Shown piece after piece: positions 1 through 64,000 of a stretch of 64,000 bases of DNA. The notes under the pieces were generated by a model. It ran no database searches and was not told where the DNA came from. It saw only the letters and a program-made list of their open reading frames with translations. Source of the stretch: Polaromonas sp. (GTDB taxonomy: Bacteria; Pseudomonadota; Gammaproteobacteria; Burkholderiales; Burkholderiaceae_C); contig JAKFXR010000043.1 in assembly GCA_021731285.1 (NCBI GenBank), positions 1 through 64,000 of the forward strand, read 5' to 3'. How positions within the stretch are numbered: position 1 is the first letter of the stretch; each line of letters begins with the position of its first letter. Both the position numbers and the translations under genes were made by a program.

Positions 1-35
1 GGGGCGAAAGCCGGTCAATACCCGGCTTTCGCCCC
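1..35 (-). terminator. Perfect hairpin at the rnfH 3' end
   Basis: Bases 1-14 and 22-35 are perfect reverse complements (GGGGCGAAAGCCGG against CCGGCTTTCGCCCC) around a 7-base loop that contains the rnfH stop codon. The hairpin therefore encodes the last residues of RnfH and closes the leftward ratA-rnfH transcript. The window ends at the stem, so a following T tract cannot be seen; whether it is intrinsic termination or an RNA end-protecting stem is open. Confidence 0.5.
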
Positions 36-344
36 AGTCCGCCTGTTGGCAAACAGGCCCGACTTTTTCACGCCCTGCCTGGTAAAACGCTCGCGCCTGG
101 CGACTTTGGGGTCGACCCGCAGGGGACGGTAAATCTCGACCCTGTCGCGCGCCTGCAGCTTGTGCGTCAACCCGGCTTTTTTTCCCCAAACGCCGGCTGC
201 CAGGCGAACTGATTCCAGCGCGGGAAATTCAAGGCGAATACCGCTGGCCGCAATGGCCTCGGCCACCGTGGCGCCATCGGGCAGCGTCAAATGCCATTCG
301 CGGACCTGCCGGGGGACCGGCGAGTAGACCAGCACGATGTTCAT
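15..344 (-). CDS. rnfH: RnfH family protein (UPF0125)
   Basis: This 109-residue protein has the beta-grasp, ubiquitin-like character of the RnfH family. It starts MNIVLVYSP and carries a conserved LPDGATVAEAI segment near residues 21-31, and the later YRPLRVDPK motif near residues 71-79 is typical. The biochemical role of RnfH is not established. It is named for its presence in some rnf operons, but in beta- and gammaproteobacteria it usually follows ratA near smpB, exactly as here. The gene lies 12 bases downstream of ratA on the same strand, so the two are probably co-transcribed. The C-terminal residues are encoded by the arm of a perfect hairpin. Confidence 0.9.
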   Translation of the reverse strand: MNIVLVYSPVPRQVREWHLTLPDGATVAEAIAASGIRLEFPALESVRLAAGVWGKKAGLTHKLQARDRVEIYRPLRVDPKVARRERFTRQGVKKSGLFANRRTGAKAGY

Positions 345-356
345 CAGGACAGGCCC

Positions 357-803
357 TCAAACCTCGCCATAAACCTGTCCCGCCCGTTTGACAAATGCGT
401 CCACCATGCTTGCGGCTATCTTGTCGAAGACCGGGCCCACCAGCGCAGCCAGCGCGGCGTTGTCAAAATCGTAGCGCAGGCTGAAATTCACCTTGCAGGC
501 CCTCTGACTGCCGTCGCCCAATGGCGCAAAGTCCCAATGGCCGTCGAGCTTGGAAAATGGTCCGTCCACCAGCTTGAGCGAGACCTTGCGGTCTTTCACA
601 TGGGTGTTTCGGGTGGTAAAGCTCTGACGGATGCCCGCAAAAGAAATCCCGACTTTGGCCGTCATGCCTTTGTCGTCTTCCTCCACCACCTCGGCCTCGT
701 CGCACCACGGCAGGAACTGCGGGTAAGCCGGGACGTCGGTGACCAAGGCGAACATTTCGGCTGCGCTGTACCAGATGAGAACGGACTTGTGAACGGTTTT
801 CAT
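357..803 (-). CDS. ratA: RatA-type START/COQ10-domain protein
   Basis: The 148-residue protein is a single START/polyketide-cyclase-like domain (MKTVHKSVLIWYSAAEMFAL at the start, PQFLPWC near residues 29-35). It matches the RatA/PasT/Coq10 family. In E. coli RatA was described as a toxin that binds 50S subunits and blocks 70S formation, while homologues have also been tied to ubiquinone function, so the role is not settled. I start at the ATG at 803; an in-frame upstream ATG adds seven residues unlike the family. It is divergent from smpB with about 55 bases between, the usual arrangement, and heads a two-gene unit with rnfH. Confidence 0.9.
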   Translation of the reverse strand: MKTVHKSVLIWYSAAEMFALVTDVPAYPQFLPWCDEAEVVEEDDKGMTAKVGISFAGIRQSFTTRNTHVKDRKVSLKLVDGPFSKLDGHWDFAPLGDGSQRACKVNFSLRYDFDNAALAALVGPVFDKIAASMVDAFVKRAGQVYGEV

Positions 804-858
804 ACAATCAAAGACTGGGCGCAATTGTATTAGCCGTCGCCGCCCCTAAGTTCTCTAC

Positions 859-1413
859 ATGGCCACCAAAGAAGCATCCTCCAGAAAACCGGCCGCCGCG
901 TCATCCGGAAAGCCCGCAGGCAAACCTGCCGCCAACCTCACCCCCAAGGCTGCGGCTGCGGCCGTGCGCATTGCCGACAATAAAAAAGCCACCTTCAACT
1001 ACCACATTGAAGAACGGTTCGAAGCCGGCATGGTGCTCGAGGGCTGGGAAGTCAAATCCCTTCGCGAAGGCAAGGTTCAGCTGACCGACGGCTATGTGGT
1101 GATCCGCAATGGCGAGCTTTTCATCATCGGCTGCCAGATCAATCCGCTGGGTACGGCTTCGACGCACGTGCGGCCTGATTCGGTCCGCACCAAGAAGCTC
1201 CTCATGCACAAGGACGAGATCCGGCGCCTGATCGGAAAAATCGAGCAAAAAGGCTACACCCTGGTGCCGCTGAACCTGCACTGGAAAGCGGGCAAGGTCA
1301 AATGCGAAGTGGGTCTGGCCAAGGGCAAGGGCGAACACGACAAACGCGACACCATCAAGGACCGCGAAGGCAAACGCGAGGTCGAGCGCGCCATGAAATC
1401 CCGCAGCCGCTAA
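859..1413 (+). CDS. smpB: SsrA-binding protein SmpB
   Basis: SmpB binds tmRNA and delivers it to stalled ribosomes for trans-translation. The core from about residue 39 ([20 protein letters not shown]) to the C-terminal basic tail ([18 protein letters not shown]) has the family signatures, including [14 protein letters not shown]. At 184 residues it is longer than the usual 150-160. The extra length is an N-terminal low-complexity segment of about 37 residues rich in Ala, Lys and Pro. No internal start with a clear ribosome site was evident, so I keep the ATG at 859. No tmRNA gene (ssrA) was found in the window. Confidence 0.95.
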
Positions 1414-1422
1414 GGGCCAGGT

Positions 1423-2553
1423 TCAGCTCAGGTCGCGCAGGGGATGGGTATCGGGGGTCCAGGGACTGGCAAAAAACGCCTGCGTCATCGCTGGCTTGAC
1501 GTCTTCAATCCGGGCCGGGTTCCACTGGGGCGCGTAGTCCTTGTCAATGGCCAGCGCACGTATGCCTTCGACGGTTTCACTGGCAGCGCCGGGGCGCAAG
1601 TGAAAGCAGTGATGCACCATGTCGCGCTCCATGCGCAAATTGTCAGCCAGGCTCATGGTTCGGGCGCGCCGGATCTGCTCCAGCGTCACATGCAGCATCA
1701 GCGGTGAACGCTTGCGCAGGATCGCGCCGGTTTTCCGGGCTTGCTCGTCGGCGGATGATTCAAGCGCATCGACGATGTGTTTGACCCGCGCCAGCGAGAA
1801 ATATGCATCAAATTGACTGTAGGCCCTCACCGGACGGTCACCATCAGCTATCAAATATGTAGCAATCCATTGATCAAGCTCCGCCGCACCAGCAAAGACC
1901 CGGGCACCCAGCTCCTGCCACAAGGCAGGCAGTCTTGCGGCAGGCAACTTGACATCGGCCAGACCCCAGGCCAGCGCGTCGTCGCTGCCGATGGTCACGC
2001 CGGTCAGTGCCAGGTACTCACCGACACTGCCCGGACAGCGGCTCAGGAAATAGCCGCCACCGACATCGGGAAACAGGCCGATGTTGGTTTCGGGCATGGC
2101 CATTTTGGTGTGCTCTGTGACGATGCGGACCTTGGCCCCTTGACTAATCCCCATGCCACCACCCATCACCACGCCGTCCATGAAGGCGATGTAGGGCTTG
2201 GGGTAGTTGTGGATCAGGTGGTTGAGGCGGTATTCCTCTGTAAAGAAGTCATCGAGCGACGAGTCACCTGCCAGCGCCACCTCATGGAAAAAGCGGATGT
2301 CTCCACCGGCAGAAAAACCGCCGAACAAAGCCTCTGGCGTACCGGGCCGGCCCACTTTGTTGGTACCGCGAATCGCCACAGCCAGAATCGCCGGGTCGTC
2401 CCGCCAGGCCAGCAGCGCAGCCGACAGGTCGCGCACCATGGACAGCGACAACGCGTTGAGCGCCTTGGGGCGATTGAGTGTGATGAAGCCGGTCTGCCCG
2501 CGCACCTCGGTCAATACATCGCCACTCGTTTTCAAATGTGTCATCGCGGTCAT
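1423..2553 (-). CDS. Enoyl-CoA hydratase/isomerase family, 3-hydroxyisobutyryl-CoA hydrolase type
   Basis: This crotonase-fold enzyme of about 376 residues most resembles 3-hydroxyisobutyryl-CoA hydrolase of valine breakdown. The oxyanion-hole motifs GGFSAGGDIRFF and GVVMGGGMGIS and the hydrolase-type stretch MPETNIGLFPDVGGGYFLS, with its Glu and Asp, are visible. Length and the long C-terminal helical part (LEQIRRARTMSLADNLRMERD) fit that subfamily better than plain enoyl-CoA hydratases. I start at the ATG at 2553 because it overlaps the stop of the upstream EamA gene as ATGA, implying translational coupling; an ATG five codons earlier is possible. Around 1836-1880 the gene carries a short AT-rich segment resembling the dispersed repeat family 2. 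Confidence 0.8.
   Translation of the reverse strand: MTAMTHLKTSGDVLTEVRGQTGFITLNRPKALNALSLSMVRDLSAALLAWRDDPAILAVAIRGTNKVGRPGTPEALFGGFSAGGDIRFFHEVALAGDSSLDDFFTEEYRLNHLIHNYPKPYIAFMDGVVMGGGMGISQGAKVRIVTEHTKMAMPETNIGLFPDVGGGYFLSRCPGSVGEYLALTGVTIGSDDALAWGLADVKLPAARLPALWQELGARVFAGAAELDQWIATYLIADGDRPVRAYSQFDAYFSLARVKHIVDALESSADEQARKTGAILRKRSPLMLHVTLEQIRRARTMSLADNLRMERDMVHHCFHLRPGAASETVEGIRALAIDKDYAPQWNPARIEDVKPAMTQAFFASPWTPDTHPLRDLS
1836..1880 (-). repeat. Possible family-2 (GCTA...TAGC) repeat inside the hydratase gene
   Basis: The complement of this stretch contains a GCTACATATTTGATAGC core like other family-2 copies in the window (5906, 18887, 41603, 53454, 62317). It stays in frame and encodes part of the segment ATYLIADGDR. 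The match is short, so this may be a decayed copy or coincidence. Confidence 0.35.
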
Positions 2554-3434
2554 GCTCTTTGCTTCCATCCCATCAGTTCATTGGCGACCAGCGCACCGAT
2601 GACCAGCGCGCCGCCGGTCAGCACGCTGCTGCCGGGCACCTCGCCGGCGCCCACCCAGGCCAGCAAGATACCGAAAATAATCTCCAGCAAGGCCAGCAGG
2701 GAAATCTCCGGCGCTTTCAGCACCCTGGCGCAGACCACCGACAACACGCAGGGAATCGCCAGTTGCACCAGGCCAAGCAAGGCCAGCAGCCCAATGTCCC
2801 GCCCTGTCGCCGCAAAAGGAAATGCCAGTGGCAAGGTGGCCAGCGAAGAGATGGCCGCGCCTACCAGCACGGCCGGTACCAGATCGATTTTCTCCCCGTG
2901 CGCCTGGCTGCGCTGCACCACGGTCCAGTTCACTGCAGCGGCCATCGGCACCAGCAGGGCCACCAGAGTACCTGCGAGCTGGCTCGGGCCGTCGTTGAGG
3001 TTGACCTGCGCACCGTGCATCCAGGCGATGCCCGCCCCTGCGACCACGATTGCGAACCAGGTGCGTGCGGGAATGCGGTGACCAATAAACACCCTGGCCA
3101 GCAGCGCTGTGATGAAAGGCCCGACCGCCATGGTGACCAGCACGTTGGCCACCGTGGTCATGGTCAGCGCCACCATGAAGGCGGTGAACATGATGCTCCA
3201 GCAGACGCCGGACACCCACAAGAGACGGCCAGCATGGCGAATCCTTGCAAAAACCTCGCGCCCCTGAAACAGCGGAAGAATCACCAGCAGCGACAGCAGC
3301 GTGAAAAAGCTGCGCCAGAACGTGACTTCAAACGTACGCGCCGACTCCAGATGGCGCGTCACCACCCCGGCGATGGACCACATCAGCGTGATCGCGATCA
3401 TCAGTAAAACGGCGCGGCTGTGGGTCAGTTTCAT
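2550..3434 (-). CDS. EamA/DMT-family permease
   Basis: An inner-membrane transporter of the drug/metabolite superfamily with two tandem EamA units and about ten predicted hydrophobic helices over 294 residues (first helix LLMIAITLMWSIAGVVT). The substrate cannot be told from sequence. I use the ATG at 3434, since GGAG lies five bases upstream and the resulting protein begins just before the first helix; the longer frame adds 16 non-family residues. Its stop overlaps the start of the downstream hydrolase gene, so the two form a translationally coupled pair. Confidence 0.85.
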   Translation of the reverse strand: MKLTHSRAVLLMIAITLMWSIAGVVTRHLESARTFEVTFWRSFFTLLSLLVILPLFQGREVFARIRHAGRLLWVSGVCWSIMFTAFMVALTMTTVANVLVTMAVGPFITALLARVFIGHRIPARTWFAIVVAGAGIAWMHGAQVNLNDGPSQLAGTLVALLVPMAAAVNWTVVQRSQAHGEKIDLVPAVLVGAAISSLATLPLAFPFAATGRDIGLLALLGLVQLAIPCVLSVVCARVLKAPEISLLALLEIIFGILLAWVGAGEVPGSSVLTGGALVIGALVANELMGWKQRA

Positions 3435-3485
3435 CAATGCTCCGAACGTTAATCTCCCCGCGTACCGCTCCGCCCTCTTCAATCA

Positions 3486-3579
3486 AGCAGGGGCCGCGGG
3501 TCCGGCTCCGCCGGCCCGCAGGCGCAGCGGCCCCCTCGGGGGGCAGGGAGCTACGCGCAGCGAGCGACCGTGGGGGCCT
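3486..3579 (-). repeat. Family-1 GC-rich repeat, copy G, after typA
   Basis: Read on the minus strand it begins GGCCCCCACG two bases after the typA stop TAG, continues through a CCCCCCGAGGGGG palindrome and ends GCGGCCCC, the type II tail. It lies between typA and the EamA gene, in the orientation of typA. Compare copies at 12511, 13848, 16046, 23582, 44137, 44308 and 57811. Confidence 0.85.
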
Positions 3580-3580
3580 A

Positions 3581-5404
<1,824 letters not shown>

Positions 5405-5437
5405 GGTTCGCTTTCTAAAAACTCTAAATCGGTGGTA

Positions 5438-6448
5438 CTAAGCCACGGCGGCATACGCCGCAGGGCTGGAAACGGGGGACCTGGAAGCCAGCATGTCCTG
5501 GATTTCAACGGGACTGAGCAGGCGGCCGGGTATCAATTCATCGGCGGTGATGTGGGCTGAGCCCAGAAATGCCGAAGGGTCGCTGCCGTAGACCTGCACC
5601 ATTGCGGCATCGGGGCCCCATTGGCCAGGCGCGCCGCGCCGGCGCAAGCCGCTGAGGAAACGCCCTGCATTGTCCGCATCAAGTGTGACAACCGGATAAG
5701 CCGCCACCAGCGACTGCACCGGCAGCAGGCAGGCTTCGCGCCCGGCCTCGCTCATGGCCTCCAGCGCCGGCAGCTGGATGCACTGGCTGGCTGTGAAGCC
5801 CCCGGTCTCCAGACGCCGCAGCGAACCCAGATGGGCGCCGCAGCCAATGGCTTCCCCGATGTCTTCACCCAGCGTGCGGATGTAGGTGCCCTTGCTGCAG
5901 GACACTATGATTTTGATAGCTGCTGAAGCACGCGGATCAAGGGCCGGTGCCATATTCAGCTTGTAAATTGTGACGTGGCGGGCTTCCCGCTCGACTTCTT
6001 CACCCTTGCGGGCGTATTCGTACAGCGCCTTGCCGTCTTTTTTAAGTGCCGAGTACATGGGCGGCACCTGCGTCTGGGGCCCGGTAAAGCGCAAGATCAG
6101 TTCAGCCAGCAATTCCGGCGTGATGGGCGGCACGGGCCGGGTCGCTATGACCTCGCCTTCCGCGTCGGCAGTACTGGTCTTCTGCCCGAGCAGCAGCAAC
6201 GCCTCGTAGGTCTTGTCGGCATCGAGCTGGAGCTGGCTGAACTTGGTGGCCGCACCGAAACACAGGGGCAGCACACCGGTGGCCAGCGGGTCCAGCGTGC
6301 CCGTGTGGCCGGCCTTGTCGGCGCGCAGCAGCCATTTGGCTTTTTGCAGGGCCTGGTTGCTTGACAGGCCCAGCGGCTTGTCGAGCAGCAGCACGCCATG
6401 CACGGGACGTCGCTGTATCTTCTGGCGGTGAACGGGTGTTGGGGACAT
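5438..6448 (-). CDS. truB: tRNA pseudouridine(55) synthase TruB
   Basis: TruB isomerises U55 in the T-loop of tRNAs. The catalytic Asp is in GHTGTLDPLATGVLP (Asp53 counting from the ATG at 6448), and SKGTYIRTLGEDIG is the conserved later motif. The upstream in-frame extension of 19 residues is not family-like, so I start at MSPTPVHRQ. The residues just before VSCSKGTYIRT (APALDPRASAAIKI) are encoded by a family-2 dispersed repeat at 5906-5952 that has been taken in frame into a loop. The gene sits between rbfA and typA in the same direction. Confidence 0.96.
   Translation of the reverse strand: MSPTPVHRQKIQRRPVHGVLLLDKPLGLSSNQALQKAKWLLRADKAGHTGTLDPLATGVLPLCFGAATKFSQLQLDADKTYEALLLLGQKTSTADAEGEVIATRPVPPITPELLAELILRFTGPQTQVPPMYSALKKDGKALYEYARKGEEVEREARHVTIYKLNMAPALDPRASAAIKIIVSCSKGTYIRTLGEDIGEAIGCGAHLGSLRRLETGGFTASQCIQLPALEAMSEAGREACLLPVQSLVAAYPVVTLDADNAGRFLSGLRRRGAPGQWGPDAAMVQVYGSDPSAFLGSAHITADELIPGRLLSPVEIQDMLASRSPVSSPAAYAAVA
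5906..5952 (+). repeat. Family-2 repeat inside truB
   Basis: ACTATGATTTTGATAGCTGC followed by an arm ending CAAGGGCCGGTGCC is the pattern seen in other family-2 copies (a short AT-rich GCTA/TAGC hairpin, then a spacer, then AAGGGC). It is in frame and antisense to truB, so the element is translated as part of TruB. Confidence 0.6.
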
Positions 6449-6535
6449 AAGGTTTTGACAAGCTCGACGCGAACGGAAAAACCGCTCACGAAAGGTACCG
6501 TTCACCCCAAGCCTGCCTCCGGGGAACGGTAGGTG

Positions 6536-6904
6536 TCAGTCGTCCTGGGCGCGGGAAGAAACCGCCTTGGCAATCAAGGCGTTCATGTCCGCCGCACGTT
6601 CGGTGGTGCGGTCAAACTGGAAATGCAGGGTGGGCACGGTGTGGATCATCAGCTTCTTGAACAGGCCGTTGCGCAGAAAACCCGCGGCCTGGTTCAACGC
6701 TGTCTCACACTCCACCGGGTCACCGACAAGCACACTGAAGAAAATCTTGGCATGCGCATAGTCCGGCGTCACCTCGACGGCCTGAATGGTCACCATCCCG
6801 ACCCGCGGGTCTTTGAGCTCGCGCGCAATCAGTGCCGTCAGATCCCGCTGGATCTGGTCGGCAACGCGAAAGCCGCGGTTGGGGGTGGAGGATTTTTTGC
6901 GCAT
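6536..6904 (-). CDS. rbfA: 30S ribosome-binding factor RbfA
   Basis: RbfA is a single-KH-domain factor needed for late maturation of the 30S subunit and 16S rRNA 5' processing. The 122-residue product has the typical start ([20 protein letters not shown]), the [19 protein letters not shown] strand region and [11 protein letters not shown]. The open frame extends 35 codons upstream but that part overlaps the infB-rbfA spacer and lacks family features. It lies 46 bases after infB and 87 bases before truB in the conserved order. Confidence 0.96.
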
Positions 6905-6950
6905 GTCAAAAATGGGACCTGCAAGGCGGTGGCAAGCCACCGACCTTGTC

Positions 6951-9833
6951 TCAGGCTTCCAGTGTCCTTGCGACTTCCCGGATTTCAAAGAACTCCAGAA
7001 TGTCGCCAACCTGGATGTCGTTGTAACCCTTGACGTTCAAGCCGCACTCGAAGCCTTCCTTGACCTCCTTGGCATCGTCCTTGAAACGCTTGAGGGAATC
7101 GAGCTCGCCGGTGAAGACGACCACGTTCTCGCGCAGCAGACGCAGGCGCGCGGTGCGGCGAACCACACCTGCGGTGACCATACAGCCGGCAATCGAGCCG
7201 ATCTTGCTGACCTTGAAGACCTGGCGAATCTCGGCATTGCCGATGACTTCTTCCTTCTTGTCCGGTGTCAGCATGCCCGACATGGCAGCGCGCAACTCGT
7301 CCACAGCGTCATAAATGATGTTGTAGTAACGGATATCGACGCCATTGTTCTCGGCCAGCTTGCGGGCCTGGGCATCGGCGCGGGTGTTGAACCCGATCAG
7401 CACGGCCTTGGACGCAATCGCCAGGTTGACGTCGGATTCGGAAATCCCGCCGACAGCGGAGTACACCAGCTGCACCTTGACCTCGTCGGTCGACAGCTTG
7501 AGCAGGGACTGCGCCAGCGCTTCCTGCGAACCCTGCACATCGGCCTTGACGATGATGGGCAGCATCTTGACCTCGCCTGCGCCGATGTCGGAGAACATGT
7601 TCTCCAGCTTGGCAGCCTGCTGCTTGGCCAGCTTGGTGTTGCGGAACTTGCCGGCGCGGTAAGTGGCGATCTCACGGGCCCGGCGCTCGTCGAGCATGAC
7701 CATGAATTCATCGCCGGCCTGCGGCACTTCGGTCAGACCCTGGATTTCGACCGGAATCGACGGGCCTGCTGTCTTGATCGGCTTGCCGTTTTCGTCGAGC
7801 ATGGCGCGAACGCGGCCATAGGTCGAGCCGGCCAGCACCACGTCGCCGGTTTTCAGCGTGCCGGCCTGCACCAGCACGGTAGCCACGGGGCCGCGGCCCT
7901 TGTCGAGCTGGGCTTCGATGACCAGGCCTTTGGCCAGCGCATCGACCGGAGCGCGCAGCTCCAGCACCTCGGCCTGCAGCAGCACCTGCTCCAGCAGGGC
8001 ATCAATGCCTGCGCCGGTGCGGGCTGAAACGCCGACAAATGGCACATCGCCGCCAAACTCTTCGGGAATCACCTCTTCGGTCACGAGTTCGCCCTTGACC
8101 CGGTCCAGGTTGGCATCGGGCTTGTCAATCTTGTTGATGGCCACAACGATGGGCACGCCCGCCGCTTTGGCGTGTTTGATCGCCTCTCTGGTTTGCGGCA
8201 TCACGCCGTCGTCCGCCGCCACCACCAGGATCACGATGTCGGTGGCCTTGGCGCCACGCGCACGCATGGCAGTGAAGGCTTCGTGGCCCGGGGTGTCCAG
8301 GAAGGAGACCATACCGCGCGGTGTTTCCACGTGGTAGGCGCCAATGTGCTGGGTAATGCCACCGGCTTCGCCAGCAGCGACCTTGGCCGTACGGATATAG
8401 TCCAGCAGCGAAGTTTTGCCATGGTCGACGTGGCCCATGACGGTGACCACGGGCGCGCGCGGCAGCAACTCTGCCTGCGGTCCTGACGTGTCGTCATCGG
8501 TGAAGGCTTCCGGATCGTCCAGCGCGGCGGTGATGGCCTTGTGGCCCATCTCTTCCACGACGATCATCGCGGTGTCCTGATCCAGCGGCTGGTTGATGGT
8601 GACCATCTGGCCCAGCTTCATCAGGTGTTTGATCACCTCGGACGACTTGACGCTCATCTTGTGCGCCAGCTCGGCCACCGTGATGGTCTCGGGCACGTGC
8701 ACTTCAATGACCTTGAACTCGGTCGGCGCCACAAAGGTGGACTCTGGACGTGCGTCGCGGTCCGAGCTGCGACGGCCACGCGGGCCGCCACGGAAATTGC
8801 CGCGGCCAGGCACCGCGGTCGCACCGCGGGTCTTGATCTCGCCCTTTTTCTTGGCAGCGTCGTCCTTCCAGGTGGACGACAGGTTTTCGGACTTGATTTC
8901 TTTCTTGCCCGCGGCACCGGCGGCTGCAGGCGCACCCGGCGCGGCCGGTTTGGCGCCAGGCACGACGGCCGGCTTGTGCAAGGTGCCCTTGATCGGCGCT
9001 TTGGGGTCGACGTGGGGGACCAGAACACGCTTGGGCGCATTCATCATCGCGCGAATGCCGGCAGCCTCAGCTTCGGCCTTCTTGCGGCGGTCCTGCAAGT
9101 CCTGCTCTTTGACGGCATCGGCCTGAAACTCGGCCGTCGCCTTGGCTTTGGCTGCGGTGACTTCTGCGGCTTTGGTGGCGGCCAATTCGGTCGCGGCGCC
9201 ATCGGCGACTGCCGGAGCTTCGGCCGCAACGGTTTTACTTGCGCGCTTGCTGGCGGGTTTTTCCGGTTTGGCGACGAGATCGGCAAGCTTGGCGGCGGCC
9301 GCGGCGGCCTGCTCGGCAACCAGTTTTTCCTGCTCACGCTGGTCTTTGGCGTCCTGTTCCTCGCGCAGACGGCGCTTTTCAGCCAGTTCTTCTTCCTGGC
9401 GGCGCAGCAACTCGGCGTGGCGGCTGGCTTCCTCCTCGCGGCGGATCAACTCGGCGTCATCGATCACCGGCGCTTGCGGCGCGGCCACTCCGGCTGGCGC
9501 TGCATCTTCGGCGGCGGCTTCGGAGCCTTCGTCACGCTTGACGAAAGTCCGTTTTTTGCGCACTTCGACCTGAATGGTGCGGGCGCGGCCGGTGGCGTCG
9601 GCCTGCTTGATTTCGCTGGTCGATTTCTTGACCAGGGTGATTTTCTTGCGCTCGGCGCTGGCCGTGCCGTGGCTGGCCTGCAGGTAGCTGAGCAGTTTCT
9701 GTTTGTCGGCCTCGGACAGTCGATCCTCGGCTTGCGCCTTGGCAACACCCGCACTGGTCAATTGCTCGATCAGCGTGGCGGTGGGTTTATTGAGTTCAGC
9801 TGCGAATTCAGCGACGGTAGTGGTACTGGACAT
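6951..9833 (-). CDS. infB: Translation initiation factor IF-2
   Basis: IF-2 places fMet-tRNA on the 30S subunit and promotes subunit joining. The 960-residue protein has an IF2_N domain (residues 1 to about 53), a long Ala/Lys/Glu-rich linker that is probably coiled or disordered up to about residue 380, a second IF2_N-like part, and the GTPase with GHVDHGKTS near residues 465-473, DTPGHEAFT and NKIDKPDAN. Domains II-IV follow and end [12 protein letters not shown]. Length is at the long end for the family because of the linker. It is 27 bases downstream of nusA. Confidence 0.97.
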
Positions 9834-9860
9834 ATGTGTTTTTCCTGACGGCCTCCATGA

Positions 9861-11387
9861 TCATTGCTCTTCGGCCGCTGCAGGTGCAGGGGTCTCAGCG
9901 GGCGCGGCTTCATCGGTAAACCAGTGAGCGCGCGCGGTCATGATCAGGGCTTTGGCTTCGTCCGCAGACTGGCCGGTGATATCGGTGAGTTCGTCGACAG
10001 CCAGGTCGGCCAGGTCGTCGCGGGTATGGATACCCGCCTCGGTCAGCTTGGTGATCAGCTCGGGCGTGAGGCCTTCGACATCGCGCAGGTTCTGCGAGAC
10101 GCCCTCGGCGTTTTCTTCCTTGGCGATTTCCATGGTCAGCAGCGCATCCTTGGCGCGTGTACGCAGCTCGGTCACAGTGTCCTCATCGAAGGATTCAATT
10201 TCCAGCATTTCCTGAATGGGCACATAGGCCACTTCTTCCAGGCTGGTGAAACCTTCGGAGATCAGGATGTCGGCGATTTCTTCGTCCACATCGAGCTTTT
10301 CCATGAACAGCTTGCGGCTGGTGTCGGTCTCGGTGGCCTGCTTTTCAGCGGACTCGTCGGCCGTCATGATGTTGATCTTCCAGCCGGTCAGCTCGGCGGC
10401 AAGGCGCACGTTCTGGCCACCACGGCCGATGGAGATCGCGAGGTTTTCCTCGTCCACCACCACGTCCATGGCATGGCGCTCTTCGTCCACCACGATGGAC
10501 GAGACATTGGCCGGAGCCAGTGCGCCAATCACAAACTGGGCCGGGTCTTCGCTCCACAGGACGATGTCGACACGTTCGCCGGCCAGCTCGTTGGTGACGC
10601 CATTGACGCGGGTACCGCGCACGCCAACGCAGGTGCCAATGGGATCGACCCGCTTGTCATGCGACAGCACGGCGATCTTGGCGCGCGAACCGGGGTCACG
10701 CGCGCAGGACTTGATCTCCAGCAAGCCTTGCTCGATTTCGGGCACTTCCTGGCGGAACAACTCGATCATGTACTCGGGCGAGGTGCGCGACAGGATGATG
10801 GGCGCGCCACGCAGGGTGGTGTCGACTTCCATGATCATGGCGCGAACGCGGTCACCGGAACGCAGGTTTTCCTTCGGAATCATGTCACCGCGGCGCAGGC
10901 GGCCTTCAACGCGGCCGGACTCGACAATGATGTCGCCCTTGTCCATGCGCTTGACGGTACCTACGAAAATTTTGTCGCCGCGCGACATGAAGTCGTTGAG
11001 CAGCATTTCGCGCTCGGCATCGCGGATTTTTTGCAGAATGACCTGCTTGGCCGCCTGGGCACCGATGCGTCCGATAGGAAGACTTTCAACCGGCTTTTCA
11101 ATGTAGTCGCCCTCTTCAATGTCGGCGATTTCTTCGCGTGCATCGCTGACCAGCTCTTCGGCTTCGGGATTTTGCAGGCCGGCTTCGTCGGGAACGACCA
11201 GCCAGCGGCGGAAAGTTTCGTAGTTGCCACTGTCACGGTCCACCACAACACGGATGTCCGTGCCCTCGGCGTACACCTTCTTGGTCGCAGAGGCGAGCGC
11301 GAGCTCGACCGCGCCGAAGACGACGTCACGTTCAACATTTTTCTCACGCGAGATGGCATCAACCAACATCAACAGTTCGCGATTCAT
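9861..11387 (-). CDS. nusA: Transcription termination/antitermination factor NusA
   Basis: NusA binds RNA polymerase and modulates pausing, termination and antitermination. From the ATG at 11387 ([18 protein letters not shown]) it is 508 residues: N-terminal RNAP-binding domain, S1 domain (about residues 135-200), two KH domains ([18 protein letters not shown] in KH2) and two C-terminal acidic helix-hairpin-helix repeats (near [15 protein letters not shown] and [11 protein letters not shown]). The frame extends 34 codons upstream into the rimP gap, without family character. It follows rimP by 19 bases. Confidence 0.97.
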
Positions 11388-11406
11388 TTCACAAGCCTGC
11401 CTTTCT

Positions 11407-11985
11407 TTATATCTCTGTTCCGGGCGCCGCTTTCGGCCGGCGCCCCTTGAAGTCCACCACAGGCGCCAGACGCGCCTGCACAATTTCATCGAGGGTAAAG
11501 CCCAACGCCTGCAGCGGCGGCGGCACCCTCTTCCTGCTTACCTTCTGGCCGGGCTTGGCCTCTGGCTCGTCGCTCCAGACAATCTGCCACCCGGTGGCGG
11601 CGCGCTCCAGCGTGCCGCGGAATTTCTTGCGGTTGGCCGACACGGCCGAACCGGCAACTGCCGCAATCCCAATCGGCGTTTTCAGCGTGATGTCCACCAG
11701 CTCGCCGGCGAAGCGCTCAAAATCCTTTTCGCTGCGCAAAGGCCGGTCAATGCCCGGCGAGCTCACCTCGAGCCGGGAATAGGCCGCGCCTTCGACTTCC
11801 AGCACAAACTGCAACTGGCGGGTGACTTTTTCGCAGTCTTCCGCATTGATGAACCGCTCTTCGGTCCCGGCGCTGTAAGCATGGTCAATCGTCACACGCA
11901 GCAAGCCGCCGCCGGTCCGTTCTATGTCGACAAGCTCGTAACCCAGTCCGGTGACTGTCTGCTCAATCGTCTCGTGTAAAGCCAT
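11407..11985 (-). CDS. rimP: Ribosome maturation factor RimP
   Basis: RimP assists 30S assembly. The 192-residue protein has the N-terminal RimP domain ([18 protein letters not shown], then [11 protein letters not shown]) and the [19 protein letters not shown] signature leading to the Sm-like C-terminal domain. It is about 40 residues longer than the E. coli protein because of a basic C-terminal extension, common in this family of bacteria. It is the first gene of the rimP-nusA-infB-rbfA-truB-typA run; the promoter should lie in the 12,000 region. Confidence 0.94.
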
Positions 11986-12048
11986 TCAGTTGCAAAAAAC
12001 GCCTGTAAATTCAAAGGCCTGATCAAAAGTTGTAAAAACAAACGCCCA

Positions 12049-12080
12049 AAAAAAATGGGCGGTGAAAACCCGCCCATTTG
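12049..12080 (-). terminator. Intrinsic terminator of the yej operon
   Basis: AAATGGGCGG (12054-12063) and CCGCCCATTT (12071-12080) form a perfect 10-bp stem with a 7-base loop. On the minus strand the stem is followed by a run of eight T. It lies 74 bases past the yejF stop and upstream of rimP, so it separates the two leftward transcripts. Confidence 0.85.
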
Positions 12081-12154
12081 GTCGTGAAGGGCATATTCTA
12101 CCCCTTCAGGTGCCCCCGTGCAAGCAGTTTACGTGCCCGGACCGACTCAAAGCC

Positions 12155-13933
12155 CTACATTTGCGCGGCGACCAGCGTCCGTGTGTAGGGATGTTCGGGT
12201 TGCTGCAGCACCTTGTCGACAGAACCCGATTCCAGGACCTCGCCGTCCTTCATGACGATCACCTGGTGGGCCATGGCCCGGATCACATCCACGTCATGGG
12301 TGATCAGGAGGTAGGCCAGGCCTTTTTCGCGTTGCAGGCGCTGCAACAGCGCCAGCACCTGCTTCTGGATGGTGACGTCCAGCGCGCTGGTCGGCTCGTC
12401 CAGCACCAGCAGCTGCGGCTGCACGATCAGGGCCCGGGCGATGGCCAGCCGTTGCCTCTGACCACCCGAAAACTCATGGGGGTAGCGCTGCAGCAGACCG
12501 GGGAAATTCTGCCCCCACGCTCCCTCACTGCGTGTAGCTCGCTGCCCCCCAACGGGGTGGGCTCCGTCCTGGGGCGGCCTGGCGACTGCGCTCTGCTCCG
12601 CGCCAAGGCCCACCTCCTCCAGCATCTGAAGCACCCGCTCGCGACGCCCCTCGCGATTGAGGTCCGGCTCATGGACCAGCAAGCCTTCACCGACGATCTC
12701 TTCCACCGTCATGCGCGGCGACAGCGAGGAATAAGGGTCCTGAAACACCACCTGCACCACCCGGCGTATCGCCTTGTTGGCCACAGTGTCGGGGCCCCAC
12801 TGGCGTCCGACCACGTCGAGCGCGCCCGCATAAGGAAGCAGCCCCAGCGCGGCCATGGCCAGCGTGGACTTGCCCGAGCCGGACTCGCCCACCACACCCA
12901 GGGTGCGACCGGGCTGGATGGCAAAAGCCGCTCCCTTGACGGCGACGAATTCGCCTTTTCTGAACCAGCCCCGGATGCCCGGAATGGGAATGGGGTAGCT
13001 GACCCGCAAGTCCCGGCCCTGCATCACCGGTGCGGCCTGCATGGACAGCTCTTGCGGGACGTCCCGCTGGGGCCGGCTGTCGATGAGCTTTCGGGTGTAC
13101 GCGTGCTGCGGATGCGAAAACACCTCGTTGACGCCACCACTTTCGACCAGATGGCCGTTTTCCATCACCGCCACCCGGTCGGCAAAACGCCTCACCATGT
13201 TCAGGTCGTGGGTGATCAGCAGCACAGCCATGCCGGTCTGGCGCTGCAAGTCAGCCAGCAGTTCGAGCATTTGCACCCGCAGTGTCACGTCCAGGGCGGT
13301 GGTCGGCTCATCGGCCAGCAGCAGTTTGGGCCGGCCCGCCAGAGCCATGGCAATCATGGCGCGCTGGCGCTGCCCGCCCGAGAGCTGGTGCGGATAAGCC
13401 TGGGCGCGGCGCGCTGGCTCGGGAATGCCGGTGGCAGCCAGCGCCTCGATGGCCGAATCCCAGGCCTGGCGGTTGGACAGGCCCTGCTTGAGCTGCAGCA
13501 CCTCGGCGATCTGGTTGCCCACGGTGTACAGCGGATTCAGGGCCGTCATGGGCTCCTGAAAAATCATGGCGATTTCACGGCCCCGGATGGCACGCAGCTC
13601 GCGCTCTGAAATGGACAGCAAATCAAGGCTGGGAGACGCAGGGTCAGCGCCCGAAAGCATGGCCGAACCGGAGATGTCAGCGTTCAAGACCAGCCGCAGC
13701 AGCGCCAGCGCGGTGACGGTCTTGCCCGAGCCTGACTCACCCACCAGGGCCAGCTTCTCGCCGGGGTGGATGTGGAGGTCCACGCCGTGGACGACTTCCT
13801 TGTCGCCGAAGGAGACGCGCAGGCCTTTGACGTCGAGCAGTGGGGCGTGTCCCGCCGCCGGGCCGCCCCAAGGCGGGACAGCCCCCTCGGGGGGCAGCGA
13901 ACCACGCGCAGCGGGGAGCGTGGGGGCCATCAT
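12155..13933 (-). CDS. yejF: Dipeptide/oligopeptide ABC transporter, dual ATP-binding protein (YejF type)
   Basis: A fused pair of ABC ATPases energising a Yej/Opp-type peptide importer. Walker A motifs are GESGSGKT near residue 64 and GESGSGKS near residue 348; signature sequences are LSGGQRQRA and FSGGQRQRL. At 592 residues it is longer than E. coli YejF (529). Two extra pieces account for this, both encoded by family-1 repeats: residues 2 to about 28 at the N-terminus, and about residues 448-474 just before the second signature motif. The start ATGATG overlaps the yejE stop. No good start exists between the N-terminal repeat and the ABC domain, so the repeat seems to be translated. Confidence 0.9.
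   Translation of the reverse strand: MMAPTLPAARGSLPPEGAVPPWGGPAAGHAPLLDVKGLRVSFGDKEVVHGVDLHIHPGEKLALVGESGSGKTVTALALLRLVLNADISGSAMLSGADPASPSLDLLSISERELRAIRGREIAMIFQEPMTALNPLYTVGNQIAEVLQLKQGLSNRQAWDSAIEALAATGIPEPARRAQAYPHQLSGGQRQRAMIAMALAGRPKLLLADEPTTALDVTLRVQMLELLADLQRQTGMAVLLITHDLNMVRRFADRVAVMENGHLVESGGVNEVFSHPQHAYTRKLIDSRPQRDVPQELSMQAAPVMQGRDLRVSYPIPIPGIRGWFRKGEFVAVKGAAFAIQPGRTLGVVGESGSGKSTLAMAALGLLPYAGALDVVGRQWGPDTVANKAIRRVVQVVFQDPYSSLSPRMTVEEIVGEGLLVHEPDLNREGRRERVLQMLEEVGLGAEQSAVARPPQDGAHPVGGQRATRSEGAWGQNFPGLLQRYPHEFSGGQRQRLAIARALIVQPQLLVLDEPTSALDVTIQKQVLALLQRLQREKGLAYLLITHDVDVIRAMAHQVIVMKDGEVLESGSVDKVLQQPEHPYTRTLVAAQM
12511..12590 (+). repeat. Family-1 GC-rich repeat, copy A, inside yejF
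   Basis: Reads GCCCCCACGCTCC, then a CCCCCCAACGGGG palindrome, then CTGGGGCGGCC (type I tail) on the plus strand, antisense to yejF. The reading frame stays open, adding about 27 residues (SEGAWGQ and neighbours) between the second Walker A and the signature motif of YejF. Confidence 0.85.
13848..13930 (-). repeat. Family-1 GC-rich repeat, copy B, at the yejE/yejF junction
   Basis: On the minus strand GGCCCCCACGCTCC starts one base after the yejE TGA and is preceded by the ATG of yejF, so the element itself is the 5' coding end of yejF. It contains the CCCCCCGAGGGGG palindrome and the CTTGGGGCGGCCCGGC tail (type I). Confidence 0.85.
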
Positions 13934-14997
13934 CTGTCGGCTTTCCGAGGATCCAGCGCATCACGCAAGGCGTCTCCCATGAAAGTCAGCAATAAAAGCG
14001 TGATCACCAGCACGGCAAAGGTAGACAGCGAAATCCACCACGCGTCGATGTTGTTCTTGCCCTGACTCAGCAACTCTCCCAGCGACGGCGTGCCCGGCGG
14101 CACGCCAAGGCCCAGAAAGTCAAGTGAAGTCAAAGCCAGGATGGCGCCGCTCATGCGAAACGGTAAAAAGGTGATCACCGGCGTCATGCTGTTGGGCAGG
14201 ATGTGGCGCCACATGATGCGCCCGTTGCCCACGCCCAGCGCGCGGGCCGCCTTGACGTATTCCATCTGCCGGTTGCGCAGGAATTCGGCGCGCACATACT
14301 GCGACAGGCCCATCCACCCAAACAGCGACAGCAGGACCAGCAGCAGCGCCACGCTGGGCGCGAAGATGGCGCTGAAGATGATCAGGAGATACAGCTCCGG
14401 CATGGAATCCCAGATTTCGATAAAGCGCTGAAAAGCCAGGTCAATCTTTCCGGCGAAAAAACCCTGGATGGCACCACTGACCACGCCAATCAACACGCCA
14501 ATGGCCGTCAGCGCCAGCGCAAACAGCACCGAGAGCCGAAAGCCGTAAATCAGCTGGGCCAGCAAATCGCGCCCTCTGTCGTCCGTGCCCAGCAGGTTGT
14601 CCCGCGTGGGCCTGGAGGGGTTGGGCTCTTTGGCAAAGTAGTTCAGCGTTTTCGGTCCATAAGGGTTGGGCGCGTAGACCGCCCAGTTGTCACCTTTGGA
14701 CAGCTGCTCGCGGATGAAGGGATCCAGAAAATCGGTGGGCGTTTCAAAGTCACCGCCAAAGGTTTTCTCGGGATAGGTGGCAGCCATCGGAAAGTAGAAC
14801 TGCCCGTTGAAACGCACCACCAGCGGCCGGTCATTGGAGACCACTTCGGCGAACAGGCTGACGAACAGCATGATGCAAAACAGCACCAGGCTCCAGTAGC
14901 CCAGACGGTTGCGCTTGAAGCGCAGCCAGGCCCGCCTGCTGGGGGAAAGGTGCGCGGTGGGGCTAATCAAACTTGACACGGGGGTCCACCAGTACAT
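13930..14997 (-). CDS. yejE: Peptide ABC transporter permease (YejE type)
   Basis: An inner-membrane permease of the DppC/OppC/YejE class. After a cytoplasmic N-terminus ending in RAWLRFKRNRLGYWSLVLF there is a long periplasmic loop (including DRPLVVRFNGQFYFPMAATY, diagnostic for YejE-like permeases), then four or five helices and the EAA-like loop around VKAARALGVGNGRIMWRHIL. It partners with YejB and YejF. The ATG at 14997 overlaps the yejB 3' end by 35 bases; a TTG at 14970 next to the yejB stop is an alternative start. The stop overlaps the yejF start. Confidence 0.9.
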   Translation of the reverse strand: MYWWTPVSSLISPTAHLSPSRRAWLRFKRNRLGYWSLVLFCIMLFVSLFAEVVSNDRPLVVRFNGQFYFPMAATYPEKTFGGDFETPTDFLDPFIREQLSKGDNWAVYAPNPYGPKTLNYFAKEPNPSRPTRDNLLGTDDRGRDLLAQLIYGFRLSVLFALALTAIGVLIGVVSGAIQGFFAGKIDLAFQRFIEIWDSMPELYLLIIFSAIFAPSVALLLVLLSLFGWMGLSQYVRAEFLRNRQMEYVKAARALGVGNGRIMWRHILPNSMTPVITFLPFRMSGAILALTSLDFLGLGVPPGTPSLGELLSQGKNNIDAWWISLSTFAVLVITLLLLTFMGDALRDALDPRKADR

Positions 14998-15991
14998 AAC
15001 CGAGGTCGCTGATCAGTTTCGTTATCAGGCCGATCAGGGTGAAAAGATACAAGGTGCCAAGCACCACGGGATAGTCGCGCCGGATCACGCTTTCGTAGCT
15101 GAGCAGACCCAGGCCATCGAGCGAAAACAGGGTTTCAATCAGCAGCGCACCGGTGAAGAAAGCCCCCAGGAAAGCCGCCGGAAAGCCCGCAATGATGGGC
15201 ATCAGCGCGTTGCGCAGCACGTGCTTCCACAGCACCTGCCGCTCGGACAAACCTTTGGCGCGGGCCGTCAGCACGTATTGCTTGCGGATTTCTTCCAGGA
15301 AGGAGTTTTTGGTCAGCATGGTGGTGACGGCAAAGCTGCCGACCACCATGGCCGTGATCGGCATGGCGATGTGCCAGAGGTAGTCCACAATGCGCGCGCC
15401 CCAGCTGAGCTCTTCCCAGTTGCTGGAGGTGAGCCCGCGCAGGGGGAACCACTGCAACTGCCCGCCGAACACCACCAGCAAGGCCACGCCCAGCACGAAG
15501 CCCGGAATGGCGTAGCCCACCAGCACCAGCAAGGTGGTGACCAGGTCAAAGCGCGAGCCGGCCCGCACTGCCTTGGCCACGCCCAGCGGCACGGCAATCA
15601 GGTAGCTGATGAAGAAGGTCCACAAGCCCAGGCTGATGGAGACCGGGAGTTTTTCCAGGATGAGTTGCCACACGTCCTTGTTCTGGAAAAAGCTCTTGCC
15701 CAGATCGAAACGCGCGTACTGGCCCAGCATCTGCCAGAAGCGCTCGTGCGGCGGCTTGTCAAAGCCATACAGGGCCTTGATTTGCTCCAGCTTCTTGCTG
15801 TCCACGCCCTGCGCGCCACGGTAGCTCAGGCCTCCGCCTTCTGCGGAACCGCCCGCACCGGCCTTGGCCTCGGCCATGTACTGCTCCACAGGGCCCCCGG
15901 GCACGAACTGCGTAACGATAAAGGTCACCAGCAACACGCCCAGCAAGGTGGGGATCATGAGCAGCAGCCGTTTGAGGATGTAGCTGGCCAT
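14963..15991 (-). CDS. yejB: Peptide ABC transporter permease (YejB type)
   Basis: The DppB/OppB-class permease of the importer, 342 residues from the ATG at 15991 (MASYILKRLLLMIPTLLGVL). A TTG two codons upstream is also in frame. Conserved features include FVPGGPVEQYMAEA after helix 1 and the EAA loop EIRKQYVLTARAKGLSERQV. It follows yejA with a family-1 repeat filling most of the spacer and overlaps the start of yejE. Confidence 0.9.
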   Translation of the reverse strand: MASYILKRLLLMIPTLLGVLLVTFIVTQFVPGGPVEQYMAEAKAGAGGSAEGGGLSYRGAQGVDSKKLEQIKALYGFDKPPHERFWQMLGQYARFDLGKSFFQNKDVWQLILEKLPVSISLGLWTFFISYLIAVPLGVAKAVRAGSRFDLVTTLLVLVGYAIPGFVLGVALLVVFGGQLQWFPLRGLTSSNWEELSWGARIVDYLWHIAMPITAMVVGSFAVTTMLTKNSFLEEIRKQYVLTARAKGLSERQVLWKHVLRNALMPIIAGFPAAFLGAFFTGALLIETLFSLDGLGLLSYESVIRRDYPVVLGTLYLFTLIGLITKLISDLGYVLVDPRVKFD

Positions 15992-16045
15992 GGTCAAGGA
16001 CCCCCAAGCAAATAGTTAAGGTCCGCGAAAGGTTTCCCCATCCAA

Positions 16046-16138
16046 GCAGGGGCCGCGGAACCGGCTCCGCCGGGCCGCAGGCGCAGCGCCCCCCCGGGGG
16101 GCAGCGCAGTACACGAAGTGACAAGCGTGGGGGCCGTC
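16046..16138 (-). repeat. Family-1 GC-rich repeat, copy C, between yejA and yejB
   Basis: On the minus strand GGCCCCCACGCTTGTC starts one base after the yejA TGA. It has a CCCCCCGGGGGGG centre and the type II tail (CTGCGCCTGCGGCCCGGC, then a GGAGCCGGTTCC palindrome, then GCGGCCCC). It occupies nearly the whole yejA-yejB spacer. Confidence 0.88.
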
Positions 16139-17945
16139 ATTTCTTCCACCAGGTGTCGATGGCCCAGGCTTCGCTTTGGGCATAAGGCGGACTGACGGAC
16201 GGCAAGGCCAGCCGCCAGGCGTTGTAGGCAATGCGATGCGTGCCCGCTGTCCACTGGGGAATCAGGTAGTGGCTGTGCGCGATGATGCGTTCCAGCGCGC
16301 GGCAGGCGGGTACCAGTTCGGCCTTTGTATTGGCGCCGGTCATGCGCGACACCATGTCATCGACCGCCGGATTTTTGACGCCTGCGTGGTTGCCCGAATC
16401 CTCGACGTCGGCAGCCTTGCTGCCAAACAGGTCGGCAAACTCCTGGCCAGGTGTGTGTGTGCCCTGGTAGGCCAGGGAAGTGATTTCAAAGTCAAATTTT
16501 TGCAGGCGCTGCTGGTACAGGGCGAAATCCACCTGCCGGAACTTCAGCTGGATGCCCAGTTTCTCGAGGTTGCGCATCCAGGGGCTGATGGTGCGGGCAC
16601 CGCCTTCGTTGCTGTCCATGTATTCGATAGTGAAGGCCTCGCCTTTGGCATTGCGCAGCACGCCGCCCTGCACTTCCCAGCCGGCTTGCCTCAGCAGCTC
16701 GCGCGCCTTGCGCAGGTTGCCCCGCAGAGACGCCTCGCCATCCGTGCGCGGCGGGGTGTACATGGCACCAAACACGGCCTCGGGGACCTTGCCGCGCCAG
16801 GGTTCCAGCAAGGCCAGCTCCTCCGCTGCGGGCAGTCCGGAGGCCTGGCAGTCGGTGTTGCCAAACAGGCCCGCGACCCGCTGGTAGGAGTTGTAGAACA
16901 TCTGGCGGTTCATCCACTCGTAGTCAATCGCCAGACCCAGCGCTTCGCGCACCCGCACGTCCTTGAGCTTGTCCTTGCGGGTGTTGAGCACATAGCTTTG
17001 AAAACCCGCGGGCAGCTTGTGCTTGAACTCCCCCTTGACCAGTTCGCCGGTGTCAAAACGCTTGCCTGTGACGCGCCGCGCCCAGTCCCCCGCCGAGAAA
17101 AACCGCATCAGGTCAAACTCGCCGGCCTTCAGCGCTTCCAGCCGCGCCGTGTTGTCCTTGTAGATCTTGACCGTGATGCGCTCGAAATTAGCCGTGCCCC
17201 GCCGCACGTTGAGGTCCCGCGCCCAGTAGTTGGCATCCCGCACATAGGTGATGTCCTTGCCAAAGCGGACCGGGCCTATCCTGTAGGCCCCGCTGCCAAT
17301 CGGAATGTCCATCACTACCTGGTCAAAGCGCTTGGGTTTGCCGTCCTCCATGCCCCACTTGCGGCTGAACACCGGCAGGCCGCCAACGGTCAGGGGAATC
17401 TCCCGGTTCAGGCGTTTGAAGCGGTAGCGCACCGTGCGCTCGTCCACCACATCCAGGCCCGCCACGTCTTCCAGCGCTGTCTTGTAGGCCGGGGAGGTGT
17501 AAGGGCCCATCAGCGTGTCGTAGCTGTGCTTCACGTCCGCAGCCAGCACCGGATCGCCATTGTGAAACCGCGCCTCCTTGCGCAGCCGGAAGGTGGCCGA
17601 CAGGCCGTCAGCCGCAACCTGTACATCCTCTGCCAGCAGACCATAGCCAGCGCCGGTCTCGTCCAGTGCGCCGGCCAGCAGACTATCGAACATCAGTCCA
17701 GAGAGGTAGGCCGGGGCCGAGCCCTTGATGGTGAAGGGGTTGTACTTGTCGAAGGTGGAGACGCGCAGATTGGAGACCAGCCGCAGTTCGCCGCCTTTGG
17801 GCGCAGCCGGATTCACGTAGGCAAAGTTGGCAAACCCCGGCGGGTACTTCAGGTCGCCCCACAGCGCGTAACCGTGCGCGGCCCAGGACGGCGCGGCCAA
17901 CAGGGCAAGCGACACCAGACTCAGCGACCGGACAAAAATCCTCAT
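16137..17945 (-). CDS. yejA: Peptide-binding periplasmic protein of the Yej importer
   Basis: An SBP_bac_5-type extracytoplasmic binding protein of about 602 residues. It starts [22 protein letters not shown], a Sec signal peptide with probable cleavage after AWA/AHG-like residues. Motifs such as [15 protein letters not shown] and the YNPF/IKG region near residues 60-70 fit the YejA family. It delivers oligopeptides to YejBE. I use the ATG at 17945; the frame runs six codons further into the fabI spacer. It is the first gene of the yejABEF unit and is divergent from fabI with only 37 bases between the two ATGs, so their promoters must overlap each other or the coding ends. Confidence 0.9.
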
Positions 17946-17982
17946 GCGACAATTCTGCATCAACTACCGCAGGGAAAACTTC

Positions 17983-18786
17983 ATGGGCTTTTTGACCGGC
18001 AAAAAACTACTGATCACGGGCGTGCTGTCCAACCGATCCATCGCCTACGGCATTGCCAAAGCCTGTCACGCGCAGGGCGCCGAGCTGGCCTTCAGCTACG
18101 TGGGCGAGCGTTTCAAGGATCGAATCACCGAGTTTGCCGCCGACTTTGGCTCCACCATGATCTTTGACTGCGACGTGGCCGACGACGCGCAGATCGACAA
18201 GCTGTTTGCCGACCTGGCCAAAACCTGGCCGACCTTTGACGGCTTTGTGCACAGCATTGGTTATGCGCCGCGCGAAGCGATTGCCGGAGATTTCCTGGAC
18301 GGCCTCTCGCGTGAAGGCTTCAAGATCGCGCACGACATCAGTGCCTACAGTTTTCCGGCCATGGCCAAGGCCGCTCTGCCCTATCTCAACCCCAAGTCAG
18401 CGTTGCTGACCCTGACCTACCTGGGCGGCGTGCGCACCGTGCCCAACTACAACACCATGGGTCTGGCCAAAGCCAGCCTGGACGCCTCGGTGCGCTACCT
18501 CGCCGAGTCGCTGGGCAACAAGGGCACAGGCATGCGTGTCAACGGCATCAGTGCCGGCCCCATCAAGACGCTGGCCGCCAGCGGCATCAAGGGCTTCGGC
18601 AAGATCCTCAGCGTCGTGGCCGAAGCCTCGCCGATACGCCGCAATGTGACGATTGAAGACGTGGGCAACGTCGCCGCGTTTTTGCTCAGCGATCTGGCAG
18701 CAGGCGTCACCGCAGAAATCACCTATGTGGACGGCGGCTTCAGCCAGGTGGTGGGCGGCATCACCGAGCCTGCCGAACCCGCCTGA
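17983..18786 (+). CDS. fabI: Enoyl-[acyl-carrier-protein] reductase FabI
   Basis: FabI reduces trans-2-enoyl-ACP with NADH in the last step of each fatty-acid elongation cycle. The 267-residue SDR protein starts [20 protein letters not shown], has the divergent nucleotide-binding loop [13 protein letters not shown], and the Tyr-x6-Lys pair in YNTMGLAK. An AGGGA ribosome site precedes the ATG at 17983; the 13 extra codons upstream overlap the yejA promoter region and are not family-like. Confidence 0.96.
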
Positions 18787-18790
18787 CACT

Positions 18791-18833
18791 CCTGTTTTTA
18801 TAGCAACAAACGTCCACGCTTAAAGGGCCAAAG
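18791..18833 (+). repeat. Family-2 related repeat downstream of fabI
   Basis: GTTTTTATAGCAACAAACG followed by a spacer and AAAGGGC is a short copy of the family-2 pattern. A second, better copy in opposite orientation follows at 18887-18953, so the fabI/GNAT spacer of 184 bases is largely repeat. Confidence 0.5.
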
Positions 18834-18886
18834 CCACAAAACATCGCACCGTCCGGACCGGCGAACGTGGAGCACGGGCGACTGGT

Positions 18887-18953
18887 GAAGAAAACGGTGT
18901 TCTGCCCTTTGATGACGCGAATAGTTTGCTATATAAAACATAGCAAATCTGAG
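18887..18953 (-). repeat. Family-2 repeat between fabI and the GNAT gene
   Basis: The complement reads GATTTGCTATGTTTTATATA, then GCAAACT, then AAAGGGCAGAAC and an ACCG end. It aligns nearly base for base with the copy inside hrpA at 41603-41665 and more loosely with the one at 62317. The AT-rich hairpin and the AAGGGC box define the family. Confidence 0.7.
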
Positions 18954-18970
18954 CGGCACGGCTGCAACGC

Positions 18971-19711
18971 TCAGGTCTTGCGCCAGTATTCATAAGTCCA
19001 TGCCGGACGAAAACCCGCCCGCAGGTACAGCGCCCTCGCCGCGAGGTTGCCTTCTTCGACCTGCAGGAACATCTGTTCGATTCCTTTTTGCATCGCGGCG
19101 TGGGCGATACCGGCAAGCACGCGACCGGCCAGCCCCCGGCCCCGGCAGGCTTGCGCGGTGCGCATGCCGTGCACACTGGCCCAGCCATGCGAGAAAGCCG
19201 CCGCACCGGCGGCCACCGTCTGGCCCCCGTCGCGCACGCTGGCATAGAGCGACCCCTCGGCCCGGCTCAGCGCCCTGACGCGGTTGGCGCCATCCACCGG
19301 GTCAAACCCCTCGCCAAGAAAAAGAGCCGCCCACGCCTCGTCGGGTGCACCGGCAAGCTGGGCGGGACTTTGATCAGAGACCTGACACACGTTCTGCGCT
19401 GCGGCCACCTGCACCTGCGTGGGCCGCTGCGCCTTGTAGCCCAGCCGGCCCAGCTCTTGCCGGGCGGTGTCAAAACAAACATGCGTCGCGAGGCGAAAGA
19501 CGGCGGGCAGGCCGCGCGCCTGGTAAAGCGATTCGATTTCCCGGATGCTGGATGGCGCAACTGCGCGATGCCGCAGCGGCACTGCGCTTGTGGCCCGCCC
19601 TATCGTGCCGGAGTCAAACGGCAGCAACCAGCCGTCCAGTTCCACCACCGCTTCAGGCGAGACGGCGGCGACAGTTGCCCTTTCGATGTTTTCTACATCG
19701 CCCTCTGTCAT
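18971..19711 (-). CDS. GNAT family N-acetyltransferase
   Basis: A 246-residue protein whose C-terminal half is a GNAT fold. Motif A is CRGRGLAGRVLAGIAH around residues 190-205 and motif B is NLAARALYLRAGFRPAW near the end. The N-terminal half is a less conserved partner domain containing ELDGWLLPFDSG. The substrate is unknown. It starts 17 bases after the decarboxylase stop, so it is probably co-transcribed with it, and may act on a related amine or amino acid (inference only). Confidence 0.8.
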   Translation of the reverse strand: MTEGDVENIERATVAAVSPEAVVELDGWLLPFDSGTIGRATSAVPLRHRAVAPSSIREIESLYQARGLPAVFRLATHVCFDTARQELGRLGYKAQRPTQVQVAAAQNVCQVSDQSPAQLAGAPDEAWAALFLGEGFDPVDGANRVRALSRAEGSLYASVRDGGQTVAAGAAAFSHGWASVHGMRTAQACRGRGLAGRVLAGIAHAAMQKGIEQMFLQVEEGNLAARALYLRAGFRPAWTYEYWRKT

Positions 19712-19728
19712 GGGACAGCCCGCGTTGC

Positions 19729-22005
19729 CTACGCTTTCACACAGTCTGCGTAGTAGCGCTTTTTCCCGTCGGCATCGTCTTCTTCCACAAGGCCGTGGAT
19801 GTCGGTCTCAAAACCCGGGCACTGCGCGTTGAACTCGCGTGAGAACTTCAGGTAATCGACAATTTTCTTGTTGAAAACCTCACCGGGAATCAGCAGCGGG
19901 ATGCCGGGCGGGTACGGCGTAACCAGTCCCACCGTGATCCGGCCTTCCAGCTTGTCGATCTCGACACGCTCGGTCTTGTGCAGCGCAATGTGGGCGTAGG
20001 CGTCGCTGGGCTTCATGGCCGGCGTCAGGTCGCTCAAATACATGTCGGTGGTCAGGCGCGCGATGTCGTATTTGGCGTAGAGGTTGTGGATGTGGTGGCA
20101 CAGATCGGCCAGACCCATCTTCTCGTAGCGCGGAAACTTCTGGCAGAACTCTGGCAGGATGCGCCACATCGGCTGGTTCTTGGCGTAATCGTCCTTGAAC
20201 TGCTGCAGCGCGGTCAGCATGCTGTTCCAGCGGCCCTTAGTGATGCCGATGGTGAACATGATGAAAAAGCTGTAGAGCCCGGTTTTCTCCACCACCACGC
20301 CGTGTTCGGCCAGGAACTTGGTCACGATGCTGGCCGGGATGCCGGTCTTGGCGAACTTGCCATTGAGGTCCATGCCCGGCGTGACGATGGTGGACTTGAT
20401 CGGGTCCAGCATGTTGAAGCCGGTCGCCATCTTGCCGAAACCGTGCCAGTTGACGCCGGCTTTGGCATTTTTGGACTCGCCCTTGATGATCCAGTCTTCC
20501 GAGCGGCCTATGCCTTCTTCCACCAGCTTGTCCGGACCCCAGACCTTGAACCACCAGTCGTCGCCGTATTCCTCGTCGACCTTGCGCATGGCGCGGCGAA
20601 AATCCAGCGCCTCGGCAATGCTTTCCTCCACCAGCGCGGTGCCGCCGGGTGGTTCCATCATCGCGGCAGCCACGTCGCAGCTGGCAATGATGCTGTACTG
20701 CGGCGAAGTCGAGGTGTGCATGAGGAAGGCCTCGTTGAACAGGTGACGGTCCAGCTTGACCGTCTGCGAGTCCTGCACCAGCACATGGCTGGCCTGGCTG
20801 ATGCCGGCCAGCAGCTTGTGGATGGATTGCGTGGCGTAGACCATGGCCTGTTTCGGCCGCGCGCGCTTTTTGCCCATCGCGTGGTAGCTGCCGTAAAACG
20901 GGTGAAAGGCCGCATGCGGCAGCCAGGCCTCGTCGAAATGCAGGTTCTCGACGTAACCGTCGAGCATGCCCTTGATGGTTTCGGTGTTGTAGAGCACACC
21001 GTCGTAGGTGGACTGGGTGATGGTCAGCACGCGCGGCTTGACCTTCTTCGCGTCAACGCCCTTGAGCAGCGGATTCGCCTTGATCTTGGCCTGGATGGAG
21101 GCCTGCTCGAACTCCTCCTGGGGGATAGGGCCGATGATGCCGAAGTGGTTGCGCGTGGGTTTCAGGAACACCGGGATCGCGCCGGTCATGATGATGGCGT
21201 GCAGGATGGATTTGTGGCAGTTGCGGTCCACCACCACCACGTCGCCCGGCGCCACCGTGTGGTGCCAGACCATCTTGTTGGAGGTGGACGTGCCATTGGT
21301 GACAAAAAAGCAGTGGTCGGCATTGAAGATGCGGGCGGCATTGCGCTCGGAGGCACCGACCGGACCATCATGGTCCAGCAACTGGCCCAGCTCTTCCACC
21401 GCGTTGCATACGTCGGCACGCAGCATGTTCTCGCCAAAAAACTGGTGAAACATCTGCCCCACCGGGCTTTTCAGAAAAGCCACGCCACCCGAGTGCCCCG
21501 GGCAGTGCCAGGAGTAGGAACCATCCTCGGCGTAATCCAGCAGCGCCTTGAAAAACGGCGGCTGTACGCCTTCGAGGTAACTCTTGGCCTCGCGGATGAT
21601 GTGGCGCGCCACAAACTCCGGTGTGTCCTCAAACATGTGAATGAAACCATGCAACTCGCGCAGGATGTCATTGGGGATATGACGCGAGGTTTTGGTCTCG
21701 CCATAGACGTAAATCGGAACGTCCAGGTTTTTGCGGCGGACTTCTTCAATGAAGTGCCGCAGGTTGAGCACCGCCGGGTCCAGATCCGGGCCGGGCGTGA
21801 ACTCCTCGTCGTCGATCGACAGGATGAAGGCACTGGCGCGGCTTTGCTGCTGCGCAAACTGCGACAGGTCGCCATAGCTGGTGACACCCAGCACCTCAAA
21901 GCCTTCCGTCTCTATGGCCTGCGCCAACGCACGGATGCCCAGGCCGGAGGTGTTTTCGGAGCGGAAGTCTTCGTCAATGATGACGATGGGGAAGCGGAAT
22001 TTCAT
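19729..22005 (-). CDS. Orn/Lys/Arg decarboxylase, biodegradative arginine decarboxylase-like
   Basis: A fold-type I PLP decarboxylase of 758 residues, near the length of E. coli AdiA. It has the N-terminal receiver-like wing domain (starting MKFRFPIVIIDEDFR), the large PLP domain with the Schiff-base lysine in SIHKLLAGISQ (about Lys397), the HCPGHSGG-like motif WHCPGHSGGVAF, and the C-terminal domain with YPPGIPLLIPGE. Whether it prefers arginine, lysine or ornithine cannot be settled by eye; arginine is my first guess. I start at MKFRF; the 40 upstream codons run over the promoter. It is divergent from nfeD and followed closely by the GNAT gene. Confidence 0.88.
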   Translation of the reverse strand: MKFRFPIVIIDEDFRSENTSGLGIRALAQAIETEGFEVLGVTSYGDLSQFAQQQSRASAFILSIDDEEFTPGPDLDPAVLNLRHFIEEVRRKNLDVPIYVYGETKTSRHIPNDILRELHGFIHMFEDTPEFVARHIIREAKSYLEGVQPPFFKALLDYAEDGSYSWHCPGHSGGVAFLKSPVGQMFHQFFGENMLRADVCNAVEELGQLLDHDGPVGASERNAARIFNADHCFFVTNGTSTSNKMVWHHTVAPGDVVVVDRNCHKSILHAIIMTGAIPVFLKPTRNHFGIIGPIPQEEFEQASIQAKIKANPLLKGVDAKKVKPRVLTITQSTYDGVLYNTETIKGMLDGYVENLHFDEAWLPHAAFHPFYGSYHAMGKKRARPKQAMVYATQSIHKLLAGISQASHVLVQDSQTVKLDRHLFNEAFLMHTSTSPQYSIIASCDVAAAMMEPPGGTALVEESIAEALDFRRAMRKVDEEYGDDWWFKVWGPDKLVEEGIGRSEDWIIKGESKNAKAGVNWHGFGKMATGFNMLDPIKSTIVTPGMDLNGKFAKTGIPASIVTKFLAEHGVVVEKTGLYSFFIMFTIGITKGRWNSMLTALQQFKDDYAKNQPMWRILPEFCQKFPRYEKMGLADLCHHIHNLYAKYDIARLTTDMYLSDLTPAMKPSDAYAHIALHKTERVEIDKLEGRITVGLVTPYPPGIPLLIPGEVFNKKIVDYLKFSREFNAQCPGFETDIHGLVEEDDADGKKRYYADCVKA

Positions 22006-22170
22006 CAAAAGGCCTTTGCCTGGAACTGCAAGAAAAAATCGATCTGGGCCGAAGTGTAAGGACATTTGTTGACTGCTGAACCCAGGGGGGCTTCCAGAAG
22101 GCCGGTTAAGCTTGCCAGCGGGCATTTGTGGCCCAAAATGTGGCTTTTACGAAACGGGAGGGAGCAGAGC

Positions 22171-22599
22171 ATGGCTGAATCGACGATCTGGTGGTTGCTG
22201 GCGGGAGGCGCGGTGGCGCTGGAGCTGGCAACCGGCACGTTTTACCTGCTGATGCTTGCAGTGGGCCTGGCTGCGGCTGCGCTGGCCGCGCACCTGGGCC
22301 TGGACCTGTCGGCGCAAATCCTGGTGGCGGCGGCAGTGGGCGGTGGCGCGGTGGTGCTCTGGCACTGGAAACGCAGCAAGGACCCCAAGCCCGCCGAGGC
22401 CCAGTCCAATGCGGATGTGCAGATGGACATTGGCGAGACCGTGCATGTCAAACACTGGAACGCCGACGCGACCGCCAGCGTCAAGTACCGTGGTTCCCAG
22501 TGGGCCGTGGTGCTGGCCGACACGGATGGCGCACCCCAACCCGGCCTGTTTCGGGTCAAGGAACTCAATGGCAACCGCCTGGTGGTCCAGAAGCTGTAA
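22171..22599 (+). CDS. NfeD-family membrane protein
   Basis: A small NfeD protein (142 residues) with two hydrophobic segments (WWLLAGGAVALELATGTFYL onward) and a C-terminal OB-fold part (GETVHVKHWNADATASVKYR). Short NfeD proteins are encoded next to SPFH proteins and are thought to work with them in membrane microdomains; the slipin gene follows here by 63 bases. The ATG at 22171 is set by a strong GGGAGGGAG site just upstream. The longer upstream frame is not used. Confidence 0.85.
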   Translation: MAESTIWWLLAGGAVALELATGTFYLLMLAVGLAAAALAAHLGLDLSAQILVAAAVGGGAVVLWHWKRSKDPKPAEAQSNADVQMDIGETVHVKHWNADATASVKYRGSQWAVVLADTDGAPQPGLFRVKELNGNRLVVQKL

Positions 22600-22662
22600 G
22601 ACATTGACGCCATCCCGCATTGGGAAGGCAGCCTCTCTTTTTTGATTTACCGGAGAACCCCA

Positions 22663-23580
22663 ATGAAAATGGAAATTGCACTCGTCATCCTCGTGATTGC
22701 CGTGATTTTTATCATCCGCAGCATGAAGGTCGTGCCCCAGCAGAACGCCTGGGTGGTGGAGCGCCTCGGCAAATACCACGGCAGCCTGACACCCGGCCTG
22801 AACTTCCTGATCCCCTTCATCGACCGGGTGGCCTACAAGCATTCGCTCAAGGAAATCCCGCTGGATGTGCCCAGCCAGGTATGTATCACCCGTGACAACA
22901 CCCAGTTGCAGGTGGACGGAATCCTGTATTTCCAGGTCACCGATCCGATGCGCGCCAGCTACGGCTCGTCCAACTACATCGTCGCGGTGACCCAGCTGGC
23001 CCAGACCTCCCTGCGCAGCGTGATCGGCAAGCTCGAGCTCGACAAGACCTTTGAAGAGCGGGACATCATCAACGCCCAAGTGGTGGCCGCCATTGACGAG
23101 GCCGCGCTGAACTGGGGCGTGAAGGTGCTGCGCTACGAGATCAAGGACTTGACGCCGCCCAAGGAAATCCTGCACGCCATGCAGTCGCAGATCACCGCCG
23201 AGCGCGAAAAACGCGCCCTGATCGCTGCGTCCGAAGGCCGCCGTCAGGAGCAGATCAACATTGCCACTGGTGAGCGTGAGGCATTTATCGCCCGATCTGA
23301 AGGCGAGAAACTTGCAGCCATCAACAACGCCCAGGGTGAGGCTGCCGCCATCACGGCGGTCGCTGAAGCCAATGCGCGCGCCATCGAAGTGGTCGCCGCA
23401 GCCATCCGCCAGCCCGGCGGCGAAATGGCCGTGCAACTCAAGGTCGCCGAGAAAGCCGTCGAGGCCTATGCCCACGTCGCCGCCGACGCCACCACCACCC
23501 TGATCGTGCCCAGCAACATGACCGAGGTGTCGGCCCTGGTCGCTTCGGCCATGAAGATGGTTCAATCCACCAGCAAATGA
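22663..23580 (+). CDS. SPFH/Band 7 protein, slipin (QmcA-like)
   Basis: A membrane-anchored SPFH protein of 305 residues: one N-terminal transmembrane helix (MEIALVILVIAVIFIIRSMK), the SPFH domain starting VVPQQNAWVVERLGKY, and a coiled-coil region rich in Glu/Ala (ITAEREKRALIAASEGRRQ). It resembles E. coli QmcA and stomatins, scaffolds of membrane microdomains that often affect FtsH-type proteolysis. A CGGAG site precedes the ATG at 22663. It pairs with the upstream nfeD. A family-1 repeat starts one base after its stop. Confidence 0.9.
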   Translation: MKMEIALVILVIAVIFIIRSMKVVPQQNAWVVERLGKYHGSLTPGLNFLIPFIDRVAYKHSLKEIPLDVPSQVCITRDNTQLQVDGILYFQVTDPMRASYGSSNYIVAVTQLAQTSLRSVIGKLELDKTFEERDIINAQVVAAIDEAALNWGVKVLRYEIKDLTPPKEILHAMQSQITAEREKRALIAASEGRRQEQINIATGEREAFIARSEGEKLAAINNAQGEAAAITAVAEANARAIEVVAAAIRQPGGEMAVQLKVAEKAVEAYAHVAADATTTLIVPSNMTEVSALVASAMKMVQSTSK

Positions 23581-23581
23581 T

Positions 23582-23688
23582 GGCCCCCACGCTTGTCACT
23601 TCGTGTGCCTTCGGCGGTGCGCTGCCCCTTGCACGGGAAAAAGGGGCTGTGCTTGCTTGGGGCGGCCCTGCGCTGCGCACCCCTCCTT
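23582..23688 (+). repeat. Family-1 GC-rich repeat, copy D, after the slipin gene
   Basis: GGCCCCCACGCTTGTCACTT starts one base after the slipin TGA. The centre is diverged (CTGCCCCTTGCACGG in place of the plain C/G palindrome) but the tail TTGGGGCGGCCCTGCGC (type I) is kept. It fills the spacer to the DUF2237 gene. Confidence 0.8.
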
Positions 23689-23701
23689 TCCTGAGATCCG
23701 T

Positions 23702-24076
23702 ATGACCACCAAAAACGTGCTGGGTACAGAACTCGTGCCCTGCTCCTACGATCCGCTGACCGGCTATTTTCGCGACGGCTGCTGCAATACCGACGAGTCG
23801 GACCTCGGCTCACACCTGGTCTGTGTGCGCGTGACGGCGGATTTTCTGGCCTTCTCAAGCGAGCGCGGCAACGATTTGTCCACGCCACGCCCTGAATACC
23901 GTTTTGCCGGGCTCAAGGCGGGCGACCGCTGGTGTCTGTGCGCCAACCGCTGGCGCGAAGCCCTGGAGGCCGGTGCTGCGCCACCGGTGGTGCTGGAGTC
24001 CACCCACATCAATGCGCTGGAGTTTGTGAGCCGGGCGCAGCTTGAGAAGCATCGTTTTCACAACGTTGCGCATTAA
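23702..24076 (+). CDS. DUF2237 family protein
   Basis: A 124-residue protein of the DUF2237 family, whose function is not known. The family signature is easily seen: GTELVPCSYDPLTGYFRDGC, CCNTDESDLGSH, GNDLSTPRPEY and GDRWCLCANRWREAL, with several conserved Cys. The start is the ATG at 23702, directly before the conserved N-terminus; the 33 codons upstream are translated repeat sequence (copy D) and are not part of the family. It stands alone between the slipin gene and tRNA-Ser. Confidence 0.85.
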   Translation: MTTKNVLGTELVPCSYDPLTGYFRDGCCNTDESDLGSHLVCVRVTADFLAFSSERGNDLSTPRPEYRFAGLKAGDRWCLCANRWREALEAGAAPPVVLESTHINALEFVSRAQLEKHRFHNVAH

Positions 24077-24112
24077 CAAGCCGGCCAGCACTGCTACAAT
24101 CGAGGGCTTCGC

Positions 24113-24202
24113 GGAAGGGTGGATGAGCGGTTTAAGTCACACGCCTGGAAAGCGTGCGTAGGGTTAAACCTACCGCGGGTTCGAATCCCGCCTCTTCCGC
24201 CA
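24113..24202 (+). tRNA. tRNA-Ser (GGA anticodon)
   Basis: A 90-base class II tRNA. The acceptor arm GGAAGGG pairs with CTCTTCC, followed by discriminator G and an encoded CCA. The anticodon stem-loop is in CGCCTGGAAAGCG, with anticodon GGA flanked by CT and AA. The long variable arm (GCGTAGGGTTAAACCTACCGC) marks it as serine, and GGGTTCGAATCCC is the T arm. It reads UCC and UCU codons. Confidence 0.97.
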
Positions 24203-24244
24203 ATGATCATCCCCATTGATCAACACAGCCTCCAAACTGTCCTG

Positions 24245-24270
24245 AAAGCCCCACCAGCTGGGGCTTTTTT
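24245..24270. terminator. Bidirectional terminator between tRNA-Ser and the LysR gene
   Basis: AAAGCCCC and GGGGCTTT form an 8-bp stem with a 7-base loop, followed by TTTTTT on the plus strand. Three A precede the stem, giving a weaker T tract for leftward transcripts of the LysR gene ending at 24291. Confidence 0.85.
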
Positions 24271-24290
24271 GTTTGTGTCTGATTTGCCCC

Positions 24291-25199
24291 CTACGACACC
24301 GTGGGCGAACGCATGAACAGTTTCGCCACCGTCTGGCGCAGCCAGATGCCGCCCGCGTCAGCCGTGAAGCGTTCATGCCAGTGCTGCTTGACTTTGTAGT
24401 GCGGTAGCGCGACAGGCGGCTCCAGCACCTGGACATGCTCCTGCGCCGCCAATGCCATGCCGAACAATCGGGGCACGACCACCAGAAAATCGGTCTGCGC
24501 CACGATGCGCGCCACGCCCAGGAAGCTGGGCACACGCAGTACCACACGGCGCTCTATTTTTTTTCGGGCCAGCACCTTGTCAACAATGGTGTGGCCGGTC
24601 CCCGCGGTGGCGACCAGGATGTGACCTTCGGCGGAAAAAAGGCGCGGACTGAGCCGGCCCTGTATGCGGGGATGGTTTTTCGCTGCCAGACACACAAAGT
24701 CCTGTTCAAAAAGCGACTGTTGATAAAACCCGGTCTCCAGATTCGGCAGAAAGCCCACCGCCAGATCAACATCGCCGGACGCGAGTCTGTCCCGGCTGTC
24801 CGCCGAAATGGTCTCCGCCCTGACCACCAGTCCGGGCGCAGTTTTTTGCAGGTAGTTGATCAAGCCCGGCAGGATGATGATCTCGCTGATATCGGACATG
24901 CAGATGCGAAATTCACGCACGGCATCCGCAGGAGAAAACACGGCCGGCTTGCAGCGCGCTGCATCAATTCGCGCCAGCGCTTCAAGCAGCTCGGGATAGA
25001 TGATTTGTGACCTTGGCGTGGGAATCATGCCTTCCGCTGTGCGAACGAACAGGCGGTCATCAAAATGCTGGCGCAGCTTGTTCAGGGCAATGCTCGCGCT
25101 CGCCTGCTCCATGCCAAGCCGGGATGCCGCCCGGGTCACGCTTTTCGTTTTGTAGATTTGAACGAAAACTTCGAGCCAGTCAACGCTGAGTTTTGCCAT
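24291..25199 (-). CDS. LysR-type transcriptional regulator, probably of mobA
   Basis: A 302-residue LysR regulator: winged helix-turn-helix at residues 4-63 (WLEVFVQIYKTKSVTRAASR, then QASASIALNKLRQHF) and a periplasmic-binding-like effector domain. It is divergent from the 3-hydroxybenzoate monooxygenase gene with 104 bases between starts, the usual layout for a LysR regulator and its target. I start at MAKLSVDWLEVF (25199); 28 upstream codons would run through the shared promoter. The effector is presumably 3-hydroxybenzoate or a related aromatic acid (inference). Confidence 0.88.
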   Translation of the reverse strand: MAKLSVDWLEVFVQIYKTKSVTRAASRLGMEQASASIALNKLRQHFDDRLFVRTAEGMIPTPRSQIIYPELLEALARIDAARCKPAVFSPADAVREFRICMSDISEIIILPGLINYLQKTAPGLVVRAETISADSRDRLASGDVDLAVGFLPNLETGFYQQSLFEQDFVCLAAKNHPRIQGRLSPRLFSAEGHILVATAGTGHTIVDKVLARKKIERRVVLRVPSFLGVARIVAQTDFLVVVPRLFGMALAAQEHVQVLEPPVALPHYKVKQHWHERFTADAGGIWLRQTVAKLFMRSPTVS

Positions 25200-25228
25200 G
25201 CAAGCAGTATATAAAAACAATATAGTGC

Positions 25229-25257
25229 CTATTGCTGCAGGCCGGTTGATGCAATAG
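25229..25257. promoter_or_regulatory. Inverted repeat in the LysR/mobA intergenic region
   Basis: CTATTGC (25229-25235) and GCAATAG (25251-25257) are perfect inverted 7-mers with 15 bases between. Their position, midway between the two divergent starts, makes them a good candidate LysR operator. No footprint information is available here. Confidence 0.5.
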
Positions 25258-25303
25258 TCCGGCACTGCCATAGTTGAGCGCACCCTCCCTACAACGGCTC
25301 AAC

Positions 25304-27214
25304 ATGCAATTTCACTTGAACGGCTTCAGAACCGGCGATCCCGGCCTTCTGGACGCGGCAGTCCCCACCCAGGCGCCAGGCGCCGCCCTGCCGGCCGAGG
25401 CCGACGTCCTGATCGTTGGCTGCGGCCCTGCCGGACTCACGCTGGCGGCCCAACTGGCGGTCTTCCCGGACATTCGCACGGTGGTCGTCGAGCAAAAAAC
25501 CGGTCCCTTGCAACTGGGTCAGGCCGACGGGGTCGCATGCCGCACGATGGAAATGTTTGAAGCTTTCGGATTTGCGCATCACATCCTCAAGGAAGCTTAC
25601 TGGGTGAACGAGACAAGCTTCTGGAGGCCGGATGACGCGCAAGGCGCAGACGGAAGCCGGATCGTGCGCAGTGGACGTGTGCCCGACGTGGAAGAAGGCC
25701 TCTCGCACATGCCCCATGTGATCCTGAACCAGGCACGGGTTCACGACTTCTATCTTGAGAAGATGGCAAAGTCGGCCACACGGCTGGTTCCTCACTACGG
25801 CCGCCGGCTTGCCAGGCTTGAACGCGCGCCTGATGAATCGCTCACGCACCCTGTCACGGTGCAGTTCGAGCGGCAGGATGCCGGTCACACAGGTGAGCTG
25901 GAAACCCTGAGCGCCCGCTATGTGGTGGGTTGCGACGGCGCGCGCAGCGCGGTGCGCCCATCCATGGGACTTGCACTCAAGGGCGACTCCGCCAACCACG
26001 CCTGGGGCGTGATGGATGTGCTGCTTGTCACTGACTTTCCGGATATCCGCCTCAAGGCGGTGATCCAGTCTGCCAACGAGGGCAGCGCGGTGCTGATACC
26101 CCGCGAGGGCGGCTACATGGTGCGCATCTATGTGGAGATGGACAAGCTCAACGAGGACGAACGCGTCGCGGGACGCAACATCACCATTGAGCAACTGATA
26201 GCCGCTGCACGGCGGATCTTTCATCCCTACACACTGGATGTCAAGGAAGTGGCCTGGTGGTCGGTCTACGAAATCGGCCAGCGACTCTGCGACCGCTTTG
26301 ATGATGTCAGGCCGGATGACAACCAATTTCACGCACCCCGTGTCTTCATTGCAGGGGACGCCTGCCACACGCACAGCCCCAAGGCGGGTCAGGGCATGAA
26401 TGTCTCGATGCAGGACGCGTTCAACCTGGGCTGGAAGCTGGCCGCCGTGCTCCAGGGACGCAGCCCGGCGAATCTGCTGCACACCTACACGGCCGAGCGA
26501 CATGCAGTCGCCAAAGAGTTGATTGACTTTGATCGCGAATGGGCCGCCATGCTCAGTACCAGCACCGACCCCGCCGAAGTGCAGCAGTACTTTGTGCAGC
26601 ATGGCCGTTACACGGCGGGAACGGCCACGCACTATCAGCCTGCCCTGCTCACGGGCCCATCCACGCACCAGGACCTGGCCGAAGGGCTCGTCATCGGAAC
26701 CCGTTTTCACTCGGCCCCGGTTGTCCGCCTGGGCGACGGGAAACTGATGCAGCTTGGCGCGGCCTTTGAAGCGGACGGCCGCTGGCGCCTGATGGCGTTT
26801 GCCGGACGAAGCGACACCGCCACGTCCGATTCGCCCGTCGGCAAACTGTGCCGCTACCTTGCCGAATCTGCGCAATCGCCCCTCAAGCTGTACACGCCAG
26901 CCGGTGCGGATGCAGACGCAGTCATGGACGTACGGGCTGTGTTTCAACAACACCCTCACACACTCGCCATCACAGCCATGCCCGGACTGCTGTTTCCGCC
27001 AAAAGGTCGATACGGCCTGCGCGACTATGAAAAAGTGTTTTGTGCCCTGGACGAGGACGGCAAGGACATTTACGCCATGCGCGGCATCAACCGCGAGAAC
27101 GGCTGCCTGCTTGTCGTGCGACCCGACCAGTACATCGCGCATGTCCTGCCAATCAGCGACACGGATGCGCTGGCAGAATTTTTTGCCGGCTTCATGTGCA
27201 AGCCCCTCCAGTGA
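25304..27214 (+). CDS. mobA: 3-hydroxybenzoate 4-monooxygenase
   Basis: An FAD-dependent class A monooxygenase that hydroxylates 3-hydroxybenzoate to protocatechuate with NADPH and O2. The 636-residue protein begins MQFHLNGFRTGDP, like the Comamonas testosteroni MobA I recall. It has VGCGPAGLTLAA (FAD) near residues 38-49, VGCDGARSAVRPS (DG motif), GDACHTHSPKAGQGMN near residue 351 (second FAD motif) and the phenol-hydroxylase-type C-terminal thioredoxin-like domain. Phenol 2-monooxygenase is the alternative. The divergent neighbour is a LysR gene. A bidirectional terminator follows. Confidence 0.88.
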   Translation: MQFHLNGFRTGDPGLLDAAVPTQAPGAALPAEADVLIVGCGPAGLTLAAQLAVFPDIRTVVVEQKTGPLQLGQADGVACRTMEMFEAFGFAHHILKEAYWVNETSFWRPDDAQGADGSRIVRSGRVPDVEEGLSHMPHVILNQARVHDFYLEKMAKSATRLVPHYGRRLARLERAPDESLTHPVTVQFERQDAGHTGELETLSARYVVGCDGARSAVRPSMGLALKGDSANHAWGVMDVLLVTDFPDIRLKAVIQSANEGSAVLIPREGGYMVRIYVEMDKLNEDERVAGRNITIEQLIAAARRIFHPYTLDVKEVAWWSVYEIGQRLCDRFDDVRPDDNQFHAPRVFIAGDACHTHSPKAGQGMNVSMQDAFNLGWKLAAVLQGRSPANLLHTYTAERHAVAKELIDFDREWAAMLSTSTDPAEVQQYFVQHGRYTAGTATHYQPALLTGPSTHQDLAEGLVIGTRFHSAPVVRLGDGKLMQLGAAFEADGRWRLMAFAGRSDTATSDSPVGKLCRYLAESAQSPLKLYTPAGADADAVMDVRAVFQQHPHTLAITAMPGLLFPPKGRYGLRDYEKVFCALDEDGKDIYAMRGINRENGCLLVVRPDQYIAHVLPISDTDALAEFFAGFMCKPLQ

Positions 27215-27260
27215 ATAACGGGGGACCGGCCCGGATGCGGACCTCGCGCCTCGTGGCCAA

Positions 27261-27288
27261 AAAAAAGCCACCTCGCGGTGGCTTTTTT
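27261..27288. terminator. Bidirectional terminator between mobA and the LivK-type gene
   Basis: AAAAAAGCCACC and GGTGGCTTTTTT form a perfect 12-bp stem with a TCGC tetraloop. T tracts follow on both strands, so it serves both convergent genes. Confidence 0.93.
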
Positions 27289-27305
27289 GCTTGTGCCGGG
27301 GAAAC

Positions 27306-28487
27306 TTATTCCAGAGCAGTCTTCTTGCCATCCTTGTAGTTGTACAAGGTGATGGCCGGGTTTTTCAACTCGCCGTTGGGCAGGAATTCGATCGTCGTCG
27401 TGACGCCCTTCATGCTGGTCTTGATCAGCTCGGGAGTGTAGACCTTGGGGTCGCTGGACTTGGCGCGTTTCATGGCATCCACCAGCACAAAGGTCGCGTC
27501 GTAGGTGTACGGGCTGTAGACCTGGAACTGGTTGGGGTACTTCTCGTCGTAACGTTTTTTCCACTCGGTGCCGCCTGGCATTTTAGCCAGTGAGGCGCCG
27601 CCTTCGGCGCAGATCACGTTTTCAAGCGTCTTGGCACCGCCGGCCAGCTTGGCAATCTCTGAGGTACAGATGCCGTCACCACCGAAGTACTTGACCTTGC
27701 CCATGCCCAGTTGCTCCATCTGGCGCAGCATGGGGCCGGCTTGTGGGTCCATGCCGCCGTAGAACACCGCATCAGGGCCCTTGGCCTTGATGGCCGTCAG
27801 GATGGCCATGAAGTCGGTGGCCTTGTCGGTGGTGAACTGCTCGTCCACCACGGTCATGCCCTTTTCCTTGGCGGTCTTCTTGAAGATGTCGGCAACGCCC
27901 TGGCCGTAGGCCGAGCGGTCGTCAATGATGGCGACTTTTTTCAGCTGAAGCTTGTCTGCGGCATAAAACGCCAGGCCGGCGCCAAGCGCCAGGTCATTGG
28001 CGATGATGCGGTAGGTGGTCTTGTAGCCAGGCTTGGTGAGGTCGGGGTTGGTGGCGGCGCCCGTCACATGGGGGATGCCGCAGTCGTTGTAGACCTTGGA
28101 AGCGGGAATGGTGGTGCCCGAGTTGAGGTGGCCAACGACGCCAGCAACCTTGGAGTCGCACAGTTTTTGTGCGGCGGCGGTGCCCTGTTTTGGATCGGCG
28201 GCGTCATCTTCGGCAACGATTTCGAACCTGGCCTTCTTGTCGCCAATCATCACGCCCTGTTTGTTCAGGTCTTCAATGGCCATGCGCACGCCGTTTTCAT
28301 TGTCCTTGCCATAGTGAGCCTGGGCACCTGAAACCGGAGCAACGTGACCAATCTTGACGACCAGCGTGTCGCCGGCGGGAGCAGGAGCTGCGGCTGGCGC
28401 TGCGGCAACAGGTGCAGCTTCCTCTTTCTTGCCACACGCAACAACCATCATGGCGGCCAAAGCGACCGCAGTCCATTTCATTTGCAT
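27306..28487 (-). CDS. Branched-chain amino acid ABC transporter substrate-binding lipoprotein (LivK type)
   Basis: A Peripla_BP_6/LivK-like binding protein of 393 residues. The signal MQMKWTAVALAAMMVVAC has a lipobox ending at Cys18, followed by an Ala/Pro-rich linker and the core starting VVKIGHVAPVSGAQAHYGKD. GGAG lies eight bases before the ATG. No LivHMGF genes are next to it, so it is an orphan binding protein that must use a transporter encoded elsewhere. In betaproteobacteria such proteins bind amino acids, aromatic acids or amides, so the ligand is open. Confidence 0.9.
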   Translation of the reverse strand: MQMKWTAVALAAMMVVACGKKEEAAPVAAAPAAAPAPAGDTLVVKIGHVAPVSGAQAHYGKDNENGVRMAIEDLNKQGVMIGDKKARFEIVAEDDAADPKQGTAAAQKLCDSKVAGVVGHLNSGTTIPASKVYNDCGIPHVTGAATNPDLTKPGYKTTYRIIANDLALGAGLAFYAADKLQLKKVAIIDDRSAYGQGVADIFKKTAKEKGMTVVDEQFTTDKATDFMAILTAIKAKGPDAVFYGGMDPQAGPMLRQMEQLGMGKVKYFGGDGICTSEIAKLAGGAKTLENVICAEGGASLAKMPGGTEWKKRYDEKYPNQFQVYSPYTYDATFVLVDAMKRAKSSDPKVYTPELIKTSMKGVTTTIEFLPNGELKNPAITLYNYKDGKKTALE

Positions 28488-28658
28488 AAATTCACTCCAA
28501 AATTATTAGGAAACTACCGAAAAGGTTGAGAACATTTTTGCTCAACGGCCCCGAACATATCGCAATTTTCGCGCCCGCACCATAGCAAGCTTCCCTAGGA
28601 GCGCTGCCACTGCGCCCTGGCATACAAAAGGTTACGTTGAAGCCGGCCCGCATCGGAC

Positions 28659-28991
28659 TCATGCGCCGGAAGGGGGCAGGTTGTCCAGCTCCTTCTCAAA
28701 GGCTTCGTCCACCGACTGCCTCACCACCAGCTCGATCTCCTCGCGCAGTATGGGCGCGAGCGACTGGGTGTGCGCCACCACCACCCGGCCGACGGTCTCG
28801 CGCAGCAGGCGGTCCAGCGAGAGGTCGACGCGCTGCATGACCCTGTGAATCATCTGCTCCTGTAGAAGCGCCAGATCGCCGGACGCGGGCGGTGATGCAG
28901 ATGCGGCACCAGGCCGGGCACGGGACGGCGCCTGCTGAACAACCTCGGTCAGAGTAGGGACAAAGCGCGGTGGCAAGGCAGAACGGGTCAT
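28659..28991 (-). CDS. Small hypothetical protein coupled to holC
   Basis: A 110-residue protein that I do not recognise as a named family. The N-terminal 45 residues are Pro/Ala-rich and probably disordered; residues 46-105 look like amphipathic helices (LQEQMIHRVMQRVDLSLDRL, then LREEIELVVRQSVDEAFEKE). Its ATG overlaps the holC stop as ATGA, so translation is coupled and the reading frame is likely real. The pepA-holC order is widely conserved, with this third gene as an add-on. It could be a DNA polymerase-associated or a general housekeeping factor; nothing in the sequence decides. Confidence 0.65.
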   Translation of the reverse strand: MTRSALPPRFVPTLTEVVQQAPSRARPGAASASPPASGDLALLQEQMIHRVMQRVDLSLDRLLRETVGRVVVAHTQSLAPILREEIELVVRQSVDEAFEKELDNLPPSGA

Positions 28992-29425
28992 GGGTTCTCC
29001 ACAGGTTGGGCCAGGTCATGGCGCTTCATCTCATAGCCCCGGTCGGCGTAATGCTTCCAGCGGGTGCGGGCTGCTGCGCGGTCTTCGTCGGCCAGCGTGA
29101 CCAGCTCGATGAAGCGCTCAAAACGCTCAAACCCCGCAGGCACCTGCGCCCCCAGGTTGACCAGCACTTCGTGGTGCGGGCAGGCATCGAGCGAAGCAGC
29201 CAGCAGTACCGGCGTAGCCGCCAGCGTGGCGGCGGACGCGCCCGACTGGCAATGCGGTACAAACTCGTGCGCCGAAAACGTCCACAGCAACTGGTCCAGA
29301 CGCTTCAGTGCGTCCGGCTCGCCCGTCACCACCACGCGCGCGCCGGTGCTGCAGGCCTTGCGCAGCAGCCGGCAGCTGTAGGCCAGCTTGTCCGGGACAT
29401 TGAAATGAAAGGCTACTTCCGTCAT
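28988..29425 (-). CDS. holC: DNA polymerase III subunit chi
   Basis: HolC (chi) links the clamp loader to single-strand binding protein. The 145-residue protein fits the family: VAFHFNVPDKLAYSCRLLRK at the start, a P-loop-like VVVTGEPDALKRLDQLLWTF and FVPHCQ. It lies nine bases after pepA and overlaps the next small gene by four bases, the common pepA-holC arrangement of proteobacteria. Confidence 0.93.
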   Translation of the reverse strand: MTEVAFHFNVPDKLAYSCRLLRKACSTGARVVVTGEPDALKRLDQLLWTFSAHEFVPHCQSGASAATLAATPVLLAASLDACPHHEVLVNLGAQVPAGFERFERFIELVTLADEDRAAARTRWKHYADRGYEMKRHDLAQPVENP

Positions 29426-29434
29426 GCCGCGATG

Positions 29435-30922
29435 TCAGGCTTTTTTCACTGTGCGTTTCCTGGCGACTGGCCCGGCGGGCAGCACCTGGCCGAGCAAAAA
29501 TTCCACCAGCAAGGGGACGGGCCGGCCGGTGGCGCCCTTGGCAGGGCCGCCCTTCCATGCCGTGCCGGCAATATCGAGGTGCGCCCATGGAAACTTGCCG
29601 GCAAAGCGCTGCAGGAATTTGGCTGCGGTAATCGACCCGCCTGCCCGCCCGGCCACATTGGCCACGTCGGCGAAGTTGGTCTTCAGGCCCTCCGCATACT
29701 CGTCATCCAGCGGCATGCGCCAGCACAGGTCCAGCGAGCTGTCTCCGGCCGCCGACAGCGCCTGGGCCAGCGCGTCATCGCTAGAAAACAGGCCGCTGCG
29801 CACGGCGCCCAGAGCGATCACACAGGCGCCGGTCAAGGTCGCGATGTCCACCACGGCGCGCGGTTTGAAGCGCTCGGCATAGGTCAGCGCGTCACACAGG
29901 ACCAGCCGGCCTTCAGCGTCGGTATTGAGAATCTCTATGGTTTGCCCGCTCATGCTGGTGACCACGTCCCCGGGCTTGATGGCGCGGCCATCAGGCATGT
30001 TCTCGCAGGCGGGAATCAGCCCGACCACATTGATCGCTGGTTGCAGGGAAGCCAGCGCCCTGAAGCTGCCCAGCACACTGGCCGCGCCGCCCATGTCGAA
30101 CTTCATTTCGTCCATTTCGGCAGCCGGCTTGATGGAAATGCCGCCCGTGTCAAATGTGATGCCCTTGCCGATCAGGACCACCGGCGCCTGGGTCCTGGGG
30201 GCGCCACTGTAGTGCAGGACGATAAAGCGCAAAGGCTCTTCCGAACCCCGGGCCACCGCGGCAAACGAGCCCATGCCGAGCTTGTCCACCTCTTTGGGCC
30301 CCAGCACCTCGACCTTGATGTTGGGCAGCTTGCCAAGCTCTTTCGCGGCCAGGCCCAGAAGTGTCGGGGTGGCATGGTTGGCCGGGCGGTTGGCCCACTC
30401 GCGCGCCAGCGCCACACCGCGTGCCAGACCCACGCCTTCTTCAAAGCCGGCGCGGCTGGTGGCCAGTGCCGGGACGGCAATCATCACCCTTGCCAGTTTC
30501 TGTCCGGCAGGCTTGGACTTGGTGGCGTCGTAGCTGTAGCAGGCATGGTCGCAGGCCAGCACGGCGCAGCGTACCGTCTCGGGCTTGAGTTGAGGCAAAG
30601 CGCTCAGGCCGATCAACACACGCCGCGCCGGGCTGCCCTTGAGTGCGGCCATCGCTGTGCTCACCGCTGCCTTGACACTTTTCACACTTGCGTCGCCCGC
30701 GCCCACCAGCAGCAGCCGGGTGGCGGCAATGCCCTGTGAGCGGTAGGCGCCCAGCAGCTTGCCGGGTTTGGTCTCGAAGTCGCCGGATGCGATGGCCAGC
30801 GCTGCGAGTTTGGAGATGGCGTCGCTGCCGGCAGCCATCCCGTCAGGCACCAGCACGATCAAGGCGTCGCATTTTTCAGCGCAAATTCGGGGAAGGCTCA
30901 GGGTTTTGAGTTCAAAGTCCAT
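29435..30922 (-). CDS. pepA: Leucyl aminopeptidase PepA
   Basis: An M17 aminopeptidase of 495 residues that releases N-terminal residues from peptides; in some bacteria it also binds DNA. The two-metal active-site motifs are GKGITFDTGGISIKP and the family signature NTDAEGRLVL, with FDMGGAASVLG between them. Length is normal. It is divergent from lptF with 62 bases between starts, the conserved arrangement in many gammaproteobacteria and betaproteobacteria. Confidence 0.96.
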   Translation of the reverse strand: MDFELKTLSLPRICAEKCDALIVLVPDGMAAGSDAISKLAALAIASGDFETKPGKLLGAYRSQGIAATRLLLVGAGDASVKSVKAAVSTAMAALKGSPARRVLIGLSALPQLKPETVRCAVLACDHACYSYDATKSKPAGQKLARVMIAVPALATSRAGFEEGVGLARGVALAREWANRPANHATPTLLGLAAKELGKLPNIKVEVLGPKEVDKLGMGSFAAVARGSEEPLRFIVLHYSGAPRTQAPVVLIGKGITFDTGGISIKPAAEMDEMKFDMGGAASVLGSFRALASLQPAINVVGLIPACENMPDGRAIKPGDVVTSMSGQTIEILNTDAEGRLVLCDALTYAERFKPRAVVDIATLTGACVIALGAVRSGLFSSDDALAQALSAAGDSSLDLCWRMPLDDEYAEGLKTNFADVANVAGRAGGSITAAKFLQRFAGKFPWAHLDIAGTAWKGGPAKGATGRPVPLLVEFLLGQVLPAGPVARKRTVKKA

Positions 30923-30984
30923 AATTGGGGGTTGGCTCGCATGCGCACTGGCAGGCGTGGGTTGTTAAAGGCTGGTTTCAGGCA

Positions 30985-32109
30985 ATGTTATTCGAATCTT
31001 CGATCCGCAAAGAGTTGGCACGCAGTTTTGGGGCAACCCTTGTGGTTTTGATGACCATCGTGATCACCATCATCCTGATCCGCACACTGGGACAGGCATC
31101 GCGCGGCAGCGTGAACCCGCAGGACGTGATGATGGTCATGGGCTACTCGGCCCTCGGGCGCTTGCCCATCATCCTGACGCTTTCGCTGTTTGTGGCCATG
31201 GTCAGCACCCTGTCGCGCATGTACCGCGACAGCGAGATGGTGGTCTGGTTTGTCAGCGGGCGCGGACTGGCCTTCTTTTTGGTGCCCCTTTTCCGTTTTG
31301 CCTGGCCCGTCCTGCTGGTCATCACGCTGATGTCGGTCTTTGTCTGGCCCTGGTCCAACGAGCAATCCCAGGAAATGAAAGACCGTTACGAGCAGCGGGG
31401 CGATCTGGAGCGTGTCTCACCTGGCCAATTCCAGGAGTCGTCCAGCGGCAACCGCGTGTTTTTCATAGACCGTGACGTCAGCCAGGAAAAAGCCAGCAGC
31501 AACGTCTTTATCGCCTCCACCGAAAAAGGCAAAAACTCGGTGACCACCGCGCGTTCGGGCCGCATTGAAACCGTGGGCACCTCCCAGGTCCTGATGCTGG
31601 ACAACGGCCAGCGGCTTGAAAACGAGATTGGCAAGTCAGCCATCAAGATCACCGAATTTGCGGAGTACGGCAGCAAGGCCGGCGACGACGTGCTGGCCGA
31701 CGGCACCCTGCCGGAGCGGTCCAAGTCCACGCGCGACCTGATCCGCACACCTACCCCGGCCAACCAGGGCGAGCTCGCGTGGCGGCTGGGCATGGCACTT
31801 GCCGCCGTCAATTTTGTGGTGATTGCGCTGGCCCTGGCCAGCGTGAATCCGCGCGCCGGGCGCAGCGGTAACCTGATTTTTGTGCTGTTTACCTTTGTGG
31901 TCTATCACAACCTCCTCAATCTGGGGCAAAGCTGGATCACCGTGGGTGTGGCCAACTTCGGGCCCTTTTTGCTGGCCTTGCATGGCGGGGCCCTGCTGCT
32001 GGCGCTGACGTGGCTGGCCAAACGACATCTGAACTGGACGTTCAGGGCGGCCGCCACGCGCCAGTTAAAGCGCCAGGCCGACCGTCGGGCAAGCAAGGCT
32101 GCCTCATGA
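30985..32109 (+). CDS. lptF: LPS export ABC transporter permease LptF
   Basis: One of the two permeases (LptF/LptG) of the LptB2FG complex that extracts LPS from the inner membrane. The 374-residue protein has three N-terminal helices, a periplasmic beta-jellyroll domain (about residues 110-265) and three C-terminal helices. It starts MLFESSIRKELARSFGATL at 30985; the 20 codons upstream are unrelated. Its stop overlaps the lptG start as ATGA. Confidence 0.94.
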   Translation: MLFESSIRKELARSFGATLVVLMTIVITIILIRTLGQASRGSVNPQDVMMVMGYSALGRLPIILTLSLFVAMVSTLSRMYRDSEMVVWFVSGRGLAFFLVPLFRFAWPVLLVITLMSVFVWPWSNEQSQEMKDRYEQRGDLERVSPGQFQESSSGNRVFFIDRDVSQEKASSNVFIASTEKGKNSVTTARSGRIETVGTSQVLMLDNGQRLENEIGKSAIKITEFAEYGSKAGDDVLADGTLPERSKSTRDLIRTPTPANQGELAWRLGMALAAVNFVVIALALASVNPRAGRSGNLIFVLFTFVVYHNLLNLGQSWITVGVANFGPFLLALHGGALLLALTWLAKRHLNWTFRAAATRQLKRQADRRASKAAS

Positions 32110-33260
32110 AGACCATACGTCGCCTGATTTACGGCGAGGTGCTGGCATCCATCGCTTTTGTCGCTGCCGGGTTTCTGGCGCTGTTTTTCTTTTTTGACCT
32201 CGTCGACGAACTGCAATACCTGGGTAAAAACGCCGCAGGCGCGGTGGTTTCCGACGCCAATACCTACCAGATCCGCCATGCACTGCTGTATGTGACGCTG
32301 CTTATCCCCAGCCACCTGTACGAACTGGTGCCTATCTCGGTGCTGATCGGCACCATCTTCGTGATGGCACGACTGGCGCAAAGCTCGGAGTACACCATCC
32401 TGCGCACCAGCGGTCTGGAGCCATGGCGTGCGCTCAAACTGCTGCTGGCGCTGGGCGGATTCTTCGTGATTCTGTGTTTCGCCACTGGTGACTATCTGGC
32501 CCCGGCCGCAGACCGCACGGCGCAGTTGCTCAAAGCCCGCTACCAGGGCCGCATCACCGTCGGGCAAACCGGCGCCTGGCTCAAGGAAAAGCAGTCCTAC
32601 AACAGCTATGTGGTCAATGTTGGCGCCCTCTCAGCCGACAACGAAATGCAGGGCGTGCGGGTATTTGAGTTTGGCAACAAGGGGCAACTGATATCCATCA
32701 CCCGGGCGCCCACCGCCAGATTCACCGCGGAGGACGCATGGATGCTTCATGGCGGTACCCGGACGGAATTTGCCGTCAGCGCCAACCAGACCAGCGCAAG
32801 CGGCGAGACACGGGACACCGCAAAAATCAGCATCAACAAGATCGACAGCTACCGCTGGCCCACCGAAATCAGCGCCGAGATGGTGTCGGTTGCCGTGCTC
32901 AAGCCCGAGCGCATGGGCACCATCGACCTGTTTAACTACATCCGCCACCTCACGGCCAACGGCCAGACGGCCCAGCGGTATGAGATTGAATTCTGGAAAA
33001 AGGTGTTTTACCCGCTCAGTTGCCTGGTCATGGTGGTGCTGGCCCTGCCCTTTGCCTACCTGCACTTTCGCAGCGGAGGCATCGCCGGCTATGTCTTTGG
33101 CGGGGTCATGATCGGCATCAGTTTCTTTTTGCTCAACAACGTTTTTGGCTACATCGGCAATCTGCAAAACTGGCAGCCCTGGCTGGCGGCGGCGGCGCCC
33201 GGCCTGCTGTACATGGCCATTTCACTGGGTGCCTTTGGCTGGCTGGTACTGCGCCGATGA
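32106..33260 (+). CDS. lptG: LPS export ABC transporter permease LptG
   Basis: The second permease of the LPS extractor, 384 residues, starting MKTIRRLIYGEVLASIAFVA. Topology mirrors LptF: three helices, a periplasmic domain, then three helices, with the conserved YEIEFWKKVFYPLSCLVMVV before helix 4. The ATG overlaps the lptF stop, and the stop overlaps the start of the next gene (cbiX), so three genes are translationally coupled. Confidence 0.95.
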   Translation: MKTIRRLIYGEVLASIAFVAAGFLALFFFFDLVDELQYLGKNAAGAVVSDANTYQIRHALLYVTLLIPSHLYELVPISVLIGTIFVMARLAQSSEYTILRTSGLEPWRALKLLLALGGFFVILCFATGDYLAPAADRTAQLLKARYQGRITVGQTGAWLKEKQSYNSYVVNVGALSADNEMQGVRVFEFGNKGQLISITRAPTARFTAEDAWMLHGGTRTEFAVSANQTSASGETRDTAKISINKIDSYRWPTEISAEMVSVAVLKPERMGTIDLFNYIRHLTANGQTAQRYEIEFWKKVFYPLSCLVMVVLALPFAYLHFRSGGIAGYVFGGVMIGISFFLLNNVFGYIGNLQNWQPWLAAAAPGLLYMAISLGAFGWLVLRR

Positions 33261-33619
33261 CGGCGACGGCCATCATTCTTTTTGCCCACGGCTCGCGCGA
33301 CCCCTTGTGGCGCCTGCCGATTGAAGCGGTGGCCCAGGCCATCCGCCAGCGCGATCCCGCCGCGCAGGTCAGCTGCGCCTACCTGGAGCTGTGCAGTCCC
33401 GATCTGCCCGCAGCCGCCGCACAACTGGTAGCCGCGGGCGCATCGGCCCTGAGGGTGTTTCCCCTGTTTCTGGGAGTTGGCAAACACGCCCGGGAAGACC
33501 TGCCCGGTCTGGTGGAGCAGCTGCGCGCTGCGCATCCGGGCGTAGCGGTCGAGCTGCTGCCCACCGCAGGCGAGGACAGCCGGTTGACCGCCCTGCTGGC
33601 CGATATCGCGCTTTCCTGA
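33257..33619 (+). CDS. Sirohydrochlorin chelatase-like protein (CbiX small type)
   Basis: A 120-residue single-domain CbiX/SirB-like protein. The metal-binding histidine is in LFAHGSRDP near residue 10, and the second region PLFLGVGKHAREDLPGL carries the other conserved His. Small CbiX proteins insert cobalt, or iron or nickel, into sirohydrochlorin. A role in siroheme for sulfite reductase would fit a cysB-type regulator lying downstream, but that is inference. It is coupled to lptG through ATGA. Confidence 0.88.
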   Translation: MTATAIILFAHGSRDPLWRLPIEAVAQAIRQRDPAAQVSCAYLELCSPDLPAAAAQLVAAGASALRVFPLFLGVGKHAREDLPGLVEQLRAAHPGVAVELLPTAGEDSRLTALLADIALS

Positions 33620-33654
33620 GCTCGCCCGTGCGCCTTTCTTTAGGCGGAAACAGG

Positions 33655-33680
33655 TGAAGTATGTACTTGACAAACCCTTA
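33655..33680 (+). repeat. Left terminal inverted repeat of the IS1595 element
   Basis: GAAGTATGTACTTGACAAAC followed by CCTTA. It contains a TTGACA at 33667-33672 that can act as a -35 box for the transposase, with AACAAT 17 bases further at 33690-33695. Confidence 0.88.
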
Positions 33681-33717
33681 GACAAGGGTAACAATCAGGC
33701 CATACCGAAAGAAAACC

Positions 33718-34644
33718 ATGGCCGCAATATTCGAACTCCCCCACTTCCAAGACGCTGACAAGGCACGCGAGTACCTTGAAAACCTCCGCTGGGCTGATGG
33801 CGTTGTCTGCCCTCATTGCGGCGTTATTGACGGTCATTACAAATTGCAGGGCAAGTCCACCCGCCCCGGCGTTTACAAATGCGGCTCATGCTCTGAGCAG
33901 TTCACCGTCACTGTTGGCACGGTGTTTGAGCGCTCCAAGATCAAGCTCAATGTCTGGCTGCAAGCCGTCCACCTGATGAGTGCCAGCAAAAAGGGCATCA
34001 GCGCCAAGCAGATCGAGCGCATGCTCGGTGTGTCTTACAAAACTGCGTGGTTCATGTGCCATCGCATCCGCGAAGCAATGACCCCCAACATCTATAACAA
34101 GATGGGTGGCCCCGGCACCATCGTGGAAGCTGACGAAACCTATTGGGGCAACAACAAGGCCGCGAAAATTCAGCGCGGCGCAAAAATGAAAATCGTCTCA
34201 CTGGTTGAGCGCGAGACGGGCCAAAAGCGTTCGTTTCACGTTGCCAATGTCACCAGCGAAACCGCCCGCGCCGTTCTGAAATCACAGGTACATCACGAAA
34301 CGCACTTGATGACTGATGAATCCAACATCTACACCAAGGTTGGCCGTCAATTCGCTCAGCACAGCACCGTGAACCACGGCGTTAAAGAATACGCCCGTGG
34401 CAACGTTACTAGCAATACCGTTGAGTCATCCTTCGCCATCCTGAAGCGCGGCCTCACAGGCACGTTTCACAGCGTCTCTGAGCGCCATTTGCAGCGCTAC
34501 GCTACCGAGTTCGACTTCCGCTGGAACTACCGCTCAGCCAATGGCTTCAATGACATTGAACGCGCTGATGCAGCCCTTAAAGCCATCGGTGGCAAGCGCC
34601 TGACTTATCGGCGGATTAACGGCCAGCAAAGCGCCCACCTTTGA
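33718..34644 (+). CDS. IS1595-family transposase
   Basis: A 308-residue ISXO2-like transposase, full length and apparently intact. The N-terminal zinc ribbon has CPHC (about residue 30) and CGSC (about residue 59). A helical DNA-binding part follows (ISAKQIERMLGVSYKTAWFM). The catalytic domain has its first Asp in VEADETYWG (about residue 139), the second in MTDESN (about 199) and the final acidic site in NTVESSFAILKRG (about 235). Expression could come from the TTGACA in the left terminal repeat. Two further genes on the same strand follow within the element. Confidence 0.95.
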   Translation: MAAIFELPHFQDADKAREYLENLRWADGVVCPHCGVIDGHYKLQGKSTRPGVYKCGSCSEQFTVTVGTVFERSKIKLNVWLQAVHLMSASKKGISAKQIERMLGVSYKTAWFMCHRIREAMTPNIYNKMGGPGTIVEADETYWGNNKAAKIQRGAKMKIVSLVERETGQKRSFHVANVTSETARAVLKSQVHHETHLMTDESNIYTKVGRQFAQHSTVNHGVKEYARGNVTSNTVESSFAILKRGLTGTFHSVSERHLQRYATEFDFRWNYRSANGFNDIERADAALKAIGGKRLTYRRINGQQSAHL

Positions 34645-34737
34645 AAGCCTTGTAGCTAAGCTACTTGGCAGCAAGGGTAAAACCTAAAAGTCCAGCGCCG
34701 CCACACGCTACAGTCCATAGCTTCACAGGGGGAAGCT

Positions 34738-35064
34738 ATGCGAGAACTAAAGGTAATGGTCGCGGTCGATGGAATGGACGGGTTTTCGCTCTGCGATGCT
34801 ATCGAGCTGCAAGGCGGAATTTGGCTCGTGCCCAAATGGATCGAATCCCCATCCGAAGGATGGAAAACCCCAGCGCGAATGTTTCTGATGAACTTACTCC
34901 CGCATCAGAAAATGGGAGGGGATTGGCCGAATGAATATGTACTAAGCGAGTCACTGCCCAAAGAGTTGTTCGACGGGAGCGACACGTCGAAACTAGATAT
35001 TCGGTTCTCTGTTCAAGATGCGCCGATTGCCATCCAGATACCGATAACAAAGGGTGTTCACTAG
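34738..35064 (+). CDS. Hypothetical passenger gene in the IS1595 element
   Basis: A 108-residue acidic protein (starts MRELKVMVAVDGMDGFSLCD) that I do not recognise. There is no signal peptide or membrane segment. A strong GGGGGAAG ribosome site precedes the ATG, and an intrinsic terminator follows the stop by 17 bases, so it is a well-formed gene. Its place between the transposase and the right terminal repeat makes it cargo of the element. Confidence 0.65.
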   Translation: MRELKVMVAVDGMDGFSLCDAIELQGGIWLVPKWIESPSEGWKTPARMFLMNLLPHQKMGGDWPNEYVLSESLPKELFDGSDTSKLDIRFSVQDAPIAIQIPITKGVH

Positions 35065-35080
35065 TCATTTCTAGTCCACA

Positions 35081-35110
35081 AAAAACCGGCTCACTTGGCC
35101 GGTTTTTCTT
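35081..35110 (+). terminator. Intrinsic terminator inside the IS1595 element
   Basis: AAAAACCGGC and GCCGGTTTTT form a 10-bp stem with a 7-base loop, followed by a T-rich run. It ends the transposase and first passenger transcripts. Confidence 0.85.
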
Positions 35111-35217
35111 TTTCAGGTTGAGGTTTAACCTTGGGGTCTGGTGGCGTGTCAAGCATGCGCTTTAGTACGTCATCAAATACAGGTGGTTTTCCGTCCGGGA
35201 TTTCAGGAGGTTTGTTC

Positions 35218-35766
35218 ATGGGTGACGATCCGGTAAATGACTTGATGGCTAAGTTCTGTCAAGCATTAGGCTATTTTATTTATTCCTACGTCCAGGCCGA
35301 GTCTCACCTGAAGCGCGTTGCGATCCACAAAACTGGAGTTCAAGAAAACATCGGACGCGCTCTGTATGCGTCGGCGAGGGTCAAACCCATTATCGATACG
35401 CTTCGCAGGATTCAAGAGGGCTTGGAGGTGAAAAATCATGTTCGCCTACAAGAGGCCTTTGCACAGTTTGCGACCATCACCGAAATGCGCGACAAGCTTA
35501 TGCATCAAGGCTTCCATGTAAAACAAGACCTCACGATTGAAACGACCAATGGGTACATCTCCAATGCGAATAATCGCAAGACATTTCTGGTTTCCATTGA
35601 TGACCTTCAACTAATGTCCTCCGATCTTGCTCTTATTCAAGCGCGATTTTCGGTTTACGGCATGCCTCCACCTAGCGGCCCGGACGAAGCGGTGAAGGCT
35701 TACCTTGACGCGCTTGAGCCAACTTTATCCGCTCCATTTCGGTATAAATTTCCCTCGCCAAAGTGA
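35218..35766 (+). CDS. Hypothetical passenger protein with a HEPN-like motif
   Basis: A 182-residue protein starting at the ATG at 35218, which follows a perfect AGGAGG site. Residues are mostly helical, with a motif TEMRDKLMHQGF near residue 95: Arg, four residues, His. This Rx4H pattern and the helical context (LGYFIYSYVQAESHLKRVA earlier) resemble HEPN domains, which are often RNases in toxin-antitoxin or abortive-infection systems, or non-enzymatic scaffolds. No other family assignment can be made. It lies after the terminator of the first passenger gene, so it probably has its own promoter. Its 3' end overlaps the leftward small gene. Confidence 0.6.
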   Translation: MGDDPVNDLMAKFCQALGYFIYSYVQAESHLKRVAIHKTGVQENIGRALYASARVKPIIDTLRRIQEGLEVKNHVRLQEAFAQFATITEMRDKLMHQGFHVKQDLTIETTNGYISNANNRKTFLVSIDDLQLMSSDLALIQARFSVYGMPPPSGPDEAVKAYLDALEPTLSAPFRYKFPSPK

Positions 35767-35887
35767 AATTGTCGTAGGTGTCTGCGATCTCATCCAGACG
35801 CGCACAACCAGCCGAAACCATTTCCGGCGTAATCTCAACAACGGCTTGAGCAACCGGCCTGTCACGCGGCTCGATTATTGGGCTCAT
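35672..35887 (-). CDS. Small hypothetical passenger protein, convergent with the HEPN-like gene
   Basis: A 71-residue frame from the ATG at 35887, or 78 residues from the ATG at 35908 inside the terminal repeat. The stretch ITPEMVSAGCARLDEIADTY followed by a Tyr/Met/Glu-rich helix resembles short proteins of phages and plasmids that I cannot name. It overlaps the HEPN-like gene by 95 bases on the opposite strand, like some antitoxin partners. The strong promoter in the right terminal repeat points into it but lies inside its first codons, so the true start is uncertain. Confidence 0.45.
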   Translation of the reverse strand: MSPIIEPRDRPVAQAVVEITPEMVSAGCARLDEIADTYDNFTLAREIYTEMERIKLAQARQGKPSPLRPGR

Positions 35888-35902
35888 ATTAGGGTTTGTC
35901 AA
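35874..35902 (-). promoter_or_regulatory. Sigma-70 promoter in the right terminal repeat
   Basis: On the minus strand TTGACA (35897-35902), 17 bases, then AATAAT (35874-35879). The -35 box is part of the terminal repeat, as in the left end (33667). It would drive inward transcription against the rightward passenger genes. Confidence 0.55.
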
Positions 35903-35914
35903 ATACATACTTCG
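35889..35914 (-). repeat. Right terminal inverted repeat of the IS1595 element
   Basis: Read on the minus strand this is GAAGTATGTATTTGACAAAC then CCTAA, differing from the left end at two of 25 positions. Confidence 0.88.
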
Positions 35915-35957
35915 CGGAAACAGGCATAATGAACCAAGTAATTAGCTTGAATAAGAT

Positions 35958-36902
35958 ATGAATCTTCACCAATTTCGTTTTGTCCAGGAAGCCGTCCGGC
36001 GCAACCTGAACCTCACCGAGACAGCACGCGCGCTGCACACCTCGCAACCCGGCGTCTCCAAGGCCATCATCGAGCTGGAGGAAGAACTCGGCGTCGAGAT
36101 TTTCGCGCGGCACGGCAAGCGCCTCAAGCGCGTGACAGAGCCCGGAGAGCATGTGCTCAAAAGCATTGAGCTGATCATGCGGGAGATCGGCAACCTGCGG
36201 CGCATCGGCGAGCAGTTCTCGGCCCAGGACAGCGGCACCCTGTCGATTGCCACCACCCACACGCAGGCCAGGTATGTGTTGCCGGTGCCGGTTGCCAGGC
36301 TGCGCGAAGCCTTCCCCAAGGTCAATGTCAGCATGCACCAGGGCTCGCCCGACCAGGTCGCCCGCATGCTGATCGACGAAGTTGCCGAGATCGGCATTGC
36401 CACCGAATCCCTCACCCAGTACGAAGAGCTGGTCACCCTGCCCTGCTACGAATGGCAGCACATGCTGGTGATGCCTGCAGACCACCCCCTGGCCAGCCAG
36501 GAAAACATCACACTCGAAGAACTCGCGCAGCAGCCGCTGATCACCTACCACCCGTCGTTTACCGGCCGCACCAAGATTGACCTGGCCTTTGCCGCCAAAC
36601 GCCTGCAGCCGCGGATTGCGCTGGAAGCGATCGATTCCGACGTCATCAAGACTTACGTGCGCCTGGGCCTTGGGGTGGGCATCGTGGCCGAGATGGCGCT
36701 CAAGGACGATGGCACCAACAGCGACCTGCTCTCCCGCGCGGCCGGACCTCTGTTCGGTGTGAACGTGGCGCGCGTGGCTTTCAAGCGCAGCTCTTATCTG
36801 CGCAATTTCGTCTACAAATTTGCCGAGCTGCTCAGTGACAAACTCGACCGGGCCGCAATCACCAAAGCCATGAGCAGCCGCCACAACGAGATGGAGCCCT
36901 GA
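35958..36902 (+). CDS. cysB: CysB-like LysR-type transcriptional regulator
   Basis: A 314-residue LysR regulator close to CysB/Cbl. The DNA-binding part has MNLHQFRFVQEAVRRNLNLT, TARALHTSQPGVSKAI and ELGVEIFARHGKRL, and the effector domain has TTHTQARYVLPVPV and YHPSFTGRTKID, which are typical of CysB. CysB-type proteins activate sulfate uptake and cysteine synthesis when O-acetylserine or N-acetylserine is present; Cbl acts on sulfonate use. The sulfate importer at 55,714-59,784 is the obvious local target. An IS1595 element ends 43 bases upstream of the ATG, so the native promoter has been displaced or replaced. Confidence 0.9.
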   Translation: MNLHQFRFVQEAVRRNLNLTETARALHTSQPGVSKAIIELEEELGVEIFARHGKRLKRVTEPGEHVLKSIELIMREIGNLRRIGEQFSAQDSGTLSIATTHTQARYVLPVPVARLREAFPKVNVSMHQGSPDQVARMLIDEVAEIGIATESLTQYEELVTLPCYEWQHMLVMPADHPLASQENITLEELAQQPLITYHPSFTGRTKIDLAFAAKRLQPRIALEAIDSDVIKTYVRLGLGVGIVAEMALKDDGTNSDLLSRAAGPLFGVNVARVAFKRSSYLRNFVYKFAELLSDKLDRAAITKAMSSRHNEMEP

Positions 36903-36907
36903 CCACC

Positions 36908-38092
36908 ATGACGACAGCAGACACCGTTATCGAACGCACACCCGCACTGCGCACCAAACTGCCTGCGGTAGGCACGACCATCTTTACCGTGATGTCGGCG
37001 CTGGCACTGGAGAAAAAGGCCGTCAATCTGGGCCAGGGCTTTCCGGACTTTGAATGCGACCCGCAGCTGGTCAACGCCGTCACCGATGCGATGACCCGGG
37101 GCCTGAACCAGTACCCGCCCATGACCGGCGTGCCGGTGCTGCGCGAGGCCATCGCTGCCAAGCTGCTTCAATTGCACGGCCGAAGCTACGACGCCAACCT
37201 GGAGATCACGGTGACCGCCGGCGCAACCCAGGCCATCATCACTGCCATCCTGGCCGTCGTACATCCCGGTGACGAAGTCATCGTGCTCGAGCCCTGTTAC
37301 GACAGCTATGTGCCCAACATCGAGCTGGCAGGCGGCGTGGCCGTCCGGGTGCCCCTGATCCCCGGCAGCTTCCGGCCCGACTTCGACAAAATCTCTGCCG
37401 CCATCAGCAGCAAAACCCGCGCCATCCTCATCAACTCGCCGCACAACCCCAGCGCCACCGTCTGGACGCGCGAGGACATGCTGCGTCTGCAGGACATACT
37501 GGCGCCCACCGACGTGCTGCTGATCAGTGACGAGGTCTATGAGCACATGGTGTTTGATGCAGCCCAGGGGCGGGCGCATGAAAGCGCCGCAAGGTTTCCC
37601 GGGCTGGCGGCGCGTGCCTTCATCGTCAGCAGCTTCGGCAAGACCTACCACGTGACCGGCTGGAAGGTGGGCTACGTCGCCGCGCCCGCTTCACTGACGG
37701 CGGAGTTTCGCAAGGTGCACCAGTTCAATGTATTCACCGTCAACACGCCGGTGCAGTACGGCCTGGCGAGCTACATGGCCAACCCGCGGCCGTATCTGGA
37801 TTTGCCGGCCTTCTACCAGCGCAAGCGGGATCTGTTTCGCGCCGGCCTGGCCAGGACCCGCCTGAAGTTGCTTCCCAGCGAAGGCAGCTACTTCCAGTGC
37901 GTCGATATCTCCGGGGTCAGCGATCTCAACGAAGCTGACTTCTGCAAATGGCTGACCACAGAGATCGGCGTGGCCGCCATTCCGCTGTCGGCGTTTTATG
38001 GCAATGGCTTTGACCAGCGGGTGGTGCGGTTTTGTTTTGCGAAGAAGGATGAGACCTTGAATCTGGCGCTTGAGCGGCTGGAAAAGCTATAA
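36908..38092 (+). CDS. PLP-dependent aminotransferase (methionine aminotransferase YbdL type)
   Basis: A 394-residue class I/II aminotransferase. FTVMSALALEKKAVNLGQGF and PDFECDPQLV at the start, GATQAI, DEVYEHMVF and the Schiff-base lysine in SSFGKTYHVTGWKVGY fit the YbdL/kynurenine aminotransferase group, which transaminates methionine, aromatic amino acids or kynurenine with 2-oxoacids. It starts five bases after the cysB-like stop, so the two are probably one transcription unit, which would fit a sulfur-amino-acid role (inference). Confidence 0.88.
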   Translation: MTTADTVIERTPALRTKLPAVGTTIFTVMSALALEKKAVNLGQGFPDFECDPQLVNAVTDAMTRGLNQYPPMTGVPVLREAIAAKLLQLHGRSYDANLEITVTAGATQAIITAILAVVHPGDEVIVLEPCYDSYVPNIELAGGVAVRVPLIPGSFRPDFDKISAAISSKTRAILINSPHNPSATVWTREDMLRLQDILAPTDVLLISDEVYEHMVFDAAQGRAHESAARFPGLAARAFIVSSFGKTYHVTGWKVGYVAAPASLTAEFRKVHQFNVFTVNTPVQYGLASYMANPRPYLDLPAFYQRKRDLFRAGLARTRLKLLPSEGSYFQCVDISGVSDLNEADFCKWLTTEIGVAAIPLSAFYGNGFDQRVVRFCFAKKDETLNLALERLEKL

Positions 38093-38136
38093 AAACGATA
38101 GCGCACTATTCCCGCCGCTAAAGGGCAAAGTGCCGA
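38086..38136 (+). repeat. Family-2 repeat after the aminotransferase gene
   Basis: CTATAAAAACGATAGCGCAC then a spacer with CCGCTAAAGGGCAAAGTGCC. This is the family-2 layout: AT-rich hairpin, spacer, AAAGGGC. It overlaps the stop codon of the aminotransferase gene. Confidence 0.55.
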
Positions 38137-38154
38137 TTTTATGGATGATCAGGC

Positions 38155-38736
38155 TCAAGCGTCGCCAACCCCGATGGGGGCAGGGGCGGTCAGCACGATG
38201 CGGGTAAACAGCCGGTCGTAACACGGGTCGCGTGCGCCGCCGGCCAGGGGGTCGCGTTGCTGCTGGAAGACCGCGTCCAGCTGGGCCCAATCGTCGGCCG
38301 TCAGTGCTTTTTGCGCCGTCGGCAGCAACTGTGTTTCTTCGATACGCATGTGCTCGAGGTAAAAACCCACATAGGCTTTTGCCGCGTCGGCAAAAGCTGC
38401 GTGCCGCGACTCGCCCACCAGCTCCCAGGCCAGCAGCAGGTGCTGCAGTTCCCGCACCTTGCCTTCGCCCATCATGTGGTCAGCCTCCAGCCGGCGGATC
38501 ACCGGCATCAGCTCGGGCGCGGCGCGCGCAATCCGCGGAAACAGAAGATCCGACTCCTTGGGGTGGTGCAACTTCTCGGGAAACTCGTCGATGTAAAACA
38601 GCATCGCGCGCAACACGTCAAAAAAGCGCTCCGGCTCGTCGCCCGGACCTCGGTCCAGCATCATCAACAAGGAACGCAGCACGGCCGCCACGGCGGCATG
38701 CTCGTCGCGGATGATCTGGAGGGTGGAATGTGGCAT
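38155..38736 (-). CDS. Hemerythrin HHE domain protein
   Basis: A 193-residue protein with a hemerythrin HHE cation-binding domain over about residues 5-145: His in RDEHAAVAA, then EKLHHPKESDLLFP, EADHMMGE and EHMRIEETQLLP carry the His/Glu ligands of a di-iron site. Bacterial proteins of this type bind O2 or NO, or help repair iron clusters. Start is the ATG at 38736. A near-perfect FNR/Dnr-type box lies 35 bases upstream, implying control by oxygen or NO. Confidence 0.88.
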   Translation of the reverse strand: MPHSTLQIIRDEHAAVAAVLRSLLMMLDRGPGDEPERFFDVLRAMLFYIDEFPEKLHHPKESDLLFPRIARAAPELMPVIRRLEADHMMGEGKVRELQHLLLAWELVGESRHAAFADAAKAYVGFYLEHMRIEETQLLPTAQKALTADDWAQLDAVFQQQRDPLAGGARDPCYDRLFTRIVLTAPAPIGVGDA

Positions 38737-38770
38737 GGAGACAGCTTGGCACAGGAGACGGCAGTGCGAT

Positions 38771-38784
38771 TTGATCCATGTCAA
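38771..38784. promoter_or_regulatory. FNR/Dnr-type box upstream of the hemerythrin gene
   Basis: TTGATCCATGTCAA fits the TTGAT-N4-ATCAA consensus of FNR/ANR/DNR regulators with one deviation (GTCAA). It is centred about 41 bases before the hemerythrin ATG, so it could be activating or repressing depending on the transcription start, which cannot be read off here. Confidence 0.7.
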
Positions 38785-38944
38785 CACCCGGGAGCGTACG
38801 GCCTGCGGGCACCCCGTCCACAAAGAGTTCTGGGGACAGCCCCCCGGACTGTAGGAAGCCCCTGACGGCAATTCAGCGCACCTTCCTGCGTGCGCGCCCC
38901 GAAACGCGGGCAACAATGAATCCATTCATAACAAGGAGTTCCAC

Positions 38945-39103
38945 ATGTCCATTTCACTCATCCTGCTGATCGTCCTCATCCTGATTCTTGTGGGCGCATT
39001 GCCAACCTGGGGACACAGCCGCAGTTGGGGCTATGGTCCGAGCGGTGGCCTGGGTCTGGTGGTGCTCATTCTGGTGATCCTGCTGCTCATGGGCAAACTC
39101 TGA
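38945..39103 (+). CDS. DUF3309 small membrane protein
   Basis: A 52-residue peptide with two hydrophobic segments (SLILLIVLILILVGALPTW and GLGLVVLILVILLLMG) separated by the GHSRSWGYGPSG turn, the signature of the DUF3309 family. Its function is unknown; such peptides are common and sometimes stress-induced. AAGGAG lies nine bases before the ATG and a good intrinsic terminator follows, so it is a complete monocistronic gene. Confidence 0.85.
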   Translation: MSISLILLIVLILILVGALPTWGHSRSWGYGPSGGLGLVVLILVILLLMGKL

Positions 39104-39123
39104 CCGCAGGTCCCGCAAAAAAC

Positions 39124-39156
39124 AAAGGGCTCCATCTGTCGATGGCGCCCTTTTTT
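39124..39156 (+). terminator. Intrinsic terminator of the DUF3309 gene
   Basis: AAAGGGC-t-CCATC and GATGG-c-GCCCTTT pair with one mismatch and a TGTC loop, followed by six T. It lies about 20 bases past the stop codon. Confidence 0.85.
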
Positions 39157-39171
39157 CATGGCGTCTGAAAA

Positions 39172-40668
39172 TCAGAACCTCATCTGTTTCAGGTCAGTTC
39201 CGAGCTGGTCCAGCAGTGCGCTCCAGTCACCCATGCTCTCCTGCCGGTACAAGCTGGCAGAGCCATACCAGGGAGTGTCTGCGCGTTCCAGCAACCAGCG
39301 CCAGTCGGGATTAAAAGGCAACAGGATCCACACTGGTTTACCCAGCGCGCCTGCCAGGTGAGCCACGCTGGTATCGACGCTCACGATGACATCCATCAGC
39401 TCGCACAGCGCGGCCGTGTCGCTGAAGTCCCTGATCTCTTCTCCGAAATGCGCAATGTCAGCGTGCTGCAACACACTCCGGTCGGCCTCGCGCACTTCCT
39501 TTTGCAGGCTCACATAGTCAAGGCCCGAGGGCAGGAATTTGATCAGCGTTGCCAGAGCGATGCTTCGGCTGCTGTCATTTTTATGCCCCGCGTTTCCGCT
39601 CCACACCAGGCCCACACGGGGTGCCGCTTTGGGACCCAGCCTGTCCTTCCACCCGCCGACTTTTCCCGCAGGTGTTGCAAGGTAACCGTTTGCCGAGGGA
39701 ACAGTGTCGAGCGTGGTGCCACACACCAGGGGCAAGCTCAGCAGCGGGCAATGAAAGTCGGATGGCGGCAATTCTGCGCCCCTGGCTACCACATGCGACA
39801 CGCCCTTCAGGCTGGTCATCAAGCCCATCAGCGGCGCCTGCACTTCCAGCACCACGCGCGCGCCCAGGGCATGGACCTGCGGGACGTACCGGCAAAACTG
39901 AAGCGTGTCGCCCAGCCCCTGCTCGCTGTGCAGAAGAATGGTTTTCCCTTGCAGCGAGGGCGTGCCCAGCCACAGGGGCTGGGCAAAATTGCGCGCCGGC
40001 ATCTCGTCCCGACGCCATTCATACTTTTCCCAGCCCGCAGTGAGCCTGCCCAGTTGCAGAAAGCACATTCCCAGGTTCAGATGGACGCCGGGAAGATCGG
40101 GATTGAGCGCGATGGCCTTGTCATAGTTTTCAATCGCTGTTTCGGGCAAACGCCTCTCCCGGAACAGGTTGCCGCGGTTGTAATACGCCTCGGCAAAACC
40201 GGCCTTGAGCGCAATCGCCTTGTCATAGCTGGCGATGGCATCGTCCACCCGCTGCAAATCCTTCAGGGCAGCGGCGCGGTTGTAGTAAGCCTCCGCGTAA
40301 GCCTTGTTGAGCTCAATGGCCTTGTCATAACAGTCCAGCGCCAGTTGCGGCTGCTGCACAGCCTTGAAGACATTGCCGCGGTTGTTCCAGGCCACAACGC
40401 TGCGCGGATCGACTTCCAGTGAACGGTCAATCCACTGGAGTGCCTGGTCAAAGCGTCTGGTCTTGATGGCAATCACGCCCAGCATGTGCAGCGTGTCAAA
40501 GTGCCGGGGCTGGATTGCAAGCACCTGCTCGTAAATGGCCTGCGCCTTCTCAAACTCGCCTTGTTGCTGCAAGGCCAAGCCCTGGGCGTATGTCGGGGGC
40601 TCCAGAGTGGTCCCCGGTTTGCCGGACTGATGTCCGGGCGAACAGGAAACCGAAGAGCTGAGCTTCAT
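39172..40668 (-). CDS. TPR protein with a glycosyltransferase-like C-terminal domain
   Basis: A 498-residue protein. The N-terminal half holds about five tetratricopeptide repeats (units such as AEAYYNRGNLFRERRLPETA and AEAYYNRAAALKDLQRVDDA). From about residue 225 a GT-B-like part follows, with LLHSEQGLGDTLQFCRYVP and, near the end, VDTSVAHLAGALGKPVWIL, motifs found in heptosyltransferase/GT41-like domains. Substrate is unknown; protein or surface-glycan glycosylation is likely. I start at MKLSSS (40668); a first ATG two codons earlier is possible. It lies next to hrpA, same strand, 21 bases after the hrpA start region is not shared. Confidence 0.8.
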   Translation of the reverse strand: MKLSSSVSCSPGHQSGKPGTTLEPPTYAQGLALQQQGEFEKAQAIYEQVLAIQPRHFDTLHMLGVIAIKTRRFDQALQWIDRSLEVDPRSVVAWNNRGNVFKAVQQPQLALDCYDKAIELNKAYAEAYYNRAAALKDLQRVDDAIASYDKAIALKAGFAEAYYNRGNLFRERRLPETAIENYDKAIALNPDLPGVHLNLGMCFLQLGRLTAGWEKYEWRRDEMPARNFAQPLWLGTPSLQGKTILLHSEQGLGDTLQFCRYVPQVHALGARVVLEVQAPLMGLMTSLKGVSHVVARGAELPPSDFHCPLLSLPLVCGTTLDTVPSANGYLATPAGKVGGWKDRLGPKAAPRVGLVWSGNAGHKNDSSRSIALATLIKFLPSGLDYVSLQKEVREADRSVLQHADIAHFGEEIRDFSDTAALCELMDVIVSVDTSVAHLAGALGKPVWILLPFNPDWRWLLERADTPWYGSASLYRQESMGDWSALLDQLGTDLKQMRF

Positions 40669-40695
40669 GCCCAAATTGTAGGGTGAGCCTGATGC

Positions 40696-43600
40696 TTAGC
40701 TGTTGAGCTGAGCCCACAGCTTGTCCAGCCGCTTGATGCTGACCGGCTGGGGCGTACGCAACTCCTGCGCAAAAAAGCTCACGCGCAGCTCTTCAATCAA
40801 CCACCGCAGCTCCTGCAACCGCACGTCAAGCGCACCCTTGCGCTCGGCCACCATGCGCCAATAGCGCTGCTCCTGTGGCCGCAGCTCGGCCAGGCGGGCC
40901 GCATCACGTGCCGGGTCGGCGCGCCATTTCTCCAGACGCAGGGTGATGGCCTTGAGGTACCTGGGGAAGTGCTGCAGTTGGGCGTAGGGTGTTGCCGTCA
41001 AAAAACGTTTGGGCACCAGCCGCTGCAATTGCTGGGCCGCGTCAAGCGCAGCTTCCGCCGCATTCTTGCTGTCCTTGATCTTGCGTTGGGCGATAGCGAA
41101 TTCAATGAGAATGCCGGCCGCCAGCCGGGCCACCTCGCTGGCAATCAGGGTCAGGCGCCCTCGCCCGTCGTCCACACGCTTTTTGAAGTCTGCCTCGCTG
41201 GTCGGCAAGGGATCCATCAGAAAAGCCCGGTCCAGCGCAACTTCGATGATCTGCTCGCGCAGTTCCTCCAGCGTGCCCCCGCCCGAGTTGTCGGCGGCAC
41301 GCCCGACCAGCATGTAGGCGGTGGCCATTTTCTGCAGATCAGGCAGGTTTTTTTCAAGGTACTTGAGCGCGTCCTTGATCTGCAGGGAAAAAAGCCGCCG
41401 CAAACCTGCGCGATGCCTGGTCGCAGCGACATCGGGTTCATCAAATACCTCGATGGTCACGGCATCCCCCAGATCGATCAGCGCCGGAAAACCAATCAAG
41501 GTCTGCTTGCCCTTGCTGATTTCCATCAGCTCGGGCAACTCGCCAAAACTCCAGCTGGTGTATCGCTCCGGCGTTCTGACCGGGGCTGGTTTGTCGGCCT
41601 GTTGATTTGCTATGTTTTCAGGAGCAAACTTCTCCCGTCCTTCAAGGGCAGAACCCCGATTTGGCTCATCATCGCCGGTACCGGGGTCGGTGTGGGGGTC
41701 CGCCCGCATCTTCAGTCCGGCCAGCGCCTGAAAAGCGCCCCGCGCCTGCGACCCCAGTTCGCCCTTGAGTGTGCCCAGGTTGCGGCCTGTGCCCAACTGG
41801 CGGCCATGCTCATCCACCACGCGAAAGTTCATGAACAGGTGCGGTGGCAGCATGTCCAGCTTCATGTCGCCACGTTTGATGTCCAGCGAGCTTGCATCGC
41901 GCACCAGCTTGAGCACTGCGTCTGTCAGCGAGCCGGCGCCAAACTTCTCCGGCTGCAGCAGCTCTGCCGCCATGCGCGCCGCCGTCTCGGGCAGCGGCAC
42001 CAAACGCGAGCGAGGCCGCTGGTGCAGGGTTTTGATCAGTGCCTGTACCTTGTCCTTGAGCATGCCGGGCACCAGCCACTCGCAGCGCTCCTCGTTGACC
42101 TGGTTCAGCGCAAACAGCGGCACGTCCACTGTGACGCCATCTTTCGGGTCACCCGGCTCATGCAGGTAAGTGGCGGTGCAGTCCACACCGCCCAGACGCA
42201 TGGTTTTCGGAAATGCCTGGGTGGTGATGCCGGCGGCCTCATGGCGCATCAGTTCCTCGCGGCTCAGCAGGAGCAGCCTGGGCTGCTTTTTGACCTCGTC
42301 CCTGTACCAGTGCTCGCAGGCCGCGCCCGTGCACATGTCGGCCGGGAGTTGCTGGTCGTAGAAGGCGTAGATCAGCTCTTCATCGACCAGCACGTCCTGG
42401 CGCCGCGCCTTGTGCTCCAGGTCCTGCACCTGCTCAATCAGCTTGAGATTGACCGCCAGAAAAGGCAGTTTGGTGTCCCAGTTGCCTGCCACCAGGGCTT
42501 CGCGGATAAATATCTCGCGCGCTGTCACCGGATCCACCCTGCCGAAATTGACGCGCCTGCCGTTGTAGATCACCAGGCCGTACAGGGTGGCGCGCTCCAG
42601 AGCGGTCACCTGCGCAGCCTTTTTCTCCCAGTGCGGGTCCAGCAACTGCTTTTTGAGCAAATGGCCGGCCACTTGCTCGACCCACTGCGGCTCGATGTTG
42701 GCAATGCCGCGGCCAAACAGGCGTGTGGTTTCCACCAGCTCGGCCGCCACAATCCAGCGGCCCGGCTTTTTGCTGAGCCTGGCACCGGGATGACGGTAAA
42801 ACTTGATGCCGCGTGCGCCCAGGTACCAGTCTTCCTCATCGCTCTTGATGCCGAGGTTGCCCAAAAGGCCGCACAACATCGACAAATGCAGCTGTTCATA
42901 ACTGGCCGGTTTGTCGTTCAGGTGCCAGCCCTGTTCGCCGACCACGCTGTGCAACTGCGAATGGATGTCGCGCCACTCGCGGACGCGGCGGATGTTGATG
43001 TAGTTCTCGCGCAGCAGGTTTTCGTACTGGCGGTTGGACAACTTGTGTGTCTGGCGGGTCAGACCCCGATGACCGGAAGCGTCCGCGCCAGCGGAGGCTT
43101 CGGTCGATCGGGCTCTGACCCCCACTGTTTGAACGTCCGCATCGTGTCCGCCGCGCACATCACCCAACCATTTCCACAGCTTGAGGTAACCGCTGAATTC
43201 GCTTTTCTCGTCGTCAAACTTGGCATGCTGCTGGTCGGCCTGGGTCTGCTTGTCCATGGGCCGGTCGCGCACGTCCTGCACGCTGAGCGCACTGGCGATC
43301 ACCAGCACCTCGTCCAGCGCTTGCCGGTCGCGGGCTTCCAGAATCATGCGGCCCACGCGCGGGTCCAGCGGCAGCTTGGCCAGCGAACGGCCGACGGGCG
43401 TGAGCTCGTTGTCGTCGTCCACCGCGCCCAGTTCGGCCAGGAGCTGGTAGCCGTCGGCCACCGCACGGCCCTGGGGTGGCTCGATAAAGGCAAAGCTTTC
43501 AATCGTGCCCAGGTGCAGGGCTTTCATGCGCAGAATCACCGCCGCCAGCGAGCTGCGCAAAATTTCGGGGTCGGTAAAGCGGGCCCGGCTCAGAAAGTCC

Positions 43601-44973
43601 TGTTCATCGTAGAGCCGGATGCAGATGCCGTCGGCGACGCGGCCACAGCGACCGGCGCGCTGGTTGGCTGCGGCCTGCGACACCGGCTCCACCATCAACT
43701 GTTCGACCTTGTTCCTGAAGCTGTAGCGCTTGACGCGCGCCGTGCCTGCATCGATGACATAGCGAATGCCCGGCACCGTCAGCGAGGTCTCGGCGACGTT
43801 GGTCGCCAGCACAATGCGCCTGCCGGTGTGGCCGTCAAAAATGCGGTCCTGCTCGGCCTGACTCAAACGTGCAAACAGCGGCAGCACCTCAGCGTTGCGA
43901 AACAGCGGCTGGTGCGCCAGGTGTTTGCGCAGGTGGTCGGCAGCCTCACGAATTTCGCGCTCGCCCGGCAGGAAGATCAGGATGTCGCCGGCGCTGTGCG
44001 GGTTGCGCCAGAGCTCGTCCACCCCGTCGGCGATCGCGTCATTGAGGTCGTAGTCACGCGACTCTTCAAATGGCCGGTAGCGCTGCTCCACCGGAAACAT
44101 GCGGCCCGACACCATGATCACGGGAGCCGGAATTTTCTGCCCCCACGCTCCGCGCTGCGCGTCGTCGCGAGGCCTTGCAGGCCGCGACTCGCCAGAGTCT
44201 TCGTCTCTGTCGCCTGTCCAAACCTGCTCAAGCAGGTTTGGAGCCGCAGGCTCCAGCCCCGCGGGGGCTGCGCCCGCCTTGGGGCGGCCCGGCGGCGGCG
44301 GACTTTCCGGCCCCCACGCTCCGCGCTGCGCGTCGTCGCTGCCCCCCGAGGGGGCTGCGCCGGCCTTGGGGCGGCCCGGCGGCGGCGCGTCTGACGCAAA
44401 GTAATCCGCAAAGCGCTGCGCATCAATCGTCGCCGAGGTGATCACCACTTTCAGGTCCGGCCGGCGCGGCAGCAACTGGCGCAGGTAGCCGAGCAGAAAG
44501 TCAATGTTCAGGCTGCGCTCATGCGCCTCGTCAATGATGATGGTGTCGTAGGCTTTGAGCAGCGGGTCGGTCTGCGTTTCGGCCAGCAGGATGCCATCGG
44601 TCATCAGCTTGACTGACGCATCGCGGCTGAGCCTGTCCTGAAAGCGCACCTTGTAGCCGACCACATCGCCCAGCGGCGTCTTCAGTTCTTCGGCAATGCG
44701 CTTGGCCACGCTGGAGGCGGCAATCCGGCGCGGCTGGGTGTGGCCGATCAGCCTGCCCTGGCCCGCGGGGTAGTTGAGCTTGCCGCGTCCCATGGCCAGC
44801 GCAATCTTGGGCAACTGCGTGGTTTTTCCCGAGCCGGTTTCACCGCAGACGATCACCACCTGATGCGCGCTCATGGCGGCGGTGATTTCCTCGCGCTTGC
44901 CTGATACCGGCAGGGCCTGTGGAAACTCGATATGCAGGGGAACGGTCAAGGGGGGTGTCGGCAAAGGGTTCAA
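40696..44973 (-). CDS. hrpA: ATP-dependent RNA helicase HrpA (DEAH box) with in-frame repeats
   Basis: HrpA is a DEAH-box helicase that rescues stalled or collided ribosomes and acts in mRNA processing. The 1425-residue protein (E. coli has 1300) has GETGSGKTT (Lys50), DEAH at 148-151, SAT at 180-182, QRAGRCGRVADG, the HA2 and OB domains, and the long DUF3418-type C-terminus. Extra lengths come from repeats kept in frame: about residues 195-279 (two family-1 copies) between motif III and VSGRMFPVEQRYRPF, about 617-639 (a palindrome at 43056), and about 1103-1123 (family-2). The initiator is apparently TTG (44973); no upstream ATG fits. Confidence 0.9.
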   Translation of the reverse strand: MNPLPTPPLTVPLHIEFPQALPVSGKREEITAAMSAHQVVIVCGETGSGKTTQLPKIALAMGRGKLNYPAGQGRLIGHTQPRRIAASSVAKRIAEELKTPLGDVVGYKVRFQDRLSRDASVKLMTDGILLAETQTDPLLKAYDTIIIDEAHERSLNIDFLLGYLRQLLPRRPDLKVVITSATIDAQRFADYFASDAPPPGRPKAGAAPSGGSDDAQRGAWGPESPPPPGRPKAGAAPAGLEPAAPNLLEQVWTGDRDEDSGESRPARPRDDAQRGAWGQKIPAPVIMVSGRMFPVEQRYRPFEESRDYDLNDAIADGVDELWRNPHSAGDILIFLPGEREIREAADHLRKHLAHQPLFRNAEVLPLFARLSQAEQDRIFDGHTGRRIVLATNVAETSLTVPGIRYVIDAGTARVKRYSFRNKVEQLMVEPVSQAAANQRAGRCGRVADGICIRLYDEQDFLSRARFTDPEILRSSLAAVILRMKALHLGTIESFAFIEPPQGRAVADGYQLLAELGAVDDDNELTPVGRSLAKLPLDPRVGRMILEARDRQALDEVLVIASALSVQDVRDRPMDKQTQADQQHAKFDDEKSEFSGYLKLWKWLGDVRGGHDADVQTVGVRARSTEASAGADASGHRGLTRQTHKLSNRQYENLLRENYINIRRVREWRDIHSQLHSVVGEQGWHLNDKPASYEQLHLSMLCGLLGNLGIKSDEEDWYLGARGIKFYRHPGARLSKKPGRWIVAAELVETTRLFGRGIANIEPQWVEQVAGHLLKKQLLDPHWEKKAAQVTALERATLYGLVIYNGRRVNFGRVDPVTAREIFIREALVAGNWDTKLPFLAVNLKLIEQVQDLEHKARRQDVLVDEELIYAFYDQQLPADMCTGAACEHWYRDEVKKQPRLLLLSREELMRHEAAGITTQAFPKTMRLGGVDCTATYLHEPGDPKDGVTVDVPLFALNQVNEERCEWLVPGMLKDKVQALIKTLHQRPRSRLVPLPETAARMAAELLQPEKFGAGSLTDAVLKLVRDASSLDIKRGDMKLDMLPPHLFMNFRVVDEHGRQLGTGRNLGTLKGELGSQARGAFQALAGLKMRADPHTDPGTGDDEPNRGSALEGREKFAPENIANQQADKPAPVRTPERYTSWSFGELPELMEISKGKQTLIGFPALIDLGDAVTIEVFDEPDVAATRHRAGLRRLFSLQIKDALKYLEKNLPDLQKMATAYMLVGRAADNSGGGTLEELREQIIEVALDRAFLMDPLPTSEADFKKRVDDGRGRLTLIASEVARLAAGILIEFAIAQRKIKDSKNAAEAALDAAQQLQRLVPKRFLTATPYAQLQHFPRYLKAITLRLEKWRADPARDAARLAELRPQEQRYWRMVAERKGALDVRLQELRWLIEELRVSFFAQELRTPQPVSIKRLDKLWAQLNS
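41603..41665 (+). repeat. Family-2 repeat inside hrpA
   Basis: GATTTGCTATGTTTTCAGGA, then GCAAACTTCTCCCG, then TTCAAGGGCAGAACCCCGA. It closely matches the complement of 18887-18953. It stays in frame and encodes residues around EGREKFAPENIANQQ in HrpA. Confidence 0.72.
43056..43122. repeat. 67-bp palindromic element inside hrpA
   Basis: GGGTCAGACCCCGAT and ATCGGGCTCTGACCCC are the outer arms; GACCGGAAGC and GCTTCGGTC are inner arms. The whole 67 bases fold as one hairpin. It is translated in frame as part of HrpA (TEASAGADASGHRGLTRQ). No other copy was seen in the window, but the shape is typical of a dispersed palindromic unit. Confidence 0.65.
44137..44301 (+). repeat. Family-1 GC-rich repeat, copy E1, inside hrpA
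   Basis: CTGCCCCCACGCTCCGCGCT, an inserted middle with a perfect hairpin CCAAACCTGCT/AGCAGGTTTGG at 44218-44241, then CCCCGCGGGGGC and the tail CTTGGGGCGGCCCGGCGGCG (type I). It is antisense to hrpA and read in frame as part of the protein. Confidence 0.85.
44308..44387 (+). repeat. Family-1 GC-rich repeat, copy E2, inside hrpA
   Basis: GGCCCCCACGCTCCGCGCTG, the CCCCCCGAGGGGG palindrome and the same tail as E1. The first 29 bases from CCCCCACGCT and the last 24 bases are identical to E1, so E1 and E2 are a recent tandem duplication or double insertion. Confidence 0.88.
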
Positions 44974-45012
44974 AGCCTTTGATTATCGGCGCTGGGCACC
45001 AACCCGCGCGGC

Positions 45013-46236
45013 TCAGGCCGATTCGAGCGCCGGCATTTCCACGGCCTCACCACTGGCCTGGTCAAACCAGGCGACCCGGCTGGCATAGGTGGTGGCAACG
45101 CGTGACATGCCCCGGCAGGTGGCCAGCACATTGGAGGCCTTGGCAGCCGGGTCCGAAACCAGCAGGACACCGACGCCAATCTCCGCCTTCCAGCGGGTTT
45201 GCTCGTTCTCCCGCCGGGCGGCGTCCAGGCTGGTGTTGAGGGCCACCGACTTGGACAGGCGCGCGCAGACGCGGTGCGCCAGGCGCACCAGCTGGCCACT
45301 GTCCTGGCAGTTGCGCTGCAAAACCACAAAACCGTCGGTCGCCAGACGGCCTATCTCAAAGCGCAGGGGGACGGTGCGCCGCAAACGCCCGGCACAGACA
45401 AACAGCGCGTGGTTGACTGCCGCCGTGCCATGCAGCTTTTCCAGCACATACAGATTGCTGATACTCACCACAATCACCCCCATGGATGCCGGCTCACTGC
45501 GGTAGTGCTTGAAGGCGTCGCCTATCATCTGCCCGGTTTCTGTATGGGAGCGCATGCGGGTCACCGGGTCATAGCCCGGCCCATACACCATGACCTGGCG
45601 CAACTCGATCAGGTAGGAATAGCGCGTCCACAAGGCCGACGCCATCGCTGCCACATAGGCCGTCCCGGCGATGGCGCTGACGGCATGCACCTGCCATGGC
45701 ACGTTGGCCCTGTCCAGGGCGATCCAGCTCATGCCGGCCATGGCCACCAGCAGGGAGAACACACCGGCAACCGCCGTCCAGCCCAGCCGGTCCCCGCGCA
45801 AGGCGTTGTGCAAGGCCACCGCCAGCGCAAATGCGGCCAGCGAGCAGGCAACCCCCACACCCAGTGCCAGCGATTGCCAGGGCGTCAGAAACCAGCCGAT
45901 GGCTGCACTGCCGAACGCCAGCGCCAGCAAAGCGCCGGCAATACGCAGTTGCGCCTTGCGCCGGCGCATTGCGCCAACAATCATGAACAGCAGGTAGGCC
46001 AGAAAAGCCGAAACAACAAGTGCCACATGCGCCAGAAAGCGCGCCAGCGTGTCTTCGTTGGAAATCGGCAGCCCGCCCAGAAAGGCCAGGGCAAAAAATG
46101 CAGAGGCGCTGGCCGACAGCGCCGCGTTGAGCGAGATGCGGTGCAGCGAACGCGCAAACGTGACCGCGGAGACAGCCAGCATCAAGACCGTCAAGCCGAA
46201 GTAGCAACCCCAGAAGCCGAACGCCAATTTGTCCAT
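45013..46236 (-). CDS. Membrane protein with degenerate GGDEF-like domain
   Basis: A 407-residue protein with about six transmembrane helices in the first 215 residues and a C-terminal cytoplasmic domain that looks like a diguanylate cyclase fold: GYDPVTRMRSHTETGQMIGD corresponds to the DxLTGLxNR region. Where GGDEF should stand the sequence is FEIGRLATDGFVVL, so the signature is lost and cyclase activity is unlikely. It may sense or bind c-di-GMP, or be an inactive regulatory relative. It is divergent from argA, 109 bases apart. Confidence 0.65.
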   Translation of the reverse strand: MDKLAFGFWGCYFGLTVLMLAVSAVTFARSLHRISLNAALSASASAFFALAFLGGLPISNEDTLARFLAHVALVVSAFLAYLLFMIVGAMRRRKAQLRIAGALLALAFGSAAIGWFLTPWQSLALGVGVACSLAAFALAVALHNALRGDRLGWTAVAGVFSLLVAMAGMSWIALDRANVPWQVHAVSAIAGTAYVAAMASALWTRYSYLIELRQVMVYGPGYDPVTRMRSHTETGQMIGDAFKHYRSEPASMGVIVVSISNLYVLEKLHGTAAVNHALFVCAGRLRRTVPLRFEIGRLATDGFVVLQRNCQDSGQLVRLAHRVCARLSKSVALNTSLDAARRENEQTRWKAEIGVGVLLVSDPAAKASNVLATCRGMSRVATTYASRVAWFDQASGEAVEMPALESA

Positions 46237-46345
46237 GTGTCAGACCATTATCCGGGTTTCGCCCTTATCAAGGGGCGCGCTACATCCTCCCTTACACTCA
46301 TTGCCATTGCCTGAAAAAGCCTGTACAGAACCCGAAAGCGCACCC

Positions 46346-47695
46346 ATGTCTGCCGTCTTCAACTTCACCTTTGTGCCCTGGTTTCGCTCGGTAGCGCCCT
46401 ACATTCACCTGCACCGCGGAAAAACCTTTGTGGTGGCGATTGCCGGGGAAGCCATCGCGGCGGGCAAGCTGCAGCATCTGGCGCAAGACCTGGCACTGAT
46501 CCAGAGCATGGGCGTGAAGATCGTCCTGGTGCATGGATTTCGCCCGCAGGTCAATGAGCAACTGGCCGCCAAGGGCCACGAAGCCAAATACTCGCACGGC
46601 ATGCGCATCACCGACACCGTGGCGCTGGACTGCGCCCAGGAGGCTGCCGGCCAGTTGCGCTACGAGATCGAGGCCGCTTTCAGCCAGGGCCTGCCCAACA
46701 CACCCATGGCCGGCTCCACCGTGCGGGTCATCTCGGGCAACTTCATCACCGCGCGGCCGGTCGGCATTGTGGACGGCGTGGATTTCAAACACTCCGGCCT
46801 GGTGCGCAAGGTGGACACCGCCGGCATACTGCGCACGCTCGATTTTGGTGCCATGGTGCTGCTCTCGCCTTTTGGTTTTTCGCCCACCGGCGAAGCCTTC
46901 AACCTGACCATGGAAGAAGTTGCCACCAGCGTGGCCATCGAGCTGCAGGCCGACAAGCTTATTTTCATGACCGAAATCCCGGGCCTGCGCATCAACCCGT
47001 CCGAGCCTGAAAGCGAAGACAACCCGATAGACACCGAGTTGCCGCTGGCGGCTGCGGAAAAACTGCTGGCCCAGTTGCCCAACCCGACCCAGCCCACCGA
47101 CACGGCCTTTTACCTGCAGCACTGCGTCAAGGCCTGCAAGGGCGGGGTCGAGCGCAGCCACATCCTGCCGTTTGCGGTGGACGGCTCGGTGCTGCTGGAG
47201 ATCTATGTGCACGACGGCATAGGCACCATGGTCATCGACGAAAAACTCGAGAGCCTGCGCGAAGCCAGCGCCGACGACGTGGGCGGCATCCTGCAACTGA
47301 TTGAGCCGTTTGAAAAAGACGGCACGCTGGTGACCCGTGACCGCACCGAGATTGAACGCGACGCGGGCCTGTACACGGTGATCGAGCACGACGGCGTCAT
47401 TTTTGGCTGCGCCGCGCTGTACCCCTACCCCGAGGCCAAAACCGCCGAAATGGCCGCCCTCACGGTGTCGCCGCACAGCCAGAGTCAGGGTGACGGCGAG
47501 CGCATCCTCAAACGCATTGAACAACGCGCCAAAGCCCTGGGCCTGCAAAGCATTTTTGTGCTGACCACCCGAACCATGCACTGGTTCATCAAGCGCGGCT
47601 TTGTACAGGTGGACCCGGAATGGCTGCCCGAGGCCCGCAAGCGCAAGTACAACATCAACCGCAAAAGCCAGGTGCTTGTCAAAAAACTGAACTGA
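46346..47695 (+). CDS. argA: Amino-acid N-acetyltransferase (N-acetylglutamate synthase) ArgA
   Basis: ArgA makes N-acetylglutamate, the first step of arginine synthesis, and is feedback-inhibited by arginine. The 449-residue protein has the N-terminal kinase-like AAK domain (VVAIAGEAIAAGKLQHLAQD, then VLVHGFRPQVNEQLA) and a C-terminal GNAT domain (AALTVSPHSQSQGDGERIL, then WFIKRGFVQV). I start at MSAVFNFTFVPWFRSVAPY; the 39 upstream codons overlap the promoter region. LysE-type exporter follows by four bases. Confidence 0.94.
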   Translation: MSAVFNFTFVPWFRSVAPYIHLHRGKTFVVAIAGEAIAAGKLQHLAQDLALIQSMGVKIVLVHGFRPQVNEQLAAKGHEAKYSHGMRITDTVALDCAQEAAGQLRYEIEAAFSQGLPNTPMAGSTVRVISGNFITARPVGIVDGVDFKHSGLVRKVDTAGILRTLDFGAMVLLSPFGFSPTGEAFNLTMEEVATSVAIELQADKLIFMTEIPGLRINPSEPESEDNPIDTELPLAAAEKLLAQLPNPTQPTDTAFYLQHCVKACKGGVERSHILPFAVDGSVLLEIYVHDGIGTMVIDEKLESLREASADDVGGILQLIEPFEKDGTLVTRDRTEIERDAGLYTVIEHDGVIFGCAALYPYPEAKTAEMAALTVSPHSQSQGDGERILKRIEQRAKALGLQSIFVLTTRTMHWFIKRGFVQVDPEWLPEARKRKYNINRKSQVLVKKLN

Positions 47696-47699
47696 TGGC

Positions 47700-48332
47700 A
47701 TGGACGCAAGCACCCTGCTTCTCTTTGCATTCGTGGCGCTGGTGGCCATTGCCACCCCCGGCCCGACCGTCCTGCTGGCGCTGGCCAATGGCTCGCGTTA
47801 CGGCGTGCGCCGCTCACTGCCGGGCATGCTGGGCGCGGTGCTGTCTGATTTCATTCTTGTCGGCGCCGTGGCTCTCGGCCTGGGGGCGCTGCTGGCGGCG
47901 TCGGAGTTCTGGTTTTCGGTGCTGAAATGGGTGGGCGCTGTTTACCTGGCCTGGCTGGGCATTCGTCTGCTGCGCTCCCAGGGCGGGCTGGATCTGCCGG
48001 CACAGGGCCAGGTCAGCGCAGAACACGGCAGCCGCGCGATTTTCATGAAATCATTTCTGGTGGCGGTGACCAACCCCAAGGGCTATCTGTTTTGCTCGGC
48101 CCTGCTGCCGCAGTTCATCGACCCGGCCGCTGCGCAGGTGCCGCAGTACCTGGCGATTGCCCTGGTTTTTACCGGCATGGACTTCTCGATCATGCTGGCC
48201 TACGCCTTCGTTGGCGCCCGGGCCATGCGTCTGCTCAAGGCCTCGGCGGTGCGCTGGGTCGATCGGCTGTGTGGCGGGGTGCTGCTCGGGCTGGCGGGTT
48301 CACTGGCGTTTTATCGCCGCAGCGCTTCGTAG
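47700..48332 (+). CDS. LysE-family amino acid exporter
   Basis: A RhtB/LysE-type exporter of 210 residues with about six hydrophobic helices, beginning MDASTLLLFAFVALVAIATP. GPTVLLALANGSRYGVRRSL is the conserved first-loop motif. It starts four bases after argA, so it may export arginine or a related amino acid (inference from position only). Confidence 0.88.
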   Translation: MDASTLLLFAFVALVAIATPGPTVLLALANGSRYGVRRSLPGMLGAVLSDFILVGAVALGLGALLAASEFWFSVLKWVGAVYLAWLGIRLLRSQGGLDLPAQGQVSAEHGSRAIFMKSFLVAVTNPKGYLFCSALLPQFIDPAAAQVPQYLAIALVFTGMDFSIMLAYAFVGARAMRLLKASAVRWVDRLCGGVLLGLAGSLAFYRRSAS

Positions 48333-48344
48333 CCTGCAACGGGT

Positions 48345-49010
48345 TCAGACCGCTGCCGCAATCTGCCGCAGCGCCTGCTCAAACACCTCGGGCGGCTGCC
48401 CGCCGGAAATCAGGTGTTTGTCGTTGATGATGATGGCCGGCACCGAGCTGATGCCCTGCTGCCGGTAGAACTGCTGGCGCTGGCGCACCTCTTCGGTGTA
48501 CTCGCCGGAGGCCAGGATTTCCTGCGCACGGGCCACATCCAGACCGACCTCACCCGCCACGCGCGTCAGCACTTCGTGGGACCCCGGGTTTTCGCCGTCG
48601 GTGAAGTAGGCCTTGAACAGCGCCTCTTTCAGCGCAAGCTGAAGCCCTTGCCCTTCTTCCTCCGCCCAGTGCAGCAGCCGGTGTGCATCAAAGGTGTTGT
48701 AGATGCGGTTGCGTGCGCCTACGGTGAAGGTAAAGCCCAGTTCCTGGCCACGCGCACGAATCCGCTCGCGGTTTTGCGCGAGCTGTTCGGGCGAGGATCC
48801 GTACTTCTGCGTCAGGTGTTCGATGATTTCCTGACCCTCCGCAGCCATTTGCGGGTTGAGCTCAAAGGGCTGGAAATGCAGATCGGCCTGAACCTCTCCA
48901 GCGACGCGACCCAGCGCGTCTTCCAGCGCCTTCAGGCCAATCACGCACCACGGGCAGGAGACGTCGGAGACAAAGTCGATTTTCATTTTTTGCAGGACGG
49001 GAGCAGTCAT
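48345..49010 (-). CDS. DsbA-family oxidoreductase (FrnE-like)
   Basis: A 221-residue thioredoxin-fold protein with active-site CPWC at residues 19-22 (DFVSDVSCPWCVIGLKALE) and the DsbA helical insertion. There is no signal peptide, so this is the cytoplasmic FrnE type rather than periplasmic DsbA; such proteins are linked to polyketide or stress metabolism. It is convergent with the LysE gene. Confidence 0.88.
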   Translation of the reverse strand: MTAPVLQKMKIDFVSDVSCPWCVIGLKALEDALGRVAGEVQADLHFQPFELNPQMAAEGQEIIEHLTQKYGSSPEQLAQNRERIRARGQELGFTFTVGARNRIYNTFDAHRLLHWAEEEGQGLQLALKEALFKAYFTDGENPGSHEVLTRVAGEVGLDVARAQEILASGEYTEEVRQRQQFYRQQGISSVPAIIINDKHLISGGQPPEVFEQALRQIAAAV

Positions 49011-49099
49011 GGGAAGCGGGCCTTTCGGTTGCAGTACGCCATCATGCTAGGCCATATCGAAGAACCCCGCGGGCTGTGGGCTTTCAGCCAGGGCAGGCC

Positions 49100-52000
49100 T
49101 CAATGAAAATCGCGGCTTTGCGTGCCCAGCCGCCCCAGCATGGGCGTGAGGTCTTCGAGACGCTGCGCCACCAGGTTGCGCACCGCGCCAAACCCTTTGG
49201 CGGTACCGCTTTCCTCGCTGCGCTGCCACACGCCATGCACAGCCAGCAAGCGCGCGTGAAGCAGTTCTGCGCGCTGCTCCTGGCGCAAGGACTTCCACAC
49301 AATGACATTGACGGGGCCGGTCTCGTCTTCGAGTGTCACAAAAATCGTGCCGTTGGCGGTTTGTGGTTGCTGGCGCACGGTGACGATGCCGCAGCCTGCG
49401 ACCTGCTGACCATCAGGCAGGGCGTTCAGTTCGCTGGCGCTGAGCAGGCCGCGCCTGGCCAGCCGCTGGCGCAGCAAGGCCAGCGGGTGGCGACGCAGGC
49501 TCAAGCCGGTGGCTCGGTAGTCGAACAGGATGTTCTCGCCCTCGGGCGTGTTGGCCAGCGCCAGCGGGGCCTCGTGGATGGGCACGGCCTTGAGCAGGCC
49601 GGGCGCGGATTTGATGGCGGCTGCCTCCCAGACCTGCTGGCGCCGGTGGCCCGCCAGCGGCAGCAAGGCATCGGCGGCCGCCAGGGCATTGATCTCCAGC
49701 GTGCCCAGCCGGGCGCGCGAGACCAGGTCTTGCGTGGAGGTAAACGGTGCTTCGTGCCGCGCCTGCACCAGGCGCAGGGCTGCAGCTTCGGCCAGCCCTG
49801 ACACCAGCCGCAGGCCAAGGCGGACGGCGGGCTGGTTTTCCTTGATGCCCGGACAGAACGGCGGAGAAATATTTTGAGAAGGCTCCAGCGTGCAGTCCCA
49901 GTGGCTGTGCATCACGTCCACGGCCCGGACCTCCACGCCATGCCTGCGCGCATCCTGCACCAGTTGCGAAGGCGCATAAAAACCCATGGGCTGCGAATTG
50001 ACGAGGGCCGCCAGAAAACAGGCCGGCTCGTGGCACTTGAGCCAGCAGCTCACATAGACCAGTTTGGCAAAACTGGCGGCATGGCTTTCGGGAAAGCCGT
50101 AATCACCAAAGCCCAGAATCTGCTTGAAGATGCGCTCTGAAAATTCGGCGCTGTACTTGTTTTTGACCATGGCGTTGACCAGGCGGTCATGAAAACGCTC
50201 GACCCCGCCCTTGCGTTTCCAGGCCGCCATGGAGCGGCGCAGGTCGTCGGCCTCCCCGGGCGTGAAGTCCGCGGCAATCATGGCGATCTGCATCACCTGC
50301 TCCTGAAAGATCGGGATGCCGAAGGTGCGCTCCAGCGCCGGATTGAGCGCGGGGTATTCCGGCGCGATGCTGCCATCGCGCCTGACCTTCTCGCGGTTCT
50401 TCAGGTAGGGATGGACCATGCCGCCCTGAATCGGCCCGGGCCGCACGATGGCCACTTCCACCACCAGGTCGTAATAACAACGCGGTTGCAGGCGCGGCAG
50501 CATGGACATCTGCGCCCGGCTTTCGATCTGGAACACGCCCACGGTGTCGGCCGCGCAGATCATGTCGTAGGTGGGTTTGTCATCCGGGGGGATGGTGTGC
50601 ATTTCAAGCCGGCTGCCGCGCTGCTGGTTGACCATCTCCAGGCAGCGGCGAATGGCCGACAGCATGCCCAGCGCCAGCACGTCCACCTTGAGCAGACCCA
50701 TGGCCTCGAGGTCGTGTTTCTCCCACTGGATGATGCGGCGGTTTTCCATGGAGGCCGGCTGCACCGGCACCAGCCGTGTCAGCTTGCCCTGCGTCAGCAC
50801 AAAGCCGCCTACGTGCTGGCTCAGATGCCGCGGAAAACCGGTCAACTGCATGGCCAGCTCCAGCCACCGCGCGACCGGGCCGGCATGCGCCTGGAGGCCG
50901 GCCTCCTCCAGCTTTTGGGCCAGCGCCGCGCTGCCGTCGAACCAGAAATGTTCTTTGGCGAAACGTTCAATCAGCCCGGGCGCCATGCCCAGCGCCTTGC
51001 CGGTGTCGCGCAGCGCGCTGCGCGGCCGGTAGCTGATGACGGTGGCGGCAATGGCGGCGCGGTCGTGGCCATACTTTTCATAGATGTACTGGATCACCTC
51101 CTCGCGCCGCTGGTGCTCGAAGTCCACGTCGATGTCGGGCGGTTCGCGGCGCTCGCGGCTGATGAAGCGCTCGAACAGCAGATTGCTTTCAGCCGGGCTG
51201 ACGGCGGTGACTTCCAGGCAATAACAGACCAGTGAATTGGCCGCAGAGCCGCGTCCCTGGCAGAGTATTTTTTGCTGCCGGGCAAAACGCACGATGTCGT
51301 GCACCGTGATGAAGTACATCTCGTAGCCCAGCTCTTCAATCAGGGCCAGCTCTTTGTCAACCTGCGCCTGCAGTTCAACACCCATCCCCTGCGGATAACG
51401 TTTTTTGGCGCCTTCTGCCGTCAGGCGCCGCAGGCACTGCGCCGGTGATTCAGCCGCAGGCACCATGTCCTGCTGGGGGTAGCGGTACAGGGCGCGGATC
51501 TCGTCCAGGCTGAAGCTGCAGCGCGCCGCCACCTCCAGCGTCGCGTGCAACAGTCCGGCCGGGTAGATGTCGCTCAGGCGCATGCGCGGGCGCAGGTGGG
51601 CTTCGGCATTGACCTGCAGGGCAAAGCCGCATTCATGCACAGTCCGGCCCAGCCGGATGGCGGTCATCACATCGTGCAGCGGCTTGCGCGAGCGCACATG
51701 CATGAGCACATGGCCCGCGGCCACCAGGCCGATGCCGGTGCGCGCCGCCACCTCCTGCAGCTGCTGCAGGCGCAGCGCGTCGTCTAGGCCCTGCAGCAGT
51801 TCGACAGCCAGCCAGGCCTGTATGCCAAACAGGCCTGCAGCCCAGTCGGCGTGAGCGCAGAGCGCTTCTGTATCGATAGCACCCGGCAACGGCGAGAGCA
51901 GGACCTCGCAATCGGTCAGCAGCGCAAAATCGGTCTCTCCCATGGCCACGCGGTAACTGCCTTTGGCGATCAGGTCGCCGGCCTGTCTGGCCGCAGTGAT

Positions 52001-52324
52001 GAACTCGCACAGGTTGCCCCAGCCCGCAGCATTGTGCGGCAGCACGACCAGACGGAATGCATGAGCGGCCCTGACCTCGAACTCAGCGCCCGGCAACAGC
52101 TGGAGCCCCCGCTCTTTGGCAGCTTCATGGGCCCGCACCACACCGGCCACCGAGCACTCATCGGTGATGGCCAATGCCTTGTAGCCGAGGTCTGCCGCGC
52201 GCGCTACCAGTTCTTCGGCATGCGAAGCGCCGCGCTGGAAGCTGAAGTTGCTCAGCGCGTGCAACTCGGCGTAATCGGGAAGTGTGTAGCTGACCACGGG
52301 CGCGGTGTCAGGCAAAAAAACCAT
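49100..52324 (-). CDS. dnaE2: Error-prone DNA polymerase DnaE2 (ImuC)
   Basis: A C-family polymerase for SOS mutagenesis, 1074 residues. The N-terminal PHP domain starts YAELHALSNFSFQRGASHAEE; the palm has PDIDVDF near residues 395-401; helix-hairpin-helix and OB domains end the protein (NGTIFVTLEDETGPVNVIVW). DnaE2 works with ImuB (beta-clamp adaptor) and ImuA. The start overlaps the imuB stop by 17 bases, so imuA-imuB-dnaE2 is one operon under the LexA box at 54499. Confidence 0.96.
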   Translation of the reverse strand: MVFLPDTAPVVSYTLPDYAELHALSNFSFQRGASHAEELVARAADLGYKALAITDECSVAGVVRAHEAAKERGLQLLPGAEFEVRAAHAFRLVVLPHNAAGWGNLCEFITAARQAGDLIAKGSYRVAMGETDFALLTDCEVLLSPLPGAIDTEALCAHADWAAGLFGIQAWLAVELLQGLDDALRLQQLQEVAARTGIGLVAAGHVLMHVRSRKPLHDVMTAIRLGRTVHECGFALQVNAEAHLRPRMRLSDIYPAGLLHATLEVAARCSFSLDEIRALYRYPQQDMVPAAESPAQCLRRLTAEGAKKRYPQGMGVELQAQVDKELALIEELGYEMYFITVHDIVRFARQQKILCQGRGSAANSLVCYCLEVTAVSPAESNLLFERFISRERREPPDIDVDFEHQRREEVIQYIYEKYGHDRAAIAATVISYRPRSALRDTGKALGMAPGLIERFAKEHFWFDGSAALAQKLEEAGLQAHAGPVARWLELAMQLTGFPRHLSQHVGGFVLTQGKLTRLVPVQPASMENRRIIQWEKHDLEAMGLLKVDVLALGMLSAIRRCLEMVNQQRGSRLEMHTIPPDDKPTYDMICAADTVGVFQIESRAQMSMLPRLQPRCYYDLVVEVAIVRPGPIQGGMVHPYLKNREKVRRDGSIAPEYPALNPALERTFGIPIFQEQVMQIAMIAADFTPGEADDLRRSMAAWKRKGGVERFHDRLVNAMVKNKYSAEFSERIFKQILGFGDYGFPESHAASFAKLVYVSCWLKCHEPACFLAALVNSQPMGFYAPSQLVQDARRHGVEVRAVDVMHSHWDCTLEPSQNISPPFCPGIKENQPAVRLGLRLVSGLAEAAALRLVQARHEAPFTSTQDLVSRARLGTLEINALAAADALLPLAGHRRQQVWEAAAIKSAPGLLKAVPIHEAPLALANTPEGENILFDYRATGLSLRRHPLALLRQRLARRGLLSASELNALPDGQQVAGCGIVTVRQQPQTANGTIFVTLEDETGPVNVIVWKSLRQEQRAELLHARLLAVHGVWQRSEESGTAKGFGAVRNLVAQRLEDLTPMLGRLGTQSRDFH

Positions 52325-53741
52325 GCAGGTACCAGGCCCGCTGCCGGGCCGACTGCGGCGTGGCTACCAGTCGCTCGCTGTAAATCCACAGCAGGTCGCC
52401 CTGCCGGCTGCGGTAGACAAAGTAATCACGAAAGGCCCAGGGCTTGTCGCAGCCCCCGGCATGGCAGGCAGCGTCGCCATCGGCCAGCAGCCATTCGGCC
52501 GCCTCCAGCCGCTGCGGTCCGACCAGCCGCACCAGCTTGCCCTGCCAGACCGGGCTGTTGCCGGAAGTGGCCAGCCTGAGCGCCTGGGGCAACAGCCAGC
52601 CCGGATAAAGCGCTTCGGTCCGCAGCTCGTTTGCAGCGTCATTCTTTAAACTTTTTGGGCCTTTGGCCCTTGTTTGGCGCTCACCCGCCGCTATTGATTT
52701 GAGAGCGCCCTGGGCTGGAACCCAGCGCTGCATCAGCTCGGGGCGGTGATCGGCTGCGCTCTGCCAGGCCTGCACCTGCGTCTGGCCCAGACGCGCACTC
52801 AGGCGCTCGATCAGCTCAACCGCGCTGTCGCCCCGCCTGCTCTGTGTCATCAACAGGCTGCGGGTGGCGGCAGCCGCATCGGCCAGCGGCTCGGTCACCA
52901 GCGATTGCAGGCTCAGGCTGTGCACCGGCGCGGGCAACTGCTGCTGTGCCAGGTGTTCGGCCACCAGCCGCGTCACATGCCGCAAATCCTGCGCGGGCTG
53001 GGCCGTGCGAACCTCCAGCTCGCCAGTGGGCGCCACGTCCCTGCGTTTGTCCAGGTGCCAGGTGAGCCTGAGCGCGCTGAGCCCGCTTTGGCGGCCCAGC
53101 AACCAGGCCTGCAGGCTGGCCAGCAGACGCCCGGCGCCGGCCATCAGGGCCGGGGCGTGGGTAACAAGCGCGCCCAGCTCAAGCTTTTCGTCAAAGTGTT
53201 CGGGCAGTACCTCCCATGTGTATTCATCAGCCACTGCGCCGCGCGCCCGGTCCAGCGCATGCAGCAGTTCCGCGCCAAAACGCCGGGCCACGCCATCACG
53301 CGGCAGACGCAGGATGTCGTCCCAGTTGCGGCAGCCTGTGCGTTCGAGCACGCCCAGGTGCGGGCGCGCAGCGCTCAGGCAATGCATGGGCAGCTCGGCC
53401 ACGCGTTTTTTAACGCTGCCCGCCGGGCTGGACTGGTAACGCAGTCGCCCCAGCGCTATCAAAGAAGTAGCGCCTTGCGCTTGCTGTACAAGGGCCACCA
53501 CCTGATTTGATTCAAAGAATGTGTGCAGGCGGGCCTGTAGCAGCTGCACCAGCCGCGCCAGCCCGCCAAACAGGCGCAGGCTGCCGGTGACGTCCATCAG
53601 AACGGCTTCGTCGAGCAGCGCCACACGCGGCGTGAAACCCAGCGCCATGCAGGCCACCGCGCGCTGCGCCCCGGTCTCGTCCAGGGGCCCGGCGCCGGCC
53701 TCAGTGGTGATCGAGGTGTGCAAGGCGATCCAGCAAGGCAT
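52308..53741 (-). CDS. imuB: Y-family-like polymerase ImuB
   Basis: ImuB is a catalytically inactive Y-family polymerase relative that brings DnaE2 to the beta clamp. The ATG at 53741 gives 477 residues beginning MPCWIALHTSITTE, the usual WIAL start. DEAVLMDVTGSLRLFGG and GRLRYQSSP follow. The start overlaps the imuA 3' end by 41 bases. Two AT-richer stretches (53454-53500 and 52640-52706) look like family-2 repeats kept in frame. The same open frame continues upstream to 54380, but that part is antisense-frame noise within imuA. Confidence 0.9.
   Translation of the reverse strand: MPCWIALHTSITTEAGAGPLDETGAQRAVACMALGFTPRVALLDEAVLMDVTGSLRLFGGLARLVQLLQARLHTFFESNQVVALVQQAQGATSLIALGRLRYQSSPAGSVKKRVAELPMHCLSAARPHLGVLERTGCRNWDDILRLPRDGVARRFGAELLHALDRARGAVADEYTWEVLPEHFDEKLELGALVTHAPALMAGAGRLLASLQAWLLGRQSGLSALRLTWHLDKRRDVAPTGELEVRTAQPAQDLRHVTRLVAEHLAQQQLPAPVHSLSLQSLVTEPLADAAAATRSLLMTQSRRGDSAVELIERLSARLGQTQVQAWQSAADHRPELMQRWVPAQGALKSIAAGERQTRAKGPKSLKNDAANELRTEALYPGWLLPQALRLATSGNSPVWQGKLVRLVGPQRLEAAEWLLADGDAACHAGGCDKPWAFRDYFVYRSRQGDLLWIYSERLVATPQSARQRAWYLHGFFA
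52640..52706 (+). repeat. Possible family-2 repeat inside imuB
   Basis: TTTAAACTTTTTGGGCCTTT then GGCCCTTGTTTGGCGCTCAC then a CCGCTATTGATTTGAGAGC core. The CTATTGATTT core and the GGCCCTTG arm resemble family 2 read backwards. The stretch is translated as SIAAGERQTRAKGPKSLKND. Confidence 0.45.
53454..53500 (+). repeat. Family-2 repeat inside imuB
   Basis: GCTATCAAAGAAGTAGCGCC then TTGCGCTTGCTGTACAAGGG. The GCTA/TAGC hairpin followed by TTGC and CAAGGGC is the family-2 order. It is in frame and antisense to imuB, encoding VALVQQAQGATSLIAL. Confidence 0.62.
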
Positions 53742-54483
53742 GGATGGGACTGTCCGGTGAGGTGACGGGGAGCAGCATGGGCGCCAGCTCGTCGCGCTGG
53801 CGGCGCACGCGTTCGCGGCTGGCCGCCAGCAAGGCCGACAACCGGGGCGGCCGCGTGGCCAGCAGCAGCGGCAGGGCCAGCGGCGGGCCTCGGCGCTTGA
53901 GCACATGGACGTGCAGGTTGCCTGCCTCGCTGCTGACGCCTTCAAGCAGCAGGCGCAGCGGCGCGGGCGAGGACTCGTGCTGCGCGTGCGACGTGCGAAA
54001 AACAAAGAGCAGCTTGTTGCAGGCATGGGCAGCCATCTGCAAACGACGCAAATGGGCGCTGCGCGCATCAGGCAGCCAGGCCAGCACGGCGGCAACATCG
54101 GCGCACTGCAAGGCTTCACGCGTGGCCCACAGCAGCGCGGGCGCGTCCCCCCTGATGGCCTGAACGCACAGCATGCGCTCCATGTTGATCTGGCGCGCAC
54201 CCAGCGCCGGGCCAAAAGGCAGCCAGGGCGCACCGGCAAGCACCAGCAGCTTGTCGGGCGCAGCGGTCTGCAAGCTGGCCAGTGCAGGCGCAACCAGGCC
54301 CCACTCGTGCAGGCCGGCCTGCGGCTGCAAAACCTCCACCAGCGCGCCTTGTGGCCAGCCACCGCCTGGCAGCACCGCATTCAGGCCGGAGTAGCCGGTA
54401 TCAACCGTGGGCAAGGCCGCATGGTCCAGCGCATCGGCACGCCAGACGTGAGGAACAAGGGAATCGGAAGAAAAGACTGGCAT
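53701..54483 (-). CDS. imuA: SOS mutagenesis protein ImuA
   Basis: A 260-residue RecA-like protein that supports ImuB/DnaE2 mutagenesis, possibly by interacting with RecA. TGYSGLNAVLPGGGWPQGAL near residues 29-48 carries a degenerate P-loop region, as expected for ImuA. The ATG at 54483 follows the LexA box by about 15 bases. The gene overlaps imuB by 41 bases. Confidence 0.9.
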   Translation of the reverse strand: MPVFSSDSLVPHVWRADALDHAALPTVDTGYSGLNAVLPGGGWPQGALVEVLQPQAGLHEWGLVAPALASLQTAAPDKLLVLAGAPWLPFGPALGARQINMERMLCVQAIRGDAPALLWATREALQCADVAAVLAWLPDARSAHLRRLQMAAHACNKLLFVFRTSHAQHESSPAPLRLLLEGVSSEAGNLHVHVLKRRGPPLALPLLLATRPPRLSALLAASRERVRRQRDELAPMLLPVTSPDSPIHALLDRLAHLDHH

Positions 54484-54498
54484 TTAAAAAAGCAACAA

Positions 54499-54518
54499 TA
54501 CTGTTAATATATACAGTA
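54499..54518. promoter_or_regulatory. LexA (SOS) box upstream of imuA
   Basis: TACTGTTAATATATACAGTA is a perfect 20-bp match to the CTGT-N8-ACAG form of the SOS box, with an AT-only spacer. It is centred about 25 bases before the imuA ATG and would cover the promoter, so DNA damage should induce imuA-imuB-dnaE2. Confidence 0.95.
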
Positions 54519-54587
54519 TCACTGCTTTTTCAAGGCAAAGGGAAAGCTTTTCTTCCCCTCAAAAAGAAACCTTTATCCAGCCACGCC

Positions 54588-55109
54588 TCAACGGTTGGTG
54601 CGCCCTGCCGCGCGTCCCTGAAATGCCAGCAGAGCCAGCATCACAAGCGCAATCGCCACAAAGCAGAGAAACGACCAGTTGGCAATCGACAGGCCCAGAA
54701 AAGTCCAGTCGATCTTGGTGCAGTCGCCGCTTCCCTTGAAGATCATCGGTATGGCGCGCCTGAGCGGAAAGGTTTCTATCATTCCGTAAAAGTCGCGCCC
54801 GCAAGAGGCCTCTTCAGGGGGGTACCACTGCAGAAAACTCTGGCGTGCGGCGACAAAAGCGCCAAAGCCGGCCAACAGCAGCGTCAGCAGCGAGCCGGTC
54901 ACCAGCAGGCTTTTGCGGGACGTGAAGGCGGTGATGCCGGACACCAGCGCCACCAGCACCAGGGCGTAACGCTGCACGATGCACATCGGGCAGGGCTCCA
55001 GGCCAACGACATGCTGCAGGTACAGGCCAAAAACCAGCATGGCTACACAAGCCGCCGCCATCAGCGCCAGTACGCGGCGCGGCGCGGCTTCAAAATACGT
55101 CAACAACAT
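54588..55109 (-). CDS. dsbB: Disulfide bond formation protein DsbB
   Basis: DsbB reoxidises DsbA in the periplasm using quinone. The 173-residue protein has four hydrophobic helices, CPMC (Cys40, Cys43) in the first periplasmic loop and the second pair Cys103 and Cys130 in the second loop. The starting MLLTYFEAAPRRVLAL is family-like. No dsbA is adjacent. It stands between imuA and the repetitive lipoprotein gene as a single gene. Confidence 0.93.
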   Translation of the reverse strand: MLLTYFEAAPRRVLALMAAACVAMLVFGLYLQHVVGLEPCPMCIVQRYALVLVALVSGITAFTSRKSLLVTGSLLTLLLAGFGAFVAARQSFLQWYPPEEASCGRDFYGMIETFPLRRAIPMIFKGSGDCTKIDWTFLGLSIANWSFLCFVAIALVMLALLAFQGRAAGRTNR

Positions 55110-55242
55110 GCAGGCCTTTATGAATACACGGTCAATGAAAGCATTGTCCGGTGGTTCGGGAGTTTAGGCGGTGATAAGTTCCTTGCAGGACAAACCCTGA
55201 AGAAAATCCCCGGCCATCTCCAGGCCTGCGGCGCGACAAGGC

Positions 55243-55270
55243 AGCCGGTTCAGGCACAGCCGAACCGGCT
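55243..55270. terminator. Hairpin after the lipoprotein gene
   Basis: AGCCGGTT and AACCGGCT form a perfect 8-bp stem with a 12-base loop, 13 bases past the lipoprotein stop. No T tract follows on either strand, so termination is uncertain. Confidence 0.35.
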
Positions 55271-55283
55271 CCGGGCCGTGCAC

Positions 55284-55565
55284 TTATTTCTTATCGGGAG
55301 CGGGCGTCACCGTGACCGTGGGCACAGTGATGGTCTTTTCCTCTGTTTTCACAGTCGGAACCGTCACGGTTTTTTCGGTGCTGCCGACTTTCACGTCGGG
55401 CGGCGTCACGTCGTATTTTGGAAGCGTCACATCGCCGTCTTTGGTTTTGGTGACGTCAACCTTGGGGACAGTGATGTTGCCCTCCTGGGTTTTCTTAACG
55501 TCGCAAGCCGTCAGGCTCAAAGCGCCAAGGGTGACGATGGCGGCCGCAAGAGTGGTTTTCAACAT
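55284..55565 (-). CDS. Small repetitive lipoprotein, function unknown
   Basis: A 93-residue predicted lipoprotein: MLKTTLAAAIVTLGALSLTA then Cys21 as lipobox cysteine. The mature part is built of short repeats of the type VTVPTV/VDVTKTKDGD, Thr/Val/Lys-rich and possibly extended or beta-like. I do not know a family with an assigned role. GGGAG lies five bases before the ATG at 55565. It is a single gene between dsbB and cysA. Confidence 0.75.
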   Translation of the reverse strand: MLKTTLAAAIVTLGALSLTACDVKKTQEGNITVPKVDVTKTKDGDVTLPKYDVTPPDVKVGSTEKTVTVPTVKTEEKTITVPTVTVTPAPDKK

Positions 55566-55713
55566 AGGTACTCCCAATGAAAAGGATTGTTAATAAAAGG
55601 CGCTTCCGGGAAGCCCCTTGAAGAAATTTTCCCTTGATTGGCAACGCATTTTTTGTAGGGCAGCGCCCTGCCCGCTTGTGCGTTACAGGCGCAAAACCCC
55701 AGGCCCGTAACGT

Positions 55714-56799
55714 TCAGATACCCTGGCCTGCATCCACAAACACGCGCGCGTGGCGCGGGCTCAGCACCAGCATATCGCCCTCGCGCAGCCCCATGTCGCG
55801 GTACTGCTGCGACGGAATCTGTGCCTCGATCAGTGGGTCGGCCTGCTGGCTGTCTTCTGAGGGAATCAATTCCAGCCGGGCGATCGGCCCGATGACGATG
55901 GCACGGCTCAGTTGCGCGGCAATGCCTTCGGCGCCCGGGGCATAACGCTGCACATCAAAGTCGTGCGGGCGCACATAGGCAAAGGCCTTGGCGTTTTGCG
56001 CGCCGCTGTGCTCGGGGGAGTCCAGACGCATGCCTTCGAGCTGGATCTTGCCTTCATGGGCGCGCCCCTGGAACAGGTTGACGTCGCCGAGAAAGCCATA
56101 CACAAAGGGGCTGGCCGGGTGGTCCCAGACCTGTTGCGGCGAGCCGATCTGCTCGACCTTGCCCTGGTTCATCAGCACTACCCGGTCGGCGACTTCCAGC
56201 GCTTCTTCCTGGTCGTGCGTGACAAAAATGCTGGTGACATGCAGGTCGTCGTGCAGGCGGCGCAACCAGCGGCGCAACTCCTTGCGCACCTTGGCGTCCA
56301 GCGCACCAAAAGGCTCGTCGAGCAGCAGCACCTTGGGCTCCACCGCGAGCGCACGTGCCAGGGCAATGCGCTGACGCTGCCCACCCGAAAGCTGCGAGGG
56401 AAACCTGTCGGCCAGCCAGTCGAGTTGCACCAGGCCCAGCAGATCGTGAACTTTCTTTTTGATCTCGGCCTCGCTGGGGCGCAGGCCGCGCGGCTTGACC
56501 CGCAGGCCAAAAGCGACGTTTTCAAACACCGTCATGTGGCGAAACAGCGCGTAATGCTGGAACACAAAACCGACCTGGCGCTCGCGCACATGCACGTCGG
56601 TGGTGTCTTCGCCGCTGAACAAAATGCTGCCCTGGTCGGCGGTTTCCAGCCCGGCGATGATGCGCAGCAAGGTGGTCTTGCCGCAGCCCGAGGGGCCGAG
56701 CAAGGCGACCAGTTCGCCCGAGGCGATGTCCAGGCTCACGTCATTGAGCGCCTGGAAGTTGCCGAAGTGTTTGTTGATGTTGCGGATTTCAATACTCAT
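55714..56799 (-). CDS. cysA: Sulfate/thiosulfate ABC transporter ATP-binding protein CysA
   Basis: The ATPase of the sulfate importer, 361 residues: [11 protein letters not shown] (Walker A) near residues 35-45, [16 protein letters not shown] (signature), [11 protein letters not shown] (Walker B), and a C-terminal TOBE-like domain. It closes the operon, but a palindromic element at 56831-56913 lies between it and cysW. Confidence 0.93.
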
Positions 56800-56830
56800 G
56801 AGAATCTCATTTCTTTCTGCTTCTGCAATC

Positions 56831-56913
56831 TGTCATTGCGGGCCTGACCCGCAATCCATCGCGGCGCACCACAGCAACCGAGGCATGGACCCCGGATCAA
56901 GTCCGGGGTGACA
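56831..56913. repeat. Two-hairpin palindromic element between cysW and cysA
   Basis: TGTCATTGCGGGCCTGACCC with GCAATCCATC is one hairpin (ATTGCGGG-x-CCCGCAAT), and GGACCCCGGATCAAGTCCGG with GGTGACA the other (CCCCGGA/TCCGGGG). The outer ends TGTCA and TGACA are inverted. It fits a dispersed palindromic unit known from many proteobacteria. It occupies most of the 148-base spacer in the sulfate operon. Confidence 0.7.
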
Positions 56914-56947
56914 AACCTCCATAGCCGTCGCTGCGCCAAGTAAAAAC

Positions 56948-57910
56948 TCATGTAGGGACCGGCGCCGGGGGCCGTTCTGGCGGCAGTTCGGCTGCGGCTT
57001 TGAGCTCCTGCGCGGCGCGCCATTCGGCCACCGACTTGATCAGCAGCGTGACCAGCGCCAGCAGGGCCAGCAGCGAGGCCACCGCGAAGGCGGCTACCGA
57101 CTGGTATTCGTTGTAGAGAATCTCCACATGCAGCGGCAAGGTGTTGGTTTGTCCGCGGATATGGCCGGACACCACCGACACCGCGCCGAACTCGCCCATG
57201 GCCCGCGCGTTGGTCAAAATCACACCGTACAGCAGGCCCCACTTGATGTTGGGCAGGGTCACATGCCAGAAAGTCTGCCAACCTGTTGCCCCCAGCACAA
57301 TGGCGGCCTGCTCTTCATCCGTGCCTTGTGCCTGCATCAGCGGGATCAACTCGCGCGCGATGAAAGGGAAAGTCACAAACACCGTGGCCAGCACAATGCC
57401 GGGCACCGCAAAAATGACCTTGATGTCCTTGGCCAGCAACCAGGGACCGAACCAGCCGTTGGCCCCAAAGACCAGCACATACATCAGACCTGCGACCACG
57501 GGTGACACCGAAAAAGGCAAATCCACCAGCGTCGTCAAAAAGGACTTTCCGCGGAACTCGTACTTGGCAATGGCCCAGGATGCAGCCACACCGAACACCA
57601 GGTTGAGTGGCACGGCAATCACGGCGGCAATCAGCGTGAGCTGGATGGCGGACCAGGCATCGGGTTCCTGCAGCGCGGCCAGGTAGGCGCCGAATCCCTT
57701 GCGCAGAGCTTCGGTGAAAACTGCGGCCAAAGGCAATACCAGGAACAGCAGCACAAAAATCAGCGCGATGGTGATCAGGGTGTAGCGCACCCACGGCGCC
57801 TCCTCCCTTCCAGCCGGGGCCGCGGAACCGGCTCTGCCGGGCCGCAGGCGCAGCGCCCCCCCGGGGGGCAGCGTAGTACGCGCAGCGACAAGCGTGGGGG
57901 CCTTTTTCAT
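56948..57910 (-). CDS. cysW: Sulfate ABC transporter permease CysW
   Basis: The second permease of the sulfate importer. The membrane part begins [20 protein letters not shown] and the EAA loop is near [20 protein letters not shown]. From the ATG at 57910, which overlaps the cysT stop as ATGA and has GGGAG upstream, the protein has 320 residues; its residues 3-33 are encoded by a family-1 repeat. A GTG at 57790 with a strong GGGAGGAGG eight bases before it would remove the repeat and give 280 residues, closer to the family. Residues just before it (EEAPWVR) look native, so I keep the longer version but the start is open. Confidence 0.88.
57811..57902 (-). repeat. Family-1 GC-rich repeat, copy F, between cysT and cysW
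   Basis: On the minus strand GGCCCCCACGCTTGTCGCTG begins five bases after the cysT TGA. It has the CCCCCCGGGGGGG centre and the type II tail ending CCGGTTCCGCGGCCCC, very like copy C between yejA and yejB. It lies in the 5' end of the annotated cysW. Confidence 0.9.
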
Positions 57911-58788
57911 GCCGGGGCTCCCGCGTTGCGCCGCTGCCAGGCCTGCAAAGCGTTGATCACGAGAAGCAGCACGAAAGAGATCACCAGCATGACCACCGCC
58001 ACCGCCGTGGCGCCTGCATAGTCATACTGCTCCAGCTTGCCGATGATGATCAGCGGCGTGATCTCCGAGATCATGGGCATGTTGCCCGCAATGAAAATGA
58101 CCGACCCGTATTCACCAATCGCACGCGCAAAGGCCATGGCAAAACCGGTCAGCAGGGCCGGCATGATGTGCGGAAGAATCACCTTGGTGAAAATCTGCAA
58201 GCGCGTTGCGCCCAGCGAGGTGGCGGCTTCTTCGAGCTCCTTTTCGGCGTCTTCCAGCACCGGCTGCACCGTGCGCACCACAAAGGGCAGACCGATGAAA
58301 ATCAGCGCAATCACCACACCTGCCGGCGTGAAGGCCAGCTTGATGCCCATGGGCTCCAGGTACTGACCCAGCCAGCCATTGCTGGCCAGCAGGGCCGTCA
58401 GTGAAATGCCGGCCACCGCCGTCGGCAAGGCAAAGGGCAAGTCCACCAGCGCGTCGATGATTTTTTTGCCCGGAAATTTGTAGCGCACCAGCACCCAGGC
58501 CACGAGCAGGCCAAAGACGAGGTTGACAAGTGCGGCGATCAGCGAGGCGCCAAAGGTCAGGCGGTAGGACGCCATCACCCGTGGTGAGGTTACCGCCGTC
58601 ACAAACTGCTCCCAGCTCAGCGAGAAGGTCTTGAAAAGCAACGCAGACAAGGGAATGAGCACGATGATGCTGAGGTAAAACAGGGTGTAGCCCAGCGTCA
58701 GGCCAAAGCCCGGCAGGACTTTTTTGGCGGCACGCCGCACCGGCACGGCTGCAGGACGCTGCGCCGCAGAAAGAATGGCTGCGGTCAT
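57907..58788 (-). CDS. cysT: Sulfate ABC transporter permease CysT (CysU)
   Basis: The first permease of the sulfate importer, 293 residues with about six helices. [20 protein letters not shown] begins the membrane part; [20 protein letters not shown] is the EAA loop. It starts three bases after sbp and ends with an ATGA overlap with cysW. Confidence 0.93.
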
Positions 58789-58791
58789 GGA

Positions 58792-59784
58792 TCAGCGCAC
58801 GGTGTAGAGCTTGTCGAACTGGCCGCCGTCGTTGAAGTGCACTTTCTGCGCCTCGCTGAGCGAGCCGAAGTACTCCTTGACGGTGAACAGCTGCAGCGGC
58901 TTGAAGGTGGCTGCATATTTTTTCAGCACCGTTTGTGAGCGCGGGCGCAAGGCATGGCGTGCCGCGATTTCCTGTGCCTCTTCAGAGTAGAGGTAGTCGA
59001 GGTAAGCCTTGGCCAGTTCCGTCGTGCCTTTTTTGGCGACAGTCCGCTCCACTACGGCCACCGGGTTTTCTGCAACGATGCTGGACGAGGGATACACCGC
59101 GTCAACCTTGCCTTCGCCAAACTCGCGGTTGATGGAGAGCACTTCCGATTCAAAAGTCACCAGCACGTCACCGGTGTTGCGCTGCAGGAAGATGCTGGTT
59201 GCGTCGCGCCCGCCCTTGCCCAGCACTGGCACGTTTTTGTAGAGCTTGCCGACAAACTCTGCCGCCTGCGCGTCGGTACCGCCTTTTTTTCTGACGTAGC
59301 CCCAGGCGCCCAGATACGCATAACGGCCATTGCCGCCGGTTTTGGGGTTGACCACAACCACCTGGATGCCGGGCTTGATCAGGTCGTCCCAGTCCCTGAT
59401 TTTTTTCGGATTGCCGTTGCGCACCAAAAACAGCATGGTCGAGGTGGTGGGCGAAGCATCGTTCGGGAAACGTTTGGCCCAGTCTTTGGCCACCACGCCC
59501 GTGCCCGCCAGAAATTCAATGTCGGTGGTGGTGTTCATGGTCACCACATCGGCGTCCAGCCCGTCGTTGACAGCCCGCGCCTGCGCGCTGGAGCCGCCAT
59601 GAGACTGGTCGATCTTGATGTCTTTGCCGGTGATCTTTTTGTGGTGGGCCACAAAAGCTGCGTTGTAGTCTTTGTAAAACTCGCGCGCCACGTCGTAAGA
59701 GACGTTTAGCAGGGTCTGGGCCGAAGCCAGGCCAGTGGTGACCAGCGTGAGCGATGCAAGGGCAAGTTTGATTCTGTAAGTCAT
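58792..59784 (-). CDS. sbp: Periplasmic sulfate-binding protein
   Basis: A 330-residue sulfate-binding protein. The signal peptide is MTYRIKLALASLTLVTTGLA with cleavage near ASA-QTL. LLNVSYDVAREFYKDYNAAF, QSHGGSSAQARAV and TGGNGRYAYLGAWGY are family motifs. Its start overlaps the hydrolase stop (ATGA), tying it to that gene. Confidence 0.93.
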   Translation of the reverse strand: MTYRIKLALASLTLVTTGLASAQTLLNVSYDVAREFYKDYNAAFVAHHKKITGKDIKIDQSHGGSSAQARAVNDGLDADVVTMNTTTDIEFLAGTGVVAKDWAKRFPNDASPTTSTMLFLVRNGNPKKIRDWDDLIKPGIQVVVVNPKTGGNGRYAYLGAWGYVRKKGGTDAQAAEFVGKLYKNVPVLGKGGRDATSIFLQRNTGDVLVTFESEVLSINREFGEGKVDAVYPSSSIVAENPVAVVERTVAKKGTTELAKAYLDYLYSEEAQEIAARHALRPRSQTVLKKYAATFKPLQLFTVKEYFGSLSEAQKVHFNDGGQFDKLYTVR

Positions 59785-60368
59785 GCGTTTACCGGGGAGG
59801 AAAGTGAAGAGGAAGAAAAAACAGGTGGATGCAGTTGCGCCGCAACCGGGACGTCAGCCGCAAGCGACTGCAGCAGGGCCACGCCCAGCGGCCATTCGCC
59901 GTGGCCGGATTCGATGTTGATGTGACCGCCGTCCTGGATGCGAACGAATTCGCTGCCCCAGGCACGCGCATAGGCGCCTGCCAGGCGCACCGGGCAATAC
60001 GGGTCGTTGCTGCTGGCCACCAGCACGCTGCGGTAGGGCAGCTTCTGGCAGGGCACGGGCGCAAAGTCGCTCAGAACCGCGCGCCGCTCAGGGTCGACCG
60101 GGGCCACCAGCAAAGCGCCTTCAACGGCCGCCGCCGCCTCGGGAGGCAAATGCACGGTGGCCATGCAGCCGAGGCTGTGCGCCACGATGATGACCGGCCC
60201 GGGCTGCGCAAGAATCGTCTGGGCCAGCGTCGTCACCCAGGCCTGGCGCGAGGGCGTGATCCAGTCGTCCTGGCGCACCCGCACGGCCCCCTCCAGCCGC
60301 CCGGCCCACAGGCTTTGCCAGTGGCCAGGGCCGGAGTCGCGCCAGCCAGGAACAATGATGAAACGCAC
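59781..60368 (-). CDS. RBBP9/YdeN-family alpha/beta hydrolase
   Basis: A 195-residue serine hydrolase. The catalytic residues by position are Ser65 in AHSLG, Asp122 in NDPYC and His149 in DGGHINIESGHG. The start is GTG at 60368 (MRFIIVPGWRDSGPGHWQS). It is translationally coupled to sbp by ATGA and so appears to be the first gene of the sulfate operon, though its family has no established sulfur role. A 12-residue leader frame ends 15 bases upstream in the same frame. Confidence 0.85.
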   Translation of the reverse strand: MRFIIVPGWRDSGPGHWQSLWAGRLEGAVRVRQDDWITPSRQAWVTTLAQTILAQPGPVIIVAHSLGCMATVHLPPEAAAAVEGALLVAPVDPERRAVLSDFAPVPCQKLPYRSVLVASSNDPYCPVRLAGAYARAWGSEFVRIQDGGHINIESGHGEWPLGVALLQSLAADVPVAAQLHPPVFSSSSLSSPVNA

Positions 60369-60383
60369 TTGCCGGCCCGATCT

Positions 60384-60422
60384 TTAGTGGCGGGACAAGT
60401 GGACGGGTTGTGAAAGGGTCAT
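60384..60422 (-). CDS. Candidate leader peptide of the sulfate operon
   Basis: A 12-residue frame, MTLSQPVHLSRH, with AGGAG seven bases before its ATG, ending TAA 15 bases before the hydrolase GTG and in the same frame. It has no Cys, so it is not a simple cysteine attenuator. Short leader peptides with LSRH-like ends precede some sulfur genes in actinobacteria as far as I recall, but that likeness is weak. Confidence 0.3.
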   Translation of the reverse strand: MTLSQPVHLSRH

Positions 60423-60432
60423 GGACGCTCCT

Positions 60433-60457
60433 AGAAATGCATATTCGAGAAATGCAT
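60433..60457. promoter_or_regulatory. Direct repeat upstream of the sulfate operon
   Basis: AGAAATGCAT occurs twice (60433-60442 and 60448-60457), 15 bases from start to start, just before the leader frame. It could be part of a CysB-type or other activator site; no consensus for the regulator is available from the sequence alone. Confidence 0.4.
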
Positions 60458-60509
60458 TTTGGGGAGCAAGTCTTAAAACTCAAAAGAATATATCGTTCTT
60501 AATTTATGC

Positions 60510-61439
60510 CTATGAACGAATAAGAGCCAGGTCGCTCACCATCTCCTCACCACGCAGGTTTTCCTCCAGAAAATCCAGAAAACTGCGCACAGCCGGTACC
60601 TGGCCGCGCCGCGAGGGAAACACCGCATGCAGCACGCCGGGGCGCAGCACCCAGCCGGGCAGCACCGGCACCAGCAGTTTGGCCTGCAACTCTGCACGGC
60701 TCAGCATCTCCGGCAAAAAACTCATGCCAGTGCCGGCCAGAACGGCCAGCTTGACCGTCTGCAGGTCATCGGCGACATAACGCGGCTGATGGTGGAAGAC
60801 AAACTCCTTGCCTTCGGGGCCCAGCAGCTCCCAGGTGCTGCGGCCATCACTTGCAGACATGGCCACGGTGTCCAGGTTTCTCAGCTCTTCCGGTGAGGCG
60901 GGCGCGCCTTGCCTCCTGAGCAGGTCCGGGCTGGCCAGCAGGAAACTGCAGGATGCGCCCAGTTGCTTGACTACCAGGCTGCCGCTGTCGTCCAGCGTGG
61001 GCCGCACGCGCAAAGCGACGTCAATGCCCTCCTCCACCAGGTCCACCGCCCGGTTGGTGATGCGCATGTCCAGCCGCACATGGGGATAACGCGCCAGATA
61101 ACGTGGAATCAGGTAACCGACAGAGCTTTGCGCCAGCGTGACAGGGCAGCTGATGCGCAGCGTGCCGCGCGGCTCGGTCTGCATCTGGGCCACGGCCTCC
61201 CCCGCCGCCAGCGCTTCGTCGCGCATGGCGACGCAATGCCGGAGATAGATTTCGCCGGCCTCTGTCAGGGACAGCTTTCGTGTCGTGCGCTGCAGCAGGC
61301 GCACACCCAGCTGGGCCTCCAGTTCGGCCACGCGGCGCGACAGCCGTGATTTGGGCAAACCCAGCGTACGGCCCGCCGCCGCAAAGCCGCCGCGCTCGGC
61401 CACCTCGGCGAAATACACCATGTCGTTCAAGTCCTGCAT
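60510..61439 (-). CDS. LysR-type transcriptional regulator, probably of azoR
   Basis: A 309-residue LysR regulator of the YhaJ-like group, with MQDLNDMVYFAEVAERGGFA, AAAGRTLGLPKSRLSRRVAE and a C-terminal effector domain. It is divergent from azoR with 163 bases between starts and an inverted repeat at 61481-61496 in the spacer, so it probably regulates azoR in response to a quinone or electrophile. I start at MQDLNDM (61439); 35 extra codons would cover the promoter. Confidence 0.88.
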   Translation of the reverse strand: MQDLNDMVYFAEVAERGGFAAAGRTLGLPKSRLSRRVAELEAQLGVRLLQRTTRKLSLTEAGEIYLRHCVAMRDEALAAGEAVAQMQTEPRGTLRISCPVTLAQSSVGYLIPRYLARYPHVRLDMRITNRAVDLVEEGIDVALRVRPTLDDSGSLVVKQLGASCSFLLASPDLLRRQGAPASPEELRNLDTVAMSASDGRSTWELLGPEGKEFVFHHQPRYVADDLQTVKLAVLAGTGMSFLPEMLSRAELQAKLLVPVLPGWVLRPGVLHAVFPSRRGQVPAVRSFLDFLEENLRGEEMVSDLALIRS

Positions 61440-61480
61440 GCCTGTCTCCCGAGTTGTTTTGGAAGTTAGTAGAAGATATT

Positions 61481-61496
61481 GTCCTATAAACAGGAC
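61481..61496. promoter_or_regulatory. Inverted repeat in the LysR/azoR spacer
   Basis: GTCCT-ATAAAC-AGGAC, with ATT and GAT on the outer sides, is a 16-bp dyad in the divergent spacer. It is a candidate operator for the LysR regulator. Confidence 0.5.
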
Positions 61497-61602
61497 GATG
61501 AAACGTATTTTTACCGTCTTATCAATCAATCGACTCATCCGCACAATCTATCCATGGCTGCGATTCGGGTGAATGCGGCCGCAAACCCTTCAAGGAACCA
61601 CC

Positions 61603-62253
61603 ATGACCAAGCTTCTTCATATCGACTCCAGCATCCTCGGCGGCAACTCGGTGTCCCGCCAGCTCACCGCGCAAATCGTCGCTTCCTGGCGCGCCAGCCA
61701 TCCCGCCACCCAGGTGAGTTACCTGGACCTGGCCATCGACACACCCAGCCACCTGTCGGTTGAATCCCTGGGCTTTCGCATGCCTGCGGGCAGCGACCTG
61801 ACCGAGGTGCAAAAGCGCGAGAACGCCGTGTCCGAAGCGCTGGTGTCGCAGTTTCTGGCATCGGATGTGATCGTTGTTGGCGCTCCCCTGTACAACTTTT
61901 CCATCCCTACCCAGCTCAAGGCCTGGATTGACCGGATTGCGCAAGCCGGCCGCACCTTCACCTACACCGACAAGGGCCCGGTGGGCCTGGCCGTCGGCAA
62001 GACCGTGATCGTGGCTTCCACGCGCGGCGGTGTGTACTCGACCAGCGATGCAGGCAATGCCATGGAACACCAGGAAAGTTATCTGAAAACGGTGTTTGGC
62101 TTCCTGGGCATCACCGACGTGCGCTTTGTGCGTGCAGAAGGCCTGGCCATGGGTGACGCGCCCAAAGCCGCCGCCGTCAGTGCCGCCGAAGTCGAGATCA
62201 AAGCCCTGTCCACCACCGCAGCCAACCAGGCCAACGCCAAACAAGCTGCTTGA
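61603..62253 (+). CDS. azoR: FMN-dependent NADH-azoreductase AzoR
   Basis: A flavodoxin-fold NAD(P)H:quinone/azo reductase of 216 residues that removes electrophilic quinones and azo compounds. [20 protein letters not shown] and [20 protein letters not shown] are family motifs. AGGAACC precedes the ATG at 61603. Divergent from the LysR gene. Confidence 0.92.
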
Positions 62254-62316
62254 GCAGCCCGGCCCGACCTGGGCCGTCGGCCTGCGTCAGGCGCAACAGC
62301 AGGCTGATGGCGCGAA

Positions 62317-62385
62317 GTATTTGCTACTTTATTTATAGCAAACTCTTCCCGCCATACATGGGCAAGAATGGATTTTTTCTTGAGA
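62317..62385 (+). repeat. Family-2 repeat between azoR and alkB
   Basis: GTATTTGCTACTTTATTTAT, then AGCAAACTCTTCCCGC, then CATGGGCAAGAATGG. It aligns with the copies at 18887 and 41603, with an imperfect GCTA/TAGC hairpin, a spacer and GGGCAAG-like end. It lies between the convergent azoR and alkB stops. Confidence 0.7.
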
Positions 62386-62387
62386 AA

Positions 62388-63041
62388 TCAGCTTGCCCGG
62401 CGAAAGGTCAGGTTGATGCGGCGGCGCCCCAGCAGGGGATGCTCGCCGTCTGCCAGCGGGCCCACGCCGTGGTAAGCCAACCGCGATGGGCCGCCCCACA
62501 CCACCACATCGCCATGCGCCAGCCGCCAGCGGCTGGGCCGGGCAGCGCGACTGTCGCCACCGAAGAGGAAAACAGCCGGCAGTCCCAGCGAGACGGACAC
62601 GATGGGCGCGGAAAAATCCTGCTCATCGCGGTCCTGATGCAGGGACAGCCTGGCGCCCGGCTGGTACTGGTTGATCAAACAGGCATCGGGCTCAAAGCCG
62701 TCAAAACCGGCGCTCGCTGCTGCGCGCCGCGCCAACTCGGCCCAGGCAGCAGGCATGGCCGGCCAGGGCAGGCCGGACAGCGGGTCCAGGGCCACATAGC
62801 GGTAACCCCTGCGGTCTGACACCCAGCCGAGCGGGCCGCAGTTGCTCATCGCCACCGACATGGTTTGTCCGCCCGGCGTCACAAGGTGACGCAGGGGCGA
62901 TTGGGCCAACACGCCATCCAGCACAGACAGCAAGGCGCCGTCTTCAGCCAGCGCAAAAGCACGCAGCAGGGTTGCCCCCGGAGCCATCGGTTCAAGCGCC
63001 GGGAATGCAGAAGGCAGTTGATCAAAAAGATCGGCGGTCAT
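62388..63041 (-). CDS. alkB: DNA oxidative demethylase AlkB
   Basis: A 2-oxoglutarate/Fe(II) dioxygenase of 217 residues that removes alkyl lesions such as 1-methyladenine and 3-methylcytosine. Iron ligands by position: His135 and Asp137 in HQDRDE, His191 in YHGVG; the RINLTFRR tail near 208-215 binds 2-oxoglutarate. It starts 21 bases after a second 2OG oxygenase gene on the same strand. Confidence 0.94.
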   Translation of the reverse strand: MTADLFDQLPSAFPALEPMAPGATLLRAFALAEDGALLSVLDGVLAQSPLRHLVTPGGQTMSVAMSNCGPLGWVSDRRGYRYVALDPLSGLPWPAMPAAWAELARRAAASAGFDGFEPDACLINQYQPGARLSLHQDRDEQDFSAPIVSVSLGLPAVFLFGGDSRAARPSRWRLAHGDVVVWGGPSRLAYHGVGPLADGEHPLLGRRRINLTFRRAS

Positions 63042-63062
63042 GGCTGCGGCATTTGCCTGATG

Positions 63063-63761
63063 CTACTGCGCGTCATGAAAGATCACGCCCAGCGTGTGCC
63101 GCTGGCCGGATCGCAGGCGGCTGACACCGTGACGCAGGGTGACGCGGTAAAACCCCCTGCTGCCCTGGACCGGCCTCTGGTTCACCGCAAAAACCACCGC
63201 ATCGCCCTGCGCCAGTGGAACCACTTCGGCACGCGACTGCATGCGCGGGCGCTGCTCGGTCAGCACAAACTCGCCACCGCTGAAGTCTTCCCCCGGTCGC
63301 GACAGCAATACCGCCACCTGCAAGGGAAAGACGTGCTCGCCATACAGATCCTGGTGCAGGCAGTTGTAGTCGCCTTCGCCGTACTGGAGAAGCAGTGGCG
63401 TTGGCCGCGTCTGGCCTGCCGCATGACAGCGCGCCAGAAAACCGGCATGGTCGGGCGGAAAGCGCGGCGCATTGCCCATGGCTTCGTTCCAGCGGTTGGC
63501 CACCGCTGCCAGATGCGGATAAAGCGTTTGCCTGAGCTGCTGCACCAGGTCAGGCAAGGGGTAACTGAAATACTGGTATTCGCCTCTGCCAAAACCATGC
63601 CGCGCCATCACGACACGGCTGCGAAAGTGCGAGGGCTGTCCATAAAGTGCAACAAGGCCGTCGCATTGACCTGGAGTCAGGAGTTTGGGCAACACGGCGC
63701 AGCCATGGGATTGCAGTTCCTGAAGCTGCAGGATCGTGTCGAAGGCGGGAGCGCCATTCAT
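63063..63761 (-). CDS. 2OG-Fe(II) oxygenase (prolyl-hydroxylase-like)
   Basis: A dioxygenase of about 232 residues with HQD at residues 136-138 ([15 protein letters not shown]), a distal His (about 211, RVTLRHGV) and the 2-oxoglutarate Arg (about 221, SGQRHTLGV). The substrate is unknown. It heads alkB with 21 bases between, so a joint role in repair or modification is possible. The start is uncertain: a TTG at 63788 extends it by nine residues; I use the ATG at 63761. Confidence 0.82.
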
Positions 63762-63861
63762 GGGTACATGGGATGGTTCATGCGGCAAGCTTAGAGGGCC
63801 CTGCAGGTAAACACTCGCCGTAAACGGACCTGCCAGGCGGCAGCATCCGCAGTGACACCAT

Positions 63862-64000
63862 TCAGGCTTGACTCACCCATCTCATCGCCGGGCGGCGCTG
63901 GCGCCTGGGCAGGCTGACCGCCGGGATTCCTGGGGGCCCGACGGCCTTCACGTTGCCGTGCGCAAACTCCGCAAGATAACTGGCGAGTTCCTGAAACCGG
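63862..64000 (-). CDS. C-terminal end of an unidentified gene (partial)
   Basis: On the minus strand a frame open from the window edge encodes [20 protein letters not shown] and onward to MRWVSQA followed by TGA at 63862. Third positions are mostly G or C, as in real genes here. The family cannot be named from 45 residues. It ends 73 bases before the 2OG oxygenase start, so it may head the same unit. Confidence 0.4.

Follow-up and report, generated by a model that had tools for sequence, protein, structure and literature searches.

What does the IS1595 transposon of this Polaromonas DNA carry, and how is a gene resembling a HEPN RNase related to the small gene that runs into its 3' end? The initial annotation placed an intact IS1595 element at 33655–35914 of the window (the whole 64,000-nucleotide stretch analysed) and counted three extra genes on it. 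We confirmed the family and the intactness of the element and corrected its ends: the transposon is 2.3 kb long and spans 33654–35915. It holds four ORFs besides the transposase (P0001 to P0004), as a 42-aa ORF had been overlooked. The features are as follows.

33646–33653: left target-site duplication GGAAACAG, identical to the 8-mer at 35916–35923 (one of four placements)
33654–33701, plus strand: left terminal inverted repeat, carrying a sigma70-like promoter ahead of the transposase
33718–34644, plus strand: IS1595-family transposase (zinc ribbon and DDE), 308 aa, intact (Pfam, NCBIfam)
34738–35064, plus strand: P0003, 108-aa cargo ORF (ORF call)
35081–35107, plus strand: weak terminator-like hairpin overlapping the end of P0004 (1 found, 2.8 expected in shuffles)
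35091–35219, minus strand: P0004, 42-aa accessory ORF (FDDVLRRMLSTPPxPKK-like), recurring in some related IS1595 elements
35218–35766, plus strand: P0001, HEPN-like protein, 182 aa
35672–35887, minus strand: P0002, candidate inhibitor, 71 aa
35868–35915, minus strand: right terminal inverted repeat, carrying an inward sigma70-like promoter
35916–35923: right target-site duplication GGAAACAG, identical to the 8-mer at 33646–33653

The element belongs to the IS1595 family by its zinc-ribbon DDE transposase, its terminal inverted repeats (TIRs) and its 8-bp target duplication, which is typical of that family. The transposase matched the Pfam families DDE_Tnp_IS1595 (2.8e-32) and Zn_ribbon_IS1595 (1e-13) and the NCBIfam model NF033547 (1.8e-54). 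As 11 nt are common to both flanks (GCGGAAACAGG), there are four possible placements of the 8-bp duplication; we chose GGAAACAG because it gives element ends resembling those of two other elements, L031 and L044. The duplication is exact (8/8), with a chance expectation of ~0.008 over the 520 placements tried. The TIR arms (33656–33701 and 35868–35913) are 76% complementary over 46 nt and contain TTGACA. Each TIR holds a promoter-like site, TTGACA-17-AACAAT (10/12) on the left and an inward site on the right with TTGACA from 35902 and AATAAT to 35874 (11/12), these two sites comparing with 1.8 expected in shuffles. One copy of the element was found in the assembly, which is 87.6% complete.

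Two of the four cargo ORFs can be described briefly. P0003 had no family match in Pfam, PHROGs, NCBIfam or PADLOC, and a tblastn search yielded one plasmid match (Geminicoccaceae CP122394, 31% over query residues 17–96). The ATG of P0004 overlaps that of the HEPN-like gene. P0004 gave tblastn matches in four related elements at E ≤ 0.002 (L044, 5e-8; L031, 2e-5; L032, 0.002; L045, 0.002), with weaker likenesses in L048 (0.064) and, by eye only, in L046.

We then asked whether P0001 is a HEPN protein. The earlier observation of an Rx4H motif (RDKLMH) in a helical protein at 35218–35766 was borne out; the motif, R91-DKLM-H96, lies where a predicted helix ends. The HEPN active site has been described as an Rx4–6H motif with a polar residue after the arginine and an upstream acid (PMC3710099). 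P0001 has R91 and H96 in the Rx4H spacing, the polar D92 and the upstream acid E28, and these four residues are invariant in all six aligned sequences of the family. The initial annotation had named variation of the motif Arg and His among homologues as a point against HEPN; both are constant (6/6), and a more distant relative in genome G768 (locus L058, E 3.1e-7) carries RNEVVH.

The homologues, which share just 22–30% identity with P0001, occur in other genomes, showing that P0001 is more than a chance ORF, and the family is rare. The search returned 7 positives in 399 genomes (own genome included), 6 of which were kept; a match in G742 (E 3.6e-4), apparently within an IstB-like IS21 ORF, was treated as chance. 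P0001 as a single query found nothing in viral contigs, genome contigs, plasmids or phages. The family profile A1 found nothing in genome contigs or in a class-wide draw of other genomes (0/368, with up to 8 first-look candidates scored per genome). Of two homologues used as queries, that of L005 found nothing in phage records or viral contigs, and that of L037 matched only itself in viral contigs.

No Pfam, PHROGs, NCBIfam or PADLOC profile calls P0001 a HEPN protein. However, PADLOC 2023 and NCBIfam also fail to recognise Tha, a phage protein discussed below, so the lack of a hit in these two libraries says little about P0001. The best match among profiles of solved structures was Csm6, at an insignificant E of 0.037 and aligned on R-x4-H. 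When the predicted structure of P0001 was compared with solved structures, HEPN proteins made up 5 of the best 16 rows, and unrelated helical proteins scored as high (best row Z 7.6, all Z <8). These five included 2hsb (Z 7.3, rmsd 3.0, 103 aligned), Csm6 6tug (Z 6.5, rmsd 4.3, 114 aligned) and two structures that we take to be HEPN proteins, HepS of the Gifsy-1 prophage (9oij; Z 6.0, rmsd 3.7, 110 aligned) and the toxin–antitoxin structure 7bxo (Z 4.5, rmsd 4.2, 103 aligned). The fifth was MtlR 6kcr (Z 4.8, rmsd 3.2, 100 aligned), which is listed as HEPN in PMC3710099. HepS is a prophage protein of similar predicted fold, but it had no sequence match to P0001 at E ≤ 10 in a profile search. 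Foldseek found nothing significant for the P0001 model (best E 0.2, an unrelated chemotaxis protein), and none of the rows listed for the model of the L037 homologue, out of 91 chains, was a HEPN protein. The evidence from predicted folds that P0001 is a HEPN protein is thus only suggestive. The lack of a significant HEPN profile or fold match is what one would see if P0001 were a helical-bundle protein without nuclease activity, in which R-x4-H is structural. We consider this very improbable, as all four active-site positions are invariant in spite of the low identity of the homologues to P0001.

The small gene P0002, reported earlier as a 71–78-residue gene converging on the HEPN-like gene, does overlap its 3' end, by 95 nt; a start at the upstream ATG at 35908, which falls within the TIR, would give a protein of 78 residues. 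Homologues of P0002 lie in the same place, convergent on HEPN-like genes, at three other loci (L007/L038, L009 and L037), showing that it too is more than a chance ORF. The P0002 frame was the best-scoring of six over 24 codons and had no stops; nearly all of these codons lie outside the HEPN-like ORF in 3/4 loci and inside it in L009. We considered whether conservation of P0002 merely mirrors the C-terminus of the HEPN-like protein, in which PWRYKxP is antisense to EIYTAME. Mirroring is not sufficient, because the antisense strand of L002 and L004 lacks the P0002 motifs although PWRFK or AWKFK is kept, and because in 3/4 loci the HEPN-like ORF does not reach the ITPEMxxAG part.

As a single query against 249 other genomes, P0002 had its top two matches in G190 (1.9e-4) and G018 (0.016), and both adjoin a HEPN-like gene. 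Single-query support for a P0002 family is thin, since G018 reached only E 0.016 and the unconnected G079 E 0.042. A profile search of 250 genomes, with a profile built from the paired loci themselves, gave only marginal matches elsewhere. The matches in G188 (E 0.008) and G079 (E 0.042) were marginal and were not counted; neither genome had a HEPN-like match among those listed, and no P0002-like ORF was seen by eye in the surrounding translations. P0002 had no match in phage records.

The pairing is kept at 4/6 aligned loci (4/7 counting G768). The P0002 gene is absent at L006 (G212), L008 (G131) and the distant G768 locus, so it is not an obligatory partner. In the transposon, transcription from the sole promoter-like site near P0002 would begin within the ORF, downstream of its ATG, and none lies upstream of this ATG within the element; expression of P0002 may therefore need read-through, or be nil. 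The missing partners and the missing promoter would both suit a HEPN-like gene acting as a stand-alone phage defence, with P0002 an unrelated hitch-hiking phage gene without a role. Nevertheless, at four loci with HEPN-like proteins 25–27% identical to P0001, a P0002 homologue extends over the 3' end of the HEPN-like gene, and elsewhere in the 250 genomes the matches to P0002 are only marginal, which makes such an arrangement quite unlikely in our judgement.

The three other loci with the pair are prophage or phage DNA, carrying Peptidase_S24, integrase, lysozyme and SSB genes, and no IS1595 transposase was seen there. In L037, the stop codon of the CI/S24 repressor gene and the start codon of the HEPN-like gene overlap in TGATG; in L009, the HEPN-like gene is on the same strand as an S24 repressor gene, ~4 kb away. 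The closest known architecture, not named in the initial annotation, is that of Tha/Ith, a phage-defence pair of Staphylococcus phages 80alpha and PhiNM2 (PMC11087260), in which a phage tail protein activates Tha and Ith inhibits it. In 80alpha, ith-1 (annotated xis; 1525–1725, plus strand) and tha-1 (1662–2567, minus strand) overlap convergently by 64 nt, compared with 95–179 nt at the window and the three prophage or phage loci. In both systems the gene of an R-x4-H protein, HEPN in Tha and HEPN-like here, is overlapped at its 3' end by a small convergent gene (66 aa in Ith, 71 aa in P0002). The tha gene belongs to the lysogeny (cI) region of a temperate phage, a position that is clear here in L037. 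However, Tha is longer (301 aa, compared with 182 aa), its extended N-terminal region having no counterpart in P0001, and the window pair sits in an IS1595 transposon, away from cI. Comparison by hhalign found no similarity between P0001 and Tha or between P0002 and Ith (probability 0.2 for both), in a weakly powered test of 6- and 4-row profiles against single sequences.

What other IS1595 elements carry bears on the function of the pair. Elements L044, L046, L048 and L050 (and, by adjacency, L032 and L049) have the same transposase family and TIR style as the window element, although L047, L048, L050 and L051 show small differences in their TIRs. As in the window element, 8-bp duplications flank the sister elements where both ends were found; across the 11 elements examined, the duplication was exact in 7 of the 8 with both ends found. 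Their cargo differs from that of the window element, comprising PemK with DUF433/PIN_10, P63C with a CopG-like protein, PIN, and a complete PD-Lambda-5 system, the last on an element with an exact 8-bp duplication; no HEPN cargo was seen in these six. Nor did we meet HEPN cargo of IS1595 in the titles and abstract openings of papers on IS1595 passengers or on HEPN and insertion sequences, which mostly exclude the subscription literature, so that such cargo may have been described elsewhere.

The clear toxin–antitoxin genes of the sister elements (PemK, DUF433/PIN_10, PIN) would accord with an addiction module, in which P0001 is a constitutively toxic HEPN RNase and P0002 its type II protein antitoxin, stabilising the transposon or its replicon. 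So would the Tn3-family transposons, whose toxin–antitoxin cargo includes one HEPN/MNT case, TnSod9 (PMC7157771). TnSod9 likewise has a HEPN protein as passenger, but in another transposon family, with a nucleotidyltransferase partner and with both genes on one strand. We rejected a HEPN/MNT toxin–antitoxin here, as no MNT gene was found; even with the threshold at E 5, Pfam matched none of P0002, P0003 and P0004. Moreover, the window genes are convergent, not bicistronic, and the homologues in G212, G131 and distant G768 lack P0002, which a constitutive toxin would hardly allow. An addiction module of this kind is therefore unlikely. The initial annotation had offered a mobile toxin–antitoxin or defence module, or addiction cargo. 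A mobile defence module fits, given the homologues in prophages and the toxin–antitoxin and defence genes in sister transposons; a classical toxin–antitoxin is unsupported, since the genes are convergent with no operon and no MNT partner.

We favour, with moderate confidence, the reading that a cargo-carrying IS1595 transposon captured a two-gene, Tha/Ith-like prophage module consisting of a HEPN RNase (P0001) and its dedicated inhibitor (P0002). P0001 would most likely be a HEPN RNase that responds to phage infection by arresting or killing its host cell. The most likely role of P0002 would be to restrain the RNase, either as a small dedicated inhibitor protein or through its antisense transcript. 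Within a phage, expression of the RNase would accompany that of the CI repressor in lysogeny, and upon prophage induction control would pass to the small antisense gene. Such a switch between lysogeny and induction has been demonstrated experimentally for Tha/Ith of phage 80alpha (PMC11087260). In the transposon, having probably moved from phage to insertion sequence, the pair may serve as portable abortive-infection or addiction cargo. More tentatively, and in our view rather doubtfully, a Tha/Ith-like switch could have had an independent origin in Burkholderiaceae-type phages and then escaped from the phage to become transposon cargo, moving without the timing of the lysogeny circuit; the right TIR would supply an inward promoter for the antisense strand, so that the end of the insertion sequence may set the balance between immunity and autoimmunity.

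If the favoured reading is true, a HEPN RNase with a convergent antisense inhibitor would be a design that recurs among unrelated phages and can be transferred from a phage onto a 2.3-kb transposon. Our findings suggest that IS1595 elements are small, swappable carriers of toxin–antitoxin and anti-phage systems, and such carriage would offer defence genes a simple route into plasmids and chromosomes.

The IS1595-family transposon carries a complete transposase, which was recognised by both Pfam and NCBIfam. The initial annotation had described an intact element with three extra genes; extra genes were indeed present, numbering four cargo ORFs rather than three:

33654–35915, IS1595-family transposon
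34738–35064, plus strand, cargo ORF P0003 (108 aa)
35091–35219, minus strand, cargo ORF P0004 (42 aa)
35218–35766, plus strand, HEPN-like cargo ORF P0001 (182 aa)
35672–35887, minus strand, convergent cargo ORF P0002 (71 aa)

P0004 and P0001 overlap by their start codons (CATG), and P0002, as had been claimed, converges on and overlaps the 3′ end of P0001, with 95 nt shared. The flanks of the transposon have GCGGAAACAGG in common, and four placements of an 8-bp duplication are compatible with the sequence; GGAAACAG was chosen because the resulting ends resemble those of two related elements, L031 and L044. TTGACA is present in both terminal inverted repeats (TIRs), each of which contains an inward sigma70-like promoter (left, before the transposase, 10/12; right, 11/12). 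As two promoter-like sites were observed in the element versus 1.8 expected from shuffles, the sites alone provide no evidence. One copy of the element was found in its own genome (assembly 87.6% complete, 169 contigs). It ends 42 nt (35916–35957) upstream of the start, at 35958, of an ORF assigned by eye as LysR-type, and the insertion may change the expression of this adjoining regulator.

P0001 matched 4/298 other genomes drawn from its family, and a six-row profile of the HEPN-like family matched 6/398 other genomes in a larger draw. Five of these were kept; the match in G742 was dropped since its position appears to be within an IstB-like ORF. No match was found among 368 other genomes in a class-wide draw. 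Two viral contigs matched; because part of locus L007 recurs unchanged as the first 9,000 bases of L038, they contribute only one new locus. The arginine and histidine of the R-x4-H motif (RDKLMH), checked for variation among homologues, were constant: R91 and H96 were invariant in all six aligned sequences, among 19 invariant columns that also include E28 and D92, at 22–30% identity to P0001. These four residues match the kinds of position given for the HEPN active site in the available text of PMC3710099. In a distant relative, from G768, the motif reads RNEVVH.

P0001 had no match in the family libraries searched, and its model had none in the PDB by Foldseek at E<=0.001; one viral model was matched at E 0.008. 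The P0001 model, built from three sequences (pLDDT 67.9, pTM 0.65), places RDKLMH at a helix end. HEPN proteins made up five of its 16 best structural matches in a second-look comparison (Z 4.5 to 7.3), with unrelated helical proteins equally high, and for a model of the L037 homologue no HEPN protein was among the matches listed from 91 chains. We consider P0001 quite likely to be a HEPN protein. Near the homologue at L006 in G212, we observed a second ORF with an Rx4H motif recognised by eye (8518–9198, YRNSLVHG; no Pfam match) and a Tn3-family transposase (9421–12366); these surroundings are possibly a defence island.

Homologues of P0002 also converge on the HEPN-like gene, overlapping it by 134 nt at L007/L038, 179 nt at L009, and 125 nt at L037. 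No P0002 homologue lies beside the HEPN-like gene at L006 or L008 (G131), and a P0002 profile search of G131, G212, and G768 gave no match anywhere in these genomes. As a single query, P0002 matched 4/250 family genomes at E<=0.05, namely its own, G190 (1.9e-4), G018 (0.016), and G079 (0.042), of which G190 and G018 are HEPN-like loci. A four-row profile, made from the HEPN-associated loci themselves, matched its own genome, G190, G018, and marginally G188 (0.008). Over 24 codons, the P0002 frame had the top score of six and no stops (116 vs 103 for the second-best, an antisense frame that is interrupted by a stop at three of the four loci). These codons lie almost entirely beyond the HEPN-like ORF in three of the four loci and are covered by it in L009.

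The pair is probably of phage origin. The IMG/VR viral contig L037 carries helicase and S24 repressor genes, and its repressor stop overlaps the HEPN-like start (TGATG). L007 carries a phage lysozyme, a Cro/CI-type HTH gene, and an integrase, while L009 carries S24 repressor and SSB genes. At L007, the HEPN-like region lies between two near-identical rve-like transposase ORFs (3648–4214 and 10936–11811), one of them shortened and both judged IS3-type by eye; the former adjoins an antirepressor-like ORF. Beside a CI-like repressor region of Staphylococcus phage 80alpha, tha-1 is overlapped over 64 nt by the convergent gene ith-1, which is annotated xis. According to the available portion of PMC11087260, Tha-1 is a HEPN RNase (R265NSIMH270) that is triggered by a minor tail protein and inhibited by the Ith protein, and opposed transcription switches Tha/Ith between two states. 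The P0001/P0002 pair has the same anatomy, a small convergent gene overlapping a HEPN or HEPN-like gene, but no sequence similarity to Tha/Ith was detected in a weakly powered comparison. Judged by anatomy, the pair would work like Tha/Ith, and we do not count it as a member.

Passenger genes are already known in IS1595. Among the open-licence papers listed in literature searches, none was seen to describe an IS1595 element with HEPN cargo. Toxin–antitoxin (TA) cargo is established in Tn3-family transposons (39/190, including one HEPN/MNT case, in the accessible part of PMC7157771). Ten further IS1595 transposase loci were compared, and three more plasmid matches were viewed superficially. Both ends were located in seven of the ten (L031, L044, L046, L047, L048, L050, and L051; those of L046 set by hand from its repeat) and in the element of the window; exact 8-bp duplications occurred in seven of these eight elements, that of L051 being an A-run, with none in L047. 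No end pair was found for L032, L045, and L049, whose cargo was assigned by adjacency.

Cargo of the compared loci (above curated cut-offs or strong PADLOC matches, unless marked)
L044: PemK 1.1e-9, PIN_10 1.6e-9, DUF433 1.3e-6
L048: MethyltransfD12 2.8e-17; PD-Lambda-5 A 1.4e-124, B 1.8e-117
L049: PIN 3.4e-12 (by adjacency)
L050: PIN 5.2e-6
L046: P63C 5e-17; CopG antitoxin 2e-5 (below cut-off)
L032: PIN 3e-4 (below cut-off; by adjacency)
L031, L045, L047: long cargo ORFs without assigned family
L051: a single small annotated ORF

Recognised TA or defence cargo was thus present in 4/10 loci (L044, L048, L049, L050), or 6/10 including below-cut-off matches. The L048 element (4910–8725, Mesorhizobium sp. 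AR07 plasmid; exact duplication AATTTTTC) holds a complete PD-Lambda-5 anti-phage system plus a small accessory ORF. The L044 element (1125–4151; transposase 83% identical) has the gene for the PemK toxin on one strand; the opposite strand holds an operon of DUF433 plus PIN_10 together with a P0004 homologue, which is the final ORF of this minus-strand PIN operon. The DNA of the window and L044 matches at 80% through the transposase; past it, barring short chance-level matches, they match only at the TIRs and around the start of P0004, where a 71-nt stretch ending at 35222 matches at 69% (E 0.006). This pattern seems to place the cargo swap boundary where P0004 and P0001 start. P0004-like ORFs of 42–55 aa were seen at varying places in L031, L032, L044, and L045 (E<=0.002), with quite different cargo, and perhaps also occur in L046 and L048.

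In the most likely mechanism, P0001 would be an RNase triggered by infection, with P0002 acting on it as an inhibitor or an antisense brake. In the transposon, the P0002 ATG (35887) lies upstream of the −10 of the right TIR promoter, so this promoter would yield antisense RNA rather than full-length P0002; the brake may therefore be RNA, require read-through that enters the element, or have been damaged.
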